From NCBI GenBank assembly GCA_900317825.1, contig ONIH01000007.1, positions 1 to 57,089 of the forward strand: DNA of 57,089 nucleotides. The letters are read 5' to 3'. A model generated the notes under the pieces. It did no database searches and was not told the DNA's origin. It saw only the letters and a list, made by a program, of their open reading frames with translations. Every line of letters begins with the position of its first letter. Within the stretch, counting starts at the first letter, position 1. Made by a program: the position numbers and the translations under genes. Shown here piece by piece: positions 1 through 57,089 of this stretch. This stretch comes from an uncultured Lachnospiraceae bacterium (GTDB taxonomy: Bacteria; Bacillota; Clostridia; Lachnospirales; Lachnospiraceae).

Positions 1-69
1 CGCTAAGCGCCGGCGTCTCAAAAAGGTTCTTTGCCGTCTTTGTGCTATCTGCACTCAGTTTTCCTGAAG

Positions 70-2010
<1,941 letters not shown>

Positions 2011-2030
2011 TTACAAGTCAAATCTATTAT

Positions 2031-2153
2031 ATGAAGTTACACTGCACTAAATTCGAGCTACGCTTCGCTTGCTCTCATTAAGTTGCAGGTAACGACTTTT
2101 TCACTAACCTCATGCTGCGCTTACGCTTGCATTCGCTAAGTGAAATAATGTCA
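2031..2153 (-). repeat. Two-hairpin dispersed element, copy A (between grpE and dnaK)
   Basis: About 123 bp closely matching 38668-38791, with one single-base length difference in a loop. It begins, in the transcribed direction, exactly at the TGA stop codon of grpE. It folds as two hairpins on either side of a GGTAACGAC linker. Hairpin 1 has outer arms CTGCA/TGCAG (2042-2046, 2084-2088) and inner arms GAGC/GCTC (2055-2058, 2071-2074). Hairpin 2 has outer arms CACT/AGTG (2102-2105, 2139-2142) and inner arms ATGC/GCAT (2112-2115, 2129-2132). Loops share a CGCTnnCGCT-like core. Inner-stem bases differ from copy B but remain paired, so the fold appears to be selected. Function unknown. Confidence 0.85.
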
Positions 2154-2762
2154 GTTAGCAACCTTTACCATCGCGTATCTTACGACCTTATCATGGTAGG
2201 TATAACCTTTCTGTAAGACCTCGACGACTTCCTGCTCTCCCTTATCCGCATCATCCACATGCATTACTGCGTTGTGGAAGTTCGGATCGAATTTCTTTCC
2301 TTCGGCCTCTATCTCTTTGACCCCGAGTTCATCGAGTCCGTGGAGAAGCTGCTTATATATAGCAAGCATTCCTTTCTGGAAGGCATCCTCTGTGTCTTCC
2401 TTTACGTCTGCCAGGCCTCGCTCGAAGTTATCGATGACCGGAAGGACTTTTGCTATGACATCGCTTGCTCCGGCATCGTACATAGAAGACTTCTCTTTTT
2501 CTGTACGCTTACGGAAGTTATCGAACTCTGCCATCTGGCGAAGGACCTGATCCTGAAGTGACTTGATCTTCTCGTCACGCGGATCTTCCTTCTTTTTATC
2601 CTTTTTCTTATCAGGCTTTTTATCTTCTTTATCTGTTTTCTCCTCAGAAGCCTTATCCTCTTTCTTTTCATCAGAGGTTTTATCCTTCTCAGGAGCTTTT
2701 TCCTTTTCTTCAGAAGTATCTTTTTTTACTTCTTCATCCTTCTTTTCTTTCTCTTCGCTCAA
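2151..2762 (-). CDS. grpE: Nucleotide exchange factor GrpE
   Basis: Nucleotide exchange factor that releases ADP from DnaK. The 203-residue protein has a very charged Lys/Glu/Asp N-terminal ~65 residues, then the GrpE coiled coil (LQDQVLRQMAEFDNFRKRTE) and the C-terminal beta wing (GVKEIEAEGKKFDPNFHNAV and YTYHDKVVRYAMVKV). The start is TTG, chosen because AGAGG lies about nine bases upstream and no in-frame ATG precedes the conserved domain; the hrcA stop is 12 bases away. The charged N-terminus is longer than in many GrpE proteins. Co-transcribed with hrcA and dnaK and thus presumably under HrcA/CIRCE control. Confidence 0.96.
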   Translation of the reverse strand: MSEEKEKKDEEVKKDTSEEKEKAPEKDKTSDEKKEDKASEEKTDKEDKKPDKKKDKKKEDPRDEKIKSLQDQVLRQMAEFDNFRKRTEKEKSSMYDAGASDVIAKVLPVIDNFERGLADVKEDTEDAFQKGMLAIYKQLLHGLDELGVKEIEAEGKKFDPNFHNAVMHVDDADKGEQEVVEVLQKGYTYHDKVVRYAMVKVAN

Positions 2763-2774
2763 TTCCTTATACCT

Positions 2775-3869
2775 CTAATCCTTCTTTTTTTCTATCTGCT
2801 TTGGCGTCTGCTTTTCAGGAAGCCTTGACGAATCGACGATGTCTGAAAGCTGAGTCTTTAACGACTTCAGATTCTTCATGACATTCTCGTAATCCATTCG
2901 CTTCGGTCCGAGTATTCCGATCGTACCTTTGAAGCCCTCGCCCAGATCGTACTTTGCGGTAACGACCGACACGTCCGGCATATTCGGGATATCGTCTCCG
3001 ATGAAAACTGAAATACCATTCGGATTTCCCTCATCATCTGTCTCTATCTCATTTATCAGTTTCTCGAGCTGTTCCTTATTCTCGAAGGTCGAGATCAGGT
3101 GGCTGGCTCTGTTAGCATCTGAAAGCTCCGGGTACTTGAAAATATTCGTCGTACCGCTGGTGTATATCGTCCTGCCTTCATCCTGCTCGATCGTGCCCGC
3201 GACATTCTCAAGGACATTCTCGATGATGTCTGCGTACTCACCGGCGGATGCCTTCATCTTCTGGATGAGCCCGAGGTTAATGTCGTTTACGGTCTTTCCT
3301 GAAAGATTCGTATTCAGGAGCATATTCAGCTTCAGCAGGTCTTCGTTATTCAAAGGAGCATCGATATCAATGATACGGTTCCTCACAGCATTTCCGTCCA
3401 TGACCACTACTGAAAGCAACTGACGTTCATTGACTGCTGAGAGCTGTACGAACTTCACCCGGACTCCTGTGATAGCCGGTGCCGAGATCATCGAAGTGTA
3501 CTGAGTGTTCGCTGCAAGCACATCTACTACCTGCTTCAGCATCTTCTCTAATCTGTCTGTCCTCTGAACAAGCATCTCGCTCGTTGAGTCAGGCGGAGGT
3601 GAAGCTTCCTTCTGATTCATAAGCTCCGTCACATAGAACCTGTAGCCCTTATCTGACGGAATCCTTCCTGCGGAGGTGTGTGGCTGGAGAATGTAGCCCA
3701 TCTCCTCGAGATCACTCATCTCATTCCTTATAGTAGCTGAACTGAGATTTAAGTCCGAGCTCTTCGAAATGGTACGTGATCCGACTGGCTCCCCGGTCTC
3801 TAAATAATTCTGGATGATCACGTCGAGGATTTTCTTCTGTCTGTCTGTAAGCTCTTCCTCTTCACTCAC
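2775..3869 (-). CDS. hrcA: Heat-inducible transcription repressor HrcA
   Basis: Repressor of class I heat-shock genes that binds CIRCE operators and depends on GroEL for activity (family knowledge). The 364-residue protein begins with a winged helix-turn-helix (residues ~8-75, including ETGEPVGSRTISKSSDLNLS and ATIRNEMSDLEEMGYI), followed by the HrcA GAF-like domain (VRVKFVQLSAVNERQLLSVVV and the C-terminal GIFIGDDIP-like and GPKRMDYENVM segments). The GTG start is supported by an AGGAGGTGAGG ribosome site. First gene of the dnaK operon, with a CIRCE operator 28 bases before the start, so it is probably autoregulated. Confidence 0.96.
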   Translation of the reverse strand: MSEEEELTDRQKKILDVIIQNYLETGEPVGSRTISKSSDLNLSSATIRNEMSDLEEMGYILQPHTSAGRIPSDKGYRFYVTELMNQKEASPPPDSTSEMLVQRTDRLEKMLKQVVDVLAANTQYTSMISAPAITGVRVKFVQLSAVNERQLLSVVVMDGNAVRNRIIDIDAPLNNEDLLKLNMLLNTNLSGKTVNDINLGLIQKMKASAGEYADIIENVLENVAGTIEQDEGRTIYTSGTTNIFKYPELSDANRASHLISTFENKEQLEKLINEIETDDEGNPNGISVFIGDDIPNMPDVSVVTAKYDLGEGFKGTIGILGPKRMDYENVMKNLKSLKTQLSDIVDSSRLPEKQTPKQIEKKKD

Positions 3870-3897
3870 TTAGCCTCACCTCCTGTCGTTTTCTTTG

Positions 3898-3924
3898 TTA
3901 GCACTCAAATGATTGGAGTGCTAA
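3898..3924 (-). promoter_or_regulatory. CIRCE operator
   Basis: A perfect inverted repeat TTAGCACTC-N9-GAGTGCTAA, identical to the CIRCE consensus bound by HrcA. It lies between the promoter and the hrcA start, so it falls within the 5' untranslated region. This predicts that hrcA, grpE and dnaK are derepressed under heat shock. Confidence 0.97.
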
Positions 3925-3939
3925 TATCATCTAACACAT

Positions 3940-3968
3940 AATATACGCTTGTTCTCCCCTTTTGTCAA
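3940..3968 (-). promoter_or_regulatory. SigA-type promoter of hrcA-grpE-dnaK
   Basis: On the minus strand TTGACA (3968-3963) is followed after 17 bases by TATATT (3945-3940), a near-consensus vegetative promoter. The predicted start point, near 3933, places CIRCE immediately downstream in the leader, the arrangement known for Firmicutes dnaK operons. Confidence 0.85.
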
Positions 3969-4000
3969 CAACTTTTTTAAATTTTTTGCACAAATCAAAA

Positions 4001-4036
4001 AACGTGTCAGTGGGGACGCGTCCCCACTGACACGTT
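4001..4036 (-). terminator. 36-bp perfect palindrome, likely terminator of lepA-hemW
   Basis: The two 18-base arms, AACGTGTCAGTGGGGACG and its exact complement, meet without a loop around an MluI-like ACGCGT centre. On the minus strand the hairpin is followed by TTTTTTG, as in an intrinsic terminator. The hemW stop codon TAA overlaps the first two bases of the palindrome. Sequences with a GTCAGTGGGGACG arm resemble REP-like dispersed palindromes from memory, but no second copy occurs in this window. Confidence 0.75.
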
Positions 4037-5300
4037 ATTTTAGGAATTTGGCGAGGGCGTAGTTTGACAGGTCAAGGCCTCTGTCGGTGAGGGCGATCCT
4101 GTCGCCGTCCATGGTGAGCAGCTCTTCTTTTTCGAGTTCAAAGAGCTCGTGACCGTAGATTTTTTCTATCTGGGTGCCGAAGGCCTTTTTGAAACCAGAC
4201 TTCGTGACGCCTGCAGTCTGCCTGAGTCCTAAGAACATGAACTCCTCCATAGCTGCCTGTCTCGTGATCTGCGTGAAGCTTCCTATAGTAGCTATATCCT
4301 CGTAGCCTACCTGGTCAGGTACTATCGGCAGGTGAGAACATTCTTCTATATATTCGTAAATGTCACGGATATTTGCAGTGCGCCACTCGAGCCCCATGCC
4401 GCCGCACTCCTCCGGATCCTCAAGCTCTTTTACCAGATACCCCGGTGGTATAAGCGATGCAGCACCGATCCCTACTCCGAGATACGGTGTCCTCTGCCAG
4501 TATCCGACGTTATGCTTGCAGACCTTACCGTCCCTGGCATAATTCGAGATCTCGTAGCGGTGCCAACCTCTCTCTTCGAGATAGAACTGCGCTCTCTTCA
4601 TCAGCTCATAGGTCTGGTCTTCATTTGGAAGAAAAACGGTGTCTTCTCCACGTTCCTGCCTCTCAGCGTCCTCATGGAATTTTTTATAGAAGGGAGTACC
4701 CGGCTCCACGATAAGTGAATAGCAGGATATATGCTCAGGCCTGAAGGCCGTTACCTTGCTTAGTGTATAAAGCAGCTTCTCCGGAGTCTGTCCCGGAAGC
4801 CCTGTCATCAGGTCTACATTTATATTCTGAAATCCGGCTTTTCGAAGGATCTCATACGTAGATAAGAATCTGTTAAAAGTGTGGATCCTGCCAAGCATCT
4901 CGAGCTCGTCATCATTTGCTGACTGAAGTCCTAAAGACACTCGGTTTACCCCGACAGACAGGTAGACATTAGCAGCCTCTGCTATGACAGTTCCCGGGTT
5001 TGCCTCGATCGTGATCTCCGCGAGTGGATCCACCGAAAAATTATCCCGTACAGTCTGCATGATCCGGACTATGTTATCAGGATTTATCCAACTCGGAGTT
5101 CCTCCTCCTATATAAATAGAAGAAACAGTCCCGAAAACCTTTTTAGAATAAAACTCGAGTTCCTTACAGAGCGCATCCACATAGTCTCTCTGAGTGTACG
5201 GATCGTAGACTCCGGACAGAAAATCGCAGTAATCGCATTTTTTCGCGCAGAACGGTATGTGGATATATAGTTCAAATCTCCTGTAATCTTCCATTGTCAT
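4035..5300 (-). CDS. hemW: Radical SAM heme chaperone HemW
   Basis: HemN-related radical SAM protein; the HemW branch is known as a heme-trafficking chaperone rather than coproporphyrinogen dehydrogenase. The 421-residue protein carries the 4Fe-4S/SAM motif [10 protein letters not shown] with Cys18, Cys22 and Cys25, then [10 protein letters not shown], the [11 protein letters not shown] strand, [15 protein letters not shown] and [12 protein letters not shown]. The C-terminal HemW domain ([14 protein letters not shown]) is present. The Phe after the third Cys, in place of the extra Cys of true HemN, favours HemW. Its ATG overlaps the lepA TGA by four bases, so the two are translationally coupled, matching Firmicutes lepA-hemW synteny. 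Confidence 0.95.
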
Positions 5301-7105
5301 TCGTCATCATCGAGCTTTAAGACGCTCATGAACGCCTCCTGAGGTATCTCGACATTGCCGATCTGCCTCATACGCTTCTTTCCTTCTTTCTGCTTCTCTA
5401 AGAGCTTCCTCTTTCGGGTGATGTCTCCGCCGTAGCACTTCGCAAGGACATCCTTTCTCATGGCCTTTACTGTCTCACGCGCTATGACCTTGCTGCCGAT
5501 AGCTGCCTGGATAGGAATCTCAAACAGATGTCTCGGGATATTCTCTTTGAGCTTCTCGCACATCTTTCTGGCTCTGTCATAAGCAGTATCCTTAAATACG
5601 ATAAATGACAGCGCATCCACTTTTTCACGGTTGATAAGGATATCGAGCTTCACGAGTTCTGATCTCTGGTAGCCCTTCAGCTCATAGTCAAACGAAGCAT
5701 AACCTCTAGACCTGGACTTTAACACATCGAAAAAGTCATAGATGATCTCATTTAACGGAAGTACGTATTTAAGCACGGCTCTGGTCTCTTCTATGTATTC
5801 GAGTGAGACGTACTGTCCGCGCCTCTCCTGACATAGGTCCATGATAGGTCCTATGTAGTCACTTGTCACCATGATCTCAGCATCTACGACAGGCTCTTCC
5901 ATGTATTCGATTTCAGACGGGTCAGGCAGGTTTGACGGGTTTGTCAGATCCATGACAGTTCCGTCTGTCTTATGTACCTTATAGACTACGCCAGGAGCCG
6001 TAGTTACGAGGTCGAGGTCGTACTCTCTCTCGAGTCTCTCCTGTACTACGTCTAAGTGTAAAAGTCCTAAGAAGCCGCATCTGAATCCGAAGCCAAGTGC
6101 CTGTGATGTCTCTGGCTCAAAAGTAAGAGCAGCGTCGTTAAGCTGCAGCTTCATCAGCGCATCCTTAAGCTCCGGATATTTTGCTCCGTCTGCAGGATAG
6201 ATACCGCAGAAGACCATCGGCTTTACCGGTCTGTAGCCTGGGAGTGCTTCGGCAGCAGGCTTATCAGCCAGAGTCACCGTATCTCCGACTCTAGTCTCTC
6301 TGACATCCTTTATAGATGCCGTGATGTATCCGACCATTCCGGCAGAAAGCTCGTCACATGGGATAAACTGTCCTGCCCCGAAGTAGCCCACTTCCACACA
6401 TTCGAACTCAGCTCCTGTCGCCATCATTTTTATCCGGTCCTTGGGGCAGACTTTTCCTTCACGGATACGGACAAAGACTATGACGCCTCTGTATGAATCG
6501 TAGAGTGAGTCAAAAATAAGTGCCTTAAGCGGAGCATTCTCGTCACCCGTAGGTGCAGGAAGCTCTGTGATGACCTGCTCTAAGACCTGATCTACATTCT
6601 GTCCGGTCTTTGCTGAAATACGCGGAGCATTTTCACAGTCTAAGCCTATGACGTCTTCTATCTCCTTTGCGACCTTGTCCGGATCAGCGGAAGGAAGGTC
6701 TATTTTATTTATGACAGGGAGGACCTCCAGATCATGGTCGAGTGCCAGGTACACATTCGCCAGTGTCTGCGCCTCGATGCCCTGAGCCGCGTCTACCACG
6801 AGGATAGCTCCGTCGCAGGCTGCGAGCGATCTCGACACCTCATAGTTGAAATCCACGTGTCCCGGCGTGTCGATCAGGTTAAAGATATACTCTTCTCCAT
6901 CCTTCGCATGGTAGATAAGTCTTACCGCCTGAGATTTTATCGTGATACCTCTCTCTCGCTCGAGGTCCATATTGTCGAGGACCTGCTCCTGCATTTCTCG
7001 CTTTGTCAGCGTGTGAGTCATTTCGATCATCCTGTCGGCAAGGGTCGATTTACCATGATCTATATGTGCTATGATACAGAAATTTCTGATATGTGACTGG
7101 TCCAT
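5297..7105 (-). CDS. lepA: Elongation factor 4 (LepA)
   Basis: Ribosome-associated GTPase thought to act in back-translocation or initiation and assembly. The 602-residue length is typical. G1 is AHIDHGKST at residues 13-21, the switch region is [10 protein letters not shown]3 is DTPGHVDF and G4 is NKID. EF-G-like domains II, III and V follow, then the LepA-specific C-terminal domain with [20 protein letters not shown] near the end. Upstream is a divergent intergenic region shared with rpsT; downstream it overlaps hemW. Confidence 0.98.
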
Positions 7106-7169
7106 AATACCTCCGTTAAAAAATTGCTTTCCTAATTATAGCAAATATATTAAAAAAATAAAATACATC

Positions 7170-7198
7170 TTGACAAATCAGATAACGATGAGTATTAT
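7170..7198 (+). promoter_or_regulatory. SigA-type promoter of rpsT
   Basis: TTGACA (7170-7175), a 17-base spacer and TATTAT (7193-7198). The start point would be near 7205, giving a leader of about 80 bases before the rpsT TTG start. Confidence 0.8.
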
Positions 7199-7244
7199 AG
7201 AAAAGTATGATTGCTTGGGAGAACCGTGTCAATCCTCGGCTTTC

Positions 7245-7260
7245 ATATTCACGTGAATAT
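7245..7260 (+). promoter_or_regulatory. 16-bp palindrome in the rpsT leader
   Basis: ATATTCACGTGAATAT is a perfect palindrome ending 10 bases before the GGAGGTG ribosome site of rpsT. It could form an RNA hairpin or be a protein site. S20 is known to repress its own translation in Escherichia coli, so a role in feedback is possible, but nothing more in the sequence proves it. Confidence 0.4.
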
Positions 7261-7284
7261 AAAATGCAACGGAGGTGAACAGAA

Positions 7285-7548
7285 TTGGCAAACATCAAAT
7301 CAGCTAAGAAAAGAGTTTTAGTAAGCGCTAAGAAAGCAGCTAGAAACAAGGCTGTCAGAAGTAATGTAAAGACCGTAGTTACTAATGTCGAGAAGGCAGT
7401 AGCAAGCGGAGACAAGGCAGCAGCTGAGGCGGCTCTGAAGGTAGCTCAGACAGCTATCCCGAAGGCAGAGTCAAAGGGAATCCTGCATAAGAACAATGCA
7501 GCAAGAAAGGTATCCCGCCTGACAAAAGCTGTTAACGCTATGAACTAA
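7285..7548 (+). CDS. rpsT: 30S ribosomal protein S20
   Basis: Primary 16S rRNA-binding protein of the small subunit. The 87-residue basic helical protein starts ANIKSAKKRVLVSAKKAARN and has the S20 pattern through residue ~80 (NNAARKVSRLTKAVNAM). The start codon is TTG, supported by GGAGGTG eight bases upstream; a UUG start is also used by E. coli rpsT. Transcribed alone from a near-consensus promoter and closed by a terminator shared with the convergent holA. The gpr and spoIIP genes that lie between rpsT and lepA in Bacillus are absent. Confidence 0.96.
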   Translation: MANIKSAKKRVLVSAKKAARNKAVRSNVKTVVTNVEKAVASGDKAAAEAALKVAQTAIPKAESKGILHKNNAARKVSRLTKAVNAMN

Positions 7549-7555
7549 TGAATTA

Positions 7556-7598
7556 TAAAAGCCTGTCCGGTACCGTCATTCCGGGCAGGCTTATTTTT
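7556..7598. terminator. Bidirectional terminator between rpsT and holA
   Basis: A stem AAGCCTGTCCGG / CCGGGCAGGCTT (one G-T pair) with a ten-base loop is followed by TATTTTTG on the plus strand. On the minus strand it is followed by TTATAATT, less U-rich, so it mainly serves rpsT. Confidence 0.85.
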
Positions 7599-7600
7599 GT

Positions 7601-8590
7601 CTAAAGAGTCTCATTTAAGAGAAGCTCTACTGCTATACTGTCTTCTATTCTCCCGCTTTTGAAATCCTCCTCATAATCGGCGGCCTTTCTTAAAAGCCTC
7701 CTGAGTTCATCTTCCTTAAACCTCTTCTGGTAAGTCTCGAGCTTTCTGATGATAAAATCGTATGAGATGCCAAGGTTTTTCTTTTTGTCCGCAAATGAAA
7801 CTCCGTCCTTGTCCATGAGTTTCAAGTCATAGAGCTGCATCAGCTGTCTCTGGATAAGAGCCAGGATTCCCGGAGCCTTTTCATTCTGACGCAGCATATC
7901 ATGGTAGACATCAAAGACTCTCGCAGCATTTCTTTCGGATATCGCATCGCTTAGCGCAAAGATCTTCGTCTCTGAAGCATTGGCGCAGATAGCCTCCACA
8001 TCTGACTTTTCTATCTGCTTTTTCTCCCAGCAGTAAGCCGAAAGCTTCTGGTACTCGGCGTCCATCAAGTCCATCGACGAACCGCATCTCAGGTAGAATT
8101 CATTCCAGGCGTCACGGCGCATCTGGATCCCATCTGCACTAAGTCTTCCTCCAATCCATCTGAGCATCTCATTCTGGTCGCCTATCACGAACTCTTCGGC
8201 AGTCCCATTTTTGGTGACAGCCTTATAGAGCTTATCCCTCTTATCTACTTCACTCTCAACAAAGACAATGACCGTAGTCTCCGGTATGTCCGGAATGTAC
8301 TTTACCAGCCTGTCTTTTTCCTTTTTGTTTCCTTTGAAGTAGCCGCTCTCCTCTACGAGGATGACTCTCCTGTCTGCAAAAAAAGGGAGTGTATCGCTGT
8401 CTGATATGAGCGTCGGGACATTAAATTCCTTTTCGGAAAGAAGCGTGAAATTCATGTCTTTCCTGTCAGTGACTCCCAGTGCTTTAAGCAGCCGTTCCCT
8501 GTTATCTTTCAGCAGATAGTGTTCTTTTCCAAAGAGCAGATATATCCGCTTAAACGCCTGCTGCTCTATCTCGCTGTCAATCGAGCGCAT
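7601..8590 (-). CDS. holA: DNA polymerase III subunit delta
   Basis: Clamp-loader delta subunit that opens the beta clamp. The 329-residue size fits. The N-terminal part (IYLLFGKEHYLLKDNRERLL) and the following TLISDSDTLPFFADRRVILVEES correspond to the HolA ATPase-like domain; the middle IPETTVIVFVESEVDKRDKLYKAV and the C-terminal helical collar (YDFIIRKLETYQKRF, LRRLLRKAADYEEDFKSG) are typical. As is usual for delta, no Walker A motif is evident. It overlaps the upstream HD-domain gene by 14 bases, and sits between rpsT and comEC as in other Firmicutes. Confidence 0.93.
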   Translation of the reverse strand: MRSIDSEIEQQAFKRIYLLFGKEHYLLKDNRERLLKALGVTDRKDMNFTLLSEKEFNVPTLISDSDTLPFFADRRVILVEESGYFKGNKKEKDRLVKYIPDIPETTVIVFVESEVDKRDKLYKAVTKNGTAEEFVIGDQNEMLRWIGGRLSADGIQMRRDAWNEFYLRCGSSMDLMDAEYQKLSAYCWEKKQIEKSDVEAICANASETKIFALSDAISERNAARVFDVYHDMLRQNEKAPGILALIQRQLMQLYDLKLMDKDGVSFADKKKNLGISYDFIIRKLETYQKRFKEDELRRLLRKAADYEEDFKSGRIEDSIAVELLLNETL

Positions 8591-9104
8591 CGGTAGTTTC
8601 TCCTGTCTCTAACACCTCGTCTATCCTGTCATCGTGGAAGTTAAGAAATTCTGTCACAGCGCACCACTTGTCCGCTATCGTGATAAGAATCCCCTCCCTC
8701 GTCTTCGGCATCTCAGCAGTGACCGGCCACATATGGTTTGCGATCATGTCAGCCTGGGTGTCATTTAGAGTGCCGCTCTCCTCAGCTGCCTTAAGAGATC
8801 TGAGTGGATGCTCGTGCGCAGTCCCCGAAGTCCCTCTGAATGACTTTCTGTCAAAAATCCCTACATCGTGCCAGAGGCTGGCTCTTACTATATCCCTTTC
8901 ATTCATATGGAAAAACCTGGATAAAAAGAGCATCTTCTGTGCCACGTGCACACTGTGATATCCTACTGTAGAAAAAATATGGTGCCTCTGCCCCACTATC
9001 CTTCGGAAATCATTAGAGCCGATGATATCCCTTCCGTACTCTTCTATGATCTGATAATCTCTGTTTTTTCCTGTAAGCACTTCGGCTTCAGCTGTATAGT
9101 CCAC
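8577..9104 (-). CDS. HD-domain hydrolase
   Basis: The 175-residue product is a single HD-superfamily metal-dependent phosphohydrolase domain. Metal ligands appear as HSVHVAQK (first His, residue ~51), SLWHDVGIFDR (the HD pair near residue 82) and later His residues in TAHEHPLRS and IANHMWP. Such small HD proteins hydrolyse nucleotides or other phosphoesters; the substrate cannot be read from the sequence. GTG start with GGGAGG nine bases upstream. The 14-base overlap with holA indicates one transcript. The position recalls yqeK-like HD genes near holA in Firmicutes, but that assignment is not secure. Confidence 0.8.
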   Translation of the reverse strand: MDYTAEAEVLTGKNRDYQIIEEYGRDIIGSNDFRRIVGQRHHIFSTVGYHSVHVAQKMLFLSRFFHMNERDIVRASLWHDVGIFDRKSFRGTSGTAHEHPLRSLKAAEESGTLNDTQADMIANHMWPVTAEMPKTREGILITIADKWCAVTEFLNFHDDRIDEVLETGETTDALD

Positions 9105-9263
9105 CTAAAAATACCTCCCAATCAGTTTCAATTATATCACGCTTTTTTCTGTTGCGCCATATTTTTCTATTGCAATTTCACAGAATCCAGTGCATAATAT
9201 GACTAACTTTTCTTCATTCAGCACATCACATCTCAGGTGCTGACACTTAAAAGGGAGACACAT

Positions 9264-11711
9264 ATGTATAAACGTCCGGTCCTTATCGTTGCCGTATCCA
9301 TGCTGTCCGCGGTCTGCGCCGCTATCTACGGATCTTATTATCTCTGTGCAGTTCCATTCTGCCTTATACCCTTTGCTTTTTACAGAAGAAGCGTGAAGAG
9401 AGCTGTTCTGCTCACCGTCACTATAATGCTTGCTGCTATGGCCGGCTTCCTCTCCGGTACTTTGAGGCTTTCTGAGTATAATGATGTCTCCAGTGAGATC
9501 CTGTCATCTGAAGGCGCTCAGATCTACGGCAGAGTCACTGGAAAAGAGTTGACTGATTACGGAGCCCGACACCAGATAACTCTTCGTGGCAGTAGGCGCC
9601 TCAGAGTCACATCCACCATAGAGAACGCTCTTCCTCTCGGCTCAAAAGTCAGCATAAAAGGTGACGCCGAAAAGCCTGAAGTCCAGAGGAATCCAGGCTG
9701 CTTTGACGAGGCTTCTTACTACCGGTCACTTTCTACTGTCTGTCAGATAAAAAAAGCCGACATGCAGGAGACCGGTGAAAATGACTTTATCCTGATAAGG
9801 CTTTACTATCATCTAATGGAGCTGCTCTGGTGCCTTAAGTACCGCATGCAGGAAGTCTTTACAGCTTCTCTTCCCGGAGAGGAGGGGCCTCTTCTCGCTT
9901 CTCTTACCATAGGAACCAAAAGCCTTTTAGATCCTGAAGTAAAAGAGATGTTCCAGAATGCAGGCATAAGCCATATCCTTGCGATCTCAGGTCTTCACAT
10001 ATCTATAGTCGGATCGGTCATTTTTAAGCTGATGAAGCGCGTCGGTATAAGGATACGCACCGCCGCAGTCACCTCATCTGTTTTCGTGTTTTTCTATGCT
10101 TCATCCATTTCTGATTCTGTTTCCTGCCGGAGAGCGCTCGTCATGTACCTGATACTCATGGCATCAGATATCGTAGGAGACGGGACAGACACTATCACTT
10201 CGCTTTCCATAGTCTCTGTCTATATCTGCCTATCAGATCCGCTCGCTGTCGGGCAGACCGCCTTTGCCCTGTCCTTTGCGGCCGTTTTCCTGCTAGCCAT
10301 GACAGCACTCCCTGCCACGGAATGCTACCGGTCGTTCTGCGTTCTCAGATGGGAAAACAGGCACAAAGAACTCAAAGGGAACCGCTACAAGCCTACCGCA
10401 AAGGATGATCTGGTCTCCTCTATAATCTTCTCATTTTTTATACAGATCTCTATGGCAGCTATAAGCGCAAAATTTTTCTATAATTTTCCATTGCTGTCCT
10501 GCCTTTTAAATGTCGTTATACTTCCATTTCTGCCATATGTCCTCTGTCTTGGGCTCTCAGGCGGACTAGTGGGACTCGCCTTTCCTTCACTGGCAAAGGT
10601 CATCCTGTTCCCGTGTCATCTGATTCTCTACTGGTACGAGATGGCGTCGTCTTCATACTCTGACCTGCCATTTACAGATATAGTGACAGGTGATATTCCT
10701 CTGATAAAAATAGTTCTATGCCTTCTTATCGTCTGCACTGTATCGCGGATCTTCAGGCATGAAAGCAGGCGTATGTTCATAAGGCGCTTCACCCGGATCC
10801 CCTGGCAAAAAAATGAAGTTTTTCCTCTTTTCGGCTCTAAAAAATCCTCGGCTGCCATATGTCTTCTCTCGTTTTCAGTGATCTGTCTTCTTGCATTTCC
10901 CGTTCACCACGATGAGGCTGACATGCTCGATGTCGGACAGGGAGACGGACTTATGATAACGACAGCTGACGGAAAAGCATTTATGATAGACTGCGGCAGC
11001 ACGACTGAATCCTCAGTCGGTAAAAATATAATCCTCCCATCTCTTAAATATCGCAGCATGAACAGAGTCGAAGGCTGGTTCATAACCCACCTGGACGAAG
11101 ACCACGTAAGTGGCATAAAAGAGCTGATCGAAAAGGATTTTTCTATAGGGAACGTCTGGCTCTCAGAACACATAGAAAAAGATGAAAAGCTGGAACAGTT
11201 CCTTGCCCTATGCCAGACACACGATGTAGAAGTTTCCTACTTAGAAGGCGGCGACAGTATGAGCTGCAAGTATTTTACGATGGAAACTATTTTTCCCGAT
11301 AAGAGGTCTGATTTCTCCGGTGAAAATGAGAACAGTCTGGTGACTCTCATCACGGTAAACCCTGGTTCGGAAACCCCTGTAAAGCTGCTAACTACAGGAG
11401 ATATAGGAGAGGAGCAGGAAAAATACATTCTCTCACATCACAGGAATAAACTAAAAAAGAGTTCCCCGAAGGAAACTCTTATACTAAAATCCGCTCACCA
11501 CGGAAGCAACTATTCAAACTGCGAGGAGTGGCTGTCAGCCTTAAAGCCTGATCTGACTCTTATCTCTGCCGGAAAAGGCAACCGTTATGGTCATCCTGGC
11601 AGAGATACGATGAAGCGCCTTAAAGAATTAAAGCTCGATTCGATGTGTACGATAGACACCGGTCAGATCCAGATAAAAGGCAATGGGATAACTCCCTTTA
11701 TCCGGCATTGA
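9264..11711 (+). CDS. comEC: DNA uptake channel protein ComEC/Rec2
   Basis: Putative membrane channel carrying single-stranded DNA into the cell during transformation. The 815-residue protein has N-terminal hydrophobic helices and an OB-like DUF4131 region (~residues 60-170), then the Competence domain with many membrane segments (around ILAISGLHISIVGSVIF and SCRRALVMYLILMASDI), then a C-terminal metallo-beta-lactamase-like domain (MLDVGQGDGLMI, ITHLDEDHVSGI, SAHHGSNYS). HxDxDH is intact. I chose the ATG at 9264 because AAGGGAGA precedes it by about six bases; an in-frame GTG lies at 9237. It converges with and overlaps the GerMN lipoprotein gene by 14 bases. Together with comEA it suggests some natural transformation capacity. 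Confidence 0.92.
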   Translation: MYKRPVLIVAVSMLSAVCAAIYGSYYLCAVPFCLIPFAFYRRSVKRAVLLTVTIMLAAMAGFLSGTLRLSEYNDVSSEILSSEGAQIYGRVTGKELTDYGARHQITLRGSRRLRVTSTIENALPLGSKVSIKGDAEKPEVQRNPGCFDEASYYRSLSTVCQIKKADMQETGENDFILIRLYYHLMELLWCLKYRMQEVFTASLPGEEGPLLASLTIGTKSLLDPEVKEMFQNAGISHILAISGLHISIVGSVIFKLMKRVGIRIRTAAVTSSVFVFFYASSISDSVSCRRALVMYLILMASDIVGDGTDTITSLSIVSVYICLSDPLAVGQTAFALSFAAVFLLAMTALPATECYRSFCVLRWENRHKELKGNRYKPTAKDDLVSSIIFSFFIQISMAAISAKFFYNFPLLSCLLNVVILPFLPYVLCLGLSGGLVGLAFPSLAKVILFPCHLILYWYEMASSSYSDLPFTDIVTGDIPLIKIVLCLLIVCTVSRIFRHESRRMFIRRFTRIPWQKNEVFPLFGSKKSSAAICLLSFSVICLLAFPVHHDEADMLDVGQGDGLMITTADGKAFMIDCGSTTESSVGKNIILPSLKYRSMNRVEGWFITHLDEDHVSGIKELIEKDFSIGNVWLSEHIEKDEKLEQFLALCQTHDVEVSYLEGGDSMSCKYFTMETIFPDKRSDFSGENENSLVTLITVNPGSETPVKLLTTGDIGEEQEKYILSHHRNKLKKSSPKETLILKSAHHGSNYSNCEEWLSALKPDLTLISAGKGNRYGHPGRDTMKRLKELKLDSMCTIDTGQIQIKGNGITPFIRH

Positions 11712-12636
11712 CAAGGTTCAGGTTCGGGCTGTAGGTGCTGTTGTTATTATCGTCGTTTACGACCTTTGCATCGTCTCCCGATCCTATGATGATCTGTACC
11801 CTGTTTATCTGGTCGAGCTCACAGAGGGAATCCACGATCGAATAGATCCGGAGATTTTCGGAGACATTGCCTCCGGCATTATCAAGCGAAGAGTCGAGAT
11901 CCACATAGCAGATACCGTCATTTACATTTACCGAAAGAACCTTCACTGAAGCCGGCAGAGTCACATCGGCATTTTTTGAATCGGGACTCTTCGACAGCTG
12001 GCTCATAACAGCCTGAGCCAGAGGTACATTCTCGTTTATATGTGCCTCCCTCGATTCCTTAATGAGTCCGCTTCCGTCAGCTGCTGGGCAGTAAAGGGTC
12101 AGGTAAACGGCCTTTGTCGAATCCTGCTCGAAATCGAAGTCATCCACGAACGAATCAGCTGTCATAGCGCCTATGGCATTTCCGGCACTGTCGAGAAGCG
12201 ATTCGTTTACTATGCGAAAAGTAACAGAATCCACTTCCGGAAGCTGAACAAGCGTCTTTACGACAGCTGCCCTTAGAAGTGCCTCCTGCACCTTTGACAA
12301 TGTCTCATAATCTCTTGAAAAAGAGATGATAAGCTGTTTCTGCTTTAAGGTAAAATTCCTGATGATGACTGCTTCCGGGATAGGATTCGTATAGTCCTTA
12401 TCTGATTTTGCGGTCGAGAGCTGGCGAAGCAGGAAGCTAACCTTTTTTCTGGCTGACTGCTCACGCACTCCCTCAGATACCGGATAGAGTGAAGTCCGAA
12501 GCTGGTTCAGATAATACACCTTTACCCTGCCGTCATTTCCCTGGTCAGCACTCTTTTTATCGCCACAGGAGACCAGTGCAAAGAGCAGCACCATACATAG
12601 ACAGATGCAGCCCGTTTTTTTAAGAAAATATCTCAT
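11698..12636 (-). CDS. Lipoprotein with tandem GerMN domains
   Basis: The 312-residue protein has a lipoprotein signal (hydrophobic run and LVSC lipobox, Cys24) and two GerMN-type (sporulation/spore germination) repeats, residues ~38-160 and ~172-295; the second contains NVNDGICYVDLDSSL. GerMN domains occur in envelope proteins and are thought to bind peptidoglycan or partner proteins. Its ATG overlaps the stop of the upstream histidine kinase by four bases. The order response regulator, histidine kinase, GerMN lipoprotein parallels actinobacterial mtrA-mtrB-lpqB, where the lipoprotein modulates the kinase; a similar sensor accessory role is inferred here. Confidence 0.85.
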   Translation of the reverse strand: MRYFLKKTGCICLCMVLLFALVSCGDKKSADQGNDGRVKVYYLNQLRTSLYPVSEGVREQSARKKVSFLLRQLSTAKSDKDYTNPIPEAVIIRNFTLKQKQLIISFSRDYETLSKVQEALLRAAVVKTLVQLPEVDSVTFRIVNESLLDSAGNAIGAMTADSFVDDFDFEQDSTKAVYLTLYCPAADGSGLIKESREAHINENVPLAQAVMSQLSKSPDSKNADVTLPASVKVLSVNVNDGICYVDLDSSLDNAGGNVSENLRIYSIVDSLCELDQINRVQIIIGSGDDAKVVNDDNNNSTYSPNLNLVNAG

Positions 12637-14072
12637 GACTGCTCCTTTATATAGATCAGAGGGATCCTGACATCGAAAGTCGTTCCCTCGCCAAGCACTG
12701 AATGTACCTTTATCTCACCATGATGCATGTCTATGGCATTCTTTGTGATGGAAAGGCCGAGGCCCGTTCCGCCGATCTCCCTCGAATGGGATTTGTCTGC
12801 CCTGTAGAATCTCTCGAAGATCCTGTCCACAGAATCAGGCGGGATGCCCATTCCGTTATCTTCGACACTGATGTAAAAATACTGGTGGTCGGCATTAAGC
12901 GTCACATGGACATAGCCGCCCTCTTTATTATACTTGATGCCGTTTTCAATCAGGTTCATGATGCCGAGCGACAGCTTCACCTCATCTATCTCCGCTGTGA
13001 CAGGTCGGAAGCTCTCGAGCACGAGTTCTACCTTCTGTTTTTCTGCGATAGGTCCAAGCCGCTTTAGGAGGGTTTCAAGCATCTCATTTATATTTTTCGA
13101 CTCGATATTCATAGTGGCACCGGACTTGTCCATCCTGACGAGTGACAGAAGGTCATTTATGATCTTTGTCTCCCTGTCTATCTCATGCGTTATGTCATGC
13201 ATGAAATCCTGGTACAGTTCGACCGGTGCACCGTCCTCCATCGAATTCAGTGAATCGGCGAGCACCTTCATAGAAGTAAGCGGCGTCTTCAGCTCGTGGG
13301 ACACGTTCGATACGAATTCCTGTCTTGACTCATCGATGTCACGCATTTTCTGCATGACTTCATTATAGTTCTCTGAAATAGCCTGGGTCTCGGTATAGTC
13401 TTCGACCTTCACTTCGTTATGTGTATCCTGCGAGCTCAGTATAAGGCCTGCCAGCTTTTCAAATGGCTTCGTAAAGTGGTCAGATAAATAAACGGCGCTA
13501 AGAGCTATAACGACCACCAGAACCAGGAGTATATAGGTGTAGAGGTTTCTGTAAAAAGTGATATTCTGCTCTATAGCGTCTGTCGACTTCGTGATCAGGA
13601 TGACACCTTCTACCGTATTCGATCTGTCTGATGCAGTGATAGGGACGGTTAGGATAAGGCAGTGGCTTACCTTGTCGTAGACGCTCGTTCTCTCGCCCTT
13701 AAGTCCCAGGATGGCATTTTCCCAGACGAAAGTCTTGCCATTGCTCAGATCATAGGTATCTTTTACTACTCGAAGGGTCTTATCGATTATGATGATGCGT
13801 CCGGAATATATATTCCCAAGAGCTTTGAGCTGGGTATCTATCACGTCTATATCAGTATCCTTCAGGTAACCTGTCGAAATGATCTGGTCGTTTAGGAGCT
13901 GTGCCTGGCTGGTCATCGATACTGTATCGTTATCCAATGCCCTGTTCTGGTAAAAAGACAAGAAAATGCCCCCGATAACACAACCAGGGACAAATCCTAT
14001 AAGAATAAAGGCCAGCAGGAGTACGGTCTTTAAGCTATGCAGTTTTTTAAAAAAAGAAAACCGGTGCTTCAT
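12633..14072 (-). CDS. Membrane sensor histidine kinase
   Basis: The 479-residue kinase has membrane segments at ~16-40 and ~177-198 flanking an extracytoplasmic sensor region of about 135 residues, then a HAMP-like linker, a HisKA domain with phospho-acceptor His259 in FVSNVSHELKTPLTS, and an HATPase domain (LIENGIKYNKEGG, VEDNGMGIPPD, GTGLGLSI). It resembles the WalK/PhoR/MtrB group. It lies 13 bases downstream of its cognate OmpR-type regulator and overlaps the GerMN lipoprotein. The signal is unknown; coupling to a peptidoglycan-linked lipoprotein suggests envelope surveillance. Confidence 0.93.
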   Translation of the reverse strand: MKHRFSFFKKLHSLKTVLLLAFILIGFVPGCVIGGIFLSFYQNRALDNDTVSMTSQAQLLNDQIISTGYLKDTDIDVIDTQLKALGNIYSGRIIIIDKTLRVVKDTYDLSNGKTFVWENAILGLKGERTSVYDKVSHCLILTVPITASDRSNTVEGVILITKSTDAIEQNITFYRNLYTYILLVLVVVIALSAVYLSDHFTKPFEKLAGLILSSQDTHNEVKVEDYTETQAISENYNEVMQKMRDIDESRQEFVSNVSHELKTPLTSMKVLADSLNSMEDGAPVELYQDFMHDITHEIDRETKIINDLLSLVRMDKSGATMNIESKNINEMLETLLKRLGPIAEKQKVELVLESFRPVTAEIDEVKLSLGIMNLIENGIKYNKEGGYVHVTLNADHQYFYISVEDNGMGIPPDSVDRIFERFYRADKSHSREIGGTGLGLSITKNAIDMHHGEIKVHSVLGEGTTFDVRIPLIYIKEQS

Positions 14073-14085
14073 CTGCCTTTATCCA

Positions 14086-14766
14086 TTACTTCTGATAAAA
14101 ATAACCCATGCCCCACTTCGTGTGGATGTAGCGCGGCTCGCTCGGGTTCGGTTCTATCTTTTCTCTGAGACGTCTGATATGTACGTCTACTGTTCTCGCA
14201 TCGCCCGGGAAGTCGCTCCCCCAGACTTCCTTTAACAGGGCGTCACGGCTGTAGACCTTTCCAGGATGGTTCACGAGAAGGAGCATCATCTCGAACTCCT
14301 TCGTAGTCAGGTTATACTCCTTATCCTTTATGAAGATTCTGCGGCTTGCTGTATCGATGCGGATGTCTCCGCTCTCTATCGTGTCTGAATCCGGCTTCTC
14401 TTCAGGCTTTGAACGGCGGAGAACTGCCTTTATCCTGGCCTTTACCTCGAGGATATTAAACGGCTTGGTGATATAATCGTCTGCTCCGTACTCCAGGCCC
14501 ATGATCTTGTCCATGTCATCGCCCTTTGCGGTGAGCATCATGACAGGCACATCAGACTTCTCCCTGATACGCTGGCAGACCTCGTAACCGTCGAGTTTTG
14601 GAAGCATCAGGTCTAAAAGTATCATGTCATAGTCGGATGAAAGCGCCTTTTCAACTGCCTCTTCACCGTCATAAGCTGTATCTACTTCCATTCCGTCCTG
14701 CTCAAGTGCGAACTTAATACCCTTTACGATGATCTTCTCATCATCAACTACCAGAACTCGTGCCAT
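14086..14766 (-). CDS. OmpR/PhoB-family response regulator
   Basis: A 226-residue DNA-binding response regulator. The receiver domain (residues 1-120) has the acidic pair Asp8/Asp9, phospho-acceptor Asp52 in LLDLMLPKLDGYE, and Lys in ITKPFN. The winged-helix output domain covers ~130-225 (EFEMMLLLVNHPGKVYSRD, RTVDVHIRRLREKI, WGMGYFYQK). It is very like WalR/PhoP/MtrA but cannot be assigned to one of these by reading. Nine bases separate it from comEA upstream and 13 from the histidine kinase downstream. Confidence 0.94.
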   Translation of the reverse strand: MARVLVVDDEKIIVKGIKFALEQDGMEVDTAYDGEEAVEKALSSDYDMILLDLMLPKLDGYEVCQRIREKSDVPVMMLTAKGDDMDKIMGLEYGADDYITKPFNILEVKARIKAVLRRSKPEEKPDSDTIESGDIRIDTASRRIFIKDKEYNLTTKEFEMMLLLVNHPGKVYSRDALLKEVWGSDFPGDARTVDVHIRRLREKIEPNPSEPRYIHTKWGMGYFYQK

Positions 14767-14775
14767 AGTCTTCCT

Positions 14776-15363
14776 TTAAACCGTTATCTTATCCTTTATC
14801 TTCTGATATGTGGCATCACCTATGCCGCTTACCTTTGTGATGTCTTCAGTTTTTTTAAACGGGCCGTTCTCCTGTCTGTAAGCGATTATCGCCTCTGCCT
14901 TTGAAGGCCCGATTCCGCTTATAGTGGTAAGCTGCGAAGAGTCAGCCCGGTTTATATCTACCTTTCCGCTGTCTGAAGCCTCTGAAGAAGTGTTATCTGA
15001 TTTACTGCCACTGTCTTTCTGAGCTTCAAGCTGCTTCTTTGTAAGTACAGTGAGTTTCTGTCCGTCTGTGAGAAGCTCAGCCTGATTTATCTCAGACGAA
15101 GCAGCCTCTTTCTTAAGGCCTCCCGCCTTCTCTATCAGTGAAAATACTCTCGAATCTGCCGGAAGCCTGTAGACTCCGGGCTTCTCGACCGCTCCCTCTA
15201 TCTGGACATATATCTCATCTGAAGTCGTCTCTGCCTTATGCTCCTCTTCCGCTGCATCTGATCTGACGGACTTAGTGGTGTTCTTCTCTAAGTATGAGCT
15301 CTCACCGCATCCGCTCAGTGATACAGAAAAAATAAGGAGCAGCAGGATAAATACTCTCTTCAT
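14776..15363 (-). CDS. comEA: Competence protein ComEA, lipoprotein form
   Basis: DNA receptor for transformation. The 195-residue protein begins with a signal ending in the lipobox LSGC (Cys19), so it appears to be membrane-anchored by lipid, whereas Bacillus ComEA uses a transmembrane helix. An SLBB domain spans ~50-112 (YVQIEGAVEKPGVYRLPADS) and a tandem helix-hairpin-helix DNA-binding domain ~133-195 (DINRADSSQLTTISGIGPSK, VSGIGDATYQKIKDKI). A Ser/Asp-rich linker joins them. It follows argD by 74 bases and precedes the two-component genes by nine. Its ribosome site lies inside a hairpin. Confidence 0.92.
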   Translation of the reverse strand: MKRVFILLLLIFSVSLSGCGESSYLEKNTTKSVRSDAAEEEHKAETTSDEIYVQIEGAVEKPGVYRLPADSRVFSLIEKAGGLKKEAASSEINQAELLTDGQKLTVLTKKQLEAQKDSGSKSDNTSSEASDSGKVDINRADSSQLTTISGIGPSKAEAIIAYRQENGPFKKTEDITKVSGIGDATYQKIKDKITV

Positions 15364-15365
15364 AA

Positions 15366-15381
15366 ATCTCCTTTCGGAGAT
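15366..15381 (-). promoter_or_regulatory. Hairpin occluding the comEA ribosome binding site
   Basis: On the minus strand ATCTCC-GAAA-GGAGAT forms six pairs closed by a GNRA tetraloop. The 3' arm GGAGAT is the comEA Shine-Dalgarno, three bases from the ATG. The stable loop suggests translation is restrained unless the hairpin opens. Confidence 0.6.
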
Positions 15382-15437
15382 ATCTGCACTGCTCCTTCTA
15401 TTCTATAGGAAAAAAAGATTTTTTACAAGAAAAAACT

Positions 15438-16640
15438 TTACTGAAATTCGTCTAATACTTCAGACAGTTTCTTATTCATTTCGTCGAAACCGCTCTTTCC
15501 CATGATAAGCGGCGGAAGGAACCGGATGAGATTTCCCTCGGCTGAAAGAAGCACCAGACCTTTGCTTAAAGCTTTATTCAATATCTCTCCGACCGGGATC
15601 TTTTCATCGATGATGAGTCCCTGCATAAAGCCTAAGCCTCTGTGCCCTTTAACGAACGGGTATTTTTCTACGAAACTGTCGAGGATGCTCTCGAAGTAAG
15701 GAGTCGTCTCCTTTACATGCTCTGGCAACTTCCTGCCCTCTATGATGTCTATCGACTTATTTACAGCTGTAAGTACCAGCGGGTTTCCACCATATGTGCT
15801 TCCGTGATCTCCCGGCTCTAAGGAGTCTGAAGCCACTTTTTCAGTGACAAGAAAAGCTCCGACTGGAACTCCACCGCCTAATGCCTTTGCAGTCGTAAGT
15901 ATATCAGGCTTTACCCCGTACTGCTCGAATGCGAAGGTCGTACCGGTCCGCCCCATTCCGCACTGGATCTCATCGATTATGAGCAGGAGGTCATTTTCAT
16001 CGCAGATCTGCCTTAAGCCCTGCATGAATTCCTTAGTGGCCGGCGTGACACCGCCTTCGCCCTGTACAGTTTCCGTGATCATCGCGCAGGTATTTTTATT
16101 TACGAGTTTTTTTACACTGTCCAGGTCATTAAAATCAGCGAACTCAGCTCCATCCATCAGCGGGTAGAACGGCTCTCTGTAATGGTCAGTTCCGGTGACA
16201 GACACAGCGCCTACAGTCCTTCCATGGAAGCTGTGGTTCATGGCGATCACCTCATAGTTTCCCTTTCCACGTCTCTTATAGGCGTACTTCTTTGCGGTCT
16301 TTAGCGCGCCCTCTATCGCCTCTGCACCTGAGTTTGTAAAAAATACCCGGTCCATTCCGCTTATCTGACAGACTTTTTCTGCAGCAGGCAGAAGCGGCTC
16401 GTGATAGAACAGATTCGAAGTATGGGTTATCTTATCGATCTGTGATTTCAGGGCGTCGCTGTATTCTTTATCTCCATAGCCGAATGCCATGACGCCTATA
16501 CCGCTTCCGAAGTCAAGGTACTTTTTCCCATCGGTATCGTACAGGTAAACTCCCTCACCTTTTTCAAAAATGACCGGGAAACGGTTATATACATGGATCA
16601 GATGCTTATCAGCATCCTTCATAAAATCATTGCTGTTCAT
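15438..16640 (-). CDS. argD: Acetylornithine aminotransferase
   Basis: PLP-dependent class III transaminase converting N-acetylglutamate 5-semialdehyde to N-acetylornithine. The 400-residue protein has [16 protein letters not shown] near residue 45, [20 protein letters not shown] near 100, [14 protein letters not shown] and the PLP lysine in [17 protein letters not shown]. It overlaps argB by 14 bases, so the two are co-transcribed. Substrate assignment rests on context with argB and argJ; the enzyme could also serve as succinyldiaminopimelate transaminase, as in E. coli. Confidence 0.95.
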
Positions 16641-17535
16641 TAAATTTTTCCTCGTTATCTGATAAAATAGCTGTTCCGATTCCTTTATTCGTGAATATTT
16701 CGAGCAGCAGGCAGTGCTCTATCCGTCCATCAAGGATATGAACCCTGTGAACTCCGTTGTCGATAGCGCTGATGCAGCTCTTTACCTTTGGAAGCATTCC
16801 GCCTTCGATCGTTCCGTCATCTATCAGCTCCTTTGCCTCTGATACGGAAAGCTCTGATATAAGTGATGAAGGATCATCCTTATCCTTAAGGACTCCCGGA
16901 GTATCAGAAAGAAAGGCGAGCTTGTCAGCCTCCAGCGCTTCGGCTATAGCCGTTGCTGCATCGTCAGCGTTTATGTTGTACGTGTTGTAGTCATCGTCCA
17001 TTCCGATAGGGCAGACGATAGGGAGAAAATCCCTGTCCAGGAGATCTAAAAGGATCTTCGTATTTACCTTTTTTACATTTCCGACAAAGCCTATGTCCTT
17101 ACCGTCAGCATATTTCTTTTCTACATTTAAGAGATTTCCATCTTTTCCGCTGATACCGCAGGCACTGACGCCCAGCTTTTCTACCATGGTGACAAGTGAT
17201 TTATTCACCCGGTTTAAGACCATCTCCGCTATATCCATCGTCTGCTGGTCGGTGACTCTGAGTCCGTTTATGAACTTCGGCTCTCCTCCATCCTTTTTTA
17301 CCCATTCAGAGATTTCCTTGCCGCCGCCGTGAACTATGATAGGCTTGAAGCCTACGAGTTTTAAAAGCGTCACATCTTTTATGACCTGCTGCTTTAGGTC
17401 CTCATCGAGCATGGCAGAACCGCCGTACTTTATGACTATTATCTTCCTGTTGAATCTCTGGATGTACGGCAGTGCCTCGATAAGCACCTCGGCCTTTTTC
17501 ATGACTGTCTGCATCTCTTCTTTCCGCATTATCAT
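16627..17535 (-). CDS. argB: Acetylglutamate kinase
   Basis: Phosphorylates N-acetylglutamate in arginine synthesis, usually the feedback-controlled step. The 302-residue amino-acid kinase contains [10 protein letters not shown] (residues ~33-42), [11 protein letters not shown] (~63), an N-acetylglutamate-binding stretch [19 protein letters not shown] and [16 protein letters not shown]. The N-terminal helix ahead of the kinase fold ([19 protein letters not shown]) is the extension associated with arginine-sensitive hexameric enzymes (family knowledge). It starts four bases after argJ and overlaps argD. Confidence 0.96.
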
Positions 17536-17539
17536 ATTA

Positions 17540-18766
17540 TCAGCTCCTGTAATCAGCGTTTATCTTCACGTAATCGTATGTCAGGTCACAGCCCCAGGCC
17601 GTTGCTTCCTCTGTTCCCTGCTTCATATCGCAGATGCAGGTCACTTTCTCAGATGAGAGCACCTTTGTGGCCTCATCCTCACTGTAGTCGGTGGCGACTC
17701 CGTCTTTTACTAAAACTATCTGTCCGTTATCACTTTCCACAGTGATATCCACCTTCTGCGGATCAAACTGTGCTCCTGAGTAACCCAATGCACAGAGGAT
17801 CCTGCCCCAGTTCGCATCGTGTCCGAAGATAGCTGCCTTTGTCAGATTCGAAGTGATGACTGACTTGGCGAAGGTCTTCGCCTCTGCCTTGTCCCTGCAG
17901 TGAATGGCTTTTACTTCAAAAAGCGCCGTAGCACCTTCTCCGTCTCCTGCCATCTTCATAGCGATGTCACGCGCCACATATAAAAGTCCGTCTTTAAATG
18001 CTTTGAAATCATCGTTTTCTTCGACTATCTTTTCGTTTTCAGCCTCACCATTGGCGAGCACTACACAGGTATCATTTGTAGAAGTATCGCCATCTACCGA
18101 AATCATATTGAAAGTGTCGCAGACTACAGATGAAAGCGCTTCCTGGAGAAGCTCCTTTTTTATATCACAGTCTGTCGTGATAAAGCAGAGCATCGTGCAC
18201 ATATCCGGATGGATCATTCCGCTGCCCTTTGCCATGGCACCGATCGTCACTGTAGTCCCGTCGCTTAAAGGTACTTTTACCGCACACTGCTTCGGCTTCG
18301 TGTCTGTAGTCATTATGGCCTTAGCCGCGTTAAGCCCTGCCTCTTCACTCTCATCAAGTTTTCCGGCAAGTGCTTTTACGCCGGTCTTTACTTTTTCTAT
18401 AGGAAGCTGCATTCCGATGACTCCGGTAGACGCGACAAGAGTCGTATCATCTCCCAGGTGGAGCGCCTCTTCGGCTGCCTTTGCCGTCTCATTACAGTAG
18501 AAGTATCCTTCTTCTCCTGTACAGGCATTTGCTATTCCGGCGTTTATCACGACAGAATGAATGCTCTCAGATTCCTCGATTATTTTTTTATCGAAGAGGA
18601 CCGGAGCAGCTTTTACTACATTCCTGGTAAAAGTGCCTGCTGCCACACACGGAGTGACAGACACTATCATCGCCATATCGTCACGATCTACATACTTGAT
18701 TCCGGCCGCTGTATTTGCAGCCTTGAAACCCTTAGGCTTTGTGACACCACCACTAATTACTTCCAT
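17540..18766 (-). CDS. argJ: Bifunctional ornithine acetyltransferase / N-acetylglutamate synthase
   Basis: Transfers acetyl from N-acetylornithine to glutamate and in many Firmicutes also makes N-acetylglutamate from acetyl-CoA. The 408-residue proenzyme contains [13 protein letters not shown], the self-cleavage region [20 protein letters not shown], with Thr following Cys at the expected cleavage point (Ala-Thr in most homologues), and the beta-chain motifs [14 protein letters not shown] and [12 protein letters not shown]. First of argJ-argB-argD; argC is not in the window. The ATG is preceded by a CGGAGG-type ribosome site. Confidence 0.95.
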
Positions 18767-18800
18767 TAGTTCCTCCGTTCTCTGTATAGGATTTAGTGAT

Positions 18801-18842
18801 TAGGGGCTAGGGACTGACCCCTATCTCCTATCCCCTATATCC
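18801..18842 (-). repeat. G-run repeat upstream of argJ
   Basis: On the minus strand this reads as a chain of AGGGGATAGG, GATAGGGG and CTAGCCCCTA-like runs starting with GATATAGGGG. Part can fold as a hairpin (AGGGGTCAGTCCCTAGCCCCT region). A shorter relative beginning with the same bases precedes metA (26778-26796). Confidence 0.55.
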
Positions 18843-18847
18843 TTAAA

Positions 18848-19294
18848 TCATCTATTAAACTCCGTAATGTTCTTCTCATTCAGATAAAAATCATATACGT
18901 TAAAATCCACCCGCTCTTTCCAGCCTTCCCCCTGCCAGAAACTGTTTCCGACCGAGTTATCCTTAAAAGCCACGAGTGAAATTTTATTCACTTTTGCCTC
19001 GTGAAGTTTTTTCATGCACCAGACTGTCATGGACTTGCCGATTCCTTCCCGTCTTCTGTCTTCTCTGACACAGACATGGTAAAAGCAGGCACTCCGACCG
19101 TCATGTCCGCAGAGGATGCTTCCGATGATCTCTCCATCATCTTCTGCCACGACCGAAAATCCGGGATTTCTATTGAGGAAAGCCTCCACTCCTTCCCTCG
19201 AGTCATCTATGCTCCTTATCCCGAAACCGTGGATCGACATCCACAGCGCATGTACTTTATCAAAATCTTCTATGATCATTTCTCTAAGTATCAT
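18848..19294 (-). CDS. GNAT-family N-acetyltransferase, first gene of the arg operon
   Basis: A 148-residue single-domain acetyltransferase: N-terminal MILREMIIEDFDKVHALW, the acetyl-CoA loop VREDRRREGIGKSMTVW (R/Q-x-x-G-x-G/A pattern) and the C-terminal NKISLVAFKDNSVGNSFWQG with the GWKER strand. I chose the ATG at 19294, preceded by GAGG at five bases, over an upstream in-frame codon. Its promoter is overlapped by an ArgR-like box and argJ follows 81 bases later, so it may be a short N-acetylglutamate synthase, but single-domain GNATs have many substrates. Confidence 0.75.
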   Translation of the reverse strand: MILREMIIEDFDKVHALWMSIHGFGIRSIDDSREGVEAFLNRNPGFSVVAEDDGEIIGSILCGHDGRSACFYHVCVREDRRREGIGKSMTVWCMKKLHEAKVNKISLVAFKDNSVGNSFWQGEGWKERVDFNVYDFYLNEKNITEFNR

Positions 19295-19353
19295 ATAAGC
19301 CTCACTTATATATAATAGCACAACCGTCTTTAAATGTGGCTACTTTTCGCATG

Positions 19354-19367
19354 TGCATAATAATACA
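19354..19367. promoter_or_regulatory. ARG box 1 (ArgR operator)
   Basis: TGCATAATAATACA matches the ArgR/AhrC half-operator consensus TGNATWWWWATNCA at every position. On the minus strand it covers the -10 hexamer of the GNAT-argJBD promoter, which is a repressing geometry. Confidence 0.75.
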
Positions 19368-19388
19368 ACAGTACAGATGAAAATTCAA
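19360..19388 (-). promoter_or_regulatory. Promoter of GNAT-argJ-argB-argD
   Basis: On the minus strand TTGAAT (19388-19383) and TATTAT (19365-19360) are separated by 17 bases. The -10 lies inside ARG box 1. Confidence 0.7.
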
Positions 19389-19428
19389 GGCATATTTTGT
19401 TTATTTATGCATTTTATTTTGATAAATT

Positions 19429-19442
19429 TGTATAAATTTACA
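19429..19442. promoter_or_regulatory. ARG box 2 (ArgR operator)
   Basis: TGTATAAATTTACA matches the ARG-box consensus at all but one position and ends just before the -35 of argG. The centre-to-centre distance to ARG box 1 is 75 bases, about seven helical turns, so a bridged ArgR hexamer is possible. Confidence 0.65.
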
Positions 19443-19443
19443 C

Positions 19444-19472
19444 TTGAAGTCTGTCGTGTCATAGTGTAATAT
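19444..19472 (+). promoter_or_regulatory. Promoter of argG
   Basis: TTGAAG (19444-19449), 17 bases, TAATAT (19467-19472). The ribosome site AAGAAAGGA lies just before the argG ATG. Confidence 0.7.
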
Positions 19473-19508
19473 AATGTCGTTGGTAATTTTTTCAAGAAAG
19501 GATACGAA

Positions 19509-20747
19509 ATGGCAAAAGATAAGGTAGTACTCGCCTATTCAGGCGGTCTTGACACCACGGCTATCATCCCATGGCTCAAGGAAAATTATGGATACGATGT
19601 GATCTGCTGCTGCGTTGACTGCGGACAGGAGGAGGAGCTCGACGGACTTGAGGAGCGTGCAAAGCTTTCAGGCGCCAGCAAGCTCTATATAGAAGACATC
19701 ACTGATGACTTCGCTGAGAACTACATCATGCCGTGTGTTATGGCTGACGCGGTTTATGAGGACAAGTATCTCTTAGGTACTTCAATGGCCCGTCCGGGCA
19801 TTGCGAAGAAACTCGTCGAGGTAGCCAGAAAAGAAAACGCCGTAGCTATCTGCCACGGTGCTACTGGTAAAGGAAACGACCAGATCAGATTCGAGCTTTC
19901 TATCAAAGCATTGGCTCCTGATATAAAGATCATCGCTCCATGGCGTGATGATAAGTGGAAGCTTAAGTCCCGTCAGGATGAGATCGACTACGCCAAGGCT
20001 CATGGCATCAATCTTCCGTTCTCTGTAGACCAGTCATACTCGAGAGACCGTAACCTCTGGCACATAAGCCACGAGGGTCTTGAACTCGAGGACCCTTCAA
20101 ATGAGCCGAACTACGATCATCTGCTCGTTCTTTCAAACACTCCTCAGAAGGCTCCGGATGAGGGCGAGTTCGTTACTATGACTTTCGAGTCAGGTGTTCC
20201 TACTTCTGTTAATGGAAAGAAAATGAAAGTCGCTGATATCATCCGTGAGCTCAACCGTCTCGGCGGAAAGCACGGAATCGGCATCATCGATATCGTAGAG
20301 AACCGTGTAGTCGGCATGAAGAGCCGTGGCGTCTATGAGACTCCGGGCGGAACTATCCTCTGCGAAGCTCACAAGCAGCTCGAGGAGCTCTGTCTCGACC
20401 GTGACACCATGGACTTCAAGAAGGATGTAGCAAACCGCATGGCTCAGCTCGTCTATGAAGGAAAGTGGTACACTCCTACTATGGACGGTCTCATCGCATT
20501 CACTAAAACTGTTCAGAAGCCTGTTACCGGAGAAGTACGTTTCCAGCTCTACAAAGGAAATATCATCAGAGCCGGCTCCACTTCACCATACTCTCTGTAT
20601 AACGAATCCCTCGCCAGCTTCACGACAGGTGACCTCTATGATCACCACGACGCACAGGGATTCATCACCCTCTTCGGCCTGCCGCTTAAGGTCAGAGCTA
20701 TGAAAATGAAGGAAGTCAAAGAGAACAAGAAGACTAATAACCAGTAA
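19509..20747 (+). CDS. argG: Argininosuccinate synthase
   Basis: Joins citrulline and aspartate with ATP to form argininosuccinate. The 412-residue protein has the N-type ATP pyrophosphatase P-loop AYSGGLDTTAIIPWL at residues 9-23, the CCVDCGQEEEL strand, the citrulline/aspartate site GATGKGNDQIRFELS and SVDQSYSRDRNLWHISHEG. Transcribed alone, divergent from the GNAT-argJBD operon, with an ARG box by its promoter. argH is not in the window. Confidence 0.98.
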   Translation: MAKDKVVLAYSGGLDTTAIIPWLKENYGYDVICCCVDCGQEEELDGLEERAKLSGASKLYIEDITDDFAENYIMPCVMADAVYEDKYLLGTSMARPGIAKKLVEVARKENAVAICHGATGKGNDQIRFELSIKALAPDIKIIAPWRDDKWKLKSRQDEIDYAKAHGINLPFSVDQSYSRDRNLWHISHEGLELEDPSNEPNYDHLLVLSNTPQKAPDEGEFVTMTFESGVPTSVNGKKMKVADIIRELNRLGGKHGIGIIDIVENRVVGMKSRGVYETPGGTILCEAHKQLEELCLDRDTMDFKKDVANRMAQLVYEGKWYTPTMDGLIAFTKTVQKPVTGEVRFQLYKGNIIRAGSTSPYSLYNESLASFTTGDLYDHHDAQGFITLFGLPLKVRAMKMKEVKENKKTNNQ

Positions 20748-20786
20748 ATAATGAGTTGAAAGTTTAAAGTTATAAGTTCTTAGTTA

Positions 20787-20817
20787 AAAGCTGTCCCTTC
20801 GGGGGCAGTTTTTATTT
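20787..20817 (+). terminator. Terminator of argG
   Basis: AAAGCTGTCCC-TTCG-GGGGCAGTTTTTATTTT: a short stem with a UUCG tetraloop followed by a T run, 40 bases past the argG stop. Confidence 0.85.
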
Positions 20818-20892
20818 TCTTATGCTGCATTTTCACGATAAACCTCTTTGCCTGCTTTTAGTGTTCCTGTAATTAGGTCCTTAGAATTCCAG

Positions 20893-22491
20893 TCAGAGTT
20901 TCTCAGCTGCCTCTATCACACATTCATGCTTCTTTGTCTTTTTGTCATAGGTGATGCCTACTAAGATTATATCTCCTGTATATTCTGCGACAGACTCGGG
21001 ATATTCTCTTTTCTTTATCTGATTCATGGCTGTCGATACATCAAGATTCCACTTGAGCTCAATGACAAGTGCCGGAACATCGCCAAGATATTCAGAAAGC
21101 GGCAGATAGACAATATCTGCAAATCCTTTCCCTGCCGGCATTTCCCGGAACGGCTTGAAATAATACTTTAGTGTAGACAGATAAGCGACACTTATCGTAG
21201 CAGCAAGTGAGTTCTCATTGTTGTACCATATAGCGGAAGCAAATCTGTCATGGATCCTTTCAATCTCAGAAGCGACTTTGTCACTGTCTCCCTCTATCGT
21301 AGCTTCAAAAAGCTCATCCGATTCATTTATAAAAGAATCAAATTCATTCCATCCGCTTCTCTTAAGTTCTGCGCCCAATAGCTGTCTTATCTCTTCATTC
21401 GGGATAAATGCTTCACCCTTTCTGACATCATAGGCCAGGTATCCCAGATGTATCATATAGGTAAACACGTCGTCCTTGCTCTTGAAGGCGCCAATATCGG
21501 TATAGTTTTCAAATGTAGACGTGTCCACCTTAACCCGCGTCCCAGCTATCATATCTATCAGGTCATCCCTCATTCCTTCGAAATTCAGGCTGATGTACTT
21601 CTTTACAGATGAAAAACTTGATGTATTTATCCAGCTGTCATTATTAGGCCCGTAATGTACTGAATCCGCCACAGCCATTGGGTTATACACCTGATAATCA
21701 CCCAGCAGATATCCGTCATACCAGCGCTTTATCGAGTCATAATCAGCGCCATATTTATCACATAAAGCTTTTACCTCATCGTCCGTAAATCCTATATAAG
21801 GTGCATATGCTCTTGGTGATATCATGGTAAACTGCCTGAAATTGTTCATTGCCGACTGGGTCCTCTGTCTCTTGATCGGAAGTATACCTGTGATATATGC
21901 CAGAGCGATGTATTCCATAGGTTCTGTACCCTTGAACATTCCACGGAGAAAATCTATATACCTGTCAGCAAGTCCGGGTTCAGACGAATCATCTCTTATC
22001 GGCCTGTCCCATTCATCTATAATCACTACAAAGCGCTTACCCAACTGATTGTTTACTCTGGCCATAGCTGCATATATCGACTTTTCATCCGCGAGATTCA
22101 CATCAGTATATTCCAGTCGCATTTCTCCCAAAACGCTTTTATTGATAAAATCCAGCAGATCTATGCCGTATGATACTGCCGCTGACCTACACCACTGCAC
22201 ATCAAAACGGATCACATCAAATTTATTCAGATATTTTTCAAAGTCAGGATCCCGGCTTATCTCGAATCCCTCAAAAAGTCCTCTTGAGTCACATCCTCTG
22301 CTATAATAAGCGGTAAGCATATCTGCCGTATATGACTTTCCGAAACGTCTCGGTCGGCTGTTGCAGACAAACTCGTCTGATGTATTCACGACACTGTTTG
22401 TAAGCTTTATAAGACCGGTCTTGTCTACATAGATCTTTGACCGTATCTCTTTTTCAAAAATATCATTTCCAGGATTTACAAACTGTCCCAT
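20893..22491 (-). CDS. AAA-ATPase-like protein with PD-(D/E)XK nuclease-like C-terminus
   Basis: A 532-residue protein of the AAA-ATPase-like / DUF1703-type family common in gut Clostridia and Bacteroidetes. The N-terminal DIFEKEIRSKIYVDKTGLI and SRPRRFGKSYTADML (P-loop, residues ~45-59) and Walker B FVVIIDEWDRPI are present. The C-terminal ~100 residues contain FADIVYLPLSEY and ALVIELKWN, the D-(E)xK core of the PD-(D/E)XK fold. The cellular role of the family is not known; copies are frequently multi-locus and variable between strains. Good GGAGG ribosome site; it stands alone with terminator-like spacing on both sides. Confidence 0.88.
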   Translation of the reverse strand: MGQFVNPGNDIFEKEIRSKIYVDKTGLIKLTNSVVNTSDEFVCNSRPRRFGKSYTADMLTAYYSRGCDSRGLFEGFEISRDPDFEKYLNKFDVIRFDVQWCRSAAVSYGIDLLDFINKSVLGEMRLEYTDVNLADEKSIYAAMARVNNQLGKRFVVIIDEWDRPIRDDSSEPGLADRYIDFLRGMFKGTEPMEYIALAYITGILPIKRQRTQSAMNNFRQFTMISPRAYAPYIGFTDDEVKALCDKYGADYDSIKRWYDGYLLGDYQVYNPMAVADSVHYGPNNDSWINTSSFSSVKKYISLNFEGMRDDLIDMIAGTRVKVDTSTFENYTDIGAFKSKDDVFTYMIHLGYLAYDVRKGEAFIPNEEIRQLLGAELKRSGWNEFDSFINESDELFEATIEGDSDKVASEIERIHDRFASAIWYNNENSLAATISVAYLSTLKYYFKPFREMPAGKGFADIVYLPLSEYLGDVPALVIELKWNLDVSTAMNQIKKREYPESVAEYTGDIILVGITYDKKTKKHECVIEAAEKL

Positions 22492-22694
22492 GATATAACC
22501 TCCGTAAAATTAATGTCGATACATACTGCGTCTGTTGCTCTATATCAACTTACTAATACGAATTTTATCATATCACGCACATAGATACAAAAAGATTTTC
22601 ATTTCAGACCTCAGATTTCCCCACAAAAAGTATCCTGAAGTATCAATTTAATAGACTCTATTGAGTATAATGTAACCTTGTATAGATATAACTA
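22492..22694. other. AT-rich spacer, no recognised feature
   Basis: 203 bases between the ATPase-like gene and the acyltransferase-associated SGNH gene. Apart from the ribosome site of the ATPase-like gene I see no gene, hairpin terminator or repeat. Base composition shifts here toward the AT-rich pair on its right. Confidence 0.5.
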
Positions 22695-24191
22695 TTATCT
22701 TGTTACCTGAGGATTTCTAAGATCATCTCCGGAAAAATTCACAGAATCTACTACCTTCATTAATTTATCATCATAAATGACAATGTTGATTCCAGTATTA
22801 CCCTTCTCACAATTCCCACCATCAATAGTTATTGTTCCGTTTATATCATCAATACTAAACCTTGATTTATTATTTCTGAACCTTCCTTCATTCAGGTTTA
22901 ATTGTACTGCATTTTCATCCTGTGCTGCTTCGTCACTTATGGATGAATCCTTAAGTACACTTTCTCTATCCTTTGCAAAAGCAAGATGCGATACCCCAGA
23001 ATTATTCACGCTATTAAATCCAAGATTCGTAAAGCTGGACTTGATATCATCAAGAGTATCCGTACTTATTCCATTAATAGTTATAAAAATACTATAGTTA
23101 CTGTCATTGGCTTGCCGTAAATATTCTACTGGTTTCTCAATCTGAGTCAAATCGCATTCCTTCTTAACCAGCTCGTAAAATGCCTTTGCACTCTCGTACT
23201 GACCATCCTTATGTGCCGAGAGAGAATATTCATCCTGTAGAATTTTTCCAAGATACTTAGTTACTTTAATGGCACCCCAAATGTTGGAATGGTACTGAAT
23301 ATTTTCTTTAGGCAGTTTTGCTCCAATAGCTTTGTAAACATCAGACCTACACATATTAATGTATTTAGCACCATTACTCTTTGCAAAGTTTGTAATCCAG
23401 TTATTAATTCCGTCATTCATACTCTCATTTGCTATCGTACATATAACCAGCTTAATTCCATGAGAATTACATAAGTCAGCAATCTTCTGCATATATTCGG
23501 TTTCTACATCAGTAAATTCAGCCATCGTTTCTGAATCAGATGGTTTAAATGGTTGATAGTTTGCATCTCCATAAGCTGTATTTATCCCATATCCCATTAG
23601 TGGTCCATTGGTATATTCACTACGATTCCAGTCTGTCTCTCCCAATGATTCCCATCTATCGTGAAATCTAAAATTGGTCAGGATATAGCTTAGTTGCGTC
23701 TGACTCTCATCCAGGTTGCACAAATCTTTCACAGCATCCATTTTAACTGGTGAAAGTCTCATAGGATCGAGACATTTTCTCGTTAAACCCTCAGTCGTAT
23801 TAATTGGATTTTCCGGATGCATATTGTTCAGAAAAAGACTATCTATAACCACAACCTTGGGCTTTTGAAATCTGAGAGCTTCCTTAAGCCAGTAATAGCT
23901 AAGAAAAACACTTTGCTGCTCACTTCCAAGATTAAAGCTAGTTATACCATAGTCATTATATAATTCCTGAGGAAGGAAAGTATTCACAGCCACACTTGCG
24001 CCAAAAAACAGAACATCTATACTGTTTTCCTTCATTTTATAAAACTGTTCATACGATGAAGTTGTTGGCCATGTAGAGTTAGCATATGTGTATTTCGGTT
24101 CCAGAACCTCATTATATCTAAACAGTATTCCAAGTGTAAGTACAGAAAAAATCACCCAGGCCAAAGCTCTTTTAAAATATGTATGTTTCAT
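22695..24191 (-). CDS. Membrane-anchored SGNH/AlgJ-like protein paired with an MBOAT acyltransferase
   Basis: The 498-residue protein has one N-terminal membrane helix (residues ~10-25) and an extracytoplasmic SGNH-like domain: the nucleophile-type block IDVLFFGASVAVNTFLP (~58-74), FNLGSEQQSVFLSYYWL and VVVIDSLFLNN, and a distal block QYHSNIWGAIKVTKYLGKIL. Such proteins receive an acyl group from a partner MBOAT and transfer it to a surface polymer (AlgX/AlgJ, PatB, DltD-like; family knowledge). The usual Asp of DxxH before the distal His is not evident. Its ATG overlaps the MBOAT stop by one base (TAATG). AT-rich codons unlike its neighbours. Confidence 0.82.
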   Translation of the reverse strand: MKHTYFKRALAWVIFSVLTLGILFRYNEVLEPKYTYANSTWPTTSSYEQFYKMKENSIDVLFFGASVAVNTFLPQELYNDYGITSFNLGSEQQSVFLSYYWLKEALRFQKPKVVVIDSLFLNNMHPENPINTTEGLTRKCLDPMRLSPVKMDAVKDLCNLDESQTQLSYILTNFRFHDRWESLGETDWNRSEYTNGPLMGYGINTAYGDANYQPFKPSDSETMAEFTDVETEYMQKIADLCNSHGIKLVICTIANESMNDGINNWITNFAKSNGAKYINMCRSDVYKAIGAKLPKENIQYHSNIWGAIKVTKYLGKILQDEYSLSAHKDGQYESAKAFYELVKKECDLTQIEKPVEYLRQANDSNYSIFITINGISTDTLDDIKSSFTNLGFNSVNNSGVSHLAFAKDRESVLKDSSISDEAAQDENAVQLNLNEGRFRNNKSRFSIDDINGTITIDGGNCEKGNTGINIVIYDDKLMKVVDSVNFSGDDLRNPQVTR

Positions 24192-25657
24192 TAGAAGCCT
24201 CCATATATAAAGTCTTTTGCATCAAATCCAAAACCATAAGTACCAAATGTCCAAATACATATTATGACCACAAAGTAAAAAATAAACTTCACTACAACAT
24301 TTAAAGAACTGACCTTCTCACCAATATCTGTTCCCTTTTCTTGTAAAGCCCCTGCTATTATAAGAACAAGAATCGATAGATTCAGAATTGCAAAATTATT
24401 ACGATCAAGTCCCAGATTGTATACACCTCCATTAAATAGCTCCCATATATTAAAGTGAAACAGGGATAATACAACAGAAATTCCTGTCCTCATACTTGGA
24501 GCCCTAAAAATAATCCACGCTATCATTACAAAAAAGAAGGTGAGAACACATCGTACAATTCTTTCAATCAGGTCCGGTAAGTTGAGAAATTTATAAACTG
24601 CTTCTGTGAACTTTTTATTGATAGAGCCAGCTATCTGATAAATGGCATGAAGAATACCCCAAAATAGGAATTTAAATCCATTACCATGCCATAAGCCGCT
24701 CACAACAAATGTAATTAAGAGGTTTATATATTTTCTGAGCTTGCCTTTGCGATTTCCTCCAAGCGAAATGTATACATAATCTCTTAGCCAGAAACTCAGC
24801 GATTCATGCCATCTCCTCCAGAATTCTTGAACCGACTGAGAAAAATATGGACGTGAAAAGTTATCGACGAGAGTAATATCAAACAGGCGAGCTACGCCCT
24901 GTGAAATAACTACACATGACTGAAAATCTGTATAAAGCTGTATACTATAAAGAATTCCTGCAACCCAGGAATATATACCATTATAAGAAGAATAATGGGT
25001 AAAAAAATTATCAACATATATTCCGGCTTTATCTGCAATCATCAGCTTTAAGAAAAAGCCCCATAAAATCAGTTGAAATCCTCTGACAAAATTATCATAT
25101 TTCAGTTTGCCCCCCCCGAACAGTTGTTTTGAGAGCTGATCATATCTAGGTATTGGTCCCTGAACAATCTGTGGGAAGAATGAAATAAACAAGGCGTACT
25201 TAAAAAAGCCCTTCTCTGCTTTAATATTCCCTCTATATATATCCACAAGATAAGCTATAATTTGAAGCGAATAAAAGGAAAGTCCTAGTGGTATTATAAG
25301 AGAGAATGCCTGCCGATGCAAAATTGCCCCAAACACAAAAGTATTAGCCTTTGTAATAAATAGTGGGAATGCAGAAGCAATGATCCCAATCCACAAGAGC
25401 ACTATAGATGACTTCCTCTGCTTTTCGTTCTTTCTTCTCGGCTTATGTATCGATCTATATATAGCGATGCCAAATGTGTAACTTATTATAATGGATGAGG
25501 CAAAAATGCAGATTGTTCTCCAATCCTGAACAGCCTTGTAGTAAAAATATGCACTAGCTGCTAACAGCACGATCCATCTGTGCTTTGATGGAACGATGTA
25601 ATACACTATTACTGCAATAGCAACCATTATAAAGAATTCAAATGAAAGGTACGTCAT
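24191..25657 (-). CDS. MBOAT family membrane-bound O-acyltransferase
   Basis: A 488-residue polytopic protein of the AlgI/DltB type, predicted to move acyl (often acetyl) groups across the membrane for O-acylation of an exported polymer. The MBOAT core is visible as FFPQIVQGPIPRYDQL, FWRRWHESLSFWLRDYVYISLGG and VVSGLWHGNGFKFLFWGILH, the last with the catalytic-type His. GAGGAGG precedes the ATG. The gene forms a two-gene unit with the SGNH partner and is richer in A+T than the flanking met and arg genes. A run of eight G bases in the coding strand encodes Gly-Gly near residue 181. Confidence 0.93.
   Translation of the reverse strand: MTYLSFEFFIMVAIAVIVYYIVPSKHRWIVLLAASAYFYYKAVQDWRTICIFASSIIISYTFGIAIYRSIHKPRRKNEKQRKSSIVLLWIGIIASAFPLFITKANTFVFGAILHRQAFSLIIPLGLSFYSLQIIAYLVDIYRGNIKAEKGFFKYALFISFFPQIVQGPIPRYDQLSKQLFGGGKLKYDNFVRGFQLILWGFFLKLMIADKAGIYVDNFFTHYSSYNGIYSWVAGILYSIQLYTDFQSCVVISQGVARLFDITLVDNFSRPYFSQSVQEFWRRWHESLSFWLRDYVYISLGGNRKGKLRKYINLLITFVVSGLWHGNGFKFLFWGILHAIYQIAGSINKKFTEAVYKFLNLPDLIERIVRCVLTFFFVMIAWIIFRAPSMRTGISVVLSLFHFNIWELFNGGVYNLGLDRNNFAILNLSILVLIIAGALQEKGTDIGEKVSSLNVVVKFIFYFVVIICIWTFGTYGFGFDAKDFIYGGF
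25110..25117 (-). repeat. Eight-base G homopolymer inside the MBOAT gene
   Basis: Eight C on the plus strand, eight G on the coding strand, in the codons for Phe-Gly-Gly-Gly-Lys. It stands out in an AT-rich gene; tracts of this length can slip in replication. A one-base change would truncate the acyltransferase. Confidence 0.8.
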
Positions 25658-25789
25658 CGAATCTTTCCTCCTCGCAATAAAACATAAAGATTATAACAGA
25701 GAATAATATTATTGCAACTCTCGATGGTAAATTTTTTCATTATTCTTCATTGTTATTATCCGCTTTGCGTAACGGTAAGAATGAAATGC

Positions 25790-25814
25790 AAAAAACCACC
25801 CCGAAGGGCGGTCG
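25790..25814 (-). terminator. Terminator of metA
   Basis: On the minus strand GACCGCCC-TTCG-GGGTGGT is followed by TTTTTT, a compact intrinsic terminator about ten bases past the metA stop. Confidence 0.9.
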
Positions 25815-25824
25815 TAATATAAGT

Positions 25825-26754
25825 TCAGATCAGTTCCTTCTTGATCCGGTTCATTTCATACGGAGTGTTCTGGTAGACGTAATAATTGAGCCAGTTTGTA
25901 TAAAGGGTGTTTGCATGGCCTCTCCACTGCAGGAGCGGCTTTTTATTTATGTCGTTGTTCGGATAATAGTTGACAGGCATATCGATCTTTATGCCCTTCG
26001 CGAGGTCACGCTTGTATTCCTTATCGAGAGTCATGCGGTCGTACTCCGGGTGTCCCATACAGTAGATCTCACTGCCGTCTTTTGTCATACAGAGAAAAAT
26101 GCCTGCTTCCACTGACTCAGCCAGAATAATGAACTTATCGCATTTGCGCACGGCCTCGTCATCCACCTCGGTATTTCTCGAATGTGGCGCCCAGAAGATA
26201 TCGTCAAAGCCACGGACAAGCGGCACTTTTCTATGAGAAACAGTATGCGGATAGACACCGAACAGCTTCTTCGGCAGAGTGATCTTCGGCACACCATAGT
26301 AGTAATACATAGCAGCCTGAGCACCCCAGCACAGAAACATCGTGCTCGTCACATTCTTCTTGGCCCAGTCGAGGATTTTCGTAAACTCATCCCAGTAGTC
26401 CACCTCTTCAAATGGAAGAAGCTCCACCGGCGCACCGGTCACTATAAGGCCGTCGAGCTGGCGGTCCTTTATGTCATCATAGGTCTCGTAAAATTTGTTC
26501 AGATGGCTCTTCGAAGTGTGAGTTGCCATATGCGACTTCGTGCAGAGGAAGGTCACATCTATCTGAAGCGGAGTATTTGAAAGTGAACGGAGCAGAGCAA
26601 GCTCAGTATCCTCCTTAAGCGGCATCAGATTCAGGATTCCTATCTCGATAGGCCTTATATCCTGGTGCATGGCACGATTCTCATCCATCAGGAATATATT
26701 TTCTTTCTCAAGTATCTCGTTTACCGGCATATCCGCCTGAGTTCTGATCGGCAT
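25825..26754 (-). CDS. metA: Homoserine O-acetyltransferase (MetA family)
   Basis: Activates homoserine for methionine synthesis. The 309-residue MetA-type (class I amidotransferase fold) enzyme has catalytic Cys142 in FLCWGAQAA and the His235/Glu237 pair in CMGHPEYDR. Residue 111 is Glu (GAPVELLPF); published work on Bacillus cereus MetA showed that Glu111 gives acetyl-CoA and Gly111 succinyl-CoA specificity, so this enzyme is inferred to be an acetyltransferase despite the common name homoserine O-succinyltransferase. AAGGAAGAG ribosome site. No SAM riboswitch or T-box is visible in the 90 bases between it and ligA. Confidence 0.95.
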   Translation of the reverse strand: MPIRTQADMPVNEILEKENIFLMDENRAMHQDIRPIEIGILNLMPLKEDTELALLRSLSNTPLQIDVTFLCTKSHMATHTSKSHLNKFYETYDDIKDRQLDGLIVTGAPVELLPFEEVDYWDEFTKILDWAKKNVTSTMFLCWGAQAAMYYYYGVPKITLPKKLFGVYPHTVSHRKVPLVRGFDDIFWAPHSRNTEVDDEAVRKCDKFIILAESVEAGIFLCMTKDGSEIYCMGHPEYDRMTLDKEYKRDLAKGIKIDMPVNYYPNNDINKKPLLQWRGHANTLYTNWLNYYVYQNTPYEMNRIKKELI

Positions 26755-26777
26755 AAAAATCTCTTCCTTCCTAAAAT

Positions 26778-26796
26778 ACCCCTTACCCCCTATATC
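26778..26796 (-). repeat. G-run repeat upstream of metA
   Basis: On the minus strand GATATAGGGGGTAAGGGGT, a shorter relative of the G-run tract found before argJ (both start GATATAGGGG). It lies about 25 bases before the metA ATG in the space after ligA. Confidence 0.45.
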
Positions 26797-26844
26797 TTCA
26801 CACTACGGCTGTTTTTTTTCAATATTCAAAAACTTAAATCTGTT

Positions 26845-28854
26845 TTACTGGCCTATCATCGAGAGCAGGTCTGCTTCCGAGATTACAGGGATACCCAGCT
26901 CCTCAGCCTTAGTCAGCTTGCTCCCGGCTGCCTCTCCTGCTACCAGATAGTTCGTCTTCTTGCTTACAGAGCCTGTACACTTGCCTCCGTTTTTTTCTAT
27001 GAGGTCTTTTACTTCAGAACGTCCCAGTGTCGGTAAAGTCCCCGTGACTACGATAGTAAGTCCTTCAAGTGATGAGCCCTTTTCTTCGGCCGCTGCCTCC
27101 ATCACAAGGCCTTCCGCCTTAAGTGCATCTATCAGCTTCTTAGTATCGTCCTGTGCAAAAAAGACTACGATGTCCTCAGCTATCGTCTCTCCGACATCCG
27201 GTATCTCTGTAAGCTCTTCCTTTGAAGCCTGCATTACAGCGTCTATCGAATGGTAGTGGTCTATAAGAGTCTGCGCTGTCCGTCCTCCGACATTCCTGAT
27301 GCCAAGGGCTGTAAGAAGCCTTACCGGTCCCTGCTGCTTTGAAGCTTCTATAGCAGACAGGATCTTATCAGTATTCTTCTCACGGCCTATGATACCGTCT
27401 GAGACAAGCTCATCTCTGTGCTCGTGCAGCCTGTATATATCAACGAAGTCGTGAAGCAAGCCAGCATCTATCAGATTCTGGATCTGCTTTTCACCGAGGC
27501 CTGCTATATCCATGCATCCTCTGCTCGTAAAATAGCTTAAGGTTCTCGTAAGCTGCGACGGGCAGGACGGGTTCACACAGTAATAGTCTGCCGTGTCTTC
27601 CTCTTTAATGAGCGCGTGTCCGCATACAGGACACGTGTCACTTATTCGGAATACTGTACAAGGATCTTTTACGGTGCCGCTTATCTTCGGGATGATATCT
27701 CCTGACTTTTTCAGCAGGTAGATGCCACCGATACCGATTCGGTTCTCATTTATATAATCCTGATTATGGAGCGTGACTCTCGAGACATTCGTTCCGTTGA
27801 GTCTTACCGGCTTCCCGGTCTTCTCATCCGAGATATGCCCGATAAAGCCTATCTTTCCAGTGCGTCCTACAGTCTCCTCGATCTCATCCATCCTGACTCT
27901 CTTTTCTTCAGGAGGATACTTAAAAGCTATGTGTCCAGCACTGTACTTTGCCCCTGCCGGGAAATCAGCTCTGTAGGCCACCTGATCTATTTTTACTACA
28001 GCACCGTCTATATCAAACGGAAGGCCGTCACGGGTCGAGCCTATCTCATCAATCGCACTTACCACTTCATCGGCAGTCGAGCACTTCTTATGGAATACTA
28101 CCGGTACGCCCTTATCATTTAGTTCTGCAAGCGCCGATGTATGAGAAGCCATAAAGTCAGCAGGTCCGTCCTGCACGTTAAAGATGAACATACGAAGACC
28201 GCGTTTCTTTGTGACTTTCGGATCGAGCTGTCTTAAAGTACCAGCCGCGAGGTTTCTTGGATTTGCAGCAGGCTTTTTTCCCTGCTCTTCCATCTCGTCA
28301 TTATACTTAAAAAAATCATCATGGCTCATATACACTTCACCGCGAAGCTCTAAGTAATCGAACGGAAGCTCTATTTTCTCCTTGACATCCGGTATGACCC
28401 TCGCGTTAAGAGTCACATCCTCTCCGATGTGTCCGTCCCCTCTGGTCTCAGCAAGTGCCAGGTATAAAAAACCGTCAGCGTCACTGTGCTCGTAGCGAAG
28501 CGTCATCGAAAGTCCATCTATTTTTCTCTCGACAGAAAATACAGCATCCGGATGCAGTGCCTGTACTTTTGCGACATAGGCTCTGACATCCTGCAAGTCA
28601 AAGACATCCTCGATGGAGAGCATCGGCACTCTGTGTGTGACCTTTACCCCGGCTTCCCGCTTTGCAGAACCGCCTATCTTCTGGGACGGCGAATCAGAGG
28701 TCACCCATTCCGGATGCTCTTTTTCAGTACTTTTAAGCTTAAGCATCAGCTGATCGTACTCGTAGTCACTGATCTCATTCGTGTTTTTGTTATAGTAGAG
28801 GTCCATGTGATAGTTTATCTTGTCACACAGTGCCTTATAATCTTCGTAACTCAT
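26845..28854 (-). CDS. ligA: NAD-dependent DNA ligase
   Basis: Seals nicks in replication and repair using NAD. The 669-residue protein has the Ia domain (YHMDLYYNKNTNEISDYEYD), the AMP-accepting Lys in SVERKIDGLSM (~residue 110), ELRGEVYM, the zinc-finger cysteines in CPVCGH and YYCVNPSCPSQ, helix-hairpin-helix repeats and a C-terminal BRCT domain (GLTIVVTGTLPTLGRSEVK). I chose the ATG at 28854, next to the conserved MSYEDY start and with AGGGAGC upstream; an in-frame ATG lies ten codons earlier. It overlaps the pseudouridine synthase gene, so the pair is co-transcribed. Confidence 0.96.
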   Translation of the reverse strand: MSYEDYKALCDKINYHMDLYYNKNTNEISDYEYDQLMLKLKSTEKEHPEWVTSDSPSQKIGGSAKREAGVKVTHRVPMLSIEDVFDLQDVRAYVAKVQALHPDAVFSVERKIDGLSMTLRYEHSDADGFLYLALAETRGDGHIGEDVTLNARVIPDVKEKIELPFDYLELRGEVYMSHDDFFKYNDEMEEQGKKPAANPRNLAAGTLRQLDPKVTKKRGLRMFIFNVQDGPADFMASHTSALAELNDKGVPVVFHKKCSTADEVVSAIDEIGSTRDGLPFDIDGAVVKIDQVAYRADFPAGAKYSAGHIAFKYPPEEKRVRMDEIEETVGRTGKIGFIGHISDEKTGKPVRLNGTNVSRVTLHNQDYINENRIGIGGIYLLKKSGDIIPKISGTVKDPCTVFRISDTCPVCGHALIKEEDTADYYCVNPSCPSQLTRTLSYFTSRGCMDIAGLGEKQIQNLIDAGLLHDFVDIYRLHEHRDELVSDGIIGREKNTDKILSAIEASKQQGPVRLLTALGIRNVGGRTAQTLIDHYHSIDAVMQASKEELTEIPDVGETIAEDIVVFFAQDDTKKLIDALKAEGLVMEAAAEEKGSSLEGLTIVVTGTLPTLGRSEVKDLIEKNGGKCTGSVSKKTNYLVAGEAAGSKLTKAEELGIPVISEADLLSMIGQ

Positions 28855-29530
28855 CTGCTGTAAGCTCCCTGTATTCGCCTTCATTCAGCTCTAAGTCTTT
28901 TAGTTTAAGTCCCGATATCCTTATCCTTAAAAGGTCTTTCACGTGATATCCGAGTGCGTCGCACATCCGCCTGATCTGTCTGTTAAGTCCCTGATTTAAG
29001 ACTATAGTAAAAGTATTGTAACGGATCTTTTTCACCCGGCACTTCCTGGTCTTTTGTCTCAGTTCAGGAATGTAGATGCCTGATTCCATTTTTTTGACGA
29101 AATCAGCTGTGACTTCTTTATCGACAGTCACCAGGTATTCCTTCTCGTGGTGAAACCTGGCGCTCGTTAGCCTGTTCATCAGCTCACCGTCATTCGTCAG
29201 AAAAATAAGTCCTCTCGAGTCCTTATCCAGCCTTCCGACAGGATATATCCTGACCGGATATCCTATGGCATCGACTATGTTATTTTTTTCTTTTTTCTCT
29301 GCGGTGCAGACGATGCCGACAGGCTTGTTAAAGGCCAGAACTACCCGCTCTTCTTCGAGATGCACAGGCTTTCCGTCCACCTGAACCTTCATCTGCACTG
29401 TGACCTTATCGCCGGGCTTTAGTTTCCTGCCGTCTGCTGTGACCCTGCCCTCTTCAACGAGCTTATCTGCTGCTCTTCTAGAACAGTATCCGCACTCCGA
29501 CAGATATTTGTTTATCCTTATCTCTTCCAT
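28835..29530 (-). CDS. rluF: 23S rRNA pseudouridine synthase, RluF-like
   Basis: A 231-residue RsuA/RluB/RluE/RluF family enzyme. An S4 RNA-binding domain covers residues ~1-60 (IRINKYLSECGYCSRRAAD), then FNKPVGIVCTAE, the catalytic Asp block YPVGRLDKDSRGLIFLTNDG and GLNRQIRRMCDALGYHVKDL. The PVGIVCTA and NQGLNRQIRRM blocks are closest to RluF (23S U2604) among the relatives I know; RluB or another target cannot be ruled out. Its 3' end overlaps ligA by about 20 bases. Confidence 0.85.
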   Translation of the reverse strand: MEEIRINKYLSECGYCSRRAADKLVEEGRVTADGRKLKPGDKVTVQMKVQVDGKPVHLEEERVVLAFNKPVGIVCTAEKKEKNNIVDAIGYPVRIYPVGRLDKDSRGLIFLTNDGELMNRLTSARFHHEKEYLVTVDKEVTADFVKKMESGIYIPELRQKTRKCRVKKIRYNTFTIVLNQGLNRQIRRMCDALGYHVKDLLRIRISGLKLKDLELNEGEYRELTADELRRL

Positions 29531-29541
29531 ATCATTTTTCT

Positions 29542-29573
29542 AAAAAAGGAGCTGTGAAAAATTCACAGCCCCT
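29542..29573 (-). terminator. Terminator after the SH3-domain gene
   Basis: On the minus strand GGGGCTGTGAA-TTTTT-CACAGCTCC followed by TTTTTTAG, six bases after the stop of the SH3-domain protein gene. Confidence 0.9.
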
Positions 29574-29578
29574 GTCAT

Positions 29579-30676
29579 TTACTTCAGGAATTCTGTCTTT
29601 ACGTAGCCTTTCTTGTGATGGAACTGGACTTTGGTCCAACCGTCCTTGCGATTCTTTATCACGAGAACCTTCTCACCTTCGTATGCAAGGTTGATACGCT
29701 TTGATGAAGTCGATGGTTTCTTGCGGATATTCACTGTATCCTTAAGTACCAGCTTCTTGCCTTCCTTCGGCTTTTTCGATGAAGATTTCTTCTTTGTCGA
29801 AGACTTCTTTGCCTTCTCTTTCTTCTCTTCGGCTTCCTTCTTCTTTTTCTCCTCAGCCTTCTGCTTCTTCTCGGCTGCCTTGGCTTTCTTTCTGTATTCG
29901 GACTGCCACGACTTCACCTTTGCCGGATATGTCTTTGACATGAACTCATCGAAGTCCTTGTCCGAAAGTGAGATCTCGTTATACTCCTTCTGAACTTTCG
30001 TCTGGAGATCTACTACGTCCTTCTGCTCCTCAAACGAAGCAATGGCTGAGACCACGGTCGGGTCCATGTCATTTTCCCTATTCGTCTGGTTGAATGAACT
30101 GTAGAGATTATTTATATGAAGATTTCCTGACGAATCCTTCTCCACATAGAAGAAGTCAAGTCCTGGTGCTGCTGATTTCAGTCCTTTGAAGTGCATCTGC
30201 ACATAGACAGATACGAGCTTTGAGCCCTCAGTCGCTCCGTCCTTGGTGTATATCTCCTTTATATCATAGGAATCGAGAATCTTTGCCATGAAGCGGATAT
30301 AGCTCTTTTCCATATCTGATACAGGAGAAGCGACTTTCTCTATATCATCGGTGTCACCTGCCGCATAGTCCTTATAATACTCTGTAAGCAGGTCGTGGAG
30401 ATCCGAGCCTTTCTCTTCCTTCTTATAGCCTGATGTATCGTCTGTGCTCTCTGAACTGTCATCGGAAGTACCTGCCGTACTCTCTGTAACTGCCGTCTTC
30501 GTAGATGACGCGTTCCCGGAAGCTGTTGCTTTGTTCTGCCCTGAGCCTCCCTGTCCTGAATTAGCCGCTACCACCGATATGATGATTACTATGATAACAG
30601 CTAAAACTATGGCTTCTATATGCCTTTTGTTATAAAAAAAGTCTTTTACCTGGTCTATGTATTTATTAGATTTCAT
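29579..30676 (-). CDS. Membrane-anchored SH3-domain protein
   Basis: A 365-residue protein of unknown function. One N-terminal membrane helix (residues ~19-39, HIEAIVLAVIIVIIISVVAA) is followed by a Ser/Thr-rich linker (~45-85), a middle region of about 130 residues with an NTF2-like look (EYYKDYAAGDTDDIEKVAS), a Lys/Glu/Ala-rich charged helix (~262-305) and a bacterial SH3 domain (~312-365, KDTVNIRKKPSTSSKRI, GWTKVQFHHKKGYVKTEFL). The topology points to an exported protein, with SH3 binding cell wall or other proteins. Monocistronic. Confidence 0.8.
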   Translation of the reverse strand: MKSNKYIDQVKDFFYNKRHIEAIVLAVIIVIIISVVAANSGQGGSGQNKATASGNASSTKTAVTESTAGTSDDSSESTDDTSGYKKEEKGSDLHDLLTEYYKDYAAGDTDDIEKVASPVSDMEKSYIRFMAKILDSYDIKEIYTKDGATEGSKLVSVYVQMHFKGLKSAAPGLDFFYVEKDSSGNLHINNLYSSFNQTNRENDMDPTVVSAIASFEEQKDVVDLQTKVQKEYNEISLSDKDFDEFMSKTYPAKVKSWQSEYRKKAKAAEKKQKAEEKKKKEAEEKKEKAKKSSTKKKSSSKKPKEGKKLVLKDTVNIRKKPSTSSKRINLAYEGEKVLVIKNRKDGWTKVQFHHKKGYVKTEFLK

Positions 30677-30776
30677 TTATGTCAGTCTCCTGTAAAAACA
30701 AAGCAGCTTCCCCTCTGCGATGTATTCTTCAGAGCTGTATGCCTGAAGCACAGTGGCTCGAATACATATAATTAAA

Positions 30777-30850
30777 TGTAGACGATGGGATTCGAACCCA
30801 CGGCCTTCAGAGTCGGAGTCTGACGCGCTATCCAGCTGCGCTACGCCTAC
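30777..30850 (-). tRNA. tRNA-Arg (CCG)
   Basis: Full cloverleaf in 74 bases including the discriminator A. The acceptor arms GTAGGCG/CGTCTAC pair with one G-T, the D arm is GCGC/GCGC, the anticodon loop CTCCGAC gives CCG, and the T loop is TTCGAAT. The 3' CCA is not encoded. Confidence 0.95.
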
Positions 30851-30904
30851 AAAAATGAGCATCTGTTAAAAATGCCCGTACCTAATAATGATACCAACCT
30901 CATT

Positions 30905-31411
30905 CTATTTTGTCAAGGTTTCTAAAATCTGAGCCGCCACCTCTTCCGGTGTCTTTTTGTCTGTCTCTACAGTGATATCGGCGGCCGCGGTGTATGCCTG
31001 CTCCCGCTCTGCCATCAGCTCTTTTATACGTCTGAGCGGATCGTCACTCTGAAGCAGCGGCCGGCCTGTATCTCCTTTTACCCTGTTATACACTGTGTTG
31101 GCTGTAGCGGTAAGGCGGATGATCCGTCCATTTTTTCTCATAAGAGATACATTCTCAGTTCGAAGCGGAGCTCCGCCTCCGCAGGATACGACGTATTCAC
31201 CACTCTCTTCTGACAGTTTTCTGAAGACTTCTGTCTCTATCTCTCTGAATCCTGACTCCCCTGACCTGTAAAAAATCTCAGGAATCGACATTCCCTCCTG
31301 CTTTACGATCAGATCATCAGAATCTAAAAGTTCTCTTTTCATCAGCTTCGCCAGTTCTTTTCCGGTCGACGTCTTTCCAGTCCCCATAAATCCTATCAGA
31401 TATATCTGCAT
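30905..31411 (-). CDS. aroK: Shikimate kinase
   Basis: Phosphorylates shikimate at the 3-hydroxyl. The 168-residue enzyme has the P-loop GFMGTGKTSTGKEL (residues 7-20), the shikimate-binding DSDDLIVKQEGMSIPEIF, the ESGFREIETEVF stretch, the CGGGAPLR glycine loop and the lid TGRPLL. Its ATG overlaps the aroD TGA by one base (TGATG), so translation is coupled. Confidence 0.96.
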   Translation of the reverse strand: MQIYLIGFMGTGKTSTGKELAKLMKRELLDSDDLIVKQEGMSIPEIFYRSGESGFREIETEVFRKLSEESGEYVVSCGGGAPLRTENVSLMRKNGRIIRLTATANTVYNRVKGDTGRPLLQSDDPLRRIKELMAEREQAYTAAADITVETDKKTPEEVAAQILETLTK

Positions 31412-32163
31412 CAGTTCTTACCTGCCTCATCCAGAATGCGTATGATCTCTTTTAATTCGCGAAAGTCCAGTTGTCCAGGAGCACTGGCCTCTCTGTCTGA
31501 TCCGAAGGTAATGCATGAGCCAAACGTAACTCCTGAGATCCTGCTGACAGATCCAAGTCCTCCCATGCTCATGGTCACAAGCGGAGTCTCCGGAAAACTC
31601 TCATGAAACTCATTCGTAGCCTCTGTCAGGTCTATAACATCTGACGGTCTCTCCGGCATCACAGCCAGCTTTACTATGTCGGCTCCTGAATCTTTCATTT
31701 TTATAAGACAGTTATACATATCCTCTATCTGCGGCGTCTGCTTAAAATCATGGTGGGATGCAATGACCTTTATATCTCTGGTCTTCAGTACCTTTATAAG
31801 CGTAGTCACATCCGGAATAGCATTGTACTCGACATCCAGAAGATCGGTACTTCCACTGGCAGCACAGTCAGTCAGTATCTCAACGTACTTTCCCGACTCC
31901 ATAGGAAAATTCCCGCCTTCATGGTCAGTCCTCAGTGTAAATAAAATCGGAGTATTTCCTGCCGCCTCCCTGATAAGAGGAAACATCTCGTTTAATTTTT
32001 TCTTTGAGAGTATATCCTCAAAAAAATCCATTCTCCACTCTATAATGTCAGCCTCTCCGGCTATCTCTTTTATATGAGAAATGATGTCTTCAGCTGTCTT
32101 TTCTGTAACAGGCACACAGACCGCCGGTTTTCCTTTATTTATCTCAAGATTCCTGATCTTCAT
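31411..32163 (-). CDS. aroD: 3-dehydroquinate dehydratase, type I
   Basis: Dehydrates 3-dehydroquinate to 3-dehydroshikimate through a Schiff base. The 250-residue class I enzyme shows IEWRMDFFED, PILFTLRTDHEGGNF, VIASHHDFKQTP with the catalytic His, DIVKLAVMP with the Schiff-base Lys, and a C-terminal GSDREASAPGQLDF loop. I chose the ATG at 32163 with GGAGTG eight bases upstream over an in-frame TTG seven codons earlier. First gene of aroD-aroK, divergent from the DAHP synthase gene. Confidence 0.96.
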   Translation of the reverse strand: MKIRNLEINKGKPAVCVPVTEKTAEDIISHIKEIAGEADIIEWRMDFFEDILSKKKLNEMFPLIREAAGNTPILFTLRTDHEGGNFPMESGKYVEILTDCAASGSTDLLDVEYNAIPDVTTLIKVLKTRDIKVIASHHDFKQTPQIEDMYNCLIKMKDSGADIVKLAVMPERPSDVIDLTEATNEFHESFPETPLVTMSMGGLGSVSRISGVTFGSCITFGSDREASAPGQLDFRELKEIIRILDEAGKN

Positions 32164-32177
32164 ATACTTCACTCCGA

Positions 32178-32206
32178 TTGACAAAATACGGGTTATACTT
32201 TATCAT
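32178..32206 (+). promoter_or_regulatory. Promoter of the DAHP synthase-aroE operon
   Basis: TTGACA (32178-32183), 17 bases, TATCAT (32201-32206), in the 82-base gap between divergent aroD and the DAHP synthase gene. No aromatic-amino-acid leader or operator was recognised. Confidence 0.75.
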
Positions 32207-32245
32207 AATAAAGTTGATTTAGCAAGGAAAGGAAACAGGAAAAAG

Positions 32246-33277
32246 ATGAGCTTCAACTATTTACAGAAAATGCCTTCACCTGAAGATATAAAGAAAGAGC
32301 TACCTCTTTCAGATAATGGAAAGGCCGTAAAAGAAAAAAGAGATAAAGAGATAGCGGATATAATCACCGGCAAGGACGACAGATTCTTAGCCATCATCGG
32401 ACCGTGCTCAGCTGATAACGAGGATTCTGTCTTAGAATATATCAGCCGCCTGGCAAAAGTAGCCGAGAAGATAAAGGATAAAGTCCTCGTAGTCCCGCGT
32501 ATCTATACCAATAAACCACGTACTACCGGAGAAGGATACAAAGGAATAGCAACTCAGCCTGACCCGATGGGAAAACCGGATATGATAGCAGGTCTTAAAG
32601 CCATGAGACATATGCACATCAGAGCCATAGAAGAATACGGTCTCTCCGCTGCTGATGAGATGCTCTATCCTGAAAACTGGGTATATGTAGATGACCTGCT
32701 CTCATATGTAGCGATCGGAGCCCGTTCCGTAGAGGACCAGCACCACAGGCTTACAGTCTCCGGATTTGATGTGGCAAGCGGCATGAAAAATCCTACGAGC
32801 GGTGATTTTTCGGTAATGCTTAACTCAGTATATGCAGCCCAGCATCCGCATCACTTCACTTTTAACGGATATGAAGTAGAGACCTCCGGAAACCCTCTGG
32901 CTCACACTATCCTGCGCGGTGCTGTATCCAAACACGGCAATACGACTCAGAACTATCACTACGAGGATCTGATGCGCCTTATCGAGATGTACGATAAAAT
33001 GGACGTCGTAAATCCTGCTACGATAATCGATGCCAACCATTCGAACTCCGGAAAGCAGTTCAAACAGCAGATCAGGATAGTTCACGAAGTCATGCACAAC
33101 CGCCGTTTCTCTCTCGATATCCACAACCTCGTAAAGGGTGTCATGATCGAGAGCTATTTAGTCGAAGGAAATCAGAAGATCTCTGATCACCAGACCTACG
33201 GACAGTCTATAACAGACGCCTGCCTCGGCTGGGAAGATTCAGAAAAGCTGCTCTATGAGATAGCAGAACAGGCATAA
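32246..33277 (+). CDS. 3-deoxy-7-phosphoheptulonate synthase (class I DAHP synthase)
   Basis: First committed step of the shikimate pathway, condensing phosphoenolpyruvate and erythrose 4-phosphate. The 343-residue AroF/G/H-type enzyme has IIGPCSADNEDSVLEY near residue 50, PRIYTNKPRTTGEGYKG, ARSVEDQHHR, ASGMKNPTSGD, DANHSNSGKQ and VKGVMIESYLVEGNQ. The ATG at 32246, preceded by AGGAAACAGGA, fits the family N-terminus; an open frame extends further upstream across the aroD start but is not expected to be coding. Isozyme type (feedback by Phe, Tyr or Trp) cannot be read, so no symbol is given. Confidence 0.95.
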   Translation: MSFNYLQKMPSPEDIKKELPLSDNGKAVKEKRDKEIADIITGKDDRFLAIIGPCSADNEDSVLEYISRLAKVAEKIKDKVLVVPRIYTNKPRTTGEGYKGIATQPDPMGKPDMIAGLKAMRHMHIRAIEEYGLSAADEMLYPENWVYVDDLLSYVAIGARSVEDQHHRLTVSGFDVASGMKNPTSGDFSVMLNSVYAAQHPHHFTFNGYEVETSGNPLAHTILRGAVSKHGNTTQNYHYEDLMRLIEMYDKMDVVNPATIIDANHSNSGKQFKQQIRIVHEVMHNRRFSLDIHNLVKGVMIESYLVEGNQKISDHQTYGQSITDACLGWEDSEKLLYEIAEQA

Positions 33278-33278
33278 A

Positions 33279-34142
33279 ATGGAAAAAGCATCTTATATAG
33301 ACGGACACACTACACTTTACTGTCTCCTCGGACATCCGGCGAGACACAGCATCTCGCCCCGGATGCACACGACAGCTGCAAAGCTGCTCGGGGTAAATAT
33401 GGTCTACCTCGCCTTCGACATAGAGCCGAACGAGATAGGCATCACGGTCGAAGCGCTGCGACTTTTACAGGCTGGTGGATTTAACCTGACCATGCCTTTC
33501 AAGCGCACCGTGATCCCGTATCTGGACAGGATAACAAAGGCCTCCGCGCTTTCAGGCGCCGTAAATACAGTAATAAATAAAGACGGCGTCCTGATAGGAG
33601 ACACCACCGACGGTATAGGTTATCTCGACTCACTTCTCGATTCCGGTTTCGACTATCACGGAAAGAAAATGACTCTGCTCGGAGCTGGCGGCGCTGCCAC
33701 TTCAATCGCTGTTTCGGCAGCTCTCTCAGGAGTAAAGCGCATTGATATTTTTAAAAGAAAAAATAAGACCTACGAGGAGACTGAAGCCTTTGCTGAAAGA
33801 ATAAACTCATCGACTGACTGCGATGTCTTAGTCTTCCCTATGGATGATTCTGATGCCATGCAGGATTCCATCGCTTCATCTGATCTGCTTACTAACGCGA
33901 CGAACGTAGGCATGGAAGATGACAAGACAAGTCTGGTTCCTAAAAAATTCCTACGGCCTGACCTGTTCGTATCAGACATTATCTACCATCCGGCAGAGAC
34001 CACGCTACTCTCATACGCAAGGGAATGCGGCTGCAGATATAAAAACGGTGAGGATATGCTCCTGTTCCAGGGGGCTGCCTCATTTAAAGAATGGACCGGG
34101 CTTCATATGCCGGTCGAAGCAATAAAAAAGCTCGTCTTCTGA
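33279..34142 (+). CDS. aroE: Shikimate dehydrogenase
   Basis: Reduces 3-dehydroshikimate to shikimate with NAD(P)H. The 287-residue enzyme has the shikimate-binding HSISPRMH (residues 23-30), NLTMPFK with catalytic Lys75, SGAVNTV, the Asp111-bearing GDTTDGIGYL (usually NTD), the glycine-rich LLGAGGAATSI and the C-terminal DMLLFQGAASFKEWTG. It begins one base after the DAHP synthase stop. The NTD to TTD change, with FKRT after the Lys, suggests a quinate/shikimate-type subfamily such as YdiB-like, but pathway context favours a biosynthetic role. Confidence 0.92.
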   Translation: MEKASYIDGHTTLYCLLGHPARHSISPRMHTTAAKLLGVNMVYLAFDIEPNEIGITVEALRLLQAGGFNLTMPFKRTVIPYLDRITKASALSGAVNTVINKDGVLIGDTTDGIGYLDSLLDSGFDYHGKKMTLLGAGGAATSIAVSAALSGVKRIDIFKRKNKTYEETEAFAERINSSTDCDVLVFPMDDSDAMQDSIASSDLLTNATNVGMEDDKTSLVPKKFLRPDLFVSDIIYHPAETTLLSYARECGCRYKNGEDMLLFQGAASFKEWTGLHMPVEAIKKLVF

Positions 34143-34167
34143 AACGAAGACGGGCTTTATTTTTTTA
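34126..34167. terminator. Terminator between aroE and pyrG
   Basis: AAGCTCGTCTTC / GAAGACGGGCTT stem (one G-T) around a six-base loop, followed by TATTTTTTTA on the plus strand. The first arm lies inside the last codons of aroE. It may also limit pyrG transcription from the other side, since the opposite strand has TTTTTTATT after the stem. Confidence 0.88.
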
Positions 34168-34175
34168 TGAATTCT

Positions 34176-35792
34176 TTACTTATTTTCCTCTTTATCAACA
34201 CAGGCGGTGATGAATTCTCTGAAGAGCGGGTGAGCCTTGTTCGGACGGCTCTTGAACTCAGGATGGAACTGAACGCCCACATGGAAGCGGTTCTTCGGCT
34301 CCTCGACCGCCTCTACGATAGAGCCGTCAGGAGAAGTTCCTGAGATCTTCAGGCCTGCCTTTGAAAGGACATCTTTATACTCGTTATTGAACTCGAATCT
34401 GTGTCTGTGACGCTCGCTGATCTGGTGCTGACCATAAGCCTTCTCGAGCATTGTACCCTTTACTATCTTGCAAGGATATGCGCCAAGACGCATCGTGCCT
34501 CCCTTGCGGACTATGCGCATCTGCTCTTCCATCAGATCGATGACTAAATGCTTTCCGTTCTCATCGAACTCACGGCTGTTAGCATCCTCGATGCCAGCCA
34601 CATCACGCGCAAACTCGATAACAGAGATCTGCATTCCAAGGCAGAGTCCTAAGTAAGGAATGTCATTTTCTCTGGCATATCTGCAGGCAGCTACCATTCC
34701 CTCGATCCCTCTTTCACCGAATCCACCAGGGACCACGATACCGTCAAGTCCCTTAAGCGTCTCAGCTACATTCTCATTTGTGATCTTCTCGGAATCGATC
34801 CAGGCTATATCTACAGAAGCGTCATTTTCGTATCCGCCGTGATAAAGCGACTCACGAACTGAAAGGTAGGCATCGTGTAAAGCCACATACTTTCCTACGA
34901 TACCGACCTTTACGTTCTTCTTCAGGTTATGGATTCTCTTTACTAAGTTCTGCCACTCAGTCAGATCCGGCTTCTTTTTATCTAAGCCAAGCTCGCGGCA
35001 GACTACTGTGTCAAGACCGTTATCGTGAAGCATCAGAGGTGCCTCATAGAGCGAATCCATCGTAGTATTCTCGATAACGCAGTCTTTCTTTACATTACAG
35101 AAAAGGGCTATTTTGTCCTTGATGCTCTGCTCTAATGGCTCGTTCGCACGGGCTACGATGATGTCAGGTGAGATACCGAGAGAACGCAGCTCCTTTACAG
35201 AGTGCTGCGTGGGCTTACTCTTGTGCTCATTCGAACCGGCGAGGAATGGAACCAGGGTCACATGGATGAAAAGCGTATTCTCATGTCCCTGCTCTAATGA
35301 CACCTGTCTTATGGCCTCAAGGAAAGGCTGTGACTCGATGTCTCCTGTCGTTCCGCCGATCTCTGTGATCAGAACATCAGCATTTGAGCTCTCAGCTCCC
35401 ATATAGATAAAGTGCTTTATCTCATCTGTGATATGAGGGATGACCTGAACTGTCTGCCCTAAGTACTCGCCCTGTCTCTCACGGTTAAGTACGTTCCAGT
35501 ACACTTTTCCTGAAGTCAGGTTTGAGAATTTGTTCAGGTTCTCATCGATAAAACGCTCATAATGGCCAAGATCAAGGTCTGTCTCCGCACCATCCTCTGT
35601 GACAAACACCTCACCATGCTGATAAGGGCTCATGGTACCCGGATCTACATTCATATAAGGATCGAGCTTCTGTGAAGCTACCTTGTACCCGCGGGTCTTT
35701 AAAAGTCTTCCGAGGGATGCTGCCGTGATTCCTTTTCCAAGTCCTGAAACCACACCACCGGTTACGAAAACAAACTTTGTATTCTTTGCCAT
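34176..35792 (-). CDS. pyrG: CTP synthase
   Basis: Aminates UTP to CTP with glutamine and ATP. The 538-residue enzyme has the synthetase N-terminus [40 protein letters not shown], and a C-terminal class I glutamine amidotransferase domain with [16 protein letters not shown] (catalytic Cys) and the [10 protein letters not shown] His/Glu pair. I chose the ATG at 35792 because AAAGGA is seven bases upstream. The leader does not show the G-run start used for CTP-sensing attenuation in Bacillus. Confidence 0.97.
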
Positions 35793-35834
35793 CTCAATTC
35801 CTTTCAAAAAGGTTTACAATTAAAAACGTCAATT

Positions 35835-35843
35835 ATTATATCA
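35835..35843 (-). promoter_or_regulatory. Extended -10 promoter of pyrG
   Basis: TGATATAAT on the minus strand is a perfect extended -10; no good -35 hexamer lies 16-18 bases upstream. It sits about 43 bases before the chosen pyrG start. Confidence 0.55.
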
Positions 35844-35871
35844 CATAAAATGCGGTTACGCCACATCGTGA

Positions 35872-36441
35872 TCAATCAGTATAAAAATCTATGATCTCCT
35901 CAGCTACCTGCCCTCGCGGTACTCTTCTGTCCATAGCTGTCTTCTCTATGTACCGGTGAGCCTCTGTCTCGGACATGCCCTTCTGACTCATGAGGATGCT
36001 CTTCGCACGATTTACCACCCTGACTTCAGCGAGCTTTCTCTCGAGCCGCTTGATCTCAGCGTAGGCTCTTTTCATCCTGCTGTCAGCTGCCTCTGCAAAT
36101 CCGAGGGCGCCAAAGAATGCCGATTTGCTTATCGGTTTTGAAAGGCAGATGACTCCGTCTTTTTCTACGCTTCCAGAAATCTCCTCGAAGTAGTCTTCCT
36201 TTACAAATAGAATGACCTGACAGCCCATGTGTGACGCAAGCTCTGTAGAAAGTTCCTCTCCGCTCTCGCTTTCAAGCGGAGCGTTTATCACACAGATATC
36301 TGGAGAAAACTCTTCCATCGCTTGCCGGCCCTCTTCAGCCGTCGCAGCCAGCTTTATCTTCGTGTAGCCATTCGCAGATAAAAAGTCTTTAAAAAATTTC
36401 ATCGCCTTCGGAGCATCACTGATTATTAAAGCTCTTTCCAA
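35872..36441 (-). CDS. ANTAR-domain response regulator (NitR-like antiterminator)
   Basis: The 189-residue protein has a receiver-like N-terminal domain (~1-115) and a C-terminal ANTAR RNA-binding domain (~128-189) with VVNRAKSILMSQKGMSETEAHRYI and KTAMDRRVPRGQVAEEI. The receiver lacks the usual acidic pair (ISDAPK) and the phospho-acceptor position reads ICVINAP (Asn), so it is probably not phosphorylated in the normal way. It starts 11 bases after glnA; a glnA-ANTAR pair is known from Clostridium (NitR), where it controls glnA by antitermination. Likely target: the glnA leader. Confidence 0.88.
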   Translation of the reverse strand: MERALIISDAPKAMKFFKDFLSANGYTKIKLAATAEEGRQAMEEFSPDICVINAPLESESGEELSTELASHMGCQVILFVKEDYFEEISGSVEKDGVICLSKPISKSAFFGALGFAEAADSRMKRAYAEIKRLERKLAEVRVVNRAKSILMSQKGMSETEAHRYIEKTAMDRRVPRGQVAEEIIDFYTD

Positions 36442-36452
36442 AAGGCGCCTCC

Positions 36453-37703
36453 TTAAAGCTCGTTTTCCTTAAGAGTGTTGAGGAAACGCTCTGTTATCAG
36501 CTTTCTCTTATCGTCATTTAGGAAATCAGACTCCTGTGCCACATCTATAGCCTCTGCAAGTGATAAAGGAAGCTTTAAGTATTTTTTTCTTTCCTCATCG
36601 GTGATCAGATAGCCGGGCTTTTCGAGAGGTTCAGGGAGCTTTTCTCTATTCTTTACTCCGAGAAGCCCCGCCTGCAGAAGCATCGCAAAGGCGATATACG
36701 GATTAAGCATCGAATCCGGCGAGCGGAGAATACATGAGGCGTACTTTCCATGGACTACCGGCACTCTGAAGAGCCTTGACTCATTCTGATGAGACCAGGT
36801 CAGATACTTCGGCGCCTCATTCTCACCGAATCTCAGATACGACTCTTTTCTCGTATTTAAGAAGACCGTGATCTCCCTTATCCTGTTAAAAATACCTGCC
36901 ATAAATGAGAACACCGTATCCGGATCTGTATCGAACAGATTCTGTGCTTCTTTGAACAGAGCTATTTTTATGTGGAAGCCATTTCCAGGCCTGCCCTCGA
37001 TTGGCTTCGGCTCAAACGAAGCAGTAAGACCATTCCTGGCCGCTATCGTCGTCACGACGTTTTTATAGGTCATGAAGTGGTCGGCACTCTGAAGAGCACC
37101 TGCATCCCTGAACTCTATCTCATTCTGACCAGGACCCGCCTCATGGTGGCTCGAGAGCGGCGCTACATCCATGTCTGAAAGTGACAGACAGATCTCACGG
37201 CGGATATTCTCCCCGCGGTCTAACGGCGCCACATCAAAGTAGCTGCCATGATCCATCGGCTCCAGAGTAGGAATTCCGTCTTCGTCGTTTTTAAACAGAT
37301 AGAATTCACTTCTGAGCCCAAGCCTTACTGAAAAGCCCGCTTCACGGCACTCCTTTATAGTATCAGCTAAGAACTTCCTCGAATCATACGGATATGGCTT
37401 TCCGTCCTGAGTCACGACGTCACAGTAAAATCTGATTACTCTTCCGGTCTGCGGTCTCCACGGAAGCACAGACAGAGTAGCCGGATCCGGCACCAGGTAA
37501 AGATCCCTGTACTTCGGGTCATCGTAGCCCAAGATTCTGAACGCATCAAATGCTATTCCCGAATCAAATGCCTTTGCCAGCATGTCAGGCTGGATCGATA
37601 TGTTCTTGTGATTTCCAAGCATATCTGAAAACGCCAGACGCACGAAGCGGACATCATTCTCCTCTACGTACTCCAGTGCTTCTTCCTCTGTGTATCCTGC
37701 CAT
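36453..37703 (-). CDS. glnA: Glutamine synthetase, type I
   Basis: Makes glutamine from glutamate, ammonia and ATP. The 416-residue protein, short for GSI (commonly 440-470), shows FVRLAFSDMLGNHKNISI, SHHEAGPGQNEIEFRDAG with metal-binding Glu residues, GRPGNGFHIKIAL with the conserved His, and a C-terminal LRSPDSMLNPYIAFAMLL. I chose the ATG at 37703 (AAAGGG six bases upstream); an open frame extends 27 codons further without a better site. The adenylylation-loop Tyr block of proteobacterial enzymes was not recognised, in keeping with regulation by other means. Followed by the ANTAR regulator. Confidence 0.92.
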   Translation of the reverse strand: MAGYTEEEALEYVEENDVRFVRLAFSDMLGNHKNISIQPDMLAKAFDSGIAFDAFRILGYDDPKYRDLYLVPDPATLSVLPWRPQTGRVIRFYCDVVTQDGKPYPYDSRKFLADTIKECREAGFSVRLGLRSEFYLFKNDEDGIPTLEPMDHGSYFDVAPLDRGENIRREICLSLSDMDVAPLSSHHEAGPGQNEIEFRDAGALQSADHFMTYKNVVTTIAARNGLTASFEPKPIEGRPGNGFHIKIALFKEAQNLFDTDPDTVFSFMAGIFNRIREITVFLNTRKESYLRFGENEAPKYLTWSHQNESRLFRVPVVHGKYASCILRSPDSMLNPYIAFAMLLQAGLLGVKNREKLPEPLEKPGYLITDEERKKYLKLPLSLAEAIDVAQESDFLNDDKRKLITERFLNTLKENEL

Positions 37704-37850
37704 ATAAAGCCCTTTCTGATATATATAAAGCAATGCCTGAAGCATCGCCCGTTTATACACGAGAAGCACCCATCCAAGACGCATTTGGACAGGTGCTTGT
37801 AAAATTTGTATGTAGATACACCACCCTCCCTGTAAGGGCGGAATACCAAC
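37704..37850 (-). promoter_or_regulatory. Structured glnA leader, candidate ANTAR target
   Basis: About 147 bases between the predicted start point and the glnA ATG hold three hairpins on the minus strand: CCGCCC/GGGTGG (37841-37821), a 14-bp stem AAGCACC..CCAA / TTGG..GGTGCTT (37798-37764) with a seven-base loop, and GCGATGC-TTCAG-GCATTGC (37748-37730) followed by TTTATATATAT, which could act as a weak terminator. The product of the adjacent ANTAR gene is the natural candidate ligand; the canonical pair of hexaloops with A1 and G4 was not clearly identified. Confidence 0.55.
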
Positions 37851-37856
37851 CTTAAT

Positions 37857-37885
37857 ATTCTACTTCAAAAGAAGTATAAAATCAA
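37857..37885 (-). promoter_or_regulatory. Promoter of glnA
   Basis: On the minus strand TTGATT (37885-37880), 17 bases, TAGAAT (37862-37857), just after the tpiA stop codon. Confidence 0.6.
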
Positions 37886-37892
37886 CCATAAA

Positions 37893-38645
37893 TTACTTGT
37901 TGTAATTTACGATCTGTCCGAAGTCAGGCTTCAGTGAAGCTCCGCCGATAAGTCCGCCATCGATATCAGGCTTTGCGAGAAGCTCCTTGCAGTTACCGGC
38001 ATTCATTGATCCGCCGTACTGAATTCTGATCTTCTCAGCTGTGTCTGTATCATAGATGTCTGCGATAGTCTCACGGATAGCCTTGCAGACTTCTTCTGCC
38101 TGATCAGCTGTAGCTGTCTTACCTGTTCCAATAGCCCAGATAGGCTCATAAGCGATGACCATAGAAGCAGCCTGCTCCTTTGTCACACCTGCGAGATCAA
38201 GTTTGATCTGCATACGGATCCAGTCAAGTGTAACTCCCTCTTCTCTCTGCTCAAGTGACTCACCACAGCAGAGGATAGGTGTAAGACCTGACTCAAATGC
38301 CTTCTTTACTTTCTTGTTCAGAAGAGCATCATCCTCGAGGAAATATCCTCTTCTCTCTGAATGTCCGAGGATAACGAACTCTACTCCAGCGTCTTTGAGC
38401 ATTGCTGCTGAGATCTCACCGGTGTAAGCGCCCTTCTCCTCGAAGTACATATTCTCAGCGCCGACATGGACGTTAGTTCCCTTAACAGCGTTAGCTACAG
38501 GAACGATGTCGATAGCCGGTACACAGTAAACTACATCTACATCCGGATTATTAACCAGAGGTTTTAGAGTCTCTACAAGCTTTAATGCCTCGCTCGGAGT
38601 CTCATTCATCTTCCAGTTTCCGGCGATAATTTTCTTTCTTGCCAT
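37893..38645 (-). CDS. tpiA: Triosephosphate isomerase
   Basis: Interconverts dihydroxyacetone phosphate and glyceraldehyde 3-phosphate. The 250-residue TIM barrel has [14 protein letters not shown] with Asn/Lys substrate ligands, VILGHSERR with the catalytic His, [17 protein letters not shown] with catalytic Glu, and the phosphate loops [11 protein letters not shown] and GLIGGASL. The ATG at 38645 matches the family N-terminus, although the GGAGG is 12 bases away, long spacing caused by a repeat-derived GACTTGTAAC stretch also found upstream of dnaK. Downstream of pgk in a gap-pgk-tpiA run. Confidence 0.97.
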
Positions 38646-38667
38646 TTTGTTACAAGTCCTCCATATA

Positions 38668-38791
38668 ATGAAGTTACACCGCACTAAATTCGCACTACGC
38701 TAACGCTTGTGCTCATTAAGTTGCGGGTAACGACTTTTTCACTAAACTCGAACTTCGCTAACGCTCGTTCTCATCAAGTGAAAGAATGTCA
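38668..38791 (-). repeat. Two-hairpin dispersed element, copy B (between pgk and tpiA)
   Basis: About 124 bp homologous to 2031-2153. In the transcribed direction it starts at the TGA stop codon of pgk, exactly as copy A starts at the stop of grpE (TGACATT in both). Hairpin 1: outer CCGCA/TGCGG (38679-38683, 38722-38726), inner GCAC/GTGC (38692-38695, 38709-38712). Hairpin 2: outer CACT/AGTG (38740-38743, 38777-38780), inner GAAC/GTTC (38750-38753, 38767-38770). Each inner stem, and the outer stem of hairpin 1, differs from copy A by compensatory changes. Confidence 0.85.
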
Positions 38792-40012
38792 TTTCTCATC
38801 TGCTGCTGCGATTCCAGGAAGCTCTTTGCCCTCGAGGAATTCAAGTGAAGCGCCGCCGCCTGTAGAGATATGGCTCATCTTGTCGCCAAGTCCCATCTGG
38901 TTTACAGCCGCAGCTGAATCACCGCCGCCGATGATAGTAGTAGCATCAGCATCCGCAAGAGCCTGGGCTACTTTGAGAGTTCCTGCTGCAAGAGTAGGGT
39001 TCTCGAATACACCCATAGGTCCGTTCCATACTACTGTCTTTGCAGAAGCTACTTCCTTAGCATACATCTCAGCAGTCTTAGGTCCGATGTCGCAGCCCTC
39101 CCTATCATCAGGAATGGCTGTGATATCTACTACTGTAGTATCCACAGCAGCATCGATAGGATCCGGGAAGTCCTTTACTACTACGGCATCTACAGGAAGA
39201 AGCAGCTTCTTTCCGAGCTTCTTTGCCTTATCCATCATCTCTTTGCAGTAATCGATCTTTGTATCATCGCAGAGAGACTTTCCTACTGAATAACCCTGAG
39301 CCTTAATGAAAGTGTATGCCATTCCGCCACCGATGATAAGGGTGTCACACTTCTCAAGGAGATTTGAGATAACGTTCAGCTTATCAGCTACTTTTGCTCC
39401 ACCGAGGATAGCAACGAATGGACGTACAGGATTCTCGACAGCCTTTCCAAGGAAGTCGATCTCTTTCTGCATCAGGTAACCAACTACAGCCGGCTTACCC
39501 TCTTTGCGAAGCTCTTCAGCTACACCTACGTTTGAGCAGTGAGCTCTGTGAGCTGTACCGAAAGCGTCGTTTACGAATACGTCTGCAAGAGAAGCGAGAT
39601 CCTTTGAGAAAGCCTCGCCGTTCTTTGTCTCCTCCGGACGGAATCTGGTGTTCTCGAGAAGGATAACGTCTCCATCCTTCATAGCTGCAACTGCTGCCTT
39701 TGCATTAGGTCCTACGACCTCAGGATCAGCTGCGAACTTTACTTCCTGGCCAAGAAGTTCTGAAAGTCTCTTTGCTACAGGAGCAAGAGTCTTTGTCTTC
39801 TTGTCTTCTTCTGTCTTTACTTTGCCCAGGTGTGAGCAGAGGATAACCTTTCCTCCGTCAGCGATCAGTTTCTTTATAGTAGGAAGAGCTGCCACAAGTC
39901 TGTTCTCATCTGTGATCTCGCCGTTCTTTAAAGGTACGTTAAAATCGCAGCGGCAGAGAACTCTCTTGCCTTTTACATTTATGTCATCGACTGATTTTTT
40001 ATTAAGTCCCAT
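38789..40012 (-). CDS. pgk: Phosphoglycerate kinase
   Basis: Makes ATP from 1,3-bisphosphoglycerate in glycolysis. The 407-residue protein has [65 protein letters not shown], the nucleotide-binding [15 protein letters not shown] and the C-terminal [20 protein letters not shown]. Follows gap in the same direction after an 82-base gap containing two hairpins. The ribosome site AAAGGAG is inside one of them. Confidence 0.98.
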
Positions 40013-40018
40013 ATGGAA

Positions 40019-40062
40019 CTCCTTTCTTCAAAAGAAAAGGAGCCCGGCCCTTAAGCCGGACC
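40019..40062 (-). promoter_or_regulatory. Intercistronic hairpins before pgk
   Basis: On the minus strand a GC hairpin GTCCGGC-TTAAG-GGCCGGGC (40062-40043) followed by TCCTTTTCTTTT could partly terminate transcription from gap. It is directly followed by CTCCTTTTCTT-TTG-AAGAAAGGAG (40042-40019), whose 3' arm is the pgk Shine-Dalgarno. Both could set different protein levels for GapDH and Pgk. Confidence 0.55.
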
Positions 40063-40094
40063 CCTGTAAGATCAAGGTCTGTAATTCACAGAAA

Positions 40095-41114
40095 TTACTT
40101 GTTGAGGAACTTTGCGAAATACTTGATAGTTCTGCACATATTTGATGTGAATGAGTTCTCGTTGTCATACCATGAAACAACCTGAACCTCTGTGTTTCCA
40201 TCGCCTACTGGAAGAACCATGGTCTGTGTAGAATCGAAAAGTGAACCATAGGTCATGCCTACGATATCCTTTGATACGATCTGATCCTCGTTGTATCCGA
40301 AAGACTCGTTTGTAGAAGCCTTCATCTTTGCGTTGATCTGGTCAACAGTAACGTCACCCTTTACAACTGCTGTAAGGATAGTGGTAGAACCTGTAGGTAC
40401 AGGTACACGCTGTGCTGATCCGATGAGCTTTCCGTTAAGCTCTGGTACTACAAGGCCGATAGCCTTAGCAGCTCCTGTTGAGTTAGGAACGATGTTCTCA
40501 GCGCCTGCACGGCTACGACGGAAGTTACCCTTTCTCTGTGGTCCATCAAGGATCATCTGGTCACCAGTGTAAGCATGGATAGTTACCATTATACCTGACT
40601 GGATAGGTGCGAGCTCGTTAAGAGCCTTAGCCATAGGTGCGAGGCAGTTTGTGGTGCATGATGCAGCTGAAATGATGTTATCATCTGCTGTAAGTGTCTC
40701 GTGGTTTGTATTATAAACGATTGTAGGAAGATCATTTCCTGCTGGAGCTGAGATAACGACCTTCTTAGCACCTGCGTCGATATGAGCCTGTGCCTTTGCC
40801 TTTGAGGTGTAGAATCCAGTACACTCAAGAACAACGTCGATATCGAGCTTGCCCCAAGGAAGGTTATGAGCATCAGCCTCTTTGTAGATCTCGATCTCCT
40901 GTCCGTCTACTGTAATAGAATGGTCTGAGAATGTAACTGTGTCAGCCTTTGCATAACGACCCTGTGAAGAATCATACTTAAGAAGATATGCAAGCATCTC
41001 AGGGCTTGTCAGATCGTTGATAGCTACGATCTCGAATCCCTCTGCCTGGAACATCTGACGGAATGCAAGACGACCAATACGTCCAAATCCATTGATTGCT
41101 ACTCTTACTGCCAT
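40095..41114 (-). CDS. gap: Glyceraldehyde-3-phosphate dehydrogenase, type I
   Basis: Oxidises glyceraldehyde 3-phosphate to 1,3-bisphosphoglycerate. The 339-residue protein has [14 protein letters not shown] (residues 8-21), an acidic residue after the second Rossmann strand (VAINDLTSP, Asp34), indicating NAD, the catalytic Cys in [13 protein letters not shown], and the C-terminal [20 protein letters not shown]. An AGGAGG site precedes the ATG. First gene of gap-pgk-tpiA. Confidence 0.98.
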
Positions 41115-41179
41115 TTGTTAATTCCTCCTACGAAAAATTATTTTGTTTTGTCAGTGGAACAATTTCCATAAACAAGTAT

Positions 41180-41208
41180 ATGATAACGGTTTTTGGTTGA
41201 TTTTGCAA
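41180..41208 (-). promoter_or_regulatory. Promoter of gap-pgk-tpiA
   Basis: On the minus strand TTGCAA (41208-41203), 17 bases, TATCAT (41185-41180). The leader to the gap ATG is about 60 bases. A plus-strand TATAAT at 41264-41269 probably serves the divergent phosphatase gene. Confidence 0.65.
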
Positions 41209-41291
41209 CCCTTGATTTTGACTTTGATAAAGATTTAACGAAAAATTTCTTCAAATGTGCTAATATAATCGTTATACAGGAGGAAAAATCC

Positions 41292-42107
41292 ATGCTTTAC
41301 GATACTCACATGCATACGCGTTTCTCTGGTGACAGCGACGCTGCCCCGGAAGACATGATAAAAGCCGCCAGGGAAAAAGGTCTCACTGGTCTGTGTTTTA
41401 CCGATCATCTGGACATCGATTATAGGGAAGAGCCGCATCTGTTCGACCTTGATTTTGAAAAATATTTCCGTGAGATGCCTGTCATCAAAGAAAAAAATGA
41501 GTCCGACGATTTTCATATCGGGATTGGGATCGAGATGGGGCTTCAGCCTTATCTGGCTCCGAAGCATCATGAGTTATTGAAAAAATATGACTTTGATTTC
41601 GTGATCGGTTCAGTCCATGTGATAAACGGATATGATCCGTATTATGAAAATTTCTATAAAAATATAAATGTGCGTGACGCTTACAGAGCCTACTTCGATC
41701 AGGTGCTTGAAAATATCCGTGCTTTCGATGAGTATGACACTCTCGGTCATCTCGACTATGTAGTGAGATACGGGCTAAAATACTTTGGTTCTCCGGCCGC
41801 TGACTGCCCGTTTGAGGTGTACATGTCTCAGATTGAAAAAATTCTCAGGCACCTGATAATGCACGGCAAGTCTCTTGAAGTAAATACCGGGGCTTTCAGG
41901 TACGGGATGAGTGAGCCGAACCCGTCATATCAGATCCTTCAGTTCTACTATGATCTCGGCGGCAGGGATATCACACTGGGGGCAGATGCACATGAGCCGA
42001 AAGATGTGGGGATAGCGTTTGACACTGTGGTGCCAAGGCTTAAGAAAATAGGTTTTGAGTATTTCAATGTGTATATGAATAGAATGCCGGTAAAAATGCA
42101 GCTATGA
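41292..42107 (+). CDS. hisK: PHP-domain phosphatase, HisK-type histidinol-phosphatase
   Basis: A 271-residue PHP-family metal-dependent phosphoesterase. Metal ligands are visible in DTHMHTRFSGDS (residues 4-15), FTDHLDID, GIEMGLQPY, IGSVHVING, DTLGHLDYVVRYG and the C-terminal TLGADAHEPKDVG. This arrangement fits HisK/HolPase of Firmicutes, which dephosphorylates L-histidinol phosphate. I chose the ATG at 41292, with AGGAGG eight bases upstream, over a longer open frame. No other his gene is nearby, so another phosphoester substrate is possible. Confidence 0.85.
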   Translation: MLYDTHMHTRFSGDSDAAPEDMIKAAREKGLTGLCFTDHLDIDYREEPHLFDLDFEKYFREMPVIKEKNESDDFHIGIGIEMGLQPYLAPKHHELLKKYDFDFVIGSVHVINGYDPYYENFYKNINVRDAYRAYFDQVLENIRAFDEYDTLGHLDYVVRYGLKYFGSPAADCPFEVYMSQIEKILRHLIMHGKSLEVNTGAFRYGMSEPNPSYQILQFYYDLGGRDITLGADAHEPKDVGIAFDTVVPRLKKIGFEYFNVYMNRMPVKMQL

Positions 42108-42108
42108 G

Positions 42109-42242
42109 TCCGGGCGGTGGCTCTGACGCATGTCCAAAACCGGGCCTATGCGCTCCGTCTGCGGCCATAAAGTCCATGGCCTTGACTGCGCGCCGGGAAC
42201 GGCCCTAAAGTTTTGTCCATGCTGTCAGAGCCACCGCCCGGA
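42109..42242. repeat. 134-bp imperfect palindrome (fold-back element)
   Basis: The outer arms TCCGGGCGGTGGCTCTGAC and its exact complement pair over 19 bp, continue with GCATG/CATGC after one unpaired base, then CAAAAC/GTTTTG and GGGCC/GGCCC, and close at an apical GGCCAT/ATGGCC around AAAGTCC. It starts two bases after the hisK stop. It is GC-rich against AT-rich surroundings. It could serve as a terminator for the convergent genes but is much longer than needed. Confidence 0.85.
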
Positions 42243-42481
42243 ATGACAATACGTATTCATGCATTTTCAAATAATCCATATTGCCACAAAGTGTTAGCTG
42301 TTCCCTACAAGTATGTGAAATAATACGACAGCCCCACCGCCCGGAATAACAATACGTATTCATGCATTTTCAAATAATCCATATTGCCACAAAGTGTTAG
42401 CTGTTCCCTACAAGTATGTGAGATAATACGACAGCCCCACCGCCCGGAATGACAATACGCATTCATGCATTTTCAAATAAT
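42231..42481. repeat. 103-bp tandem direct repeat, two copies and a partial third
   Basis: Units start at 42231, 42334 and 42437 with CCACCGCCCGGAAT; the third stops after about 45 bases. The first two are nearly identical. Each contains AATACGTATT (a perfect 10-bp palindrome, AATACGCATT in the third) and ATGCAT. The first 12 bases of unit one are also the right end of the 134-bp palindrome, and the end of each unit (GACAGCCCCACCGCCCGG) resembles the palindrome arm. With that palindrome it fills the whole gap between hisK and the desulfurase gene; I see no gene there. Confidence 0.92.
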
Positions 42482-42488
42482 AAGCCCC

Positions 42489-43664
42489 TCAGTTCTTTTC
42501 CATATAATCCTGATAGAACAGGTTGGTACTGCGGAGCATTTCGATGATTTCTTTAAGCACTTCTACTGTCTTGTCGAGTTCTTCTTTGGTCGTAGTATCT
42601 GAAAGTGTGAATCGTAAAGATTCACGTGCCTGGGTTTCGTTTCTTCCGATGGCCAGGAGTACGTGTGATGGGTCGATGCTTCCGGCTGTGCAGGCTGATC
42701 CGCTTGAGGCGGCTATGCCATGCTGGTCGAGAAGGATCAGTGCTGACTCTGCTTCAATGAATTTAAAGCCTATATTTACATTTCCAGGGAGCCTGTCTTT
42801 TCCTTCAGCCCCGTTTAAGTATGTCAGCGGGATCTCTTCCTGCACTTTTTTTATAAAATAATCGCGGAGTTCTGTCTCCTGCTGCATTCTCTCGTTTATC
42901 GATGAAGCTGCAAGCTCACAGGCTTTTCCGAAGCCGACGATGCCTGGGACATTTTCTGTCCCGGCGCGCTTGTTTCTCTCCTGGCCGCCGCCATGGATCA
43001 GAGACCTTATGCGGGATGCTTTTGGACTTAAGTATAAAAGTCCCACTCCCTTTGGTCCGTATATCTTATGCGAGCTGGCGGAGAGCATATCTATATTCAT
43101 CTCATCTGGATTTATAGGGATCTGACCGAATGCCTGGACGGCATCTGTATGAAAGAGGATTCCATTCTCATGTGCCAGCTCACCTATCTCAGCTATAGAT
43201 TCTATCGTTCCTATCTCGTTATTTGCTGTCATTATAGAGATAAGAATAGTGTCGTCTCTTATAGCGTTTTTTACTGACTCTACTGATACGAAGCCTTTTT
43301 CATCTACCGGTAGGAACGTCACCTCGAAGCCCTCGTCACGAAGTGCCTTCATCGTGTTTATGACTGCCGGATGTTCGATGGATGAAGTGATCAGATGACG
43401 ACCTTTGTCTTTTAGCATCTCGGCTGCCTTTATGATGGCCCAGTTATCTGACTCTGAGCCGCCCGATGTAAAAAATATCCTCTCTGCCTTCGTATGAAGA
43501 AGAGATGCCGCCCTGTCACGGGCCACATCTATTGCGTATTTGCTTTTATTTCCAAGCTCATAGACTGCTGACGCATTCCCGTAATACTCGCGGAAATACG
43601 GCATCATCTCGTCTAAGACTTCCTGCTCCATCTGAGTCGTTGCTGCATTGTCCAGGTATATCAT
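42489..43664 (-). CDS. Cysteine desulfurase (NifS/IscS family)
   Basis: PLP enzyme that takes sulfur from cysteine. The 391-residue protein has IYLDNAATTQ at residues 2-11, FFTSGGSESDNWAI, the PLP Lys in SASSHKIYGPKGVG and the persulfide Cys in SGSACTAGSIDPSH. It overlaps the downstream end of mnmA by four bases. The pairing matches Bacillus yrvO-mnmA, where the desulfurase feeds sulfur for tRNA 2-thiouridine; hence the likely role here, with Fe-S assembly as an alternative. Confidence 0.95.
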   Translation of the reverse strand: MIYLDNAATTQMEQEVLDEMMPYFREYYGNASAVYELGNKSKYAIDVARDRAASLLHTKAERIFFTSGGSESDNWAIIKAAEMLKDKGRHLITSSIEHPAVINTMKALRDEGFEVTFLPVDEKGFVSVESVKNAIRDDTILISIMTANNEIGTIESIAEIGELAHENGILFHTDAVQAFGQIPINPDEMNIDMLSASSHKIYGPKGVGLLYLSPKASRIRSLIHGGGQERNKRAGTENVPGIVGFGKACELAASSINERMQQETELRDYFIKKVQEEIPLTYLNGAEGKDRLPGNVNIGFKFIEAESALILLDQHGIAASSGSACTAGSIDPSHVLLAIGRNETQARESLRFTLSDTTTKEELDKTVEVLKEIIEMLRSTNLFYQDYMEKN

Positions 43665-44731
43665 TTTATGATCCCTCCGCCTGCTACATAGTCTCCGTCA
43701 TAGAGTACCAGTGCCTGTCCCGGTGTTACCGCTCTTACCTTTTTCTCGAAGCTTACTTCCAGATCATCACCTGAATATCTGACATGACACGGTGTACCAG
43801 GATCTGAGTAGCGGATCTTCCCGATATAGGTCTTTTCCTCTGAAAAATGCCCTTCACTCATGTATACCAGATGATCCGCTGTAAGAGTATCTGTAAACAG
43901 ATCTTCATTTTCACCGAGAACCACTTCATTTTTCGGGACGTCAAGCTTCTGTACAAACACACGGTGGCCGAAAGCTACTCCAAGGCCCTTTCTCTGGCCT
44001 ACCGTGTAATGCGTGATTCCTTTGTGTTTTCCGAGGATATGTCCTTCTCTGTCGACATAGTTTCCCTCACCAGGGGCTTCAGCTCCCAGCTCACTGTCTA
44101 AAAATGCCCCGGTATCACCGTCAGGTATAAAGCAGACATCTTCACTGTCTCTTTTATGCGCGACCGGAAGCCCGGCTTCTTCGGCTATTTTTCTTATCGT
44201 AGGCTTGTCATAGTCTCCGACCGGCATAAGAGTGTGCCTCAGCTGCTCCTGCGTCAGGGAATAGAGCACATATGTCTGGTCCTTTTCGGCTGTGACGGAA
44301 TTTTTTATAGCGATACGACCATTCGGTAAAGTCTCAATACGCGCATAGTGTCCTGTTGCGATATAATCTGCGCCTATATCCATGCTGCGCTTAAGGAGTC
44401 CTTCCCACTTGATATAGCGGTTGCATGCTATACATGGATTCGGCGTCCTCCCATGCCTGTACTCATCGACGAAGTAGTCCATTACATACTTTCTGAAATC
44501 ATCTTTGAAGTTCATCACATAGTACGGAATGCCGAGGACTCCAGCGACTCTTCTCGCATCTTCTACAGCTGAAAGTCCGCAGCAGCCTCTTTCCTCGAGC
44601 CTGCATGCCTGGTCAGGATTCTGCCAGATCTGCATTGTGACTCCGATGACATCGTATCCCTGTTTTTTTAATAAATAAGCGGCGACCGATGAATCGACGC
44701 CGCCACTCATACCAACTACTACTTTTGCCAT
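43661..44731 (-). CDS. mnmA: tRNA-specific 2-thiouridylase MnmA
   Basis: Thiolates U34 of tRNA-Lys, -Glu and -Gln. The 356-residue protein has the ATP loop VVVGMSGGVDSSVAAYLL at residues 4-21, TPNPCIACNRYIKWE with the first catalytic Cys, HKRDSEDVCFIPDGD with the second, and the C-terminal barrel (HYTVGQRKGLGVAFG, VRAVTPGQALVLYDGD). I use the ATG at 44731, one base from the rlmB stop, which fits the family start. Co-transcribed with rlmB and the desulfurase. Confidence 0.96.
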   Translation of the reverse strand: MAKVVVGMSGGVDSSVAAYLLKKQGYDVIGVTMQIWQNPDQACRLEERGCCGLSAVEDARRVAGVLGIPYYVMNFKDDFRKYVMDYFVDEYRHGRTPNPCIACNRYIKWEGLLKRSMDIGADYIATGHYARIETLPNGRIAIKNSVTAEKDQTYVLYSLTQEQLRHTLMPVGDYDKPTIRKIAEEAGLPVAHKRDSEDVCFIPDGDTGAFLDSELGAEAPGEGNYVDREGHILGKHKGITHYTVGQRKGLGVAFGHRVFVQKLDVPKNEVVLGENEDLFTDTLTADHLVYMSEGHFSEEKTYIGKIRYSDPGTPCHVRYSGDDLEVSFEKKVRAVTPGQALVLYDGDYVAGGGIIK

Positions 44732-44732
44732 A

Positions 44733-45479
44733 TCATTTCTTTGCAAGTCTCTGTCTTACCGCTTCAAAAGCCACTACTCCGCAGGACACCGAAGCATTCA
44801 GCGAATCTATATCTCCGAATGTCGGGATGCTGACTACAGCATCGCACTTTTCTTTTACGAGTTTGCTGATGCCCTTGCCTTCGTTTCCGATGACAAGTGC
44901 CATTGGTCCTGTCAGAGCTGTCTTATAAATGCTCTCTCCGTCCATATCGCAGGCGTATACCCAGATGCCCTTATCCTTCAGCTCATCGATCGTGCGCGAG
45001 AGATTCGTGACCTTTGCTACCGGCGTATAGGCGATAGCTCCGGCAGATGCCTTTACAGCCGATGCTGTAAGCCCGACAGCCCTGTTCTTAGGGATTATGA
45101 CTCCATCTGCACCTGCCATATTTGCGGTACGGATGATAGCTCCGAGATTATGCGGATCCTCTATCTCATCCAGGATAAAAATAAACGGATCTGTGCCTTT
45201 TTCCTCTGACTTCTCCAGAATATCATCTACAGTCGAGTATGAAAAAGCTGCCACATAAGCTATAACTCCCTGGTGCTTTTTGTCAGGGCAGATCTCATCG
45301 AGTCTTGACTTGTCTACGAGGTCAGTCCTTATACCCTGCTTTTTTGCCTCACGAAGGATAGTATGAATCGGTCCGTCAAAGCTCGATTTCAGGACAAATA
45401 TCCTCTCAACTGTAGTATCTGAACGCAGTGCCTCAAGGACTGCGTTTCTCCCCTCTATTATCGTACTTTCATCATGCAT
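44733..45479 (-). CDS. rlmB: 23S rRNA (guanosine-2'-O-)-methyltransferase RlmB (TrmH family)
   Basis: SpoU/TrmH-type knotted methyltransferase of 248 residues: a substrate-binding N-terminal domain (IIEGRNAVLEALRS, VERIFVLK) and the SAM domain with ILDEIEDPHNLGAIIRTANM, VVNLSRT-like helix, GPMALVIGNEGKGIS and IPTFGDIDSLNASVSCGVVA. The ATG at 45479 overlaps the end of mrnC and has GAGG upstream. Synteny cysS-mrnC-rlmB is typical of Firmicutes. Confidence 0.94.
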   Translation of the reverse strand: MHDESTIIEGRNAVLEALRSDTTVERIFVLKSSFDGPIHTILREAKKQGIRTDLVDKSRLDEICPDKKHQGVIAYVAAFSYSTVDDILEKSEEKGTDPFIFILDEIEDPHNLGAIIRTANMAGADGVIIPKNRAVGLTASAVKASAGAIAYTPVAKVTNLSRTIDELKDKGIWVYACDMDGESIYKTALTGPMALVIGNEGKGISKLVKEKCDAVVSIPTFGDIDSLNASVSCGVVAFEAVRQRLAKK

Positions 45480-45939
45480 GGTTTTTTTCCTCAAGATCAC
45501 CGGCGTGATCTTTTAAAAGCCCGGTCTCTTCAAGTCCTTTTTTTACGAGCCAGAAGATACGGTCACGCTCATTTTTTAAAAATAAATATCCAAGCAGTGC
45601 CTCAAATCCGGTCGCCATCCGGTAATCAGAAACCGAAGCGTTTTTTGAATGGGTATAGCTCTTTGCATTCCGCCCACGCCTGAAAACGTCAGACTCTTCA
45701 TCTGTCAGGTACGGCGCTATCGCCTCCGATACCTTTCTCTGGGACTCGGCCTTTACTATGTGCGCCGAGGCATTGTGGAGCTTCGACGGAGATACGTTCC
45801 TCGATGCCACGATTATCGAGCGGACTATTATCTCATAGACTCCATCTCCAAGAAACGCCAGAGTCAACGGAGAGTAGGTATTTATATCCCGCTCCGGTAT
45901 ATCAAAGGCATCGCGGATCGTCTTTATACCCTCTTCCAC
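45472..45939 (-). CDS. mrnC: Mini-ribonuclease 3
   Basis: Trims 23S rRNA ends in Firmicutes. The 155-residue protein is an RNase III catalytic domain alone: YSPLTLAFLGDGVYEIIVRS with catalytic acidic residues near residue 30, HNASAHIVKAESQRKV, and YRMATGFEALLGYLFLKNE, without the double-stranded RNA-binding domain of full RNase III. It overlaps cysS by 16 bases and rlmB by eight. Confidence 0.95.
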   Translation of the reverse strand: MEEGIKTIRDAFDIPERDINTYSPLTLAFLGDGVYEIIVRSIIVASRNVSPSKLHNASAHIVKAESQRKVSEAIAPYLTDEESDVFRRGRNAKSYTHSKNASVSDYRMATGFEALLGYLFLKNERDRIFWLVKKGLEETGLLKDHAGDLEEKNHA

Positions 45940-47333
45940 TTGACACCCTCTCTGGTATCTAAAAGCTCGATTCCCTGACTTAAAAGCTCGTCTCTGATCT
46001 GGTCTGCAAGAGCGAAGTTCTTCTCTTTTCTCGCCTGCTGACGTTTATCGATAAGCTCCTGGATCTGAGGATCTATCTCATCTCTGTCGACTGTAAACTC
46101 AAGTCCTAAGACTCCCATCAGTTTTTCGATCTTTTCGAAGACTGCCATAAGGATTCCGCCCGAGCTCTCTTCATCGAGCTTCGTATTCGCGAATTTTACC
46201 AGGTCAAAAATAGCTGCTATGGCATCGGCTGTATTGAAGTCATCATCCATAGCCTCTTCGAACTCATTGACGTACTCCTTAGTCGTATCTAAGAGTTCGT
46301 CCTCTTCCTCAGACATTTCCATCTGGGTAGCCTTTGCGATCAGATCCTTAAGTCTGTCACCGGCTGTCCTTATTCTCTCAAGCCCGCTCTTTGCTGACTC
46401 CATCAGATCCTCCGAGTAGTTCAGCGGACTTCTGTACTGAGCTGACAGCATGAAAAATCTGAGTACATCGGCGTTGTATCTCTTCAGTATCTCACGGACA
46501 AGGAGGAAATTTCCCAGAGACTTGCTCATTTTTCTGTTATCTATATTCAGAAAGCCGTTATGCATCCAGTAGTGTGCGAACGGCACTCCATTTGCAGCCT
46601 CTGACTGGGCTATCTCGTTCTCATGGTGCGGGAAGATCAGATCCTCACCGCCTGCATGAATGTCTATAGTATCTCCCAGGTATCTCTTCGACATGACTGA
46701 GCATTCTATATGCCAGCCCGGTCTTCCGTCACACCAAGGTGAAGGCCATGAAGGTTCTCCTTCTTTCCTTGGCTTCCAGAGAACAAAGTCAAGCGGGTCC
46801 TGCTTTTCATCTCCGGTTACTTTTATATCACGGTGACCACCCTCTAAGTCATCGATATTCTTATGGGAAAGCTTTCCGTATCCTGGGAAGCTTCTGGTCT
46901 TATAGTAGACGGTTCCGTCTGATACGACATAAGCATCACCCTTATCTATAAGAGTCTGGATCATGTCGATCATGCCGCCGATCTCTTCGGTAGCGCGTGG
47001 ATTCTTAGTCGCAGGCATGATGTTCATCGCTTCCATGTCTTTTTTGCATTCAGCGATATAGAATTCTGCCACTTCCTGCGCGCTCTTTCCCTCTTCTATC
47101 GACTCTTTGATGATTTTATCGTCGACATCGGTGAAATTCGATACGTAGTTCACCTGATATCCTTTATATAAAAAATATCTTCTCACCGTATCGAATACGA
47201 TCATCGGGCGGGCATTTCCGATATGGATGTAATTATAGACCGTCGGACCGCAGACATACATGCGGACCTTTCCCTCTTCGATCGGTTTAAACTCTTCTTT
47301 TGTTCTCGTAAGCGTGTTATAAATCTTTATCAT
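45924..47333 (-). CDS. cysS: Cysteinyl-tRNA synthetase
   Basis: Charges tRNA-Cys. The 469-residue class I synthetase has VCGPTVYNYIHIGNARPM with the HIGH-type HIGN, zinc ligands in WHIECSVMSKRYLG and HHENEIAQSEA, KMSKSLGNF, and the C-terminal anticodon region QIRDELLSQGIELLDTREGV. I chose the ATG at 47333 with GAGGA seven bases upstream. Lies 16 bases downstream of ispF. Confidence 0.97.
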   Translation of the reverse strand: MIKIYNTLTRTKEEFKPIEEGKVRMYVCGPTVYNYIHIGNARPMIVFDTVRRYFLYKGYQVNYVSNFTDVDDKIIKESIEEGKSAQEVAEFYIAECKKDMEAMNIMPATKNPRATEEIGGMIDMIQTLIDKGDAYVVSDGTVYYKTRSFPGYGKLSHKNIDDLEGGHRDIKVTGDEKQDPLDFVLWKPRKEGEPSWPSPWCDGRPGWHIECSVMSKRYLGDTIDIHAGGEDLIFPHHENEIAQSEAANGVPFAHYWMHNGFLNIDNRKMSKSLGNFLLVREILKRYNADVLRFFMLSAQYRSPLNYSEDLMESAKSGLERIRTAGDRLKDLIAKATQMEMSEEEDELLDTTKEYVNEFEEAMDDDFNTADAIAAIFDLVKFANTKLDEESSGGILMAVFEKIEKLMGVLGLEFTVDRDEIDPQIQELIDKRQQARKEKNFALADQIRDELLSQGIELLDTREGVKWKRV

Positions 47334-47349
47334 ATAAAAATCCTCGCCT

Positions 47350-47889
47350 TTAAGCCTGTACTTTAGGACAGCCACCGCAACCGGCACATCCCGGCCCTAT
47401 CGGAGTCCCTGCTTCGTATAACGACTCTATGATACACACTGCCGAAGCCGAAATGCCTTCGCCTCTTCCGGTAAATCCCAGATGCTCTTCGGTGGTTGCC
47501 TTCACGTTAACCATATTATCCGCTATCTGGAGATCTTCTGCAATATTTTTTTTCATCTGATCGATGTAAGGGCGCATCTTCGGAGCCTGGGCTATGATCG
47601 TAGCATCTATATTTACGACTACATAGCCCTCTTTTAAGAGCATCTGTCCGACTTCTCTCAAGAGTACTCTCGAATCAGCGCCCTTGTACTTATCGTCTGT
47701 ATCCGGAAAATGCAGCCCTATATCTCCAAGGCCTGCTGCCCCGAGGAGCGCATCCATCACTGCATGGAGGAGCACATCCGCGTCTGAATGTCCAAGGAGA
47801 CCCTTTTCATACGGTATATGCACACCGCCTAAAATCATGTCGCGGCCCTCTGTCAGCCTGTGGACATCATAACCATTTCCTATTCTCAT
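47350..47889 (-). CDS. ispF: 2-C-methyl-D-erythritol 2,4-cyclodiphosphate synthase with a Cys-rich tail
   Basis: Cyclising step of the MEP isoprenoid pathway. The 179-residue enzyme has metal ligands Asp8, His10 (GNGYDVHRL) and His42, plus [40 protein letters not shown] and [17 protein letters not shown]. It is about 20 residues longer than usual at the C-terminus, which ends [15 protein letters not shown] with Cys168, Cys171 and Cys174 (CxxCxxC), an unusual possible metal site. It heads the ispF-cysS-mrnC-rlmB-mnmA run. Confidence 0.96.
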
Positions 47890-47916
47890 GGCAATTCCCT
47901 ATATAAAAATCCTACA

Positions 47917-47950
47917 AGAAAAGGCTGCTACATCTGTGATGCAACAGCCC
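47917..47950 (-). terminator. Terminator of the tRNA-Val/tRNA-Met transcript
   Basis: On the minus strand GGGCTGTTGCA-TCACAGAT-GTAGCAGCC is followed by TTTTCTTGTA; it separates the two tRNA genes from ispF. Confidence 0.85.
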
Positions 47951-47961
47951 TTCAGAAATCA

Positions 47962-48035
47962 TAGCGAGAAAGAGACTCGAACTCTTGACACCACGGGTAT
48001 GAACCGTGTGCTCTAGCCAACTGAGCTATCTCGCC
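47962..48035 (-). tRNA. tRNA-Met (CAU), elongator
   Basis: 74 bases with discriminator A. Acceptor GGCGAGA/TCTCGCT including the G1-U72 pair also seen in Bacillus elongator tRNA-Met, D arm GCTC/GAGC, anticodon loop TTCATAC (CAU), T loop TTCGAGT. The anticodon stem CACGG/CCGTG lacks the three G-C pairs of initiator tRNA. CCA not encoded. Confidence 0.93.
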
Positions 48036-48060
48036 ACAGAAACAATACTTAGTTTCTGAA

Positions 48061-48133
48061 TGGGACCTATAGGGCTCGAACCTATGACCTCCTGCTTGTA
48101 AGGCAGATGCTCTCCCAGCTGAGCTAAGATCCC
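48061..48133 (-). tRNA. tRNA-Val (UAC)
   Basis: 73 bases with discriminator A. Acceptor GGGATCT/AGGTCCC, D arm GCTC/GAGC, anticodon loop CTTACAA (UAC), T loop TTCGAGC. CCA not encoded. Transcribed ahead of tRNA-Met, 25 bases apart. Confidence 0.95.
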
Positions 48134-48252
48134 AATTATAAGCCGCGCTTTTCTGTCTCGTTTCACGCGACTTGTATATACTACCAAAACAAGGCATCGA
48201 TGTCAAGAGTATTTTTAAAAAAATTATAAATCTGTCATCTGGCTGCATTACG

Positions 48253-49272
48253 TCAGAGCGACACATTCGATCCGGAGATCATGTTCATTATCAGATCCAC
48301 GCAGCCGTCTATTCCGTAGCTGGCACTGTTCAGACACAGATCATAGTTGTTGGCGTCGCCCCATTTAAGGCCTGTGTAGTAGTTGTAATACTTAGCATGA
48401 ACGTTGTCGTCAGCTTTAAGAATCCTTCTGGCTGTTCTGGCGTCGCAGTCATGGATTGCCTGAACACGTTTTACTCTGGACTCCAGAGGAGCTGTGATGA
48501 AGATACTGATATGCGGAATGCGGTTGCTGGTAAATATCCTGTCAGCAGCACGTCCCACGATAACAAAATCCTGCTTTTTTGCCAGTTCTATAAGGATCTC
48601 GCTCATTCTGAAAAATGAAGCGTCACGCATGTTAAGACCATGATAACGATTACGCATGTGCACAAACCTGCCGATTCCCGACTGAGGCCTGGCAGAGAGC
48701 AGCTCCTCTTCAAGATTCGGAGTCTCCGCGCTCGGGATGTTGTCAGTTGTGTCCTTCAGATCCTCTGTTATTTCAAGCGTCCTTATCATTTTGGCAATGA
48801 TCTTTGAATCGAGATAATCGATATTCAGCTTCTCAGCCAGCTCTATTCCGACGTGACTGCCTCCTGAAGCAGTCGAACGGCTGATGCAGATGATCAGATG
48901 CTTGCTGTCCATCCTGTTCTTCAGTGAAAGAGAATTCAGGCTGGCAATAATAGGATCCAGGATCCTCATCGGGCCTCCGTTCCTGTCAATAAAATCATGA
49001 AAAGCCTTAGTCGTCTCCTCATATTCGCTCAGAATCTCATCACACTTGATCGGGTTCTCGATAGTATGAGCCATGTTGCCGATAAGTGCAAGCTGCTGAT
49101 GAAGCTTGAACCTGACCTCCGGCGTCTCCATGCAGCGGACGATCTCATTAATACTGGCTTCACGGTCATCGGTGTAGATATGTCCGAGGCCCGAACCAGA
49201 AGCCTTGTAGGCTTCATTATCGAGATTATATATTTTCTCAGCCAGTTCAATGGCTTCTTTTTTCTCTGCCAT
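48253..49272 (-). CDS. Cytidylate kinase-like protein with N-terminal extension
   Basis: The 339-residue protein has an all-helical N-terminal domain (~1-120) of unknown type and a C-terminal cytidylate-kinase-like domain with a P-loop LIICISRSTASGGSHVG (~127-143), IDYLDSKIIAKMI, a FVIVGRAADRIF strand, ISIFITAPLESRVKRVQ and YNYYTGLKWGDANNYDLCLN. In this family the kinase substrate is unknown. I chose the ATG at 49272 (AAAGG eight bases upstream). It follows a transporter gene with 16 bases between, so the two probably act together. Confidence 0.83.
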   Translation of the reverse strand: MAEKKEAIELAEKIYNLDNEAYKASGSGLGHIYTDDREASINEIVRCMETPEVRFKLHQQLALIGNMAHTIENPIKCDEILSEYEETTKAFHDFIDRNGGPMRILDPIIASLNSLSLKNRMDSKHLIICISRSTASGGSHVGIELAEKLNIDYLDSKIIAKMIRTLEITEDLKDTTDNIPSAETPNLEEELLSARPQSGIGRFVHMRNRYHGLNMRDASFFRMSEILIELAKKQDFVIVGRAADRIFTSNRIPHISIFITAPLESRVKRVQAIHDCDARTARRILKADDNVHAKYYNYYTGLKWGDANNYDLCLNSASYGIDGCVDLIMNMISGSNVSL

Positions 49273-49288
49273 ATTACCCACCTTTCCA

Positions 49289-50635
49289 TTACATGAAGAA
49301 TATCAGCGCGTCAATGATAAATACCGGTACCAGTATACATATAGACCATTTCATGTATCCGAAGAATGAAGGCATAGTGATACCGTTCTCGTCTGACATT
49401 GATTTTACCATAAAGTTAGGAGCATTACCTATATAAGTATTAGCACCCATAAATACGGCACCGCAGGAAATAGCCATCAGCATGTTCTTAGACACTGTAC
49501 CGACAGACAGGGCAAGGCCGGACTTGAATCCGAGAGAGCCTGCAGTCGTAAGGAATACCAGGTATGTCGGCGTATTGTCCAAAAAGCTCGAAAGTGCGCC
49601 TGTCGCAAAGAACATCTGAACAGGTGTCGTAAGACCGAGCGTAGATCCTTTTGCTTTTAAAAGAATAAGAGCCGGCTGCATCGTGATGAATATGCCGATA
49701 AAGAGTACGGCCACCTCCTCGATGGCTCCCCAGGTGAAATGGTTGTGTACTCTGACTTCCTTGTTCGTCGTCTTAAATGACAGATAAGCTGCCAGAAGTA
49801 TGATGATGATCTCTATAAGCGACGGATAAGTCAGTGAGACATTGCCCGGAAGAGTGATCCCGAGCACATTGCCGCTGGCATCCTGGAAAGCCTTAAGGCC
49901 AGGCAGTAGGCCGCTTAAAACAACTCCTATTACTATCATTACCAGGAAGATAATATTGTGAAGTCCCTCGAAACGGATCATCGTGCGGACAGAAGACAGG
50001 TCCGGTCTGCGTCCCTCTGCTATGTCCTTCCTGTAATTCTTACGGTCGATGAAGAAAAACAGGGTCAGAAGCAGAAACATGTTCACCAGAAGTACAGGGA
50101 ACAGGTTAAAGCTCCACAGGAACGGTACACCTCTCATAAATCCCATCAGAAGCGGAGGATCGCCCATAGGTGTAAGACAGCCTCCGATATTCGATACCAG
50201 AAAGATAAAGAAGATGATGATCTGAGACTTTCTTTTTCTCCAGCTGTTCATTTTTATCACAGGACGGATCATAAGCATAGATGAACCTGTAGTTCCTATG
50301 ACACTCGACAGGAGTGTACCTATCGTAAGAAGCACCACGTTTACTCCGGGAGAACCTGCCAGATCACCGGTGAATGAGATATTACCGGCTACACAGAAAA
50401 GCCCGAACAGCAGTATTATAAATGTCAGATAATCGTTTATGATACAGTCAAATTCTGTGTGAAATGTCTCTGCCGCGCCAAACTGTGTCGCGAACAGTAC
50501 GATTGAGATCACTGACCAGAGAATGACCATGTGAGACTCATGTCTGCCCCACCAGTTCGGAGCAAAAAGAGGAAACAGTGCTACGCACAATAAAAGTCCT
50601 GCAAAAGGGATACAGAGCCATATAGGCACATTCAT
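49289..50635 (-). CDS. Sodium:proton antiporter / citrate-type ion transporter
   Basis: A 448-residue polytopic protein of the ion transporter superfamily (NhaD/CitMHS-like). About 11-12 hydrophobic segments are visible; the paired re-entrant motifs are VIGTTGSSMLMIRPVI with LVSNIGGCLTPMGDPPLL near residue 145, and ALSSFLDNTPTYLVF with AISCGAVFMGANTYIGNAPN near 400. The NIGGxxTPxGDPP and NAPN motifs are typical of NhaD-like sodium:proton exchangers. First gene of a two-gene unit with a kinase-like partner; its promoter is visible upstream. Confidence 0.88.
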   Translation of the reverse strand: MNVPIWLCIPFAGLLLCVALFPLFAPNWWGRHESHMVILWSVISIVLFATQFGAAETFHTEFDCIINDYLTFIILLFGLFCVAGNISFTGDLAGSPGVNVVLLTIGTLLSSVIGTTGSSMLMIRPVIKMNSWRKRKSQIIIFFIFLVSNIGGCLTPMGDPPLLMGFMRGVPFLWSFNLFPVLLVNMFLLLTLFFFIDRKNYRKDIAEGRRPDLSSVRTMIRFEGLHNIIFLVMIVIGVVLSGLLPGLKAFQDASGNVLGITLPGNVSLTYPSLIEIIIILLAAYLSFKTTNKEVRVHNHFTWGAIEEVAVLFIGIFITMQPALILLKAKGSTLGLTTPVQMFFATGALSSFLDNTPTYLVFLTTAGSLGFKSGLALSVGTVSKNMLMAISCGAVFMGANTYIGNAPNFMVKSMSDENGITMPSFFGYMKWSICILVPVFIIDALIFFM

Positions 50636-50681
50636 AGTATTACCTCCTAAAAATTACCAGATACCTTTTCGCCGGTTGATT

Positions 50682-50711
50682 ATTATATCACTGATAAGCA
50701 ATTGTTTACAA
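50682..50711 (-). promoter_or_regulatory. Promoter of the antiporter gene
   Basis: On the minus strand TTGTAA (50711-50706), 18 bases, TATAAT (50687-50682) with TGA before the -10. It lies between the metH stop and the antiporter start. Confidence 0.65.
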
Positions 50712-50755
50712 CCTCTTATTTTTTTAATCAGAATGCACCGGCTGCCGTGTTATGA

Positions 50756-53173
50756 TCAACGAAGCAGACTGTCTACAAGCTTTACGCACTCAGCCGCATC
50801 AGGAGAATATCCGTCCGCTCCTATCTCGTCACTGTAGGAAGGAGTGATGCAGGCCCCTCCGATCACGACTTTGCAGGAAGGGTACTTTTCGTTGCGGAGC
50901 TCGACTACATCCTTCATGTGTACCATCGTAGTCGTCATAAGCGCTGAAAGTCCGATGACCGAAGCCTTATTCTCTATAGCTGCGTTTACTATATCCTCGG
51001 CCTTTACATCTTTGCCTAAGTCGATGACATTGTAGCCGTAGTTTTTAAGCATCAGGACTACTAAGTTCTTTCCGATATCGTGAATGTCTCCCTCTACGGT
51101 AGCACAAACTATAGTTTCCTTTACTTCTCCTGAATCAGACTTAAGCAGAGGCTCTAAGACTGCAACGCCCTTCTCCATCGCATTCGCTCCGGATATCATC
51201 TGTGGCAGGAAGTATTTTTTCTCTTCGTAGAGTTTTCCTACTGTATTTATACCGGGGATCAGGTCTTTGTTCAGTATGTCCCTTGGATCACGACCAGTGG
51301 CAATTTCCTTTTTTACGAGAGAGTCGATGTGTGAAGTGTCTCCCTTTATGACAGCGTCCATTACAGGAGTATACTCGCTCTTTTTTTCTTCCTTTGTGTC
51401 AGCAGCCTTTGCTCCCGATGAGATGGAAAAATCAGCAGTCGAAGCATCTTTTAAGTATTTTTCTGTGGCTCCGTCCCTGCAAAGCAGCATGTCGGCAGCC
51501 GCTGCTGTAAGCATCAGAAGCTTCTGCGACGGGTTTGCTATCGCCATCGTAAGACCATGCGCTATAGCCATATTAAGGAAGGCTGTGTTTACAAAGGCTC
51601 TTTCCGGAAGGCCGAAGGAGATATTCGAAAGTCCGCAGACTGTCGGAAGTCCCTTGCTTCTGCAGTAGTCAACTGTGGCAAAACACTTTACCGCGCTCTC
51701 AGGGTCAGCTCCGACAGTTGCTGTAAGCACATCCACAACGCACCTGTTTTCAGACATTCCTGCTGCCTTTACAGCGTCCAGTATCCTGTCGAGGTTTGCA
51801 TGCTTTTCTTCAAGTGTCTTAGGAAGTCCAGATGATGAGAGAGGCAGCACGATGAACATAGCACCGTATTTTTTTGCGATAGGGAGCATGACTTCCATTC
51901 TCTCCTCTTCTCCGGAGATGGAGTTTACCAGTGCTCTGCCTGGATACCTGCGAAGGGCTGCTTCCATGACTTCCGGATAACTCGTATCGATGCAGAGCGG
52001 CAGGTCTGATGAAAAAGTCACCTCGTCTATCGCCCGAAGCATCATCTCTTTTTCATCGATGCCGTTCGTTCCCATATTCACATCGAGGATAGAGGCACCA
52101 TTTTCCTCCTGGCTTCTCGCGAATTCATTCACGAGATCCATAGAATCAGCACGCAGCTCTGCCTGGAGCTTTTTCTTTCCGGTCGGATTTATCCTCTCGC
52201 CTATCACCAGGAAATTCTTTCCAGGCTCTATCTCCTGAACCTTTCTCTCTGACGAGATGACTCTCTCAGTCACAGGAGCCGGCTCAAGCGTATCCATGTC
52301 TCTGGTTCGCTCTACCATAGCCTTTATATGTGCCGGTGTAGTTCCGCAGCAGCCGCCTATAATGACAGCACCTGCCTTTACAAGCACTTCCATATCCGCG
52401 GCAAACTCGTCTGGAGTCATCTTATAGACGGTATTCTCGTCTATAAGCTCCGGCAGTCCTGCATTCGGCTTTGCTATGATAGGAACTGTCGCGTAACGCC
52501 TCATCTCTTCTATAAGAGGCGCCATTTTGTCAGGACCTGTAGAACAGTTGAGCCCGACGGCATCAGCACCTAAAGACTGTAATACTACTATCGCATTCGA
52601 AGGTGATGAACCATACAGAGTTTTGCCGTCCTCATTATAGGTAAGTGAAGTGAGCGCAGGTATGTCGGGAGCCAGTTCCTTTACAGCTATAAGAGCAGCC
52701 CTCGTCTCCTGGAGACTCATCATTGTCTCTATAAAAAATACGTCGATCCCGCCTTCTATAAGGGCCTGCGCCTGCTCCTTGTACACGGTGACAAGGTCCT
52801 CAAAGTCGAGCTCACCAATAGGTGAAAGCTGCTGACCGGTCATCGTGATATCACCAGCCACCAGGCACTTTCCCTCTGTAGCTTTTCTCGTATTCTCTGC
52901 TAGCGTCCGGTTTATCTCTCCGACCTGGTCTTCAAGTCCGTACTCGGAGAGTTTTATCCTATTTGCAGCAAAAGAAGGCGCAAGAACTATATCACTCCCC
53001 GCCTCCATGTACTCGTGCTGCAGTTTTCTGATAGGTTCGGGATTGTCTGCCATCCACTTTTCGGGGCAGACTCCCATAGGCATTCCGGCCTTCATCATAT
53101 TCGTACCGACACCGCCATCGAGATATACAGGATGTCCGGTCCCGGTCAGTTTCTTAAATTCAGTAACAGTCAT
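50756..53173 (-). CDS. metH: Cobalamin-dependent methionine synthase without activation domain
   Basis: Transfers methyl from methyl-tetrahydrofolate to homocysteine via cobalamin. The 805-residue protein has a homocysteine-binding barrel (~1-290) with zinc Cys in GLNCSTGP and IGGCCGTTP, a pterin-binding barrel (~320-580, LVIGERINPTGKKK, ASILDVNMGTNG), a cap domain (~610-690) and a B12 domain with EGDIHDIGKN (DxHxxG) and GYNVIDLGKDV. The C-terminal SAM activation domain of E. coli MetH (1227 residues) is absent, as is common in Clostridia. It overlaps the upstream HMT-MTHFR gene by four bases. Confidence 0.94.
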   Translation of the reverse strand: MTVTEFKKLTGTGHPVYLDGGVGTNMMKAGMPMGVCPEKWMADNPEPIRKLQHEYMEAGSDIVLAPSFAANRIKLSEYGLEDQVGEINRTLAENTRKATEGKCLVAGDITMTGQQLSPIGELDFEDLVTVYKEQAQALIEGGIDVFFIETMMSLQETRAALIAVKELAPDIPALTSLTYNEDGKTLYGSSPSNAIVVLQSLGADAVGLNCSTGPDKMAPLIEEMRRYATVPIIAKPNAGLPELIDENTVYKMTPDEFAADMEVLVKAGAVIIGGCCGTTPAHIKAMVERTRDMDTLEPAPVTERVISSERKVQEIEPGKNFLVIGERINPTGKKKLQAELRADSMDLVNEFARSQEENGASILDVNMGTNGIDEKEMMLRAIDEVTFSSDLPLCIDTSYPEVMEAALRRYPGRALVNSISGEEERMEVMLPIAKKYGAMFIVLPLSSSGLPKTLEEKHANLDRILDAVKAAGMSENRCVVDVLTATVGADPESAVKCFATVDYCRSKGLPTVCGLSNISFGLPERAFVNTAFLNMAIAHGLTMAIANPSQKLLMLTAAAADMLLCRDGATEKYLKDASTADFSISSGAKAADTKEEKKSEYTPVMDAVIKGDTSHIDSLVKKEIATGRDPRDILNKDLIPGINTVGKLYEEKKYFLPQMISGANAMEKGVAVLEPLLKSDSGEVKETIVCATVEGDIHDIGKNLVVLMLKNYGYNVIDLGKDVKAEDIVNAAIENKASVIGLSALMTTTMVHMKDVVELRNEKYPSCKVVIGGACITPSYSDEIGADGYSPDAAECVKLVDSLLR

Positions 53174-54948
53174 TCTTTTTCCCTGATTTTTCCAATTATG
53201 TCACAGATCAGCTTTACCCGGTTAAAAGGCACCATAAAGTAATAGCCGTCAGCTGTTTTCTCTATTTTAGCAGCTATGTCAAGTGACACCTGCTCTGCCA
53301 CAGCTTCAGCCTCTTCCCTCGACATGTCCGGTCTGTACATATCGACTACTTCCTGAGGCACGTGGATGCCTGGCATTTCTGTGGCCATGAAAGTGGCATT
53401 TTTAAAACTCACAAGCGGCATGATGCCTGCTATGATCTTTGCTCCTGTACTCTGCTTTAAAAGTGTAAGTCGCTCTATATCTTCGTCTCCATAGACAGGC
53501 TGTGTCAGGAAAAACGAACAGCCCTGCTCCATTTTAAGCTGCATCCGGCGAACTATGGCGTCGACATTTTTGCCATGGTAATTCAGCGCTCCGCCGTAGA
53601 TGATCCTGTCTTCTGAAAAAGTCTCGTCGTTTAACAGCTTCGCCATATTCATAAAACGGATAGAGTTATAATCGAATACCGGAGTTATCTGGCTCCTGTC
53701 AGCAGAAGGGACCGGATCGCCAGTTATCATCAGAAAATGCCTTATGCCTGCTGCATAGCTTCCAAGAAGAGAGCCGCGGAGTCCTATGATATTCCTGTCA
53801 CGGCAGGTCACATGCGGCATCACATCGACTCCGGTCTCCTTCTGCATCATGGCACCAAGCAGCATCGGGTCCATCCTGCTGCGTCCCATCGGGGAATCGG
53901 AAAGCGTTATTATATCTACTCCGGCATCAGCCAGAGTGTGCGCAGACTTCATGACCTTTGAGATGTCGCTGTCAAAAGGCGGATCTAATTCTACGACAAA
54001 CGGCTTCTCGCCGCTGTTTATTTTTTTATAAAAAGATGAAAAAGTCCGCTGCTTTTTTCCCTCAAGTGCTGTCACTGTCTTTTCGGCAGGCTTCATCTCT
54101 GAAAAACTGCTGGTCAGTTTTTCGATAAACGCAGGAGTCGTTCCGCAGCAGCCTCCTATCAGGTTCGCGCCTGACGAGACTATGGATTTCATTTTTTCAG
54201 CGAAAAAATCCTTGTCTCCCCTGTAGATCTGCCTGCCTCTCAGATTATACGGATATCCGGCATTTGGAAGCACTATAAAAGGCTTATCAGTATAAAATGG
54301 AGCCCGTGATAGGATCTGAGCCATGTGCGAAGGTCCGACACCGCAATTAAATCCATAGATGTCGACATTTTTCTCTTCGGCTCCGAACCGCATGATATTA
54401 TCGACCGAAAGCCCGCCTGTAGTCATACCGGTCTTATTTATAGAAAAAGATGCTATTATGACAGAGTCAGGATTTTTCTCCCTGATATAAGAAAAGATCT
54501 CAGAAAGTCCCTCGATCTGCGTCTGCGTCTCGAAGTCAAAGACGTCTGCTCCCTCATCTAAAAAAGCGTCGATCACGGGCTTTAAGTCAGAAAAGATATG
54601 GCCTTCCATCGCCGGGTCAAAGATAGTCCCGATGTCCGCCACAGGAAGACAGTCTTTTCCGGACTCGTCTACAGCCTTTTTTGCAAGCGAAAAAGCTGTT
54701 CTGGCTATCTGTACTTTTTCAGTATCATCTTCTATGAACGGACCCGACACCGCAAAACTGTCCGAGCGGATAAGCGTGGCACCAGCGTCGATATAGCTTC
54801 GGTGTATCGCTTTTATCCTGTCCGGATGAGTCATCACAGCTCGCTCGACTATGTCCTCATCCTCCGGATAGAGGCTCTGATAGTAGGTTCCCATCGCCCC
54901 GTCGGTTATGAGTATTTTTTCTTTAAGCAGGTCTTTAAATCTGTTCAC
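53170..54948 (-). CDS. Bifunctional homocysteine S-methyltransferase / methylenetetrahydrofolate reductase
   Basis: A 592-residue fusion similar to Bacillus YitJ. Residues ~1-290 form a homocysteine methyltransferase domain (ILITDGAMGTYYQS, FNCGVGPSHM, LIGGCCGTTPAF), residues ~300-590 a MetF-type flavin reductase (FVVELDPPFDSD, GIRHFLMITGDP, CSFFLTQPVYG, GIMPLVSFKNA). Both halves keep their key residues. It supplies methyl-THF and may also methylate homocysteine; it overlaps metH by four bases and the upstream pyruvyl-transferase gene by 14, pointing to one transcript. Confidence 0.93.
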   Translation of the reverse strand: MNRFKDLLKEKILITDGAMGTYYQSLYPEDEDIVERAVMTHPDRIKAIHRSYIDAGATLIRSDSFAVSGPFIEDDTEKVQIARTAFSLAKKAVDESGKDCLPVADIGTIFDPAMEGHIFSDLKPVIDAFLDEGADVFDFETQTQIEGLSEIFSYIREKNPDSVIIASFSINKTGMTTGGLSVDNIMRFGAEEKNVDIYGFNCGVGPSHMAQILSRAPFYTDKPFIVLPNAGYPYNLRGRQIYRGDKDFFAEKMKSIVSSGANLIGGCCGTTPAFIEKLTSSFSEMKPAEKTVTALEGKKQRTFSSFYKKINSGEKPFVVELDPPFDSDISKVMKSAHTLADAGVDIITLSDSPMGRSRMDPMLLGAMMQKETGVDVMPHVTCRDRNIIGLRGSLLGSYAAGIRHFLMITGDPVPSADRSQITPVFDYNSIRFMNMAKLLNDETFSEDRIIYGGALNYHGKNVDAIVRRMQLKMEQGCSFFLTQPVYGDEDIERLTLLKQSTGAKIIAGIMPLVSFKNATFMATEMPGIHVPQEVVDMYRPDMSREEAEAVAEQVSLDIAAKIEKTADGYYFMVPFNRVKLICDIIGKIREKE

Positions 54949-56272
54949 CGGCCGTCATCTCCTCTATTCCATTCAGGATCTTTTCCTTACGGTAAAAATT
55001 CCGCTTCGACAGTTTCGCGTATTCGTCGCAGATAGTCCTAAGCCTAAGGTCCTCCAGATGAAGCGGCCCGATGTCAGGATTTTCCGCAAGCACCTGTCTT
55101 ACAGTCATATCTATCTGATAGTAGTTTACGACGAATTTATAGTAGTTTGCCTTTGACTTTACGTACTTTAAAAGCCGTTTCTGCTTGTCCTTATCATAAT
55201 TTCTGAACTCGTCTGTCTTTGAGAAAAGCATAAAGTGCTGTAAGTAAAGGTCGGATAGCTCATGTGCCTGTTTATCAAGAGTGTCTTCCCAGCGCGGAAG
55301 GATTTCTTTAAGCGTATTGATTCTCCACTCGAGTATCTCTTTATCGGTGGCACGATATTTTTTCAGGTCAAAAAGAGAACGATCGTCATCCTTTACTTCA
55401 TTGACAAAGGCACGGCATTTTTCTATCAGCGCCTCGCGGACCAGCCTGTAGTCAGGCTTGTTCTCTGGCGGGTCAGTCACATCATAGGTGCATTTTCCCG
55501 ACAGATAGTCCTCTGGCGTGGTCCAGTACAGATAGTCGAGATAAGGGTCGAATCTGGTCTCGTCTTTATTTATCCTTGCGAGAAGCACCGGGACTTCCAT
55601 CGCAAGGCAGGGCAGAGCGCAGTGAAGCCGTTTCGTTACGACACAGATGGCATTCTGGTAGATGGAAAGCCTCTCCTCTACAAAAGCCTTCCGCTCTTCC
55701 CAGGTACGGTTTTTGTTCCTCGGCCTGTTGTGAGTCAGGACCTTTACCTCTATGTCGGAGCCCTTTAGCTGCTCCTTTATCCGCGCAGTTATCTCATCTC
55801 CGGCATCTACAACACAGATATATTTTCCTCTGTCTTCCTTCGGACGTTTCGGAAGTGTCATCGTAATGCAGCCTGAAAAATACGCGTCAATGCCGATGTC
55901 TTTTAGATTTTTCTCGGTAAAATGATCACGGCAGCCTACTGGTCCGTTGGCCTTAAGATACTCGCCTCCGCGTCCTGTAAGCATCTCATACTTTATGATG
56001 GATCCAGGCTGATAGCCCAGCTGATGGTCGGCATAGTGAAAACCTACAAACAGCGGATAGATATACTTTGATGGCGGCCAGTTCCATTTGTTCCACATGT
56101 ACCAGGCGTTCATTATCACAGCCACAGGATTTTTATCTTTTGTCTTAAAGTCCTGCATCTGCTCTCTGTCTATAAAATAGTCTATCTGCGGAAGAAAATA
56201 AGAAGTCGCCACCGCCTGGATATCGTCGCCGATATTTAAATTATTCCTGTTATATAAAATCCCGAATTTCAT
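54935..56272 (-). CDS. Polysaccharide pyruvyl transferase family protein
   Basis: A 445-residue protein with a PF04230-type core: N-terminal FGILYNRNNLNIGDDIQAVAT, a donor-site-like NGPVGCRDHFTEKNLKDIGI, ISGCITMTLP and VVTKRLHCALPCLAMEVPVLL with the conserved His-Cys/Ala block. The last ~150 residues are charged, helical and contain no recognised domain. Family members add pyruvate ketals to surface glycans, but the family name is broad. It is the promoter-proximal gene of a run with the HMT-MTHFR fusion and metH, a functional link that is not obvious. Confidence 0.8.
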   Translation of the reverse strand: MKFGILYNRNNLNIGDDIQAVATSYFLPQIDYFIDREQMQDFKTKDKNPVAVIMNAWYMWNKWNWPPSKYIYPLFVGFHYADHQLGYQPGSIIKYEMLTGRGGEYLKANGPVGCRDHFTEKNLKDIGIDAYFSGCITMTLPKRPKEDRGKYICVVDAGDEITARIKEQLKGSDIEVKVLTHNRPRNKNRTWEERKAFVEERLSIYQNAICVVTKRLHCALPCLAMEVPVLLARINKDETRFDPYLDYLYWTTPEDYLSGKCTYDVTDPPENKPDYRLVREALIEKCRAFVNEVKDDDRSLFDLKKYRATDKEILEWRINTLKEILPRWEDTLDKQAHELSDLYLQHFMLFSKTDEFRNYDKDKQKRLLKYVKSKANYYKFVVNYYQIDMTVRQVLAENPDIGPLHLEDLRLRTICDEYAKLSKRNFYRKEKILNGIEEMTAGEQI

Positions 56273-56406
56273 GGTAAACCTCAGAGAAAGTGATTTTTAT
56301 CAACCTCCTGAAAAAACACACTGGATAGTTTAACACTTACTTCCTTTTTTAACAAGATTTTGGTATGATTATACTGTTTGACAAATGTATGAAAGGTAAT
56401 GAATCT

Positions 56407-57089
56407 ATGAATTATGATGTGATAATAATCGGCGCGGGTCCCGGCGGGATCTACGCTTCTTATGAACTGGTAAAAAAGGATCCGTCCCTTAGGATTGGGC
56501 TTTTTGAAGAGGGAACCCCTCTCGAAAAGCGTCACTGCCCTATCGACGGAAAAAAGATAAAGAGCTGCATCCACTGCAAGAGCTGTTCGATAATGAACGG
56601 TTTTGGTGGCGCAGGTGCTTTTTCTGACGGAAAGTACAATATCACCAATGACTTCGGCGGCACTCTCTACGAATACATCGGCCGTGACAAGGCATTAGAA
56701 CTGATGAAGTACGTCGACGAGATCAATATGGCAAACGGCGGAGAAGGCACGAAGCTCTATTCTACTGCTGGCTCTTCTTTTAAGACTCTCTGCATGCAGA
56801 ACGGACTCCAGCTTCTCGACGCATCTGTCCGCCACCTGGGGACAGATAAAAACTACGTAGTCTTAGAGCATCTCTATGATCAGCTGAAGGATAAGGTGGA
56901 CTTTCACTTCAATACTCCTGTCAGAAAAATCGAAGCTATCAAGAACGGGGATGCTTATACCTACCGCATTCACACAGACTCTGAGACTTTTGACGCACCT
57001 AAATGCATCGTCTCTGTCGGGAGAAGCGGCTCTAAATGGATGGAAACTGTCTGCGATGACTTAGGCATTAAGACTAAGAGCAACCGCGT
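56407..57089 (+). CDS. NAD(P)/FAD-dependent oxidoreductase (truncated by the window edge)
   Basis: The first 227 residues of a COG2509-like FAD oxidoreductase; the 3' end lies outside the window. The Rossmann motif VIIIGAGPGGIYASYEL is at residues 5-21. Cys44 and the CIHCKSC cluster (Cys54, Cys57, Cys60) precede GFGGAGAFSDGKYN (65-78), a family signature; the cysteines could hold a metal centre. ATG with AAAGG ten bases upstream, divergent from the pyruvyl-transferase gene. Function in the cell is unknown. Confidence 0.82.
   Translation, partial: MNYDVIIIGAGPGGIYASYELVKKDPSLRIGLFEEGTPLEKRHCPIDGKKIKSCIHCKSCSIMNGFGGAGAFSDGKYNITNDFGGTLYEYIGRDKALELMKYVDEINMANGGEGTKLYSTAGSSFKTLCMQNGLQLLDASVRHLGTDKNYVVLEHLYDQLKDKVDFHFNTPVRKIEAIKNGDAYTYRIHTDSETFDAPKCIVSVGRSGSKWMETVCDDLGIKTKSNR

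What the first reader, a model, noticed from the sequence alone, without database searches (positions are those of the whole stretch)
2031..2153. Dispersed two-hairpin element at operon stop codons with compensatory changes (pairs with 38668-38791)
Two copies, 36 kb apart, lie inside two unrelated operons (grpE-dnaK and pgk-tpiA). Each begins at the upstream TGA (TGACATT in both) and ends before the next gene. Direct comparison shows paired differences: inner stems GAGC/GCTC against GCAC/GTGC and ATGC/GCAT against GAAC/GTTC, and the hairpin 1 outer stem CTGCA/TGCAG against CCGCA/TGCGG, while the loop core and CACT/AGTG ends stay constant. This is covariation, so the RNA or DNA fold is under selection. 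It may tune expression or stability between highly expressed genes, or be a mobile fold-back.
Basis: seen in the sequence. Interest (0 to 1): 0.78.

Follow-up and report, generated by a model that had tools for sequence, protein, structure and literature searches.

The report
Folded mobile repeat at stop codons
Many bacteria of one gut and rumen family carry copies of a small folding genetic element that often begins exactly on a gene's stop signal inside important operons, and its fold has been kept although its letters changed.

Summary
The two window copies (minus strand, 2027-2153 and 38664-38791) belong to a dispersed family: 11 matches in this genome, matches in 9 of 13 genus genomes, 58 in one, and in 127 of 397 genomes of the family, which named contigs identify as Lachnospiraceae. 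Related hairpins occur in a few other Clostridia. Rfam has no match at the element. Two hairpins with tandem G.A pairs covary: 29 of 37 pairs change on both sides in 17 sequences, 37 of 37 in 82. In 111 of 198 distinct matches the element starts in one of two fixed registers on the stop codon of the same-strand upstream gene. About half of 120 such genes are ribosomal proteins (S8 25, S14 16, S13 6). Empty sites, in-frame insertions, tandem copies and a genome with 23 of 25 matches out of register show mobility. Best reading: a non-autonomous mobile element of the REP/ERIC kind, new in having the stop codon built into its fold. Its effect on termination or mRNA stability is inferred.

The parts
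2027..2153 (-). Copy 1 of the element, whole model match (grpE-dnaK gap)
   Evidence: R1 match 97.2 bits, E 6.2e-18 (a seed sequence of R1)
2151..2153 (-). grpE stop codon TGA = element positions 1-3; its G and A begin the outer stem of hairpin 1
   Evidence: ORF 2151-2762 minus; sequence; register rule
2094..2152 (-). Copy 1 hairpin 1
   Evidence: fold and alignment A2 with pair counts
2036..2093 (-). Copy 1 hairpin 2, joined to hairpin 1 with no spacer
2027..2035 (-). Copy 1 3' flank TTCATATAA
2011..2017 (-). Copy 1 downstream CTTGTAA motif, shared with several genus copies
38664..38791 (-). Copy 2 of the element, whole model match (pgk-tpiA gap)
   Evidence: R1 match 100.1 bits, E 1.4e-18 (a seed sequence of R1)
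38789..38791 (-). pgk stop codon TGA = element positions 1-3
   Evidence: ORF 38789-40012 minus
38732..38790 (-). Copy 2 hairpin 1
38673..38731 (-). Copy 2 hairpin 2
38650..38672 (-). Copy 2 3' flank TTCATTATATGGAGGACTTGTAA, which includes the GGAGG that precedes tpiA
   Evidence: sequence
2151..2762 (-). grpE, upstream gene of copy 1
   Evidence: ORF; GrpE in 2 of 120 upstream genes; C-terminus shared with genus orthologues
70..1977 (-). dnaK, downstream gene of copy 1
   Evidence: ORF, translation, orthologues; name recalled from the protein sequence
38789..40012 (-). pgk, upstream gene of copy 2
   Evidence: ORF, translation; PGK in 4 of 120 upstream genes
37893..38645 (-). tpiA, downstream gene of copy 2, start taken at the ATG after the GGAGG (the mechanical ORF starts earlier)
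   Evidence: sequence; name recalled from the protein sequence

Best explanation
This is a family of small (about 125 nt) non-autonomous mobile elements, found mainly in Lachnospiraceae, whose transcript folds into two abutting hairpins, each with tandem G.A pairs and a small capped tip. A copy enters, or is kept, exactly at a gene's stop codon: the stop reads T|GA... or TA|G..., so the element supplies its last bases and the upstream protein is unchanged. In place it is a structured intercistronic spacer. A ribosome terminating on the stop should open only the weak outer stem and the 4-nt loop, while the inner part of hairpin 1 and all of hairpin 2 stay folded; after release the outer stem closes. 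The likely consequences are protection of the upstream 3' end and separation of neighbouring cistrons at the level of termination and mRNA stability. Shown: family, fold, covariation, register, gain and loss between species. Inferred: the effect on ribosomes and mRNA, the geometry on the ribosome, and how it moves.
For: Covariation: 29 of 37 pairs with both-side changes in 17 sequences, 94.3% of cells paired against at most 39.3% when slid; 37 of 37 in 82 model-aligned matches; de novo RNAalifold finds 32 pairs, 26 with both-side changes. Register: 111 of 198 distinct matches have a same-strand ORF ending at offset 0 (TGA 66) or -1 (TAG 41, TAA 4); with ORFs of at least 79 codons, 91 of 135 stops within 60 nt of 192 elements fall on these two offsets, while 59 opposite-strand stops are spread over 42 offsets. 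An independent sequence pattern gives 48 of 64 matches in register. Mobility: filled and empty grpE-dnaK and sufB-sufD sites; in-frame insertion into three paralogous genes set beside an uninterrupted one; tandem copies and a mosaic element at sufB. Constraint in place: at orthologous junctions 24 of 29 changed pairs (0.85-0.95 element identity) and 187 of 241 (below 0.85) still pair, counting each element once per bin; simulated neutral change keeps 28-33%. G.U exceeds A.C 191 to 62 when four misfitting pairs are left out, a choice made after seeing the counts, as expected if the coding-strand RNA is the folded form.
Against: In the genome with most matches (G011) only 2 of 25 aligned matches are in register (two more, L063 and L069, lie 2-3 nt after a stop), so spread does not need a stop. 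Nine of 198 matches put the stop at +4 or +5, inside the internal loop, which spoils an exact ribosome-footprint geometry. Copies also lie at rRNA ends, between tRNAs, and in L116 and L130 on the strand opposite to the tRNA genes around them, where no ribosome terminates. With all pairs kept, G.U (207) barely exceeds A.C (177). Recent changes (identity at least 0.95) keep pairing in only 7 of 12. Many double changes at one junction look like replacement by another copy, which weakens the in-place selection argument. Matches were chosen by score, not at random. There is no expression, structure-probing or ribosome data.
Confidence: 0.6

Rival explanations
1. Purely selfish: the fold is needed only for movement (recognition by a transposase or an RNA intermediate), and stop codons are simply a harmless or preferred insertion site.
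For: Many matches and arrays in G011; insertions in coding sequence; recent changes keep pairing in only 7 of 12; remnant-like or divergent element starts at rpsH (L301, L302, L317, read by eye).
Against: Older orthologous junctions keep pairing well above neutral; exact register and same-strand position in 110 of 174 matches outside G011; 25 and 16 of 120 upstream genes are rpsH and rpsN in many genomes.
Confidence: 0.3
2. RNA-processing or segmental-stability site: the hairpins are cut (RNase III, RNase Y) or shield 3' ends, setting different levels for neighbouring cistrons, as proposed for NEMIS and ERIC.
For: Same-strand ORF starting within 200 nt downstream in 87 of 122 by crude ORF calls; copies at the 3' end of 23S rRNA and next to tRNAs in rRNA operons; precedents in PMC2229807 (passages) and PMC3446304 (passages).
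Against: Stems are interrupted by tandem G.A and internal loops, which from general knowledge makes them poor RNase III duplexes; stability alone would not explain a fixed register at the stop codon.
Confidence: 0.2
3. Intrinsic terminator or attenuator.
For: Hairpins between genes.
Against: No run of T follows hairpin 2 in the consensus (TTCMTTA); a same-strand gene follows in most cases; L050 carries a separate hairpin with a T run after the element and L127 a separate hairpin (T run beyond the printed stretch not checked).
Confidence: 0.03
4. A cis-regulatory binding site for one regulator, such as a ribosomal-protein autoregulatory RNA.
For: Many copies follow rpsH and rpsN.
Against: The same element lies at atp, suf, pgk, grpE, murF-ddl, aconitase-family, flagellar and rRNA junctions; copy number and sites change within a genus; no Rfam leader matches it.
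Confidence: 0.05

Closest known systems
REP/BIME elements of enterobacteria
   Same: Dispersed, hairpin-forming, extragenic, some close downstream of stop codons; those within 15 nt of a stop are reported to stall ribosomes or lower translation (an earlier study as cited in PMC12306157, passages read).
   Different: REPs are 20-40 bp palindromes; most fall in GTAG- or CGTC-tagged families (PMC3733652, title and start of abstract in a search listing). This element is about 125 nt, two hairpins with tandem G.A pairs, no such tag in its consensus, and the stop codon lies inside it at fixed registers.
ERIC, YPAL/RU-2, NEMIS/Correia and RPE small mobile repeats
   Same: About 100-170 nt, mobile, folded, ERIC co-transcribed with neighbours and tied to mRNA stability, some carrying open frames fused to genes (PMC2229807, passages read).
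   Different: No terminal inverted repeats or target duplication seen here by eye; fixed stop-codon register; other taxon.
bcr repeats of the Bacillus cereus group
   Same: Firmicute dispersed repeats, some with conserved secondary structure, in UTRs and between genes of operons; bcr3 in a transcript correlates with its decay rate (PMC3446304, passages read).
   Different: No sequence or structure comparison was made here; stop-codon anchoring does not appear in the passages read.
Mobile/repeat sequence candidates such as MRSC-65-2 (PMC11109978, passages read)
   Same: Multi-copy structured intergenic motifs.
   Different: MRSC-65-2 is described with a UYCCGG repeat; the words Lachnospir-, Roseburia and Blautia do not occur in the main text.

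Membership tests
REP (RAYT-associated) | GTAG or CGTC tag at the hairpin foot | tested here: not met
   Consensus of A2 begins TGACC, hairpin 2 begins GTTCT, 3' flank TTCMTTA, read by eye
REP (RAYT-associated) | Y1 (RAYT) transposase in the genome | tested here: inconclusive
   Y1_Tnp in 7 of 13 genus genomes; none found in G000, G010 or G012 (11, 20 and 21 element matches), of which G000 and G010 are only 90% and 83% complete
REP (RAYT-associated) | Multi-copy, extragenic, hairpin-forming | tested here: met
   exception: copies inside three genes of G094
MITE / ERIC class | Terminal inverted repeats and target-site duplication | tested here: inconclusive
   None seen by eye at element ends or in filled versus empty sites; no dedicated search, and divergence could hide short duplications
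MITE / ERIC class | Mobile: filled and empty sites, insertions in genes | tested here: met
MITE / ERIC class | Mobilising enzyme in trans | not tested
   Only Y1_Tnp was searched; no partner enzyme identified
Intrinsic terminator | Hairpin followed by a T run | tested here: not met
   Base frequencies of the tails of 198 copies
Any Rfam 15 family | Match to a covariance model | tested here: not met
   None at the window copies at gathering; on six element loci up to E 5 three matches, all away from the element
Self-cleaving ribozyme or group II intron relic | Catalytic core and cleavage or splicing activity | not testable with these tools
   No catalytic Rfam family matched at the element; activity needs a bench test

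The most novel reading that the evidence does not exclude
A mobile structured RNA that is targeted to stop codons as such: the stop codon is a working part of its fold, and the terminating ribosome (or the mRNA held by it) is what the element senses or uses, either for site choice or for a switch that opens the outer stem at each termination event and resets it afterwards, giving bacteria a portable termination-coupled module across ribosomal-protein operons.
Probability: 0.15. Interest if true: 0.92.

Novelty: new variant of a known kind. Interest (0 to 1): 0.72.

Why it matters
Small dispersed hairpin repeats have been known for decades, but whether the host uses them has stayed open. Here is a family, without a match in Rfam, with very strong covariation and a sharp positional rule: the stop codon is built into the element. 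It sits in ribosomal-protein, ATP-synthase, glycolysis and chaperone operons of a major gut family. That makes a clean experiment possible: one stem, one stop codon, compensatory mutants, measure termination, 3' ends and downstream expression. It also goes with stop-codon identity: no TGA at 21 rpsH genes judged to lack it, against 3 of 9 with it or a remnant. The same hairpin design in other Clostridia families suggests an older RNA module behind it.

Tried and rejected
Rfam at gathering and relaxed thresholds: nothing at the element. RAYT/Y1 transposase as the mover: not supported, but not excluded. Plasmid carriage: no match to one canonical copy. Viral contigs: two pattern matches that on reading lack the rest of the element, so chance. 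One pattern match in a Melioribacteraceae MAG (L269): in register with no gene stop, not followed further; by my own estimate, not a call, one or two chance matches are expected in that collection. K-turn and hammerhead resemblances were considered from memory and dropped.

A reading that I dropped on checking: I had taken the matches outside the family (5 of 13 matching genomes in a class sample of 391) for chance. Read in full, L104, L105 and L107 do contain the same hairpin design (stem, GA, 4-bp stem, GA or AA, short stem-loop, GAN, 4-bp stem, GA, stem), in L107 in a tandem array, but not at a stop-codon register; matches in G675 and G702 were not read. So the element is mainly, not only, in Lachnospiraceae. 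A second model on 295 genomes of the order gave 16 matching genomes, all of the same family; how many of the 295 belong to other families was not shown.

Literature: ten full-text searches listed no title or abstract start that describes this element. Passages only were seen of five papers: PMC12306157, PMC3446304, PMC2267715 (no Lachnospiraceae named), PMC2229807, PMC11109978. The library lacks most subscription papers and supplements were not open, so this is no proof that it is unpublished.

Counts to read with care: matches for the register statistics were the strongest plus chosen others, not a random sample; 8-9 candidates per genome were scored; 47 of 198 matches had no qualifying ORF near; five rows of the 82 in A3 are the matches outside the family named above. 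L084 and L142 were left out of the Pfam alignment (120 of 122 references), and its output shows 25 of 63 families. One search's counts held duplicate loci and were replaced.

Full report
What was checked. Both window copies are real and lie on the minus strand, the strand of their genes: 2027-2153 in the grpE-dnaK gap and 38664-38791 in the pgk-tpiA gap. Each begins with the T of the upstream TGA. Their single-sequence folds beat all of 200 shuffles.

Anatomy. An alignment of 17 full copies gives, 5' to 3': stop-codon bases that start a 4-bp outer stem (GACC/GGTC, GGCC/GGCC and others), a 4x2 internal loop (GAAA/GA in 55 of 82 rows of alignment A3), a stem, a tandem G.A pair (GA/GA in 70 of 82), a 4-bp stem, a 2x3 loop (commonest GA/GAA, 31 of 82), and a short stem-loop. 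Hairpin 2 follows with no spacer, has the same inner design (GA/GA in 63 of 82), and is followed by TTCMTTA. Some genus copies add TTGTAA at a fixed distance (10 copies at offset 8, 2 at offset 10). The window copies are a sub-type whose outer loop is AUUC or AUUA against AA and whose hairpin 2 has a Watson-Crick stretch where the canonical type has a further G.A tandem (read by eye).

Covariation. With the structure named by me, 94.3% of cells pair, 29 of 37 pairs show changes on both sides, and sliding the partners by 1-3 columns drops pairing to 28.5-39.3%. RNAalifold on its own predicts 32 pairs, 26 with both-side changes. On 82 model-aligned matches, 37 of 37 pairs have both-side changes and 94.2% of cells pair (this alignment is fitted to the structure). 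Three pairs in the middle of hairpin 1 are set wrongly for one sub-type and fail often.

Distribution. Own genome 11 matches, six of them not in the seed. Genus: 9 of 13 genomes at E <= 0.01, with 58, 21, 20 and 14 matches in G011, G012, G010 and G003 (neighbouring or partial matches count singly). Family: 127 of 397 genomes at E <= 0.001 under strict filters with 8 candidates scored per genome. Class sample: 13 of 391 genomes, 8 of the same family and 5 of four other families, weaker. Of those five, the three loci read (L104, L105, L107) show the same hairpin design with its G.A tandems but not the stop-codon start. Order sample with a second model: 16 of 295 genomes, all same family. A DNA pattern in the named genome collection found 61 stretches, among them Mediterraneibacter, Faecalicatena contorta, Blautia schinkii and many Lachnospiraceae MAGs, and one Melioribacteraceae MAG. 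Contig lengths shared with handles G364, G198, G306 and, in the window's own genus, G008 identify the family as Lachnospiraceae.

The stop-codon rule. In 198 distinct matches, a same-strand ORF of at least 60 codons ends at offset 0 with TGA in 66, at -1 with TAG in 41 and with TAA in 4; 7 more have TAG/TAA at +5 and 2 TGA at +4; 47 have no such ORF near. With ORFs of at least 79 codons, 91 of 135 same-strand stops within 60 nt of 192 elements fall on the two registers, while 59 stops of opposite-strand ORFs are spread over 42 offsets, never more than 5 at one. The independent pattern sample gives 48 of 64; the pattern holds the bases after the T, but not the reading frame or the gene. In the outer stem the 3' strand follows the stop: AACC/GGTT after TAA in L089 and in L303. 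In 120 upstream genes Pfam finds S8 in 25, S14 in 16, S13 in 6, SufB 5, PGK 4, L11 4, S7 3, AtpE 3 and others; the ribosomal-protein families shown add up to about 60. In this genome the junctions include grpE-dnaK, pgk-tpiA, atpG-atpD, sufB-sufD, murF-ddl, rplK-rplA (names partly recalled from protein sequences), an aconitase-family pair, a P-II gene before a permease, an S30AE-family gene, an amine-oxidase pair, and the 3' end of 23S rRNA.

Outside protein genes. In L013, L039, L057 and L015 the element follows the 3' end of 23S rRNA, and in L039 and L057 its first seven bases are the last seven of the Rfam 23S match; in L017 it lies between tRNA-Ile and tRNA-Ala, in L101 between tRNA-Ala and 23S. 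In L116 and L130 it lies between tRNA-Asp and tRNA-Leu on the opposite strand. These copies cannot act on translation termination.

Gain, loss and movement. At grpE-dnaK, 3 of 12 genus genomes with dnaK carry the element (stops TGA, TGA, TAG) and 9 do not (7 TAA, 2 TGA, read from the printed sequence). At sufB-sufD, G010 carries two in tandem, the second matching the single copy of G000; the G007 copy combines the hairpin 1 of the G009 copy with a hairpin 2 and tail like that of G000. This looks like re-insertion at the stop followed by collapse of the tandem. At rpsH-rplF in 30 genera (30 loci returned of 71 genomes with a match), six have clear model matches in the gap (L303-L307, L324), L317 a weak partial one, and L301 and L302 remnant-like or divergent starts seen by eye; the other 21 have TAA 16, TAG 5, TGA 0. 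In G094 three paralogous genes (AAA/PD-DExK type, name recalled) contain the element in frame where a close paralogue does not. In G011, 23 of 25 aligned matches are out of register, and several form arrays.

Is the fold kept in place? I compared elements at the same junction in different species. Using each element once per bin, changed pairs still pair in 7 of 12 at identity >= 0.95 (8 site pairs), 24 of 29 at 0.85-0.95 (8) and 187 of 241 below 0.85 (30). Random change keeps 28-33%. Paired sites change somewhat more slowly than unpaired ones in every bin. So broken pairs exist among recent changes but do not pile up. The caution is replacement: at sufB the upstream flanks are 82-97% identical while stems differ by many both-side changes and hardly any one-sided ones, the mark of swapped elements rather than of stepwise change. 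G.U exceeds A.C, 207 to 177 over all pairs and 191 to 62 without four misfitting pairs left out afterwards, which leans to the RNA of the coding strand as the selected form.

Mechanism. The position of the stop inside the first base pair and the same-strand rule point to translation termination. From general knowledge of ribosome geometry (recalled, not tested), a ribosome with the stop in its A site covers about the outer stem and the 4-nt loop, so the inner hairpin would start near the mRNA entry. REPs within 15 nt of a stop are reported to stall ribosomes (cited in PMC12306157, passages); ERIC is tied to mRNA stability (PMC2229807) and bcr3 to decay rate (PMC3446304; passages read). I therefore favour a termination-proximal structural spacer that protects or separates cistrons, carried by a mobile element. 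The copies out of register in G011, those with the stop at +4/+5, and those in rRNA and tRNA operons show that the geometry is a strong preference, not a requirement.

Verdict. Observation confirmed; interpretation supported on covariation and mobility, open on function. It works like REP/ERIC-class repeats but is not a REP by tag and was not seen to have the ends of a MITE. New variant of a known kind.

Noticed in passing
L301, L302, L303, L304, L306, L307, L309, L316, L317, L326, L330: just upstream of rplF: A second conserved motif, ACTGAAAACAGA or a close variant, a short hairpin, then about CCGAAAATTTAAGT and AGGAGG before rplF, in about 11 of 30 genera (by eye). No Rfam match at gathering in the nine of these loci that were scanned. 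Possibly an unlisted ribosomal-protein leader.
   Followed up: partly
L104 1501-1626, L105 203-316 and 1501-1614, L107 1501-1748 (other Clostridia families): Hairpins of the same design (stem, GA, 4-bp stem, GA/AA, short stem-loop, GAN, 4-bp stem, GA, stem) outside Lachnospiraceae, in L107 in a tandem array. Homology not tested.
   Followed up: partly
L331, L332, L333 versus L336 (G094): The element is read in frame inside three paralogous genes; the inserted peptide is nearly identical while the host genes differ more, suggesting spread of the insert among paralogues.
   Followed up: partly
L010 and L027 (G009, G007): A one-hairpin form (5' half of hairpin 1 type, 3' end of hairpin 2 type), in L027 upstream of and antisense to a gene that looks like pheS (gene name recalled).
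   Followed up: no
L039, L057, L013, L015, L017, L101, L116, L130: Copies in rRNA and tRNA operons; in L039 and L057 the element starts on the TGATC of the 23S rRNA 3' end, with a matching GATC outer stem; in L116 and L130 it is antisense to the tRNA genes.
   Followed up: partly
G011 loci L030, L032, L035, L139, L143, L147: Arrays in which elements or single hairpins are chained or nested; short repeats such as GTGAGAGGTGTGAG lie near some G011 copies (L034, L035).
   Followed up: no
L003/L046 (murF-ddl) in this genome: A copy with hairpin 1 cut down to a minimal stem-loop while the GAAA/GA loop and outer stem remain.
   Followed up: no
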